Of a DNA stretch of 27,864 nt, positions 1 to 27,864 are shown in pieces. The translations under genes and the position numbers were made by a program. The stretch comes from a virus. The stretch spans positions 1 to 27,864 of the IMG/VR virus record IMGVR_UViG_3300043122_000129; one strand, written 5' to 3'. The notes beneath the pieces are model-generated. The model had not been told where the DNA came from. It saw only the letters and a list, made by a program, of their open reading frames with translations, and searched no databases. Position 1 is the stretch's first letter; each line of letters starts with the position of its first letter.

Positions 1-172
1 TATCTACCGTGTGAATGTATCTAGTCTTACTACTATTTACTGTATTAAGTTCTTTTACATTTGTACTGATGTCTACTTTAGCGTTGTACTTTCTGCTAAA
101 CTCTTCTATCTGTTCTTCTATTAAGTCCTCTATGACTTCTTTATCTTTTATCATATCTTCTATTGTTGGCAT
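1..172 (-). CDS. Hypothetical protein, 3' end cut by window edge
   Basis: An open frame starts at ATG (172-170) and runs off the left edge with 57 codons visible. It begins MPTIEDMIKDKEVIEDLIEE and is rich in Glu, Lys and Ile, predicting an acidic helical or coiled-coil N-terminus. A good ribosome binding site, AGGAG, lies 6 nt before the ATG. The start overlaps the 3' end of the upstream HNH gene by 13 bases, which fits the tightly packed leftward operon. I do not recognise the family. A gene following an HNH endonuclease in phages is often terminase-related, but nothing here proves that. Confidence 0.6.
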   Translation of the reverse strand, partial: MPTIEDMIKDKEVIEDLIEEQIEEFSRKYNAKVDISTNVKELNTVNSSKTRYIHTVD

Positions 173-546
173 TGGTTACTCCTCTTATCTCTCTCATCTC
201 TACTCTTTATAGAGTGACAAGGTTTACATAAGCATTGAAGATTATCTAATTCAAACGCTAAGTCTGGTCTGTCTTGCAACTCTATTATATGATCCACTTC
301 ATCAAACATTGTATCTACCCCATTACGCCTACACTCTTGACACATCATGCTATCTCTAAGTATTGCTAACTCTCTCACTTGCTTCCACTTCTTAGAGTTG
401 TATATTTTAGCTCTATCTTTACTTCTCATGTTAGTGTCGTAAGTCTTATTGCTTTCTTTTTTGCACTTAGGACATTGTGTGCTTTCTTCTGTTAAATAAA
501 ATCCATGCTTTTGGCATAGTTTACGCTTATTGATTCTAGGCATCAC
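160..546 (-). CDS. HNH endonuclease
   Basis: A 128-aa protein with the layout of a small phage HNH nuclease. An N-terminal zinc-ribbon-like pair (CQKHGF..., CPKC) is followed by CQEC, then VDHI (the first catalytic His region), then LDNLQCLCKPCHSIKS, where the Asn-containing loop and the final CxxCH close the beta-beta-alpha metal finger. Such enzymes nick or cut DNA and in siphophages often sit next to packaging genes, so a packaging role is possible. The ATG overlaps the stop of the 71-aa gene upstream (ATGA, 543-546), indicating translational coupling. Two Met codons stand side by side at the start; either could be used. Confidence 0.85.
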   Translation of the reverse strand: MMPRINKRKLCQKHGFYLTEESTQCPKCKKESNKTYDTNMRSKDRAKIYNSKKWKQVRELAILRDSMMCQECRRNGVDTMFDEVDHIIELQDRPDLAFELDNLQCLCKPCHSIKSRDERDKRSNQCQQ

Positions 547-758
547 CTCACCTCAATAACTTCTAATTCAGTATGATAAACTAATGCTATAATCATGTCG
601 TTGTATTTATTAAAATCCATACCCATCTTTCTTTGTTCTTTGAGTATATATGTATATGTGTTATAGTCTAGTATTACATAAGTAGGTGATTCTTTATTGT
701 TTTTTATAAAGTCTTTTTGCTTATCTAATATTTTATTGTTTATTGTTTTTATGTTCAT
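543..758 (-). CDS. Hypothetical protein, 71 aa
   Basis: A small basic protein with a Lys/Asn-rich N-terminus followed by a segment (TYVILDYNTYTYIL) that looks like a short beta-strand region, then EQRKMGMDFNKYNDMII. No membrane segment or cysteine motif is seen and I do not recognise the family. It is embedded in an overlapping gene chain: its start overlaps the stop of the 37-aa gene and its stop overlaps the HNH start by 4 bases, so it is probably a real, co-translated gene. Confidence 0.65.
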   Translation of the reverse strand: MNIKTINNKILDKQKDFIKNNKESPTYVILDYNTYTYILKEQRKMGMDFNKYNDMIIALVYHTELEVIEVR

Positions 759-868
759 TTCATATCCTTTAATTGATGATAGCTTATCTCTTCTGTTTGT
801 TCGTATTGACTAACTAAACCGTATGCGAATAGTATTGATAGTATCATGCCTATGTATATTGCTTTCAT
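755..868 (-). CDS. Small membrane peptide, 37 aa
   Basis: A short ORF that fills the gap between ssb and the 71-aa gene. It reads MKAIYIGMILSILFAYGLVS for the first 20 residues, a single hydrophobic stretch after one Lys, followed by a polar Gln/Glu-rich tail ending QLKDMK. This predicts a one-pass membrane peptide with a short soluble tail. AGGA lies 7 nt before the ATG, just after the ssb stop, and the ORF's TGA overlaps the next gene's ATG by 2 bases. Coupling on both sides supports it as a gene. Function unknown; a role in superinfection exclusion or in modifying a host membrane protein would be guesswork. Confidence 0.55.
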   Translation of the reverse strand: MKAIYIGMILSILFAYGLVSQYEQTEEISYHQLKDMK

Positions 869-878
869 TTAGTGTCCT

Positions 879-1328
879 TTAAAATGGAATATAATCATCT
901 TCAATGCTGTTAGGCATAACCTCAACTTTAGGTTCTGGTTTTTGTTCGTTTTGTTGAGCGTAACTATATGGTTCGTCTTGCTGTGAACTCGTTTGATTTT
1001 CTTCTTTATTTCCTAGCATTTGCATGCTTTCAACGCTTATAGAGTGTTTACTTCTTTTATTCCCGTTTTGGTCAGTCCAATTGTCTAGTTTGAGTTTTCC
1101 ATCTAGTAAAACTTTTGAACCACGCTTTAGGAACTGATTTGCTATCTCAGCAGTACGCCCAAAAAAAGTAATGTCTACGAAACATACTTCTTCTTTTTGT
1201 GTACCATCTTGAGCTTTGAATTTTCTACTTGTTGCAATAGCAGTACTTGCAACAGCAGTTCCACCTTGAGTGTATTTTAGTTCAACATCTCTTGTTAAAT
1301 TGCCTACTAAAATTATTTTGTTAAACAT
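879..1328 (-). CDS. ssb: Single-stranded DNA-binding protein
   Basis: A 149-aa SSB of normal length. Residues 1-110 form the OB fold: MFNKIILVGNLTRDVELKYT at the start, then the TSRKF, FFGRTAEIANQFLKRGSKVLLDG and WTDQNGNKRSKHSI segments typical of bacterial SSB. Residues about 112-140 are a Gln/Glu/Pro-rich disordered linker, and the protein ends EDDYIPF, the acidic tip that recruits partner enzymes. It would coat ssDNA during phage replication and strand annealing, which suits the nearby recT and RecE-like exonuclease genes in the same leftward operon. The upstream gene ends at the base next to its ATG. Confidence 0.95.
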   Translation of the reverse strand: MFNKIILVGNLTRDVELKYTQGGTAVASTAIATSRKFKAQDGTQKEEVCFVDITFFGRTAEIANQFLKRGSKVLLDGKLKLDNWTDQNGNKRSKHSISVESMQMLGNKEENQTSSQQDEPYSYAQQNEQKPEPKVEVMPNSIEDDYIPF

Positions 1329-1598
1329 CTACATTTCCTTTATTATATTTATAACTTTTCTTAAAACATTATTTCTAAATGGAGTGGACTTTGGCTTATT
1401 AAGTCTTTCAATTGCCACCTTTAAAACTTCGTCTTTGTCATAAGTATTTACACTCGATAACATTGAGTTGTATTTTTTGTTTTTTAGTTTCAAGTTTACC
1501 ATTTTGTACCCAGTTGGTTTAATGTAAACAGTTAAAAAAGTACAAAAACTTTTATATTCATCTTCTGATAATTTATCTTTGAATGGTTCTTTTGTCAT
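1329..1598 (-). CDS. Hypothetical protein, 89 aa
   Basis: A basic, Lys-rich protein beginning MTKEPFKDKLSEDEYKSF and ending in a helical, positively charged tail (RNNVLRKVINIIKEM). No cysteine cluster, signal or membrane segment is seen. AAGG lies 5-6 nt before the ATG and the gene ends one base before the ssb start, so the two are almost certainly co-transcribed. The family is not recognised; a nucleic-acid-associated role would fit only by charge and neighbourhood. Confidence 0.65.
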   Translation of the reverse strand: MTKEPFKDKLSEDEYKSFCTFLTVYIKPTGYKMVNLKLKNKKYNSMLSSVNTYDKDEVLKVAIERLNKPKSTPFRNNVLRKVINIIKEM

Positions 1599-1669
1599 TA
1601 CTTGCCTTTTATTTTATTTATTGCATAGTATAGTTTTAGTTTGTATTTTAGTGTTAATGTTGTCCTGAT

Positions 1670-1873
1670 TTATCCATATACTACATGTTCAGGAATATCT
1701 ATTAGTTTTAATTCTAATGAAGCTACCTTGCATTCTAAAACAACTTTTTCGCTTAATGCTCTTTGGTGGGCTTTATATATTCTTGCTAAGTCTCTTGTGT
1801 TGATTGATATTTTTTCATCTGGTCTTCTTTTCCCGTTGTCAAATTCTTTTACTACTTGGCTGAATGTTTTCAT
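1670..1873 (-). CDS. Hypothetical protein, 67 aa
   Basis: A small, mostly helical protein: MKTFSQVVKEFDNGKRRPDE, then a helix with ARIYKAHQRALSEKVVLECKVASLELKLI that looks like a short coiled coil. An AGGAG ribosome site precedes the ATG, and a promoter-like sequence lies at 1899-1927, so this gene may start its own transcript inside the early operon. About 70 AT-rich bases without a convincing gene separate its stop from the next start. Family unknown. Confidence 0.55.
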   Translation of the reverse strand: MKTFSQVVKEFDNGKRRPDEKISINTRDLARIYKAHQRALSEKVVLECKVASLELKLIDIPEHVVYG

Positions 1874-1898
1874 TTTATCTCCTTTTGTTTATAAGTAT

Positions 1899-1927
1899 AT
1901 TATTAGATATTTACTTTATATAGTCAA
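1899..1927 (-). promoter_or_regulatory. Sigma70-type promoter, leftward
   Basis: On the minus strand TTGACT (1927-1922) is separated by 17 nt from AATAAT (1904-1899), a 5/6 match to the -10 box. It lies in a 100-base stretch without a gene, upstream of the 67-aa gene. It would give an internal transcript for the 67-aa gene, the 89-aa gene, ssb and onward. Confidence 0.45.
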
Positions 1928-1975
1928 GCAAATTGGTTATTTTTTATTAAAAATCTTTGTTTGTGTTTCATTTAG

Positions 1976-2206
1976 TTACATTTCTTGTAAAATTTTTAGT
2001 CTTTCTTTTATTGGTATATTTGATTTTTTATTTTTTATTTTCTTTTCTTTAATGCACTTTATACACATAGTTCTATTTTTTGTGTAAAAGTTGTCTTCAT
2101 TATCATCTTGGCATTTATTACATTTTCTTGGTTTTAGTATTTTTTTACCATTTTCTAAACACCATATTTTAATGATGTTTAGCTGTCTTTTGTCTATTTC
2201 GCTCAT
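1976..2206 (-). CDS. Small zinc-finger-like protein, 76 aa
   Basis: A basic 76-aa protein with two CxxC pairs (RKCNKCQDD and TMCIKCIKEK) about 20 residues apart, which would form one zinc ribbon. The C-terminus is Lys-rich (IKNKKSNIPIKERLKILQEM). The architecture suggests nucleic acid binding or a protein-interaction adaptor, but the family is not recognised. Its ATG overlaps the stop of the MazG-like gene by 4 bases (2203-2206), so translation is coupled. Confidence 0.65.
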   Translation of the reverse strand: MSEIDKRQLNIIKIWCLENGKKILKPRKCNKCQDDNEDNFYTKNRTMCIKCIKEKKIKNKKSNIPIKERLKILQEM

Positions 2207-2604
2207 TTTTTTGCTTTGCTGTAATTTGCCTTATACCATAATTTCATACTTTCTTTATCTTTAAACTTTTCCCATTTTTCACTTTTTTTATTATATGCTC
2301 CTTTGCGAGATGATATTTCTTTGATTGTTTCGTCCATTGCAATTTCTGCATTGTATCCCATTGCTTCTGTTCCATTTATACAGAACACTCTTATATCGCT
2401 TAAAGCATCTATTTTATCTTCTTCTGGTATGTCTTGCTGATAAGTTACCATTACATTGTTAAAAAAATCTTCTTTTAGTATTTCAATGAATTTACTTTCT
2501 ACTCCCATAAGTTCCAAAAGTTCTTCATATATGTTTAACTCAATATTTCCTACTGTATTTTCAAGTCCTCTTTCTTCTCTCCATTTTTTAAGTTTTCTAT
2601 ACAT
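2203..2604 (-). CDS. MazG-like all-alpha NTP pyrophosphohydrolase
   Basis: A 133-aa helical protein with the acidic metal-binding signature of the MazG/HisE/dimeric dUTPase clan: EELLELMG (about 27-34) forms the first helix with paired Glu residues, and DALSDIRVFCINGTEAMGYN (66-85) supplies the second Asp cluster. The C-terminal SRKGAYNKKSEKWEKFKD resembles the substrate-lid region of phage phosphoribosyl-ATP-pyrophosphohydrolase-like proteins. It would hydrolyse a nucleotide triphosphate, either to shape the dNTP pool or to lower an alarmone; the exact substrate cannot be told. AGGAGG lies before the start. Confidence 0.65.
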   Translation of the reverse strand: MYRKLKKWREERGLENTVGNIELNIYEELLELMGVESKFIEILKEDFFNNVMVTYQQDIPEEDKIDALSDIRVFCINGTEAMGYNAEIAMDETIKEISSRKGAYNKKSEKWEKFKDKESMKLWYKANYSKAKK

Positions 2605-2605
2605 T

Positions 2606-2812
2606 TTAATAACCTCCTATATCATCTATATCAGCGCTACTCTCTTGTATCTCTTTTAGTATTGCTTTTTCTCTTGAATTATCGCTTTGTAATAACCTTA
2701 GATTTGCTTCTTTTTCTTGGTATGATAGACTACTTGTTTTAATGTTTTCTATCATTTCTTTTTTTTCGTGTTCGCTCATTTCGTTTACTCTTTGTGCTGT
2801 TAATACTCTCAT
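2606..2812 (-). CDS. Hypothetical protein, 68 aa
   Basis: A highly charged helical protein, MRVLTAQRVNEMSEHEKKEM at the start and SADIDDIGGY at the end. It has no Cys cluster or membrane segment and probably folds as helices or a coiled coil. It sits between recT and the MazG-like gene with short gaps and is likely co-transcribed with them. No family recognised. Confidence 0.6.
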   Translation of the reverse strand: MRVLTAQRVNEMSEHEKKEMIENIKTSSLSYQEKEANLRLLQSDNSREKAILKEIQESSADIDDIGGY

Positions 2813-2821
2813 GTTTTTCCT

Positions 2822-3736
2822 TTATATTTTTACTTCATAAAATTTATTTATTGATTCTTTTGCACCTGCGTAGTCTTCTAGGAAAATATCTAGGTTATTG
2901 TCATCTAGGTTGTTTTTATCCATGAAAACTTGCAAGTCATTTTCTTTAACTCCCATGCTTATAAGTCTTTGATATTTGTCTTTTTCTTCTACTATTTCGT
3001 TCATTGATGGTAGTTCGTTTTGTGTTTCGTTTTCTATTTGTGCTTCGATAGGCTTATCGTCTATAAAAGTCGCTCTTGATATTGTTTCTTCTCCTAGTGG
3101 GAGTTTTTTAACAAGTTTTTTTATAACTGTTTTTAAAGCCATGCGGTCATACCATTCTTCCCATACTCCACTAGGTTTATCTCCTTTTTGATTTTGTGAT
3201 ACTTTACGGTGTTTTTCTATTTGTGACTTATTCATAACTTCAACATAAACAGTATCGTCAGGAGCTTTTGCGATTGCTACTGCATATTTAAAGTTTTCAT
3301 CTGTACCGTCTAAATCTTTTTTAAATTTTATAGTTTCTTCAAATCCATCTATCGAGTACTCAAAGTCATCATCTTCATTTACTATATATGATTTTATTTT
3401 CCATCCTGTACGCTCTAATAAAGCCGTGTAACCTCTTGCACTTATTATGAGCTGAACATTTGCTACTTTGCTTTCTCTCTTTGCTTTAAAAGGTACTAAA
3501 TATGCATGAGAGATAATAGGGCTTAAATCTAATCCTAATTGAGCTACATTAATACAAGCATCTATTATGCTTTGAGGGTGGCATTCTCTTAGCTTGTAAT
3601 CGTTGGCAATTTTCACTGCAGTCGCTAGGAACTTATCGCTTTTTTCTTTTGATCCTAAAAGTGACTTAACTATTTTTTGTTGAGCTACTAAACCGCTTTT
3701 TATTTCGTTTTCTCTTATTGTTACTTGATTGTTCAT
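2822..3736 (-). CDS. recT: RecT-family single-strand annealing recombinase
   Basis: A 304-aa RecT protein. Recognisable segments are FLATAVKIANDYKLRECHPQ, SIIDACINVAQLGLDLSP (the conserved A-x-LGL region), HAYLVPFK and VQLIISARGYTALLERTGWK, followed by the VWEEWYDRMALKTVIKKLVK helix. RecT anneals complementary ssDNA made by a partner 5'-3' exonuclease; a RecE-like nuclease lies just upstream in the same operon. An in-frame ATG two codons earlier (3742) directly abuts the AGGAG with no spacing, whereas the ATG at 3736 has 6 nt, so I prefer the later start. The C-terminal region after residue 240 is acidic and variable, as usual in the family. Confidence 0.9.
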   Translation of the reverse strand: MNNQVTIRENEIKSGLVAQQKIVKSLLGSKEKSDKFLATAVKIANDYKLRECHPQSIIDACINVAQLGLDLSPIISHAYLVPFKAKRESKVANVQLIISARGYTALLERTGWKIKSYIVNEDDDFEYSIDGFEETIKFKKDLDGTDENFKYAVAIAKAPDDTVYVEVMNKSQIEKHRKVSQNQKGDKPSGVWEEWYDRMALKTVIKKLVKKLPLGEETISRATFIDDKPIEAQIENETQNELPSMNEIVEEKDKYQRLISMGVKENDLQVFMDKNNLDDNNLDIFLEDYAGAKESINKFYEVKI

Positions 3737-3748
3737 TTTCATCTCCTA

Positions 3749-3982
3749 TTAGACTTTATTTATTGTGTGTTCTAGTTTGTTTTGAATTACATAATTATCA
3801 TATGCTTTTGATGCACAACTTCTGCATTTTTTTGTATTTCCCTTTAATATATTGCTAGTCATTGCTTTAAATTGTTTTTTGCAATATGGGCATTCATATA
3901 ATCCAAATCTTTTTTTGTATTTACTTTTTTCTTTTGGATTCATCATTCCTAAATCTTTTATTAATCTTGGCTCATTTCTCAT
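3749..3982 (-). CDS. Small zinc-ribbon protein, 77 aa
   Basis: A basic protein with two CxxC knuckles, YECPYCKKQF and KKCRSCASKAY, separated by about 18 residues: a classical small zinc ribbon. The N-terminus (MRNEPRLIKDLGMMNPKEKS) is basic. It probably binds nucleic acid, but no specific family is recognised. Its start lies inside the end of the 44-aa HTH-like gene (11-base overlap), pointing to coupled translation. Confidence 0.65.
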   Translation of the reverse strand: MRNEPRLIKDLGMMNPKEKSKYKKRFGLYECPYCKKQFKAMTSNILKGNTKKCRSCASKAYDNYVIQNKLEHTINKV

Positions 3983-4106
3983 TTTTTAAATCCTCATATA
4001 ATAAACCTTTTTTTAAAAGATCTACTAATCTAGGGTTTCTTTTTTTTAAAGCATAAAATGTTGATGATTTCATCTTTATTGCTTCCATAACTTTTTTATT
4101 TGTCAT
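3972..4106 (-). CDS. Small helix-turn-helix-like protein, 44 aa
   Basis: A short ORF in the gap before the zinc-ribbon gene: MTNKKVMEAIKMKSSTFYAL, then KKRNPRLVDLLKKGLLYEDL. The pattern (helix, turn at MKSSTFYALKKRNP, helix) resembles the DNA-recognition half of MerR/excisionase-type HTH proteins, though it is very short. AGGAG lies 6 nt before the ATG and a perfect TATAAT lies 24 bases upstream. The 3' end overlaps the next gene by 11 bases. It may be a small operon regulator; that is inference from shape only. Confidence 0.6.
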   Translation of the reverse strand: MTNKKVMEAIKMKSSTFYALKKRNPRLVDLLKKGLLYEDLKNEK

Positions 4107-4129
4107 TTTTTCTCCTTTATATTAGAGTA

Positions 4130-4135
4130 ATTATA
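4130..4135 (-). promoter_or_regulatory. -10 box (TATAAT), leftward
   Basis: A perfect TATAAT on the minus strand, 24 bases upstream of the 44-aa gene, in a 52-base gap after the exonuclease gene. No -35 hexamer is evident; the upstream region is T-rich with A/T periodicity, as described for sigma70 promoters of Campylobacterota. It could supply a second early transcript beginning at the HTH-like gene and recT. Confidence 0.45.
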
Positions 4136-4158
4136 CAATATATTAAATAAAATAAAAA

Positions 4159-5007
4159 TTAATTATAGTTGTTTTGTATAAACTCTAGGCTATGTGCTTG
4201 TTTTTCTGCTATATCATCAAATATCATATCTTGTGTTTCCACTCCGCCATTGTTTTTTATTTGTTGTTTGTAGTCTATGTATTTGTTAAGTAGTTCTTGG
4301 TATTTGCTTCTACCTTTTTCTAAAAGTTCTTCACTGCATCTAAAAACGAAAGGTATATTTGGTGCTGACTTGGGAACTATCACCCACCCAGTACGAGATA
4401 TTTCAACTTGGTATCCGCACATTTTAAGCACATCAAAGTAAAATGCTATTGATAGATCGTAGTCATAAGGCTGTATTAATCTTTCAAACTCTCTATGGTT
4501 ATTTGCTTTTGAGCTTTTAACATCCATCAATATACCTAAATCAGGATTGTATATATCAGGTCTTATTTGAAAAATTAGTCCTGTTTCTTCGTGTTTGTAA
4601 AAAAAGCTTACTTCTTTTTTTGTAGTTTTCCAATTAATAAAAGGAATTAGCACTTGTACTACTTTTGCTAAAGTTTGATATTTTTCAATCATGCCTTGAC
4701 CGCATATAATTTTTTCTGGATTTTCTTCTCTTAGTTGCATTGCTTTTGCTGTATCTAATCCTTTTGTTGGGCTTTCGATATAATTATCTTTTACAAGATG
4801 AGGTAATAATATACAATCGTGGCATAAATTTCCCTCGTCAAATACAGGCTTCCAAAAATCAAATAAGTTCCTATGTTCAAATGCTCTTACACTTAATCTT
4901 AAAAGAGGGAATTTAGTTGAAGATAATCCCCCTTGACTGTGGTAGTCTTTATTACTCATTCCCTCTATCATTTTATTGAATGGTGTTTCGTTGAAGTCTA
5001 AGTTCAT
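4159..5007 (-). CDS. RecE-like PD-(D/E)XK exonuclease
   Basis: A 282-aa nuclease resembling the catalytic domain of exonuclease VIII/RecE and related phage proteins. The N-terminus carries MSNKDYHSQGGLSSTKFPLL, the YH...LSxS-type entry motif of this group. The catalytic core is visible as QIRPDIY (D151) and MDVKSSK (D162-x-K164), followed by a helix with YDLSIAFYFD that takes the place of the QxxxY motif. It would degrade 5' strands at DNA ends, producing ssDNA for RecT. It is co-oriented with recT, with a promoter-like site and two small genes between them. Its start overlaps the YopX gene stop by 4 bases (ATGA). Confidence 0.85.
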   Translation of the reverse strand: MNLDFNETPFNKMIEGMSNKDYHSQGGLSSTKFPLLRLSVRAFEHRNLFDFWKPVFDEGNLCHDCILLPHLVKDNYIESPTKGLDTAKAMQLREENPEKIICGQGMIEKYQTLAKVVQVLIPFINWKTTKKEVSFFYKHEETGLIFQIRPDIYNPDLGILMDVKSSKANNHREFERLIQPYDYDLSIAFYFDVLKMCGYQVEISRTGWVIVPKSAPNIPFVFRCSEELLEKGRSKYQELLNKYIDYKQQIKNNGGVETQDMIFDDIAEKQAHSLEFIQNNYN

Positions 5008-5354
5008 TTTAGTAATTCTTTATTTTCGTATATGTTGCCTATGACTTCAACATCTTCACTATTTACCTGATTAAAATGTACAAAATTTCCATCTGACTTT
5101 ATTGCATATGTTAGCTCTTCATTCATCCAAAATAGTTCTCCTAAATAAATTACCTCTTTACCATTATCGTATTGTGATAAAAGTGTTACAATATCCCCCT
5201 CATAAATCTCAACACCATTTTTATCTTTTAAGCCTGTGTATTGCATAATCACTACGTTCTCATCGTAAATAGGTAGACATTCACTATTAATGTCAACATC
5301 ACTATATAAAATGTTTTTATCTTTATAAAATGTTCTAAATTTAAATTCTTTCAT
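5004..5354 (-). CDS. YopX family protein
   Basis: A 116-aa YopX-type protein. It starts MKEFKFRTFYKDK and contains the family hallmark MQYTGLKDKNGVEIYEGDIV, ending EDVEVIGNIYENKELL. YopX proteins are common in phages of many hosts; their fold is small and beta-rich and their biochemical role is not established. The start codon shares a base with the previous stop (TAATG). A second YopX gene, 147 aa, is transcribed divergently at 6895-7338, with the hallmark segment nearly identical, so the pair arose by duplication or exchange. Confidence 0.85.
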   Translation of the reverse strand: MKEFKFRTFYKDKNILYSDVDINSECLPIYDENVVIMQYTGLKDKNGVEIYEGDIVTLLSQYDNGKEVIYLGELFWMNEELTYAIKSDGNFVHFNQVNSEDVEVIGNIYENKELLK

Positions 5355-6529
5355 TACTCTACCTCTATACTTTTTAATGTAGTCACGCCAGCTTCAAGAA
5401 GTTTATTTTTAGCTGCTTCTACAACTTGATTAGCTGTTATGTGACTTGGTACTGTTGTTTCAAATTTAGCTATTATTGTGTATGTTTTTTTATCTGTTTT
5501 TGCATTTACTGTTGGATGTATTTCTTTTATAGCTTTTTTAGCAGGAACTATCTCTTTAATAACTTCTTTAGTGTCTTGAAGTGCTTGTTTTTTGTTATCT
5601 ATTAATTGAGTAATTTTTTCAATAGCACTGTTTTTCATTTCTAATGCATAATCATAACATAAATCAAAATCTATAAGAGGGTAATTATTTAAATAAGATA
5701 ACTCTTTTTCAAGCGTATCAATCTCCATCATGTGAAAAGACTTAACAAATATACTTCTAATTTCTTCTTGTTGCTTTGAAACTTTTTCACGAGCTTTTTT
5801 CTCTTCATCTCTTTTAGCTGTTTCTTCAATCTGTTTTTTAATGCGATCATTTCTTAGAATCTCATCATTGATTAAAGTATCTAGTTTGAATAGATAGTCT
5901 TTTTCATTATCTATAAAAACTATGCCTTGTATATGATTTTTAGTTAAAGGCTCGTTTAACCCACGCTCATAACAGATAACTTTTAAGTTTGAAACTCTTA
6001 TATCGTATCTGTTTTGTTTCATCATACATTCTTGTATTTTACTATCGATTACATTTTTAGCTTCTTTTGTTAAGCTTCCTTTAGCTGTAATGTATGATAG
6101 TTTTGTCATATCTGATAAATTTACTTTATCAAACTCTTGTCTTAAACTTTCTTTGTTTAGCTCGTAATAAGCTTGGCATTCTTCTTTAATTGCTTTTCGT
6201 GTTTCGTCCTCAAATATTTGTATTTTTTTAACTCTATCTTCTCTTTTATCGTCTATCATTTTTTGATAAAGTTTAGAATTGTATTTGAACTCGTTTATGC
6301 TTTCGCTTTCTCTTTCTACTATTTCTTTTGTAGTGTTTTGTATGTATTTAATTGACTTGTTTAGTTCTGCATTGTCTTTTTTTACTTGTGGTAGATTTTC
6401 GCTTGTTACTATGTGGTTAAATCTTGACTCATTTAGATACTCTTGTATCGACTTTACTATACTTTTATGTGTAACATCCATTATTAGTGATTTTGTTGAT
6501 GCTCTATTTGTTAATAACTCAAATTTCAT
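5354..6529 (-). CDS. DUF1351 family phage protein
   Basis: A 391-aa protein starting MKFELLTNRASTKSLIMDVT, matching the start of DUF1351 proteins, which are found beside RecT, Erf or other recombination genes in phages. The body is almost all helical with long charged coiled-coil stretches (about residues 60-120 and 230-270) and a small C-terminal alpha/beta segment (TYTIIAKFETTVPSHITANQ). Its neighbourhood here, directly upstream of YopX, the exonuclease and RecT, repeats that association. Function is unknown; recombination or replication accessory is the usual guess. AAAGGAG lies 6 nt before the ATG. Confidence 0.7.
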   Translation of the reverse strand: MKFELLTNRASTKSLIMDVTHKSIVKSIQEYLNESRFNHIVTSENLPQVKKDNAELNKSIKYIQNTTKEIVERESESINEFKYNSKLYQKMIDDKREDRVKKIQIFEDETRKAIKEECQAYYELNKESLRQEFDKVNLSDMTKLSYITAKGSLTKEAKNVIDSKIQECMMKQNRYDIRVSNLKVICYERGLNEPLTKNHIQGIVFIDNEKDYLFKLDTLINDEILRNDRIKKQIEETAKRDEEKKAREKVSKQQEEIRSIFVKSFHMMEIDTLEKELSYLNNYPLIDFDLCYDYALEMKNSAIEKITQLIDNKKQALQDTKEVIKEIVPAKKAIKEIHPTVNAKTDKKTYTIIAKFETTVPSHITANQVVEAAKNKLLEAGVTTLKSIEVE

Positions 6530-6706
6530 TTAATACTCCTTTATTATTTTAGAATTTTTTAGTAAATAATTTACATCATAATTTAATTTTATATATTTAT
6601 TAAATTTTTTATTACTTATTTCTCTTATACAAGTGTTTTCTATTTTTAGCTTTGATAGGTTTTTACCAAAGATTATAGGCTTATCGTTTAAAGTTAATAT
6701 GTGCAT
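6530..6706 (-). CDS. Hypothetical protein, 58 aa, first gene of leftward operon
   Basis: Starts MHILTLNDKPIIFGKNLSKL and ends LLKNSKIIKEY, basic, with alternating hydrophobic residues at the N-terminus and a Lys/Asn-rich body. A strong AAGGAG lies 5-6 nt before the ATG, and the stop TAA lies directly before the DUF1351 ATG, whose ribosome site is inside this ORF. It is the first gene after the divergent promoter region. Family not recognised. Confidence 0.6.
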   Translation of the reverse strand: MHILTLNDKPIIFGKNLSKLKIENTCIREISNKKFNKYIKLNYDVNYLLKNSKIIKEY

Positions 6707-6723
6707 ATTTTCTCCTTAGTAAA

Positions 6724-6752
6724 AATATATCACATTTATATTTTATGTGCAA
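6724..6752 (-). promoter_or_regulatory. Leftward early promoter
   Basis: On the minus strand TTGCAC (6752-6747), a 17-nt spacer, then TATATT (6729-6724) preceded by TGA, an extended -10. It lies just upstream of the 58-aa gene and is the best candidate for the main leftward early promoter. Most of the spacer and part of the -35 are covered by an inverted repeat, so repression at this site is plausible. Confidence 0.6.
6731..6749. promoter_or_regulatory. Inverted repeat in the leftward promoter, candidate operator
   Basis: CACAT (6731-6735) and ATGTG (6745-6749) form a perfect 5-bp inverted repeat around a 9-bp AT-only centre, with 14 bp between half-site starts. It sits between the -10 and -35 boxes of the leftward promoter, where a dimeric repressor would block RNA polymerase. 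No repressor gene is visible in the window; it may be host-borne or outside this segment. A nearby TTAGTAAAAA direct repeat (about 6716-6725 and 6766-6775) may be part of the same control region. Confidence 0.35.
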
Positions 6753-6839
6753 GTTTTTTGTAAAAATTTAGTAAAAACTTTTGATTGTGTTACAAAAAGA
6801 AACATATTTGAAAATAATTTATGTTTTTTAGGTTATTTC

Positions 6840-6868
6840 TTGATTTATTTTAGTTTATTTGCAATAAT
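6840..6868 (+). promoter_or_regulatory. Rightward promoter
   Basis: TTGATT (6840-6845), 17-nt spacer, AATAAT (6863-6868) preceded by TGC, giving an extended -10. The first rightward gene starts 27 bases downstream with a clear AAGGAG. Together with the leftward promoter it makes 6707-6894 a divergent control region. Confidence 0.55.
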
Positions 6869-6894
6869 GAATTATATTTAAAAAAGGAGATAGT

Positions 6895-7338
6895 ATGAGA
6901 GAGATTAAATTTAGAGCATGGGACAAAATAGAAAAAGAGATGGACTATGATTTTATAGTGGTAGTAAACTCTAAAGTTTACAAAGAAGAAGACCCAAAAG
7001 AATATAAAAATATTGAAATAAACGACATTCAATATTGTAGCGATTGGGCTAAACTATCTCTTAAAAAACATTATACACCAATGCAATACACAGGACTAAA
7101 AGACAAAAACGGTGTTGAGATTTATGAGGGGGATATAGTCAGAAAAGGAGAAGATTTAACGAAATACGGTATAAACGGAAATATGCTTAAAAATATTCAA
7201 GAAGTAACTTTTGAAAAAGGTTGCTTTGTAGGCAAGCAACAAGCAGGTGTAGGTTTTATAAAGTTTGTTTTATCTGCATATATAGAAGAACTTGAAGTCA
7301 TAGGCAACATATGCGAAAATAAAGAGTTATTATGCTAA
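6895..7338 (+). CDS. YopX family protein (paralogue)
   Basis: A 147-aa YopX protein, MREIKFRAWDKIEKEMDYDF at the start, with MQYTGLKDKNGVEIYEGDIV in the middle and LEVIGNICENKELL at the end. It shares the central and C-terminal blocks almost exactly with the leftward YopX gene but has a longer, different N-terminal half. AAGGAG lies 7 nt before the ATG. It heads the rightward gene group and its stop overlaps the following HNH gene's start. Function unknown. Confidence 0.85.
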   Translation: MREIKFRAWDKIEKEMDYDFIVVVNSKVYKEEDPKEYKNIEINDIQYCSDWAKLSLKKHYTPMQYTGLKDKNGVEIYEGDIVRKGEDLTKYGINGNMLKNIQEVTFEKGCFVGKQQAGVGFIKFVLSAYIEELEVIGNICENKELLC

Positions 7339-7643
7339 GTAAAAAATCGCAAACATACAAAGCACCAAAAACAAAAGACAAAAAATTATCTAAGTCAGAG
7401 TATAGAAACTTTTGTGACTCGATAATATATTGGAGTGATGGGATATGTCAATGGTGTGAAAAATCGCAAGGTAAAGATATGCACCATTCGTCTTACGGTT
7501 GCATGGGTGCAAACAAAGACGACAAAACACTTGTGTTGTTGTGTAGGGAATGCCACGAGTTAGCACATAGTGGAGCTAACAGAGAAGCTCTACAAATATT
7601 AGGAAAAGCTAATTGGTTAGCATTTAAAGGAAAACAAATATGA
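7332..7643 (+). CDS. HNH-type nuclease or recombination protein
   Basis: A 103-aa protein with a zinc finger typical of HNH nucleases: CQWCEKSQGKDMHHSSYG gives the first CxxC and the HH pair, and LVLLCRECHELAHSG gives the closing CxxCH...H. The ANKDDKTLVLL linker matches the usual Asn-containing loop. Such small HNH proteins in early phage operons act as nicking endonucleases or as NinG-like recombination factors; I cannot separate these. It overlaps the YopX gene by 7 bases and the VRR-NUC gene by 4. Confidence 0.75.
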   Translation: MLSKKSQTYKAPKTKDKKLSKSEYRNFCDSIIYWSDGICQWCEKSQGKDMHHSSYGCMGANKDDKTLVLLCRECHELAHSGANREALQILGKANWLAFKGKQI

Positions 7644-7999
7644 TACCAACTGAACACGAAGAACAAAAGACACTATGCAAATATTTAGATTTGAAAAAGA
7701 TTAAATATCATAGTGTGCCAAATGCAAATATTCTAAGTAGTCTTAATAAACAAATGGCAGTTAGAGTTATGCAAAAATTAAAAAGAGAGGGGTTAAAAAA
7801 AGGAACTCCTGATATTGTTGTATTTCTTCCAAACAAAATACTTTATATTGAAATGAAAAGGATAAAAGCTAGTATAACATCAAAGGAACAGATTGAATGG
7901 ATAGAATTTATAAACACATTGCCTTATGCTAAAGGTAAAATTTGTAAAGGAAGTAAAGTAGCTATTGAGTTTGTAGAAAATGAACTTAGAAAGCTTTAA
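7640..7999 (+). CDS. VRR-NUC domain nuclease
   Basis: A 119-aa stand-alone VRR-NUC protein of the PD-(D/E)XK superfamily. E7 in TEHEEQKTLCKYL, then GTPDIVVF (D58) and YIEMKR (E71-x-K73), then SKEQIEWI (Q84) are the expected catalytic residues, all present. The C-terminus KICKGSKVAIEFV is also typical. Phage VRR-NUC proteins are presumed structure-specific nucleases or Holliday junction resolvases. Its start overlaps the HNH gene stop (ATGA), so the two nucleases are translationally coupled. Confidence 0.85.
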   Translation: MIPTEHEEQKTLCKYLDLKKIKYHSVPNANILSSLNKQMAVRVMQKLKREGLKKGTPDIVVFLPNKILYIEMKRIKASITSKEQIEWIEFINTLPYAKGKICKGSKVAIEFVENELRKL

Positions 8000-8087
8000 A
8001 GGTGTTCTTAGTTCGTATAGTGTTACATACTATCAAAGACTTATAAGAATTGTTAGAAAAAAGATAAAATTGCTTGACAAAAGATAA
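7980..8087 (+). CDS. Small basic protein, 35 aa
   Basis: An ORF starting inside the last codons of the VRR-NUC gene (20-base overlap) and reading MNLESFKGVLSSYSVTYYQR, then LIRIVRKKIKLLDKR. It is very basic and amphipathic. The ribosome site is weak (AGAAA), so expression would rely on coupling. The downstream promoter's -35 lies inside its end. It may be a real mini-gene or a chance frame; no family recognised. Confidence 0.35.
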   Translation: MNLESFKGVLSSYSVTYYQRLIRIVRKKIKLLDKR

Positions 8088-8103
8088 ATAATTTAGATAG
8101 TAT
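8074..8103 (+). promoter_or_regulatory. Promoter of antirepressor transcript
   Basis: A perfect TTGACA (8074-8079) followed by GATAGT at 16-nt spacing (8096-8101) or TAGTAT at 18 nt (8098-8103). Transcription would start near 8109, a few bases before the hairpin at 8123, so the RNA begins with the antisense-like structure described below. Confidence 0.5.
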
Positions 8104-8122
8104 GTTTTTAGAGTTTTTAAAT

Positions 8123-8200
8123 GAGAACTAGCCAAAGGTATCCCAAGCACCTACTACCTAGTTCTCTTTTAAGGGCTTATAAGAGTAGTGAAGCTTGGGA
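8123..8200 (+). ncRNA. C4-like antisense RNA module A and its target (antirepressor leader)
   Basis: A 9-bp perfect stem, GAGAACTAG (8123-8131) with CTAGTTCTC (8158-8166), carries an inner AGGT/ACCT stem (8136-8139/8149-8152) and two single-stranded blocks: a' TCCCAAGC (8141-8148) and b' TACTAC (8152-8157). Downstream, b GTAGTG (8185-8190, last pair G-U) and a GCTTGGGA (8193-8200) are their complements in antiparallel order, so loop and target can form a 6+8-bp interrupted duplex. The second module at 10232 has the same design with compensating changes. This matches the logic of P1/P7 c4 RNA, which is cut from the ant transcript and pairs with the leader ORF start to silence ant. The family assignment is inference; the pairing is visible. 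Confidence 0.7.
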
Positions 8201-8247
8201 ACTTCTACACTCTCCTTAAATTTAACAATCCCGAAAGATTATCATGA
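8188..8247 (+). CDS. Leader ORF overlapping the antirepressor gene
   Basis: A 19-codon frame from GTG (8188) reading MKLGNFYTLLKFNNPERLS, whose TGA overlaps the antirepressor ATG (ATGA). The antirepressor has no ribosome binding site of its own, so translation of this leader would be needed to reach it, as for icd-ant in P1. Its start lies inside the antisense target. AAGGG is 12 nt before the GTG, farther than usual; the frame extends to an ATA 9 bases upstream at the position of the ATG in module B, so the true start is uncertain. The core CTT-AAA-TTT is in the same frame as in module B. Confidence 0.4.
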   Translation: MKLGNFYTLLKFNNPERLS

Positions 8248-8906
8248 ATGATTTAATTCAAATAAATCAAACTGCGATTAATGGTGCAGATGTTAATTCT
8301 GTTAATGCTAGAGAATTATATAGTTCTCTTGAACTTGGAAAAGGTCAATATACTAGATGGATAACTCAAAATCTTATAAATAATGAGTTCTTTAATGTTG
8401 ATATTGATTATATTATGGTTCGACATAATGTCGAGGGTAATGACACAATAGATCATATAGTTTCTTTAGATGTTGCTAAACATTTATCAATGATGGCTAA
8501 AACTAAAAAGGCTCATGAATTAAGAACTTATTTTATCGATTTTGAAAAAAAAGCTAAAAATATAATCAATTCTCAATCTAATGAAATACAGTTGTTACAA
8601 CAAATGGTTAATACCATTGCTAAAACTGACGAAAGAGTAACTACTTTAGAACAAACTAAAAGACTTGAATCATGGCAAGAAAAAGCTTTACAGGATGCTA
8701 AAAATACTAAAGTTTATGAATTAGCGAAGATAATGAGAACTGGTGATGAATCAAGAGATAAAACTACTGTATCAAAACTTCATAGGCAAATATGGTCTGT
8801 TTTTAAGAAAAAATATCACCTGCCTAGATATTCAGAACTCCCAAGTATAAAATTTAATGAAGCAAAAGCATATATTGATAGTTTAACTTTTGCTGATTTG
8901 CTTTAG
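8244..8906 (+). CDS. AntA/AntB antirepressor with ORF6C domain
   Basis: A 220-aa protein with two known phage domains. Residues about 15-95 are AntA/AntB: NARELYSSLELGKGQYTRWI, then FFNVDIDYI and ISLDVAKHLSMMAKT-type helix ending AHELRTYFIDFEKKA. Residues about 140-220 are ORF6C: ESWQEKALQDAKNTKVYELA, then LHRQIWSVFKKKYHLPRYSE. Proteins of this type inactivate the prophage repressor and promote induction. No Shine-Dalgarno precedes the ATG; it overlaps the stop of a leader ORF controlled by the C4-like RNA. It has its own promoter at 8074. The repressor it would target is not in this window. Confidence 0.85.
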   Translation: MNDLIQINQTAINGADVNSVNARELYSSLELGKGQYTRWITQNLINNEFFNVDIDYIMVRHNVEGNDTIDHIVSLDVAKHLSMMAKTKKAHELRTYFIDFEKKAKNIINSQSNEIQLLQQMVNTIAKTDERVTTLEQTKRLESWQEKALQDAKNTKVYELAKIMRTGDESRDKTTVSKLHRQIWSVFKKKYHLPRYSELPSIKFNEAKAYIDSLTFADLL

Positions 8907-8914
8907 GAGTTGGG

Positions 8915-9628
8915 ATGAAAGATTTAATGAATAAGATACACAATCATGATATGAAAGATCTTATTAAAAAAGTTGATAGTAATTCAATCTCCTGTATTTT
9001 TACAGATGTTCCTTACGAAATTTCAAAAGGTGGAAGTACAAAAGTAGAAGGAGCTATGAGTTGGAATTATATTTCAGAAAAAAGAAATGGAAAAATATTT
9101 GAGCATAACAACATTAAACCAGAAGAGTATTTAGCTGACTTTTATAGAATACTAGAAGAAACTGGACATATATACTTAATGACAAACTCTATCCACCTTG
9201 CAGAAATTCAAAAACAGATGGAAAAAGTAGGATTTATTATAAATAATATTCTAGTAATGGTAAAAAACAATACTGTCACAAACCAACATTATATGAAAAA
9301 TTGTGAGTTTACTATATTTGCAAGAAAAGGGGCGAGTAAAGGATTAAATGATTTTGGTATTAATTCAGCCATATGTGTAGATATGCCAAGAGGTGAGAAC
9401 AAAATACATGACACACAAAAACCACTACAATATGTTAAAAAACTTATCGGTAACTCTACTAAAAAAGGCGATATAGTTGCTGACTTCTTTAGCGGAAGTG
9501 GAGTAGTGGCAAACGCTTGTATTGATTTGGGAGTTGATTATATTTGTTGCGAGATAGACGAAGCTTATCATAAAAGATCAACAGAAAGAATACAAAAAGC
9601 AACTGGTAACGTAGGACTATTCGCATGA
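8915..9628 (+). CDS. DNA methyltransferase (N4-cytosine/N6-adenine type)
   Basis: A 237-aa amino-methyltransferase with the beta-class order: catalytic motif IV near the N-terminus, TDVPYEI (D31-V-P-Y34), and the AdoMet-binding motif I near the C-terminus, VADFFSGSGVVANAC (D190 to G196), followed by the acidic CCEIDEAY strand. HDTQKP (165-170) stands where HPTQKP is usual. Length is normal for a solitary phage enzyme with a short target-recognition region. The catalytic tetrapeptide is DVPY rather than DPPY, and the Asp, Pro and Tyr are kept, so activity is likely. No restriction gene is adjacent, so protection of phage DNA or gene control is more probable than an R-M system. GGAG precedes the start. 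Confidence 0.85.
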   Translation: MKDLMNKIHNHDMKDLIKKVDSNSISCIFTDVPYEISKGGSTKVEGAMSWNYISEKRNGKIFEHNNIKPEEYLADFYRILEETGHIYLMTNSIHLAEIQKQMEKVGFIINNILVMVKNNTVTNQHYMKNCEFTIFARKGASKGLNDFGINSAICVDMPRGENKIHDTQKPLQYVKKLIGNSTKKGDIVADFFSGSGVVANACIDLGVDYICCEIDEAYHKRSTERIQKATGNVGLFA

Positions 9629-9831
9629 AAAGAATACACTTAGAAATAAACATAAATCAAATCGTAGGCATAATCTTAGGTTGGTTAATAGTAAGATACC
9701 TATTTCCACTTTTTAACCACCTTGACCAATCTACGGTAGCGAGTATATCAACTGTTATATTTTTCGTAAGTAGTTATGCAAGAAGTTTTTTATTAAGATT
9801 ATATTTTGAAAAAAGGAAACCCATGAAATAA
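9625..9831 (+). CDS. Small two-span membrane protein (DUF7220-like)
   Basis: A 68-aa protein with two hydrophobic segments, about residues 10-28 (NQIVGIILGWLIVRYLFPLF) and 38-54 (VASISTVIFFVSSYARSFLL), followed by a basic tail LYFEKRKPMK. The pattern, including the SYxRSFLLRxYFE ending, resembles a family of small phage inner-membrane proteins (DUF7220). Role unknown. The ATG overlaps the methyltransferase stop (ATGA), so the two are co-expressed. Confidence 0.6.
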   Translation: MKRIHLEININQIVGIILGWLIVRYLFPLFNHLDQSTVASISTVIFFVSSYARSFLLRLYFEKRKPMK

Positions 9832-9841
9832 AAAGCAAAGC

Positions 9842-9916
9842 AATATCCCTCGCATAGTTTTACTCTATGTTCGTCTACTTTGAGGGGTATTTCTAAGCTT
9901 TACATGTAAGGTTTAG
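9842..9916 (+). ncRNA. Structured leader with two hairpins
   Basis: AATATCCCTC (9842-9851) pairs with GAGGGGTATT (9882-9891) as a 10-bp stem with one G-U; inside it GCATAG (9852-9857) pairs with CTATGT (9865-9870). A second hairpin, CTAAGCTTTA-CATG-TAAGGTTTAG (9893-9916), has 10 pairs with two G-U. The 45-aa gene's ribosome site follows 11 bases later. The sequence resembles neither C4-like module and no loop-to-loop complementarity was found. It may be a mRNA leader, a weak attenuator or a small RNA. Confidence 0.4.
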
Positions 9917-9936
9917 GAATATTATAAGGAGTTAAA

Positions 9937-10074
9937 ATGCTATACAGAAATATAAATACAAATAAACTAATAGAGTTTATAGAAATTAGAGATGGTTATG
10001 TTTGGTTTAGAGTTGATGGTGTTGTAGATTGTATTGATGTTGATACTTTTGATATTATTTATGAGTTGATATAA
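9937..10074 (+). CDS. Hypothetical protein, 45 aa
   Basis: A short ORF with a strong AGGAG 6 nt before its ATG. It reads MLYRNINTNKLIEFIEIRDG, then YVWFRVDGVVDCIDVDTFDI, ending IYELI: alternating hydrophobic and polar residues that predict a small beta-sheet protein with an acidic C-terminal half. No family recognised. It is preceded by a two-hairpin leader and followed directly by a hairpin that would terminate transcription on the other strand. Confidence 0.6.
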   Translation: MLYRNINTNKLIEFIEIRDGYVWFRVDGVVDCIDVDTFDIIYELI

Positions 10075-10099
10075 AAAAGCCCCTCGCTGCAAAGGGGCT
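10073..10099 (-). terminator. Rho-independent terminator, leftward
   Basis: A 7-bp GC-rich stem, AGCCCCT (10078-10084) with AGGGGCT (10093-10099), 8-nt loop. On the minus strand it is followed by six T (10078-10073); on the plus strand there is no T tract. It would therefore stop leftward transcripts, although both flanking genes point right, perhaps shielding the antirepressor region from read-through or antisense RNA. Confidence 0.65.
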
Positions 10100-10192
10100 A
10101 AATTCTAAAGGAGTAATTTTGTGACCTTAAGTTTATCAAGGATATATAATTATATCTAATCTTAAAATAAAAAGCAACTATACCTTCAATAA

Positions 10193-10221
10193 TTGTATAT
10201 TAATTTCTTTTATGTTATACT
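10193..10221 (+). promoter_or_regulatory. Promoter of HNH/HUH transcript
   Basis: TTGTAT (10193-10198), 17-nt spacer, TATACT (10216-10221) preceded by TGT, an extended -10. Transcription would start about 10228, four bases before the 15-bp hairpin of module B, the same arrangement as for the antirepressor promoter and module A. Confidence 0.5.
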
Positions 10222-10231
10222 ATATAGATTT

Positions 10232-10313
10232 CTTAACAGAGAGTAGTATAGGACTCCTACACGCCTTGTACCTACTCTTTGTTAAGGATTCAATGAGTAC
10301 AGAAAGTGTAGGA
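10232..10313 (+). ncRNA. C4-like antisense RNA module B and its target (HNH/HUH leader)
   Basis: A 15-bp stem (10232-10246 with 10272-10286, one G-U) encloses an AGG/CCT inner stem (10250-10252/10264-10266) and two blocks, a' TCCTACAC (10255-10262) and b' TTGTAC (10266-10271). Downstream b GTACAG (10297-10302, last pair G-U) and a GTGTAGGA (10306-10313) are their complements. Relative to module A, three of eight pairs in a/a' and two of six in b/b' are changed, and each change is matched on the partner strand. Because the octamers differ, each loop should recognise only its own target. The target begins 2 nt after the ATG of a leader ORF, so pairing should block its translation. Confidence 0.7.
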
Positions 10314-10370
10314 ACTTCTAGTAACTCCCTTAAATTTATTAGCCTGATTGCGTATTATGAAAACATTTAA
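10293..10370 (+). CDS. Leader ORF overlapping the HNH/NUMOD gene
   Basis: A 25-codon frame from ATG (10293) with AAGGA four bases upstream. It reads MSTESVGTSSNSLKFISLIA, then YYENI, and overlaps the start of the HNH gene (ATG 10357) by 14 bases. The HNH gene has no ribosome binding site of its own, so expression probably depends on this leader. Part of the ribosome site (10284-10286) is in the 3' arm of the module B hairpin and codons 2-7 are the antisense target. The CTT-AAA-TTT core is in the same frame as in module A's leader ORF. Confidence 0.5.
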   Translation: MSTESVGTSSNSLKFISLIAYYENI

Positions 10371-10992
10371 AAAATGTTCTTGTTGCCATAAACAAAAACA
10401 TACATCTATGTTTAGATATAGAAAAGTTGCTAAAGATAAGCTAATGAGTCTTTGTGTTGAGTGTGAAAGATTAAAATGCAAAGAGTATGAAAGAACTAAA
10501 GTTGGTGTAATTAGCACTATATATCGCTCACAAAAAGCTAGTTCAAAAAAAAGGAAAATGCCACCTCCGTCATATTCTTATTTGTTTCTCAAAGATTTTC
10601 TTATTGATGATTTATTATTCAATTTTCTTTATAATAATTGGGTAAATAGTGGGTATGAAACACTTTTAAAGCCATCTATTGATAGGCTTGATGATTTATT
10701 GCCTTATACTCTAAATAATATTAGATTAACTACATGGGGAATTAATAAGAAAAAATACAATACTGATAGAACACAAGGAATTGATAAACAGCAAAATAAG
10801 GCAGTTGTTCAATTTGATACTTACGGAAACAAAATAAATGAGTTTTTTTCTGCATCTGAAGCAAACCGTAAAACTGGTATTTCTCGTCCTGATATTTCCG
10901 TGTGTTGCACTAAATTTGTTAGAAAGTCTGGTTATTATTGGAGGTTTAAGTCAGAAGTAAAACAATCTACAAAGATTTCTATTGAGTCATAA
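10357..10992 (+). CDS. HNH-like homing endonuclease with NUMOD/IENR-type repeat
   Basis: A 211-aa protein in three parts. Residues 1-45 form a zinc ribbon, CSCC and LCVEC. Residues about 85-135 carry PSIDRLDDLLPYTLNNIRLT-TW-N, the SIDRxD...YTLxNI pattern of small phage HNH-type endonucleases. Residues about 148-200 (AVVQFDTYGNKINEFFSASE, then ANRKTGISRPDIS, ending GYYWRFK) are a NUMOD1/IENR1-like DNA-binding module that often tails homing endonucleases. I chose ATG 10357 over a TTG nine bases upstream. No Shine-Dalgarno is present; expression seems coupled to the leader ORF. It may be a free-standing mobile gene. The HUH gene starts inside its last codons. Confidence 0.7.
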   Translation: MKTFKKCSCCHKQKHTSMFRYRKVAKDKLMSLCVECERLKCKEYERTKVGVISTIYRSQKASSKKRKMPPPSYSYLFLKDFLIDDLLFNFLYNNWVNSGYETLLKPSIDRLDDLLPYTLNNIRLTTWGINKKKYNTDRTQGIDKQQNKAVVQFDTYGNKINEFFSASEANRKTGISRPDISVCCTKFVRKSGYYWRFKSEVKQSTKISIES

Positions 10993-11764
10993 AATACATT
11001 ATTCTAGGCTAGATAATATAAAAAGGTCTAATGCAAGGAAACGGCACGATTATTGGTCACTATACGACAAGTATAAAGATAGAGATAAACTAATGATTAC
11101 ATTTACTCATCTTGAAACTGATCCTTATAAAAAAATGGAGATAATGATTAAGATAAAAAATTATATATCTAGCCTTATCAGAAACACAAGAACTGATAAT
11201 ATTGCATTTTTTAGTAATATTGAACTTGGAAAAGATTATTTATCTCCTCACATACATTGTCAATTTTTTTATACTGACTATAATCAACTAATAAAAATTA
11301 GAGATAAAGTATTTTATAAATTTGGTTTATTCTCTGAATTTTCGCATACTACTATTCCTACATGTAAAGATGTAGTTTATAATTACTGCATTAAAGACTA
11401 TTCTAAAAGTAAAACAGATATAGAGTTGTTGTATTTAGATGAGTTTAAAAGGATGTATAGAGCTAAATTAGGCAAGAACATAAGGTTTATGTCTATGAGT
11501 AAAGATAAGTATACTAAAGCTATTTATCGTAAGGCGTATAGTAAAGGAATTAAGAGGGAGAATGTAGATTTTTTAATAACAAATTGTATAATTAATGAAT
11601 ATATAGAATTAGTTGATTGTAGACTTTGTTGTTATTTAATACACATTTTAGGCATATATATAGAACAAGAAAAAACTAAAGTTTTGTTTTGTTTTTTGAT
11701 AGAAAGTGATAGCCAATTCCATTTCAAAAAACTATTTGATTTATGGGTTACTGGCTATCTTTAG
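10982..11764 (+). CDS. HUH-type Rep-like endonuclease
   Basis: A 260-aa frame whose only early start is TTG (10982), 11 bases inside the previous gene. It carries the three rolling-circle Rep motifs in order: motif I LMITFTH (37-43), motif II SPHIHCQ (H90-I-H92, metal-binding HUH) preceded by an IELGKDY strand, and motif III YCIK (Y135-x-x-K138) with catalytic Tyr. A single Tyr suggests a Rep or transposase-like nickase. The C-terminal third is Cys/Leu/Ile-rich (LCCYLIHILGIYIEQEKTKV) and does not resemble a helicase. It could start phage replication, or mobilise an element with the coupled HNH gene. Specific family not assigned. Confidence 0.6.
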   Translation: MSHKIHYSRLDNIKRSNARKRHDYWSLYDKYKDRDKLMITFTHLETDPYKKMEIMIKIKNYISSLIRNTRTDNIAFFSNIELGKDYLSPHIHCQFFYTDYNQLIKIRDKVFYKFGLFSEFSHTTIPTCKDVVYNYCIKDYSKSKTDIELLYLDEFKRMYRAKLGKNIRFMSMSKDKYTKAIYRKAYSKGIKRENVDFLITNCIINEYIELVDCRLCCYLIHILGIYIEQEKTKVLFCFLIESDSQFHFKKLFDLWVTGYL

Positions 11765-11820
11765 TAAAGGTGTCGTGAAAAATTAATTATAGCTAAAAAT
11801 AAATTAAAAAAGGATATGTT

Positions 11821-12129
11821 ATGAGTTTGTTTCCAGAAATTGATAATGAAATTGAAGATATAAAAAAGATAGAGCTTGAAAAAATTAAAGAACTTAAAAG
11901 CAAATCAATTCCTTATGTCCCATCTAATGGCACAGATGGCATGATGTTTGAAAGTACTTTTTGTTCTACTTGTAGCAAAGATGATTCAGATAAAAATATC
12001 TTTTGTAAATATCTTGGTGAATTGATTAGCGGTGATAATTGTAGTGAAATAATTAGATATAAAAGTAAAATAATGTGTTTAAAGCATGATGATTTTAATA
12101 TTAAAAGTTATTTAGGAGTTGAATTATGA
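11821..12129 (+). CDS. Cysteine-rich hypothetical protein, 102 aa
   Basis: Begins MSLFPEIDNEIEDIKKIELE, an acidic helix, and then has PYVPSNGTDGMMFESTFCST and cysteines at CSTC, CKYL, NCSE and MCLKHDD. The Cys spacing suggests a metal-binding fold, but I do not recognise the family. AAAGGA lies 6 nt before the ATG. It is the last clear rightward gene, ending shortly before the convergent terminator. Confidence 0.65.
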   Translation: MSLFPEIDNEIEDIKKIELEKIKELKSKSIPYVPSNGTDGMMFESTFCSTCSKDDSDKNIFCKYLGELISGDNCSEIIRYKSKIMCLKHDDFNIKSYLGVEL

Positions 12130-12188
12130 ATTTATATATTTTAGATTTTAGAAGTATTTTAAAAGTTTTGTTTTTAATTCAAGTTTTA

Positions 12189-12213
12189 AGGGGTATTCCA
12201 CCCCCTAAATTTT
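12189..12213 (+). terminator. Terminator between convergent gene groups
   Basis: AGGGG (12189-12193) pairs with CCCCT (12202-12206), with TTT/AAA extending the stem past a bulged A, followed by ATTTTTATTT on the plus strand. It would end rightward transcripts. The right arm overlaps the lysozyme stop codon on the other strand, so it may also mark the end of the leftward late transcript, though the T tract there is weaker. Confidence 0.55.
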
Positions 12214-12636
12214 TATTTCTCTCATTTTCTTTGATAATCTTTCTGCTCTGTTTTCGCTATCTTTCCCATCTCTCATATCTGCTTCGTGCATTTGCCGATA
12301 CCAAAGGCTGTCTAGCATTTCGATTGAAGCCATTTCATAATCACCATCTTTTATGTATTGAATAGTATTTTTAAACTTCATAAATCTAGGAACTCCCATT
12401 TGATACGCCATTTCATAAACTATATCTTGCACTTCTGTTGGTTTTTCAGCTAACCACTCTAGTTTATTGTTTACTTCGTGCTTAAAAGCTTTTAGTCTAA
12501 ATTCTGCTAATAGTTGTCCTTCTTTTTTATTTAGTGGTAGTTTAGTTCCATATCCGATAGTTAAATATCCTTCTGTATCAGTATATGGCATACCATCAAA
12601 ACCTTCACTTGCTTTTATGTTTTCAATTAAACTCAT
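12205..12636 (-). CDS. Endolysin, T4-type lysozyme (GH24)
   Basis: A 143-aa muramidase. The T4 lysozyme catalytic triad is present at identical numbering: E11 (KASEGF), D20 (YTDTEGY) and T26 (YLTIGYGT). It would cleave the MurNAc-GlcNAc bond of peptidoglycan. There is no signal peptide or signal-anchor at the N-terminus, so it depends on a holin to reach the wall. It is the last gene of the late leftward transcript and its start shares a base with the stop of the coiled-coil membrane protein upstream. Confidence 0.9.
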   Translation of the reverse strand: MSLIENIKASEGFDGMPYTDTEGYLTIGYGTKLPLNKKEGQLLAEFRLKAFKHEVNNKLEWLAEKPTEVQDIVYEMAYQMGVPRFMKFKNTIQYIKDGDYEMASIEMLDSLWYRQMHEADMRDGKDSENRAERLSKKMREIKI

Positions 12637-12986
12637 TACATTAATCCTATAAATTTTAATATTGGGTGTCTAAAGTCTGATATTAAAATAACTACTACAC
12701 CAACTGCTGCAAATACATATATTTTAGGGTTAGCTGATACTTTACTCCAGAAACTAAGCCCTTTAAGTGCATCGCCATACGAATTAAGCCTTTTTTCATG
12801 CTCTTTAATTAAATGATTTCTCTCACTAACTTCATGGTCTATTCTGTCGTTTAACTCTTTTCTAACTGCATTAACTTCGACAACTACTGTCTTAAGTTCG
12901 CTTAATTCATCTCTCATTTTGTCAATCGAACTTGACTGCGTTTTAATTGCATCTGCCAATAAAGTTATCTCCATTAATTCAGCCAT
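12636..12986 (-). CDS. Coiled-coil protein with C-terminal membrane anchor (lysis cassette)
   Basis: A 116-aa protein: residues 1-75 are a charged heptad-like coiled coil (DKMRDELSELKTVVVEVNAV, then DRIDHEVSERNHLIKEHEKR), and residues 89-106 (KIYVFAAVGVVVILISDF) form one membrane span near the C-terminus. The layout resembles XhlA-like hemolysin/holin partners. Its place between the holin-like gene and the lysozyme suggests a lysis role as holin partner or regulator. Assignment rests on architecture and position. Confidence 0.55.
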   Translation of the reverse strand: MAELMEITLLADAIKTQSSSIDKMRDELSELKTVVVEVNAVRKELNDRIDHEVSERNHLIKEHEKRLNSYGDALKGLSFWSKVSANPKIYVFAAVGVVVILISDFRHPILKFIGLM

Positions 12987-13001
12987 CTATTTACCTTTAT
13001 A

Positions 13002-13445
13002 TTACTTTTCGTTTTGCTTCCACAGTTGTACTGCTTTTTCTATACTTCTACCACTTATATACCCACCTATACCTAGTTTAAGCACTGCCCACATATCTTC
13101 TGTTATAGGCTTTACTGGTAGTGTAGTATCAAATAAGACTTGAATATAAGGAGATATAATATACTCATTAGCTATTATGAAACCAAATAGTAACATAAGC
13201 ATAGGACGCCAATTTCTCTGTAAACTACTGCCACCCATCTCAGTTATAATTACATCTTTCTTAGCTTGTATAACTTCTGACATAGCCTTTATAAGTGTAG
13301 TTTTTAACTCGTTTCTTACTTGCTCTAATAAGTTTTTAGCTTTCAGTCTTTCATCATCAGATGTAAATATCTTGTCAATCGTATTGCCTACACTATCTAC
13401 TACTTTGTCTACCCCAGTTTCAATAAGTCCACTAAACCAACTCAT
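13002..13445 (-). CDS. Holin of the 3TM / gene-transfer-release family
   Basis: A 147-aa protein matching the GTA_holin_3TM pattern: an amphipathic N-terminus (MSWFSGLIETGVDKVVDSVG), a helical region with EVIQAKKDVIITEM, then the hallmark QRNWRPMLMLLFGFIIANEY and PYIQVLF, ending LKLGIGGYISGRSIEKAVQL. The hydrophobic stretches lie at about 80-98 and 118-132. It would form the membrane lesion that lets the lysozyme reach peptidoglycan. Its start overlaps the upstream membrane protein gene by 4 bases. Confidence 0.75.
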   Translation of the reverse strand: MSWFSGLIETGVDKVVDSVGNTIDKIFTSDDERLKAKNLLEQVRNELKTTLIKAMSEVIQAKKDVIITEMGGSSLQRNWRPMLMLLFGFIIANEYIISPYIQVLFDTTLPVKPITEDMWAVLKLGIGGYISGRSIEKAVQLWKQNEK

Positions 13446-13690
13446 GACAATATCTCAATAACATACAAGACAATAGGAACTATCGCAGTAGCTATTGCAT
13501 CCATCTTGTCTGAGGTGTGATTAGGATAGTACTCGTCATATACCTCTTTACCTATTGCTATCACTATGACAACTAATACTGCTAGTGTTGGGCTATACAA
13601 AGCTATAAAATTATAAGCTATAAGTCCATATAACATATGATAAGCCTTGTCTTTTGGTAAACTGTTTAGTATGTTAAATATCTTTTCCAT
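13442..13690 (-). CDS. Membrane protein, 82 aa (lysis cassette)
   Basis: Two hydrophobic segments, about residues 17-45 (LYGLIAYNFIALYSPTLAVL, then VVIVIAIG) and 65-80 (AIATAIVPIVLYVIEIL), flank a polar loop GKEVYDEYYPNHTSDKMD. DKAYHMLYG...GKEVYDE...DKMDAIAT resembles a recurring family of small phage membrane proteins of unknown function near lysis genes. It may be a second holin or antiholin; not provable here. Coupled by a 4-base overlap to the 3TM holin. Confidence 0.55.
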   Translation of the reverse strand: MEKIFNILNSLPKDKAYHMLYGLIAYNFIALYSPTLAVLVVIVIAIGKEVYDEYYPNHTSDKMDAIATAIVPIVLYVIEILS

Positions 13691-13692
13691 TA

Positions 13693-14091
13693 CTAATATC
13701 CTATTTCTGCTTTAAGTCCATATCCTATTGCTAAGCACTCAGTTACATAAGTTTCATACGCTATTCTTTTTCCATCGCTTTCATCTCTTTTGCTCATAGC
13801 TATTTCATCTGCAAGGCTATATTTTTTTGCTATTTCCTTTGCAACTACTTCTCTAATTCTGTTTAGTTGTGTTGAGTCTGTGACGAGTGACTTAAACTCT
13901 TCTTGTGCTATTTCTTCGCATAAGATTCTTGCATCTTGACTAGCGATAACTTCATCTATAGCAACTTCTTCTCCTGCTAAACTAACAACACTCACATTGA
14001 AGTGATTGACTTTTACATCTTCGCTCCCACCTCTAAATTCTAAAACCGTATCCTCTGTGCTGACTTTTTCAAACTTTATGTATTTAAACAT
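13693..14091 (-). CDS. Hypothetical protein, 132 aa, between DGR and lysis genes
   Basis: Begins MFKYIKFEKVSTEDTVLEFR, a beta-rich N-terminal half, with a helical C-terminal half (REVVAKEIAKKYSLADEIAM, then YETYVTECLAIGYG). No known motif. AGGAG precedes the ATG by 6 nt, and the gene starts inside the last 16 bases of the reverse-transcriptase ORF, so it is translated from the same message. It could be a tail or chaperone gene next to the fibre block, or a lysis-module gene. I do not recognise it. Confidence 0.65.
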   Translation of the reverse strand: MFKYIKFEKVSTEDTVLEFRGGSEDVKVNHFNVSVVSLAGEEVAIDEVIASQDARILCEEIAQEEFKSLVTDSTQLNRIREVVAKEIAKKYSLADEIAMSKRDESDGKRIAYETYVTECLAIGYGLKAEIGY

Positions 14092-15341
14092 GTTTGACTC
14101 CTTTTTGGTAATTTTTTTAAAATTTTATTCACGTTCAATAATCTTTTATAGTATTTAATCGTGCCAGTATTCTTAGCATGACCTATTAAAGAAATTATTG
14201 AATGAACTTTTGACTTTTTTATGGCTTTTTTCATTTTGTAAATACTATGTTTTCTCACAAATTTTATACTCTTCCATGTTCGGTAGCCTACAAAATTTAT
14301 ACCTCTTTTTATTTTTTGTATATGCCAATGACTCAATTCAATATTTAAGTTATCTTGTACGAATTTTTCACATTTTTCTTTTGCATTTTTTGCTTCGTCT
14401 AAAGTTAATCCAATCAATATAAAATCATCCACATATCTCACATAACTTTTTGATTTCAATTCTCTTTTTATAAAGTGATCTAGCGGATTAAGATAAATTA
14501 GTGCATAAATTTGAGATAGTAAGTTCCCAATAGGAATTCCTTTATCTTCATTCATTTCTGCAAATTCGCACATGATGTCTAAAAATCTTTTATCTTTAAT
14601 CTTTTTCTCAAATAGTTTTCTCAAAATTGTTCTATCAATTGAATAAAAAAACTTTCGTATATCGAGCTTTACAAAATACAAGTCACCACTATATTTTCTC
14701 ATCTCATTTTGCGTATAAACACTAGCTTTATGAGTGCCTCCACCTTTTCTACAAGCATATGATGTATCAATAAACGTATTGTCAAATATCGCATAAATAG
14801 TTCTATAGATAGCGTGTTGTACCACCAAATCTCTAAAAGATGGTGCATTTATTAGCCTTTTTTTAGGCTCATATACATAAAATTGAGAATAAGGTCTTGG
14901 TCTATATGTTTCACTATGCAATTCATCATAAAGAGATTGAATTTCTGCTCCTAGATTTATCTCAAATTTCAAAGTAGCTCTTTTTGTTCTTTTCCCTTTT
15001 CTTGCATCCAAAAATGCTTCGTAAAGATTTTCTAAAGTAAAAGCTTTTTCAAATAAAAAGCCTATTCTTTTGGTTGATTTAATCTGATTTTCAACATTTA
15101 AGTTACTCAAAAGATTTTTATCATTTTTGATTTCGGTTATACCAGGACAATATACCCCTCTGTTCCCAATCTCACCATTTGATGTTTTAGGCTTGGATAC
15201 ACAGTCACGACCACCCGTATTGTTATTCGAGTTAGTACGATTATTGTTCAAATTCATATTGAAGACACCAGCATTAGAAGTATTACTCCAATTGCCTCCA
15301 CATTGACAAGCTTTCATATTGCTATATTGCCCTTTGTTCAT
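14076..15341 (-). CDS. DGR reverse transcriptase with template repeat in its 5' end
   Basis: A 421-codon frame. Residues about 90-415 are the reverse transcriptase: KRIGFLFEKAFTLENLYEAF start, LDIRKFFYSID (motif A, D227), GIPIGNLLSQ (268-277, the DGR-type motif with SQ rather than the group II intron sequence), YVDD (303-306, catalytic) and RGINFVGYR. It has no maturase or endonuclease domain, as usual for DGR enzymes. It copies the TR RNA with errors at adenines. Residues 1-89 precede the enzyme and are encoded by the template repeat and the spacer after it. No ATG occurs between residue 9 and the RT domain, so TR is either translated as an N-terminal extension or a non-ATG start (TTG near codon 78) is used. 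The start shares one base with the avd stop. Confidence 0.95.
   Translation of the reverse strand: MNKGQYSNMKACQCGGNWSNTSNAGVFNMNLNNNRTNSNNNTGGRDCVSKPKTSNGEIGNRGVYCPGITEIKNDKNLLSNLNVENQIKSTKRIGFLFEKAFTLENLYEAFLDARKGKRTKRATLKFEINLGAEIQSLYDELHSETYRPRPYSQFYVYEPKKRLINAPSFRDLVVQHAIYRTIYAIFDNTFIDTSYACRKGGGTHKASVYTQNEMRKYSGDLYFVKLDIRKFFYSIDRTILRKLFEKKIKDKRFLDIMCEFAEMNEDKGIPIGNLLSQIYALIYLNPLDHFIKRELKSKSYVRYVDDFILIGLTLDEAKNAKEKCEKFVQDNLNIELSHWHIQKIKRGINFVGYRTWKSIKFVRKHSIYKMKKAIKKSKVHSIISLIGHAKNTGTIKYYKRLLNVNKILKKLPKRSQTCLNT
15206..15311 (-). repeat. DGR template repeat (TR)
   Basis: A 106-bp copy of the variable repeat at 15777-15882 (constant offset 571). In the coding orientation it has 32 adenines; 11 of these differ in VR and none of the 74 other bases does. 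Variable codons are mostly AAT or AAC, the arrangement that gives the widest amino-acid range from adenine changes without stops. The last 15 bases (15206-15220, coding 3' end) are identical in both copies and GC-richer, as expected of an IMH-like initiation site. The next TR base (15205) is also an adenine changed to C in VR. Confidence 0.95.
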
Positions 15342-15733
15342 TATAGTTTTCCACTATCGCGAAGCTTGTTTATCCAAGCTCCTATGATTTTTCCTATTTC
15401 GTTAATAATATTTGATATTGCTAAAAATCTCTTTGGTGCATCTATATTGTTGTTTTCTTTTCCATCTTTAAAAGAAAAATATCCAAGCTCGTTAGCTAAA
15501 TACACTTGCATCCTTAACTTTTGATGTGTAACATCAAGTTCAGTCAATGAAGTTTTTTTGTAATATTTCTTTTGACACTCAGTAATTAAATCATAAATAT
15601 TATAAGCTGTGTTACGAATGGTATTTGACAAAGCATATTTTTCATGACGAGGGAAATGATTTAAATATACATTTAATAACTTAATCATTTCCATATATTT
15701 TCGATTTAAAATTGCTTCGCTATGAATTCCCAT
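15341..15733 (-). CDS. avd: DGR accessory variability determinant (Avd)
   Basis: A 130-aa all-helical protein matching Avd / S23-type four-helix-bundle proteins: MIKLLNVYLNHFPRHEKYAL, then SNTIRNTAYNIYDLI, LTELDVTHQKLRMQVYLANE and a last helix RFLAISNIINEIGKIIGAWI. The HFPRxEKYALxxxIR segment is the hallmark. Avd forms a basic pentamer that binds the RT and the TR RNA and is needed for mutagenic cDNA synthesis. GGGAG precedes the ATG by 5 nt. It lies between the target gene and TR/RT, as in the Bordetella phage BPP-1 cassette. Confidence 0.9.
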   Translation of the reverse strand: MGIHSEAILNRKYMEMIKLLNVYLNHFPRHEKYALSNTIRNTAYNIYDLITECQKKYYKKTSLTELDVTHQKLRMQVYLANELGYFSFKDGKENNNIDAPKRFLAISNIINEIGKIIGAWINKLRDSGKL

Positions 15734-15759
15734 TGTTACTCCCGTTCACTATCGTTCTC

Positions 15760-17079
15760 TCACACAAGGTACGAGGCACGACCACCCGTATAGTAACTCG
15801 AGTTAGGACGATAATTGTTCAAAAGCATATCGAAGACACCAGCATAAGAAGTATTACCCCAATTGCCTCCACATAGACAAGCCATTTCGTTTTTTAAATA
15901 TCTATAGATACCATCATTACCAAACTCTGTAGTTCCTGCTGTGCTTACTCCTGCTGCATTTGGAATTCCTAGTGCTGTACGCTTATAAGATGCTGACGTC
16001 CTATCTGTACTCATAGCAAATACTGAATTAACCCCATTTCCTAAATAAGTCCATCCATCATTTGCATTTACTAAGTCACTAATATCAATCACATCATAGT
16101 TTGATGTAGTATAAGCGTCTGTATCGTCATCTATTGTTCTTATATCAACACTTTCTTTTAATGTTAAAAAACCTTCTGTATCCATGCGGATAAAGCCACT
16201 CGCAACTTCATACATGTTCCCATTTAGGTCTGCAATTCCACAATCTTGACCATTGTGTGTTGTTTTCGCAAAAGGCTCACCACTTCCAGTTAAAGCACAG
16301 TTTGAGTATCCACTTGGAGTAAATATAACACTAGAATCATTTACGTCTGAGAGAGCATTATTTAAATTTCCTTTTGGCATTAGTGGTGCAACGTCACTAT
16401 AAGCACATGCAACTGTAGAAGATGCAGCCTTTCCATGTGCAAAAGCAATTCTTGCTAACATAGAATAGTTATAAATAGATGTCAAAAAGTAGTCACTTCC
16501 TGCTGTTTTAACTGCTGCGTATAATCCTCCATACGTGTCTACTTGTGTTCCAGTCAATCCACTTAAAGGATTATGGTCTAAATGTGTTGAAAGTGGGTCA
16601 AGTCCTTTTTTACTTGCAAATATATTATTTACATTTGATGCACCGTATTTATAAACAAATACACCATTTATTTCTTCACCAGCATTGATAAAGCTTCTAT
16701 CTATTACATATCCTGATAATGCAGTATGTGAGATGTAACAGTTATTTCCGCTGTACATGTAATAATGTTTTGGAATATAAACTAAGGTGCTTCCATTTGC
16801 ATCTAAATAATTTCCATAGTTTGGACTTATGATATTATCATGACCCTCAAGTCCTCTCCATCCAACAGGTATTAAATCATCTGGACAAGTTGCAACTCCA
16901 AAGCCTAACTCTCCAGCGATACCTATTTGATAAATATCTTCTTCTAAATCTGTTCCATCATTTAGATTTTTCACCGCACTTGCTGCTAATGCTAAAATCT
17001 CTACTCCAGCTACCGTTGTTGGGTCTGCACCCTCAACCGCAACTCCTAATTTTTCAAATGTTGTACTTTTTAAACTCAC
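15760..17079 (-). CDS. DGR-diversified tail protein with C-type-lectin/FGE-like fold
   Basis: A 439-aa target protein. The N-terminal ~70 residues are an Ala/Gly-rich attachment region; residues about 80-435 have features of a formylglycine-generating-enzyme/C-type lectin fold, including GIADLNGNMYEVASG (281-295) and the C-terminal CGGNWGNTS...NNYRP...TGGR of DGR receptor-binding proteins. VR covers residues 400-435; residues 402, 408, 412, 417, 419, 423, 425, 428, 429 and 430 differ from the TR translation, and most are Tyr, Leu, Ser or Asp replacing Asn, making a binding surface. It begins with GTG, supported by AGGAG 6 nt upstream. It likely binds the host receptor and acts with the fibre and J-like protein encoded upstream. 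Confidence 0.92.
   Translation of the reverse strand: MSLKSTTFEKLGVAVEGADPTTVAGVEILALAASAVKNLNDGTDLEEDIYQIGIAGELGFGVATCPDDLIPVGWRGLEGHDNIISPNYGNYLDANGSTLVYIPKHYYMYSGNNCYISHTALSGYVIDRSFINAGEEINGVFVYKYGASNVNNIFASKKGLDPLSTHLDHNPLSGLTGTQVDTYGGLYAAVKTAGSDYFLTSIYNYSMLARIAFAHGKAASSTVACAYSDVAPLMPKGNLNNALSDVNDSSVIFTPSGYSNCALTGSGEPFAKTTHNGQDCGIADLNGNMYEVASGFIRMDTEGFLTLKESVDIRTIDDDTDAYTTSNYDVIDISDLVNANDGWTYLGNGVNSVFAMSTDRTSASYKRTALGIPNAAGVSTAGTTEFGNDGIYRYLKNEMACLCGGNWGNTSYAGVFDMLLNNYRPNSSYYTGGRASYLV
15777..15882 (-). repeat. DGR variable repeat (VR)
   Basis: The recipient copy at the 3' end of the target gene. It differs from TR at 15792, 15795, 15797, 15807, 15813, 15824, 15825, 15831, 15846, 15858 and 15875; in coding orientation these are A to T (6), A to G (3) and A to C (2). 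Downstream of VR only 12 bases of coding sequence and the stop remain, so the whole C-terminal binding site is replaced at each retrohoming event. Confidence 0.95.
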
Positions 17080-17080
17080 G

Positions 17081-17449
17081 TTATGCTCCTGTTATTTTTA
17101 GTGTTTTAATTCTTCTTATTTTGTCTTCGATTGTTTCTGGGTTGTATGTTGCTTCTGTTGGTATTACGTAGCTTTCTATGGCTTCTTTTGCGGCTTCTGC
17201 TTTATCTGCATCACTTGAAGCACTACTTGCTGACTGACTTGCTTCTGTTGCTGAACTTGCACTTGCCGATGCACTAGCTGATGCTTCATCTTTATAGCCT
17301 TCTGCTAGGTTTGCAGCTTCTCCTAGATTATCGTTCATGTAAGTTTCTACATCATCCATAAGTTGATTAACTTGCTCGTCTACATCTTGTATTTTTGTGT
17401 TTCCATTTACTATTGCAGTGGTTGTAAAATCAGGTGCTACATACGCCAT
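17081..17449 (-). CDS. Short tail fibre-like protein, Ala/Ser repeats
   Basis: A 122-aa protein. The N-terminus (MAYVAPDFTTTAIVNGNTKI) and the coiled-coil-like DVDEQVNQLMDDVETYMNDN precede an Ala-Ser repeat region (ASASASASSATEASQSASSA) with alternating small residues, as in phage tail-fibre stalks. The C-terminus PTEATYNPETIEDKIRRIKT may dock the next protein. It likely links the J-like tip protein to the diversified lectin-fold protein encoded directly downstream, whose ribosome site overlaps its end. An extended -10 sequence lies just upstream. Confidence 0.7.
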   Translation of the reverse strand: MAYVAPDFTTTAIVNGNTKIQDVDEQVNQLMDDVETYMNDNLGEAANLAEGYKDEASASASASASSATEASQSASSASSDADKAEAAKEAIESYVIPTEATYNPETIEDKIRRIKTLKITGA

Positions 17450-17471
17450 TTGTTATCCTTTATATTTTATT

Positions 17472-17477
17472 ATTATA
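17472..17477 (-). promoter_or_regulatory. Extended -10 promoter upstream of fibre and DGR cassette
   Basis: A perfect TATAAT preceded by TGG on the minus strand (extended -10), 23 bases before the fibre gene ATG, followed by an AAAGGA ribosome site. The -35 region (TTTCAT at 17-nt spacing) is poor. It would give a transcript for fibre, target, avd, TR and RT separate from the upstream tail operon, which could explain how TR RNA is supplied. Confidence 0.4.
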
Positions 17478-17502
17478 CCATATTTAAGGTTTTTATGAAA
17501 CT

Positions 17503-17580
17503 TTATGTATTGATTAAAGATATCTTAAGTCCTCCATGCAAAGTTATACTATTATCACTTGTTACTGTTATTGTTGCCAT
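17503..17580 (-). CDS. Tiny ORF, 25 aa
   Basis: ATG with AAGGA about 7 nt upstream; reads MATITVTSDNSITLHGGLKI, then SLINT. Short beta-like peptide with repeated Thr/Ile. It overlaps the end of the previous 25-aa ORF by 13 bases. Good ribosome sites on both make them plausible small phage genes in the 240-base gap between the J-like gene and the fibre gene, but the size allows chance. Confidence 0.35.
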   Translation of the reverse strand: MATITVTSDNSITLHGGLKISLINT

Positions 17581-17645
17581 TTATTTTCCTTTACGGCCAT
17601 TGTAAGACTTTGGTATAAATCTCGTATATATTCTTTTGGTATCAT
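17568..17645 (-). CDS. Tiny ORF, 25 aa
   Basis: ATG with AAGG 7 nt upstream; reads MIPKEYIRDLYQSLTMAVKE, then NKWQQ, a probable amphipathic helix. It follows the J-like gene by 45 bases and overlaps the next tiny ORF. No family recognised. Confidence 0.35.
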   Translation of the reverse strand: MIPKEYIRDLYQSLTMAVKENKWQQ

Positions 17646-17690
17646 TTTATTACCTTTGTATAATTTAACTTACTTACTATTTTAATTTAT

Positions 17691-20600
17691 TTAGTTTATT
17701 ATGGTAGCCAATAGAGATGCTACATTAGGAACAGCACTAACTTGAGAGCCTTCCCACACTACTTTAATGCGTATATCAACATAATTAGTGCAAGAAGGAA
17801 GCAACCCTTGATAGATTTTTGCTACTCCTTGTATATTGGACATCTCGTCTAATTTATAATATGTGCCACCATCAACCGATGCTTGAATTTCATGGTAAGC
17901 ACCAACGGCAAATATAAAAGCTACTGGAGTAGCACCTTGTAGCAAGATAGCTGAACTAGCTAAGTTTGTTACCCTATCTGGCATGTAGCCATTACCGAAA
18001 GAGGGAGAGTATATTCTAATAGGTTGAGTGTAATATGTATAACTTGTTGAATTAGCTGGAACTGTAAAATTTTCATATAGAGAAGTAAAATATACTTCTT
18101 TGCCGTAGTTACCGCTTGTTGTAGACTGTATTAATGACAATGTTCCTATAGTAGTAGCTCCCTCTATAGTGCTTCCTTTAATATAGCCACTTTGGATATT
18201 AGGAGCAGTACTAGTACCAATTGCGGTACTGTCTAAAATAAAACTTCCATTGTTCATTTTTATTTGGTTATTTGTTAAATCAAAATAAGTATTTGTGTCT
18301 GCTGATTGTATTTTCCCAGTTGTTATATTGTTAGCCGAAACTACAGTCGTACCATCTGTTAAACTATCCGCAAAAGTTGTAGTCCCATTTACATAGATAT
18401 TATCAGCACTTATTGTAAAATTACTATCGTAGCCTGTTCCGTCTGCATAACTCCATCCAGTCACTTCTCCAGTTAAAGGATCAACAACTACGCTACTATA
18501 TGCTTCTGCCCATCCCTTGACTGTATTAGCAGTAGAGTTTGCAGTATTAGCTACTGTATCATCTGTATATTTAGATTTTATTCCCCAATCTTCCGAGTTA
18601 TATGCTGCTGATTGGTCTACGCTTGAAAAAAGTATATCTCCGCCATCTTCTATCCACATATCGCCTATATCATAAGGTGCTGTTGGTGTTGTTGTAAATA
18701 TTCTAGCTTTTCCATCTGCTAGTGCTTCAATACTTAATTGCGAAACTGTGCTGTCTATAAATGCTATTTGTGAAGGATTGCAAAGTACCCACTCATTATT
18801 TTCATTGTAGTATTTATATATAGTGCTTGTGTCGTCTAATGTTAGATTTTTAATCTCGACACTATCGAATAAGTAATCATCTACTGTTAAATCTGCAACA
18901 TCAATCTTCCATAAATCATAAAAGCTTGGATCTGTTGGAGTTGTTAATCCTGCGTATATTGTTACTAATCCATCTTGTATCGCTTTTTGTAGAAGTCCAT
19001 TATCGTATAATAGTTGGTCTAATTTTTCTTTTATTGTTAGTGTAGTTGCTGAACTGTCACCTATAAAAACATGATAAGTTCTTAATGCCGTATTAAGTGT
19101 GCCATAATCGCCATTTAAACCTTTGCAAGTAACTTTAAAAAAGTAGCCTTTGTTTGCTTCAAGTTCAATAGCATTGTAATCAAAAGAATTAGTTTTTAAA
19201 TCAGATGCTATTTGAATATAAGTTAATCCACCATCTTTACTAATATAAAGGTTGTTTGTTGCAAATGTTGTAGTATTCCAAGTTATGTTTAGATAAGGGA
19301 TTAAAACACCTTGTGCGTTCACTTCACCTCTTTCTGTTATAAGAAATGTGTTTGCTGTTGGCGTTATTTCTGTATATGGTGTTGCTGTTGATATTACTAC
19401 GCTATCATCTTCTAAAATGCTCTCATTGTATTCTATGGCTGTTATTTTTCTATCAAACTCACCTATTGTTCTTGATATGTCAGTAATTCTAAATAATTTA
19501 CTTGTATTTGGATTGTTGCATAAAGTAAATAGATTGTATTGTTTTGGTGTTTGTGTAAAAGTTCCATCTATTACTAATTCTGTTACTGTTTGAGTTCCAG
19601 CAAATAAAATATTAAAAGACTCTAATGTGTCATCATCCATTTTAACTTCAAGTGTATATGTTTCGCCACTTGATAATAGCACTTCTTGGTCTAGTGTTAC
19701 TGTTGTATCTGTTGCTGATACTAAGCGACCTGATGTATTCCATAAAGGCATATCGTGAGATATTACACCTACATCACCAACTTCGCAACTTATAGCATCT
19801 AGTCCTGCTTCAAATGTTGCAACTCTTCTTAATTGCTCATTACAGTTTAAATGATATTTAGCTGTTCTATATGCTTGACTTTCATTTACTATTCCCATTT
19901 GCTGAATAGAAGTTGTTTTGATTGTTTCATCTGTATATGTAGCTATCGTTAAAGTGTCGTTTGAGTAGTCTTTATCTATGTTTGTGTATTGCACTTCTAC
20001 TTGATTTGCTAAGTCCTCATCCCCTAGATAACCTATTTCTAAAGTACCTTTTTTAATATTCCCCATATTAAATGTGAATGTTCTTGGTGCTGGTTTATCT
20101 ACTATTACTGAGTATTTTGTACCTTTTATGATTGGTGCTGCTCGTCCTACTTGTGCTACTGATATTAAGCTATCCCAAATGTTGCCCTCAAAGTCAAATA
20201 TACCGTTAAATGTGCATCTTTTTTCTTGTTCGTCATCTATGCCACTTGATACTAATGTATCGCACCACTCAGCCCATTCTTCTATTTCGTCAAAGTAATA
20301 CATTTTTTCGTATGGAATTTCATACCCATAAATATTGCTTGTTAAAATATCCCAATATGCCCATGCAGGATTGCTTAAATCTTTAAACCCTATTGACTCG
20401 TTGTTTTGATTAAAAACTTCTATTGTTTTTCTTTGGAATTGTGTTATTACATCAACACTTCCACTAAGCTGTCCTGTTGCTTTTATTTTAATTCCAAGCA
20501 TTGCATAAGATGGATAGTTTAAATCATCTTTAATTACTTCACCAATACCTGCCCAATCACAATCAGTAACCTCTCTTGCATTTGTAGAAACTGATGTAAT

Positions 20601-21599
20601 CCTAGTTATTCTTACTTCGTACTCGTCAGGCTCTAAACCATCTATTCTTATCTCTCTACTAAATGCTGTTGTTTGTGCTGCTGAATATGTTTTATTACCA
20701 TAATCTATCCATGCACTATCGCTTGTTTTTTTATACTCTACTTTTAATGATACTGAACGACTATCAAGACCGCCACTATCGTTAGAATAATATAATCCAC
20801 TAGCAAAGTTTATAAAAAGTCTTAGTGACTCGTTTGCATTTCCTATTGTTGTTCTTGTTACTGCATCTTCTTCTAATGCTACTGTGAAAGAGTTTGGTGA
20901 TTCTATATCATTAAACCAATCCATTACATCTTGGTCTAAAGTTCCGTTTGTAAATCTAAACTCTGCATCTTCATAATTTTCTATTAATGTGTCGTTTATA
21001 GATATGTCCGCTGCTGTTATATCTTCTATCTCGCCTTGACATAAAAGTATTTGCATATATAAATATTCATCATCACCTACATAATCTATGTAGCGTTGCA
21101 TACGAGTTCCACCTGTTTGGTGTTTTCCAAAAAGTATAGGAATTACGCCACCTGCTCCGCTTAGTGTTGTAGTTTTTGCAAATGAGTAAGTAGGTGACTC
21201 GCTTATTGATTCTGATGAGTAGTTAGGTGTTTTTGGAGTGAGTAGGCTTGAAATAAGCATACTACCTGCTAACATTACCGCACCTGATAAAACAGTAGCA
21301 CCAATCGAAATAGCTGCCATTGTTCCAGCTGTTGCTACACCACCTGCAAATGCACCATATAATATATTTGTGAAGAATGGTATTAATGCACTTGCTTCTT
21401 GCGTTGGTGCTATTACTATCTCTGAATTATCAGGCACTACAATATCATAGTTAGTTACTTTTATTTGATTTAGTGCTACTGTTGGATTGTTTAATGGTGG
21501 TAAATATTCACTTAGCTTTTTGCCTTTATATTCGTACTCTTTTACTTCTCTATCAAGAGTTGGCTCATAAGTGTTTTTTATATAAATAATTCTAATCAT
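17691..21599 (-). CDS. Tail tip / host specificity protein J-like
   Basis: A 1302-aa central tail hub protein. Residues 1-60 are the N-terminal strand region; about 77-125 is a hydrophobic Ala/Gly-rich segment (FAGGVATAGTMAAISIGATV) typical of J; 145-700 form the hub domains (SGAGGVIPILFGKHQTGGTR, TRITSVSTNAREVTDCDWAG, WDSLISVAQVGRAAPIIKGT). A fibronectin type III-like domain follows near 770-860, and the C-terminal part holds the SADNIYVNGTTTFADSL and TGKIQSADTNTYFDLTNNQI segments usual at the distal end. It closes the tail tube and attaches the fibres. Its start overlaps the NlpC/P60-like gene by 8 bases. Confidence 0.88.
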   Translation of the reverse strand: MIRIIYIKNTYEPTLDREVKEYEYKGKKLSEYLPPLNNPTVALNQIKVTNYDIVVPDNSEIVIAPTQEASALIPFFTNILYGAFAGGVATAGTMAAISIGATVLSGAVMLAGSMLISSLLTPKTPNYSSESISESPTYSFAKTTTLSGAGGVIPILFGKHQTGGTRMQRYIDYVGDDEYLYMQILLCQGEIEDITAADISINDTLIENYEDAEFRFTNGTLDQDVMDWFNDIESPNSFTVALEEDAVTRTTIGNANESLRLFINFASGLYYSNDSGGLDSRSVSLKVEYKKTSDSAWIDYGNKTYSAAQTTAFSREIRIDGLEPDEYEVRITRITSVSTNAREVTDCDWAGIGEVIKDDLNYPSYAMLGIKIKATGQLSGSVDVITQFQRKTIEVFNQNNESIGFKDLSNPAWAYWDILTSNIYGYEIPYEKMYYFDEIEEWAEWCDTLVSSGIDDEQEKRCTFNGIFDFEGNIWDSLISVAQVGRAAPIIKGTKYSVIVDKPAPRTFTFNMGNIKKGTLEIGYLGDEDLANQVEVQYTNIDKDYSNDTLTIATYTDETIKTTSIQQMGIVNESQAYRTAKYHLNCNEQLRRVATFEAGLDAISCEVGDVGVISHDMPLWNTSGRLVSATDTTVTLDQEVLLSSGETYTLEVKMDDDTLESFNILFAGTQTVTELVIDGTFTQTPKQYNLFTLCNNPNTSKLFRITDISRTIGEFDRKITAIEYNESILEDDSVVISTATPYTEITPTANTFLITERGEVNAQGVLIPYLNITWNTTTFATNNLYISKDGGLTYIQIASDLKTNSFDYNAIELEANKGYFFKVTCKGLNGDYGTLNTALRTYHVFIGDSSATTLTIKEKLDQLLYDNGLLQKAIQDGLVTIYAGLTTPTDPSFYDLWKIDVADLTVDDYLFDSVEIKNLTLDDTSTIYKYYNENNEWVLCNPSQIAFIDSTVSQLSIEALADGKARIFTTTPTAPYDIGDMWIEDGGDILFSSVDQSAAYNSEDWGIKSKYTDDTVANTANSTANTVKGWAEAYSSVVVDPLTGEVTGWSYADGTGYDSNFTISADNIYVNGTTTFADSLTDGTTVVSANNITTGKIQSADTNTYFDLTNNQIKMNNGSFILDSTAIGTSTAPNIQSGYIKGSTIEGATTIGTLSLIQSTTSGNYGKEVYFTSLYENFTVPANSTSYTYYTQPIRIYSPSFGNGYMPDRVTNLASSAILLQGATPVAFIFAVGAYHEIQASVDGGTYYKLDEMSNIQGVAKIYQGLLPSCTNYVDIRIKVVWEGSQVSAVPNVASLLATIIN

Positions 21600-21969
21600 A
21601 TTTAAAAAATCCTACTATCATTTGTTTCCATTTTGGTGATGTAATCTTCACTCTATCTACCCCAGTTTTTCCCATAATATGCACGAACTCTTTATCATTT
21701 ATCATAAATCCGCAATGTGTAACTGCTCCACCAACTCTTAGTGCTACAACTGCACCTTTTTTAGGATTGCATTTTCTCCATCTTGGGTTTTGTAAGCTCT
21801 CATAAAAGTACTTTTCATTTTCTTTGTTGTTTGGATCAACATAATCAAAGTCTATAATGTCTATTCCATGCTCTTGTTTATATAAATACTTAACTGCACC
21901 ATAACAATCAAAATAAGGATATTCTCTTCCGTTTGCTTTATATACTGCGTTCATGATGTCTTTTTTCAT
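21592..21969 (-). CDS. Tail assembly protein K-like, NlpC/P60 peptidase
   Basis: A 125-aa NlpC/P60-type protein with candidate catalytic residues C22 (YFDCYGAVKYLY), H85 (AVTHCGFMI) and H97 (EFVHIMG). In lambda, gpK carries such a peptidase domain and works in tail tip assembly; here only the peptidase domain is present, without the JAB domain. It may also open peptidoglycan during DNA entry. Placement between L-like and J-like genes, with overlaps of 4 and 8 bases, supports the role. Confidence 0.8.
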   Translation of the reverse strand: MKKDIMNAVYKANGREYPYFDCYGAVKYLYKQEHGIDIIDFDYVDPNNKENEKYFYESLQNPRWRKCNPKKGAVVALRVGGAVTHCGFMINDKEFVHIMGKTGVDRVKITSPKWKQMIVGFFKYD

Positions 21970-22586
21970 TGGTAAAATCCTGAACTTGAAATAGCAGGGA
22001 AACCGCCAAATGGTATAGTTCCACCACTAAATTTCTCTCTGCAATCTGCTAAGGTTTTACCGCAACTCGTATCTGTTCCGCTGTATCCACAAACTACACC
22101 TTTAAATCTATGAGGGCAAGTATCTGTAAACATTCTATGAGGTGGGAATGCTACCCTCATTGGGTTTCTAATTCCACAAGTGAGAGTCACTTCTTCGTCA
22201 TTTACACTTGCACTTGTACTCACAAAGTCATATGTATATTCTGCTATTCCTGATTCATAAGTAGAAGTTAGTATCATTTCTACTTGAATATCCCACGCTA
22301 CACCTAAGTCTGGATCTTGGTCTATCCATCCACCTATAATTCTCTCAACATTTGAAACTTTTATAGTTGTGCTTGGTATGCTTCCATCTTTGCTCTCTGT
22401 AAAATCTTCAACTTTACAAGGAAAATAATAAAAAGTATTCCCATTAAAAGTGATGTTTGTTGTGTGTGGGCATATTCTATATACTACTGATTTTGATTTG
22501 TTTGATAATGTTAGAAGTGGTATCCATACTTCTTTTGAAAAGATATAATTTTTTTCTAGTATTGCTGTATTTGATAATGCTATCAT
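21966..22586 (-). CDS. Minor tail protein L-like
   Basis: A 206-aa protein of the lambda gpL / BR0599 type. The N-terminal two thirds is beta-rich (VWIPLLTLSNKSKSVVYRIC, then FNGNTFYYFPCKVEDFTESK). The C-terminal region holds the cysteine set TCPHRFKGVVCGYSG, TSCGKTLADCREK, ending GFPAI, which in gpL binds an iron-sulfur cluster. It is part of the tail tip complex with M-, K- and J-like proteins. Its start overlaps the M-like gene stop (ATGA). Confidence 0.82.
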   Translation of the reverse strand: MIALSNTAILEKNYIFSKEVWIPLLTLSNKSKSVVYRICPHTTNITFNGNTFYYFPCKVEDFTESKDGSIPSTTIKVSNVERIIGGWIDQDPDLGVAWDIQVEMILTSTYESGIAEYTYDFVSTSASVNDEEVTLTCGIRNPMRVAFPPHRMFTDTCPHRFKGVVCGYSGTDTSCGKTLADCREKFSGGTIPFGGFPAISSSGFYQ

Positions 22587-22912
22587 ACTTCTTTTACCGA
22601 TATAGAGATATTATTATGATTTGGCATAGTTCCATTTTCTATAACCTTTATAGGCTCTTCAAATCTAACTGTATAGTCAATACCATCTTCAAGATTAGTC
22701 CAAACAAAAGGAGTGACTGTTTGAACATCCTCATAGTGTGCTTTTAATAGGTTTTTATTTTCTTTTGTAATAAAATAATCTGCTTTAAATGTTTTTAAAC
22801 TTCTTGTATTCCTATTTCTTCTTTGTTCGTATCCACCATCAAATGATGTGCTAACTGTATTATCATCATATTCTATTGTTATTTTTGTTGGTTTTATATC
22901 AGGAAATGCCAT
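22583..22912 (-). CDS. Minor tail protein M-like
   Basis: A 109-aa beta-rich protein, MAFPDIKPTKITIEYDDNTV at the start, with FDGGYEQRRNRNTRSLKTFK (the GYEQR segment is typical of gpM-like tail proteins) and a C-terminal FEEPIKV...ISVKEV strand set. It would form the ring between the tail tube and the tip. It lies right after the tape measure gene, 2 bases apart, as gpM does in lambda-type tails. Confidence 0.75.
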   Translation of the reverse strand: MAFPDIKPTKITIEYDDNTVSTSFDGGYEQRRNRNTRSLKTFKADYFITKENKNLLKAHYEDVQTVTPFVWTNLEDGIDYTVRFEEPIKVIENGTMPNHNNISISVKEV

Positions 22913-22914
22913 TA

Positions 22915-25821
22915 TTAAGCTCCCATCATTTTTCTAAAAGTTGCATCTGTTTGCATAAGCGACTGAACAGTTAGTTTTATTTCTGTTCTGTTGTCAGTTT
23001 GTTTTCTTGAAGTTTCTTTCATATCTAATGGAACTCCTGACTCGTTGTTTATAGTTATATATGTATCTCCACCGCCACTATTTCCTTGCATTGTTACAGG
23101 TATAGTTCTTCCATCAGGTAATGGCACATAAGCTTCGTTCATTCTTCCCTCGCCATAAATTGCAAGTTGAGGACTGTCAGCTATACCACCACTTGAATAT
23201 GCTCTTAATGGGATTGCTCCTTGACTTGACATAATTCCACCGTTTGCAAAGCCAAAAATAGTATTTGCTAAACTACCTACTATGCTTGTTGTTGCACTTG
23301 CTAATGGCTGTGCTATTTGTGTTTTGACTATTTCGCTCATAATCGCACTAACTACACTTTCTCCTAGTGCTTGTAAATCTCCAAAACCATCTTTTGTAAA
23401 GTTGAAAAAATCTTCAAAACCACTCGTTAAATTGTCTTTCATAGTCTTTTGCATACTTTCCCATGTGCTTGTTGATTCATCCTCTATTTTGTCAAAAAAG
23501 TCTGTTTTATAAATTGCTACTAATTTGCTTAATTCTTCTGGTTTTAGCATAGAAAACTCACTCTCTATACTTGCTTTTTCTAACGCCCATCCTTTTTCTT
23601 TTTGTCCTGTTGCATCATAATATGTAGCATATTGGCTATTTTGATTTTTAACATAAGTCTTTGCTTGTTTTTCTATGTCTTTTTGTATTTTTAAAGAAGC
23701 GTTATACTCCATTAGGGCATAGTTTTTTATTTTTGTATTTACTGCTGATTTATTTAGTGCATTAGATTCTTTTTCGTAGGCTTGTGCTACTATTTCTGCT
23801 GTTTTTATAGCATCTTCTCGTACTTGCTTATTAGTACTAGCTATATTTGTTTGTAGTTTTTCAAATATTGGTCTATATTTATCATTTAGGCTATCTAGTT
23901 TTTGATTATCTGATAATGTAGTTAAGGCTTTATTTGCAAACTCTGTCATTTCATCTATTGTTGATTTCATAGATATTTTTAATTCTGTATTTGATCCTTG
24001 CGTAATTTTAACTGCTTTTGTTGCAGCATTTCCTATCGCTTCCATTACTTCTGGATACTGTGAATATTTAATTACTAAATTACCAAAATCATCATTAATT
24101 TGAGAAACTGATGTAAATTTATTGTTTCCTAATTCAAATATTTCCTTATAAGCATTTGATAGACCTTCATATCCCTCTTTCTGTCTTGATATTGACTCTA
24201 TAATTTCTGTTCCAGATTCTATAGCTACTTTTTTATGTTCTTCAAGTACTCTTATTTTTCTCTCTAATATAGTAATGCTGTCTTGAAGAGATTTCTCTGA
24301 TTTTGTTCCAAACAATACATCCGAGAAGCTACCTTTATTTGCTAAATCTGTTTTTGCATCTTGTAATTCTTTATATAGCTCTTTAAGACCCTTGCCTTCA
24401 ACTCTAGTAGTAACTTTACCTGAAACATCAAATAATGAACCTAATTTAACAAGGGCATCCCCTGTTATAGATACTAAATTTGAAACTTCGTCACTTATAT
24501 AACTTATGGCTTCTGTTACTTTGCCAAATGCTTCACCGTAATAATCCATAAACCCTTTTATTTGAAAATATGATGTTTGGAAACTATCTACCCATTCATC
24601 TGTGTTGTTTTTAATGTATGTTGTAGCATCTAATATTCCAAGTTTCAAATCATCAAATAGTGGTGCTGTTGTTTGCATCCTCATAGTGTCAAAAGCATCA
24701 CCAAGTCTTGCTACTGCTCTTGTCATAGTCATTTCTTTAGAAAGTTCATCAAAATCAACTAATTTATCTTCGAGATATTTAAATAGCCCACCAACGCTTT
24801 TTTTAGCATCATCAATGTCTGCATTTGACATACCTAACATTTTACCGATACGACTATCTTTTGTAATAGTTCCTTCCATTATAGAGCGTATTTCTTCTCT
24901 TACTTGATCCATAGGCATACCAATAGAAGCCGCAATATTTGTCATTTGTTTTGAAAGTGTAATTGTATTTTTTATAACATCTTGGGTAGTTTTACCCATA
25001 GCTTGTCCTGCTCCTAAAGCACCACCTATCGCTTGTTGAAACACCTCTGTTAATTGTGGGAATGTTGCTGCTGTATCAATCGCTGCTTTTTTAATATCCA
25101 TAACTGTACTAGCTGAAATTGCCATTGCTGCACCAAATCTCTCAGCACTATCTCCACCCTCTGTATTTGCTGAAATAAGTGCAGCGATACCTACTTGTGC
25201 ATCTTCAATAGTTTTATTTAGCATTATCCCTTTAGTGGCTGTAAAATTAACAACTCTACTAAGAGCATAATAAGCCACTACCATTGTTTCTATTTGTCTT
25301 AAATGTCTAACAACACTATTCATAGTGCTGCTTCTTACTGCATTTTCTTTTTTTCTTGAAGTTGTAGCTTTGTCTATAGCTATTTTTTCTCTATTTGTAG
25401 CTGATGTTAATTTTTTTCTTTTTGAAACTTCCTTGTCAATTAAAATACCGCTTTGTTTTATTTCTAGTTCTTTCTTTTTAAGTGCTACTGTTTGTCTTGT
25501 AATTTCTTTTGTTAGTTTAGCTTCTAATTCTATTTGTTTCTTTTTTATAGCATTTTTTGCTTCTGTTTTTGTGCCACGCTCTGCATTTGCATACGCTTCT
25601 TTTAGTTTTGTTAATTCTAATTGTAGTTTTCTTATACTATCTATGTCTGATGTTGTTACCCCTAGTAAAATTCCTTTTTTATCTGCTTTTAAATCTTTTA
25701 ATCTTAATTCTAGTTCTTGGTAACTTTCATTTAATTTTTTTATCTGCTCAATTTGTTTTTTTATTTCAGGAGTGAGATTATCTTCTGCATTAAACTTAAT
25801 TATTACATCACCTGCTGCCAT
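22915..25821 (-). CDS. Tail tape measure protein
   Basis: A 968-aa protein, helical and Lys/Glu-rich in its first 170 residues (coiled coil: KKQIEQIKKLNESYQELELR onward), with a hydrophobic region in the middle (GGALGAGQAMGKTTQDVIKN and neighbouring segments) and a Gly-rich C-terminus (AYSSGGIADSPQLAIYGEGR, MNEAYVPLPDGRTIPVTMQG). The last part matches tape measure C-termini. It sets tail length and acts in DNA ejection. GTG codons occur at 25827 and 25824, but AGGAG is best spaced for ATG 25821. It overlaps the T-like frame by 14 bases. Confidence 0.9.
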   Translation of the reverse strand: MAAGDVIIKFNAEDNLTPEIKKQIEQIKKLNESYQELELRLKDLKADKKGILLGVTTSDIDSIRKLQLELTKLKEAYANAERGTKTEAKNAIKKKQIELEAKLTKEITRQTVALKKKELEIKQSGILIDKEVSKRKKLTSATNREKIAIDKATTSRKKENAVRSSTMNSVVRHLRQIETMVVAYYALSRVVNFTATKGIMLNKTIEDAQVGIAALISANTEGGDSAERFGAAMAISASTVMDIKKAAIDTAATFPQLTEVFQQAIGGALGAGQAMGKTTQDVIKNTITLSKQMTNIAASIGMPMDQVREEIRSIMEGTITKDSRIGKMLGMSNADIDDAKKSVGGLFKYLEDKLVDFDELSKEMTMTRAVARLGDAFDTMRMQTTAPLFDDLKLGILDATTYIKNNTDEWVDSFQTSYFQIKGFMDYYGEAFGKVTEAISYISDEVSNLVSITGDALVKLGSLFDVSGKVTTRVEGKGLKELYKELQDAKTDLANKGSFSDVLFGTKSEKSLQDSITILERKIRVLEEHKKVAIESGTEIIESISRQKEGYEGLSNAYKEIFELGNNKFTSVSQINDDFGNLVIKYSQYPEVMEAIGNAATKAVKITQGSNTELKISMKSTIDEMTEFANKALTTLSDNQKLDSLNDKYRPIFEKLQTNIASTNKQVREDAIKTAEIVAQAYEKESNALNKSAVNTKIKNYALMEYNASLKIQKDIEKQAKTYVKNQNSQYATYYDATGQKEKGWALEKASIESEFSMLKPEELSKLVAIYKTDFFDKIEDESTSTWESMQKTMKDNLTSGFEDFFNFTKDGFGDLQALGESVVSAIMSEIVKTQIAQPLASATTSIVGSLANTIFGFANGGIMSSQGAIPLRAYSSGGIADSPQLAIYGEGRMNEAYVPLPDGRTIPVTMQGNSGGGDTYITINNESGVPLDMKETSRKQTDNRTEIKLTVQSLMQTDATFRKMMGA

Positions 25822-26125
25822 CACCACTCCTTTCTATATAATATCTCTCTATAAATCTAATTAAGTCCATCCTATATGGGTTTAATTCAAATTCATAAAT
25901 TTTTGCTATTTCAATAATGGAACTATAATTTAGTCCTATTATCCCGCCCATTCCACTAACTATCCATTGAGTACCTATCTTTTGAAAAAAGTCTATCACT
26001 TCTCTCATGTGCAAAGGAACATAAGGAGGAAGAACACTATCTGGCAATTCCTCTCCAATTTCAAGGGCTATCTTGATGTAACTCTGTATTGAGTCATCAC
26101 TTTGCCAATCAAGATAGTCTTTTAC
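25808..26125 (-). CDS. GT-type frameshift extension of tail chaperone (T-like)
   Basis: A 105-codon frame after the predicted slip that reads VKDYLDWQSDDSIQSYIKIA, then LEIGEELPDSVLPPYVPLHM, with FFQKIGTQWIVSGMGGIIGL later. It has no good start codon of its own (only an internal TTG without ribosome site) but is open across the end of the upstream G-like frame, so it is most likely made only as a G-T fusion (about 220 aa in all) by -1 frameshifting. In lambda, gpGT recruits tail tube subunits to the tape measure. The VPLHMREVIDFF region resembles T-like domains of other phages. It ends just inside the tape measure gene. Confidence 0.7.
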   Translation of the reverse strand, partial: VKDYLDWQSDDSIQSYIKIALEIGEELPDSVLPPYVPLHMREVIDFFQKIGTQWIVSGMGGIIGLNYSSIIEIAKIYEFELNPYRMDLIRFIERYYIERSGDGSR

Positions 26126-26469
26126 TTTTTTGTAGCGATCACTTTTGTATTAAATGTAGTTATCGCTACTTTTCTTACCCACATTTGCAAATCGCTATAT
26201 GGTATTTTGTCAATCTGATCATCGCTTATATTTCTAAGCGTAAGTAAATCAACCAATAGGTCATCTAGTGACTCTTCTTTTAACGAGTCAATTTCTATAA
26301 TTTTGTGTTTCTTTAATTTCTTTTTTTCACCAAATGTTAAAGGGTTAGCTACATCTTCTAAAATACTAGGAAGTTCATAATCTATTATTTCCTTAATATT
26401 TTGCTCTTGTTCTTTATATACCTCTTTTATAGCATCCAGTGATAATTCTATTTTTGGCTCGTTTTTCAT
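26122..26469 (-). CDS. Tail assembly chaperone G-like
   Basis: A 115-aa acidic helical protein, MKNEPKIELSLDAIKEVYKE at the start and ending NTKVIATKK. Position between tail tube and tape measure, size and acidic helical nature match tail chaperone gpG. The final codons ACA-AAA-AAG precede the stop directly and form a slippery heptamer, so part of the ribosomes would continue into the T-like frame. The start is 2 bases after the tail tube stop. Confidence 0.78.
   Translation of the reverse strand: MKNEPKIELSLDAIKEVYKEQEQNIKEIIDYELPSILEDVANPLTFGEKKKLKKHKIIEIDSLKEESLDDLLVDLLTLRNISDDQIDKIPYSDLQMWVRKVAITTFNTKVIATKK
26125..26131 (-). promoter_or_regulatory. Programmed -1 frameshift site
   Basis: The heptamer A-AAA-AAG in the zero frame (codons ACA AAA AAG) stands directly before the G-like stop codon TAA (26124-26122). 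A -1 slip re-pairs both tRNAs perfectly and continues with GTA-AAA-GAC into the open T-like frame. This is the same heptamer as in E. coli dnaX. No strong downstream stem was identified by eye. Confidence 0.75.
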
Positions 26470-26470
26470 A

Positions 26471-27430
26471 TTAATAACTCGCTACATTATTTGTTAATTC
26501 TACTTTTAGTAGTTCTGTACCAACACTTTTGTACCCATTCCATGCTAAATTTAATGGATATTTTTCTCCAACTCTTTTAGCTTCATTTTTAAATGAAAAC
26601 TTAGCTTCTGCTATTGTAAGAGTTAAAGTGTTAGTTCCATCTGTAATTATGATGTCAAAACTTACAGGCATTTCATTTTTAGCTTTTGTATATACTGAAC
26701 TATCGAAAAGACTTGAAAAATCACCACTTGCTGAAACTTGCATATCAGATATTTCACCTGCATTTGCACCTGTACCTATTGTATATGTAGCTTCTGTGCC
26801 TCTATCTAATGACATTGAGAAGCTTTTTGATAATGTGTAAGATACATTGTCTATTTTTAGTGATGTATGAGCATTTTTAATACGAGTTGCTCCTAGAGAA
26901 ATTTTATTTGTTTCATCTAGTTCTGTTATCGAATCAGTAATACTATCTTTAAAGCTCATGCCGACAGTATCTAGGCTAAAGTTATAATCTCCATCAGGTG
27001 ATACATCTATTGAAAACCCTTTTGCTTTCAATCCGTTATATCTTTCAATAAGGTCACTTCCGCCATCACAAGAGTTGTTTAGTGTATTTTGAATACAAAA
27101 ACTAGGGATACACTCAGTAGACTTAAATGTATGAGTATAGCTTCCTGTATTATCAACTGTTGTAGGGTCACCAAGAGAAGCTTTTAATAAAACTCCTATT
27201 TGCTCAAAGTATAAAGGAGTAGTGATACCACCTGCTACCTCGTTAAATGTACCAAATGGCTCTCCACCGCTATCTATATCTCCACCTATAACACTATCAG
27301 TCTTTGTTTGTCTACTTGCTGTTATTCCACTCTCAACTGCTGTTAAAACTATTGGTTCTGGTAATGATGGGTCTGTACCTGCTGTAGTTTCCCAATCTAA
27401 TACTACTTTTTTAATTAATGGATTTGCCAT
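26471..27430 (-). CDS. Major tail tube protein
   Basis: A 319-aa beta-rich protein, MANPLIKKVVLDWETTAGTD at the start, with GGITTPLYFEQIGVLLKASL and a C-terminal KRVGEKYPLNLAWNGYKSVG segment. The order terminator - tube - G/GT - tape measure and the start that aligns with other siphophage tube proteins support the call. It polymerises around the tape measure as the tail tube. AGGAG lies inside the last codons of the upstream gene. Confidence 0.82.
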   Translation of the reverse strand: MANPLIKKVVLDWETTAGTDPSLPEPIVLTAVESGITASRQTKTDSVIGGDIDSGGEPFGTFNEVAGGITTPLYFEQIGVLLKASLGDPTTVDNTGSYTHTFKSTECIPSFCIQNTLNNSCDGGSDLIERYNGLKAKGFSIDVSPDGDYNFSLDTVGMSFKDSITDSITELDETNKISLGATRIKNAHTSLKIDNVSYTLSKSFSMSLDRGTEATYTIGTGANAGEISDMQVSASGDFSSLFDSSVYTKAKNEMPVSFDIIITDGTNTLTLTIAEAKFSFKNEAKRVGEKYPLNLAWNGYKSVGTELLKVELTNNVASY

Positions 27431-27431
27431 T

Positions 27432-27864
27432 TTATTCTCCTAATAAACTTAATTTATCGTTACCGATTATGTTCGGAACACTAAAGTTAATTACTATTGC
27501 CCCAGAATATATTGGAAACAATGTAATTTCGTGGTTGTAAAAGGTAATTTCGTAGCTGTCTAAATTTGTGCAATTAAAAGCACTTTTTAATTCTTCTACT
27601 ACAATATTCCCCATTTCCTCAATTTTATAAATACCCTCATATTTGATAACATTCCCATTTGTAGTTGGGTTTTCACTTCCGTTAATCATTAAATGTATAA
27701 CCATCTCATAATCATAGTTAGTGTTGCTATCACTCATCTCATTAGTCATTGGGGCTATCGCTAAAAGCGGATAGTCCGTTGTGTGAGGTGGGTTTTCAGT
27801 ATCTATCCCTAAGAAAATCAAAGGGGATTTAGAAAACTGACTTTGTGAATAAGTTTCAAGACTT
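27432..27864 (-). CDS. Tail terminator (gpU-like), 5' end beyond window
   Basis: At least 144 codons, frame open to the right edge. The visible part begins SLETYSQSQFSKSPLIFLGI, which looks like genuine coding sequence, so the internal TTG at 27821 is not the start and the gene is truncated by the window. It continues FYNHEITLFPIYSGAIVINF to LLGE. Size and position directly upstream of the tail tube gene suggest the protein that caps the tube and joins it to the head (gpU in lambda), or a neighbouring minor tail protein of similar size. Confidence 0.65.
   Translation of the reverse strand, partial: SLETYSQSQFSKSPLIFLGIDTENPPHTTDYPLLAIAPMTNEMSDSNTNYDYEMVIHLMINGSENPTTNGNVIKYEGIYKIEEMGNIVVEELKSAFNCTNLDSYEITFYNHEITLFPIYSGAIVINFSVPNIIGNDKLSLLGE

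Follow-up and report, generated by a model that had tools for sequence, protein, structure and literature searches.

In CopA/CopT-type pairs, two hairpins with complementary apical loops control a plasmid replication gene. C4-type RNAs are known mainly from proteobacterial phages and from positions in front of icd-ant. RNase P processes the C4 RNA, whose loops determine P1/P7 specificity (PMC5320573). The P4 CI RNA is a leader antisense RNA that holds the replication operon off in the lysogen, and the IsrK locus of Gifsy-1 combines an sRNA, a leader ORF with an overlapping AUGA and an antirepressor, with IsrK activating translation in trans (PMC4825925). Here, a viral DNA of 27,864 nucleotides (the window, to which all coordinates refer unless another locus is named) was analyzed. 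Two elements on its plus strand, module A (8111-8219) and module B (10229-10333), share a common design: a long hairpin I carries an 8-nt loop block, a, and a 6-nt junction block, b, which are complementary to blocks a' and b' downstream. The presence of this paired-block RNA design in both modules is confirmed. Module B is probably a cis-encoded antisense RNA together with its own target, and belongs with module A to one new C4-like family.

Layout of modules A and B

The antisense part of module B, hairpin I (10229-10289, +; outer strands 10229-10236 and 10282-10289), folds with a predicted minimum free energy of -26.9 kcal/mol (z of -5.9 relative to shuffles) and is also marked by covariation. 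A -10-like hexamer, TATACT (10216-10221, +), lies about 8 nt upstream. Within hairpin I, an AGG/CCT inner stem and its loop (10250-10266, +; strands 10250-10252 and 10264-10266) present block a, TCCTACAC (10255-10262, +), which covaries and whose sole complement in the window is found at 10306. Junction block b, TTGTAC (10266-10271, +), pairs with block b', GTACAG (10297-10302, +), through a terminal U-G. Block a', GTGTAGGA (10306-10313, +), is identified by its unique complementarity, by covariation and by its loop position in the fold: it occupies the apical loop of hairpin II, the target hairpin (10282-10333, +), which is closed by strands c (10282-10287) and c' (10327-10333). A leader ORF of 25 codons (10293-10370, +) runs from an ATG at 10293 to a TAA at 10370 and overlaps the start of the HNH gene, an ATG at 10357 with no Shine-Dalgarno sequence in front. 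The original prediction of a second copy of one RNA design at this position is thereby borne out, with all of its described parts located in the sequence.

Module A is built in the same way. Its hairpin I (8111-8178, +; -23.8 kcal/mol, z of -3.9) carries block a, TCCCAAGC (8141-8148), and block b, TACTAC (8152-8157), and its hairpin II (8169-8219, +) carries b', GTAGTG (8185-8190), a', GCTTGGGA (8193-8200), and c' (8213-8219). The leader ORF begins with GTG (8188-8247, +), and its stop overlaps the ATG of ant as ATGA. Upstream lies a -10-like element (8096-8103, +; GATAGT or TAGTAT) downstream of a TTGACA at 8074, promoter-like matches being about as numerous in shuffled sequence. With the covariance model R1, module A, itself in the training set, scores 69 bits.

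In agreement with the original prediction, three of eight a pairs and two of six b pairs differ between the two modules, all five differences are compensated, and the terminal U-G of the short block is retained in both. Each 8-mer block and its complement occur only once in the window. Such covariation had been described as hard to get by chance. As for the pairing itself, a (8) and b (6) in the given order were recovered in 4 of 20,000 shuffles for module A and 8 of 20,000 for module B, with only the downstream part shuffled and the hairpin itself left out of the requirement. The proposed orthogonality is likewise reflected in the predicted energies. The A loop gives -7.4 on the B target versus -15.9 on its own, the B loop gives -6.7 on the A target versus -13.4 on its own, and the means are -16.6 for cognate and -6.3 for non-cognate combinations.

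Relatives in other phages and covariation

Ten further copies, each distinct in sequence, were found in other viral contigs with a covariance model, a two-part DNA pattern and a hairpin/loop-complement detector, for a total of 12 modules with A and B. The copies are located at L017, L018, L022, L023, L024, L026, L047, L048 (two), L052, L062 and L125, the last being a second copy in the record of L047. Left out of the counts were L001, L008, L016 and L021, which are the window phage again (100% identical), and L025, which is the L017 contig again. The two-block sub-type has the inner AGG/CCT hairpin (A, B, L017, L022, L023, L024/L026, the first L048 module and L125), AGG and CCT being invariant among six two-block modules. 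The one-block sub-type (L018, L047, the second L048 module, L052 and L062) has a single loop antisense of 9-14 nt and lacks this inner hairpin. In the one-block modules of L047, L048 and L052, the antisense loops begin with a UUUCGUC-like sequence and the targets end with GACA, a motif that may aid kissing. Three phages (the window phage, G070 and G071) carry two modules each, with differing loops.

The modules of L125 and L048 show no difference between the start of hairpin I and a point just beyond c', with only 75% DNA identity in the gene behind and different DNA upstream, which marks the ends of the element. The more than 100 identical bases (L125 1480-1600, L048 60-180) point to either a recent exchange or a very strong constraint. 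Despite the different surrounding DNA, a -10-like element is present in both at the position seen in module B (TATACT in L048, TATAAT in L125). The distance from this box to the hairpin I stem is 7-8 nt, which suggests that 5' processing may be unnecessary.

Covariance analysis over homologues had been named as a check of the design. In a block alignment of the 12 modules that was made by hand and carries a selection bias, several rows having been picked by a complement of at least 8 or by a pattern fixing part of a and b, 23 of the 28 pairs of hairpin I, a/a' and b/b' have changed on both sides. Double-changed cells number 81, relative to 20.6 in shuffled and 7-10 in slid controls, and 96% of cells are paired (37-47% in slid controls); these measures were reached by none of 500 shuffles. 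For a/a' alone, seven of eight pairs have changed on both sides, with 27 double-changed cells versus 5.9 by shuffle. Two checks are free of complement selection: the first L048 module, found with a model that lacks a/a' and b/b' pairing, has 7/8 a/a' and 5/5 b/b' pairs, and the unconstrained columns 23-25 and 34 of the pattern-found L022, L023 and L024 covary too. The first L048 loop is predicted to bind an unrelated target, that of L062, at -12.8 versus -9.3 for its own 7-bp target. The L017 loop reaches a predicted -16.8 kcal/mol on the window A target (8185-8205), as strong as on its own target, and a shared immunity group is possible.

Several other searches returned no additional modules. 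In viral contigs, a core-based DNA pattern recovered the window's own twin, L001/L008, which is 100% identical from position 9135 of the window, and otherwise nothing more than chance matches without hairpins. HNH and HUH protein searches yielded no independent homologue carrying a module, genome-contig scans with Ant and methylase yielded no module, and an R1 scan of 60 genomes of one phylum, a set from which the positive control is absent, was empty. When the DNA upstream of 80 Ant genes was scanned stem-first, no clear homologue had the scaffold while lacking a/a', most stems there being probably unrelated. A second, weak R1 match in G004 was rejected for lying inside coding sequence, and a loose a+b detector, which found many matches, was uninformative.

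The target hairpin and comparison with known antisense RNAs

In 12 of 12 modules, the target region folds into hairpin II: c pairs with c', and a' lies in the apical loop with between 5 and 8 of its 8 bases unpaired, a different upper part being predicted for L047. Because a' is placed in an apical loop, its contact with the loop of hairpin I would be a loop-loop interaction. Hairpin II extends from the 3' strand of hairpin I through CCCTTAAA, which ends a conserved core behind the target (ACTTC ... CCCTTAAA) that coding does not explain. The original prediction took the shared CTTAAATTTA core for leader coding sequence, and this core is better read as the 3' strand of the second hairpin. Also overlooked were the hairpin nature of the target, the pairing between the core and the 3' strand of hairpin I, and the C4-like character of the copies. 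Since the 3' strand of hairpin I pairs with CCCTTAAA too, the outer part of hairpin I and the base of hairpin II are mutually exclusive. A further partner of the c strand is the 5' base of hairpin I, to which U-G pairs often join it, and stem columns 3 and 4 of hairpin I are U-G in 7/12 and 11/12 modules, respectively. The c/c' helix changes from GGG/CCC to GAG/CTC (L018, L048) or GTG/CAC (L017, L023). Three of its seven pairs covary, a count reached by 42 of 500 shuffles and thus weaker support than that for a/a', and individual target hairpins are just slightly more stable than shuffled sequence (mean z of -1.6). In phage P1 (L015 411-475), CUGCC at the C4 3' end can also close a hairpin that spans the a2 site, possibly in the same shared-strand arrangement.

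The closest match in layout is the P1/P7 C4 RNA (RF01695), as taken from the L015 (phage P1) annotation and the Rfam alignment. Both C4 and the modules have a closing stem and complementarity to two target sites, of the hairpin loop to the downstream one and of the 3' junction to the upstream one, in the same order. Both encode the antisense on the strand of its target and just upstream of it (in C4, the targets a2/b2 before icd-ant). Both also occur in an antirepressor context (module A precedes the AntA antirepressor), and the loops of the modules would set specificity, as reported for P1/P7. In all two-block modules, a/a' and b/b' lie downstream on the same strand with the junction site first and covary. 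In contrast, C4 has three helices, P1, P2 (the UUCG hairpin) and P3, whereas the modules have P1 and a P3-like AGG/CCT hairpin, with P2 absent in all. C4 is cut by RNase P, whereas a -10 box lies just before the stem of the modules. The modules further differ in having an extended target hairpin with a' in its loop, in lacking an icd gene and in being found before replication genes as well. With membership set at 45 bits or more against the Rfam C4 covariance model, the window gave no match at the gathering threshold, its part 7900-10600 gave none even with E relaxed to 10, and ten related loci gave none either; P1 itself scores 68.8 bits. Judged from their sequences, the modules are a C4-like variant, since their topology equals that of P1 C4, and are not members of Rfam C4, since there is no Rfam match and helix P2 is absent.

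Other systems share fewer features. The P4 CI RNA is an antisense RNA as well, encoded in the leader of the replication operon it silences in the lysogen; modules lie before replication-initiator genes in L017 and L023, which they may control, and module B would be a comparable case if the HUH protein is a Rep. However, it pairs with two sites, one upstream (seqA) and one downstream (seqC), whereas a' of module B occurs once in the window, downstream only. The IsrK-orf45-anrP region resembles the modules in its leader RNA, its leader ORF with overlapping AUGA, its antirepressor and its two exclusive leader folds, but IsrK is an activator with an intrinsic terminator after it, another fold and a needed leader ORF, which is not conserved in the modules. 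CopA/CopT also has two hairpins with complementary apical loops and regulates a replication gene, as is proposed for some modules, but CopA comes from the strand opposite its target, whereas antisense and target of the modules are separate stretches of one strand.

Downstream genes and proposed mode of action

Module A is followed by an AntA/ORF6C antirepressor (8244-8906, +; Pfam PF08346, PF10552). AntA-type antirepressors are also found behind L022, L047, the second L048 module, L052 and L062, those of L047 and L052 being assigned by similarity to the Ant query, and L018 is followed by Rha+ORF6C. The nearest annotated antirepressors, from Nitratiruptor phages, show 33% identity, and no such module was seen at the Nitratiruptor gene. 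Behind module B, the predicted homing-type endonuclease is supported as an HNH-type protein with a NUMOD1 domain (10357-10992, +; Pfam PF07453, PHROG 1035 and 20162). The assignment of the second gene as HUH Rep-like (10982-11764, +; start overlapping the HNH stop) is weak and putative: it draws on a sub-threshold match to PF23343 (REP_ORF2-G2P, E 0.003), an HxH motif (HIH) and a low-confidence single-sequence AlphaFold model (pLDDT 41) with a strand/helix order that fits HUH and a quality too poor for a fold search.

The reuse of the design before genes other than antirepressors recurs in the genes behind L017, L023 and L048/L125. Replication initiators follow L017 (phrog_4707/428) and L023 (phrog_270), with 17% mutual identity, and a 147 aa gene of unknown kind and a DUF6291 gene follow a module in L048, with a similar pair in L125. 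If L017, L023 and L048 are taken as a guide, the HUH gene behind module B is likely the regulated replication gene and the HNH gene a mobile passenger. L024 and L026 are nearly identical to L022 except that a gene of about 190 aa stands between module and ant, which indicates that the slot behind the module takes new genes. The protein, read from L026, has no match in Pfam, PHROG or NCBIfam. Alignment of L022 10092-10123 with L024 981-1572 (module orientation) places the insertion of about 560 bases exactly between RNA module and ant.

Two further parts of the original prediction hold at the window and not across the family. The leader ORF overlaps the downstream gene in A and B but is not conserved: it is absent or non-overlapping in L125, L047 and the second L048 module, and in L125, despite a module identical to that of L048, the leader stops about 26 nt upstream of the gene. 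From these sequences, it is unlikely to be a general family feature. Similarly, the downstream gene lacks a ribosome site at B, but in most relatives the start is preceded by GAAAG or GGAAAG. Masking of a GAAAG ribosome site by CUUC freed upon antisense binding is predicted in 5 of 13 modules and in neither window A nor window B, so an anti-Shine-Dalgarno model is not proposed. In neither A nor B was an intrinsic terminator found on the plus strand in the interval from hairpin I to the gene, nor any terminator or processing site that would release hairpin I.

We infer both action in trans and its sign, repression or activation, and favor repression in trans via loop-loop pairing. A promoter directly upstream would start the RNA at the base of hairpin I. 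Comparison of the relatives shows that hairpin I presents a in its loop and b in its 3' junction, that hairpin II exposes a' in its apical loop and has b' in its stem, that loop and target coevolve, and that the 3' strand of hairpin I serves as the 5' strand of hairpin II. A released or abortive hairpin I RNA would act in trans: it would kiss hairpin II of the nascent mRNA via a/a', spread into b/b' and lower expression of the operon behind module B, the HNH and Rep-like HUH genes. Precedents would be the C4 RNA on icd-ant and the P4 CI RNA on its own replication operon. In a lysogen, module B would keep the replication operon silent, also in a superinfecting phage with the same loop, and module A would do likewise for the antirepressor, the different loops separating the two circuits. 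Tentatively, the modules could be undescribed, exchangeable kissing-RNA immunity elements of phages, with up to two orthogonal copies per phage gating antirepressor and replication operon, immunity groups defined by the loops and an exclusive-hairpin switch between antisense and target forms. They represent a divergent, unannotated C4-type variant with defined loop-loop geometry that recurs in phages from several metagenomes and precedes antirepressor and replication operons, in some phages within one genome. They would also offer orthogonal RNA pairs that are short and modular, and make RNA-based superinfection immunity of uncultured phages directly testable from sequence.

An attenuator-like leader that acts only in cis, with intramolecular a/a' kissing and exclusive helices sensing something else and no RNA acting in trans, is the strongest alternative and is considered unlikely. 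In its favor, hairpins I and II stand on one transcript, have a strand in common, are mutually exclusive and are not separated by any terminator; however, loops that diversify on a kept scaffold, and two loops per phage, are expected for trans specificity or immunity groups, and the similarly laid out P1 C4, P4 CI RNA and IsrK act in trans (PMC5320573, PMC4825925). An activator like Gifsy-1 IsrK, in which a short RNA opens an inhibitory leader structure and turns the gene on, is more doubtful still. The IsrK locus is arranged in the same order, its leader adopts two exclusive folds, and IsrK activates translation in trans (PMC4825925); moreover, the window A leader stop overlaps the ant start as ATGA, but IsrK ends at an intrinsic terminator, none of which is seen in modules A or B, the leader ORF is not conserved among modules, and the topology is that of C4, not of IsrK.

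DNA hairpins are nicked by HUH enzymes, one of which may be encoded behind module B. That module B is instead a DNA hairpin, such as an origin nicked by this putative HUH protein, is nevertheless very improbable: the same design precedes antirepressors and other genes, the stem pairs are often U-G on the module strand and would be A-C on the opposite strand, and a loop complement in a second hairpin is no feature of an origin. AT-rich DNA yields many weak matches, as the loose detector found, but chance complementarity or functionless duplicated DNA is negligibly probable given a+b alone in 4-8 of 20,000 shuffles, covariation across independent phages and an identical module next to diverged flanks (L125/L048). 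Elsewhere in the window, a diversity-generating retroelement is present, with a reverse transcriptase, a 109-base template repeat and a variable repeat (14076-15341, -; 15203-15311; 15774-15882). The variable repeat lies at the end of a gene (15760-17079), and 12 of the 12 differences between the repeats fall at template adenines.
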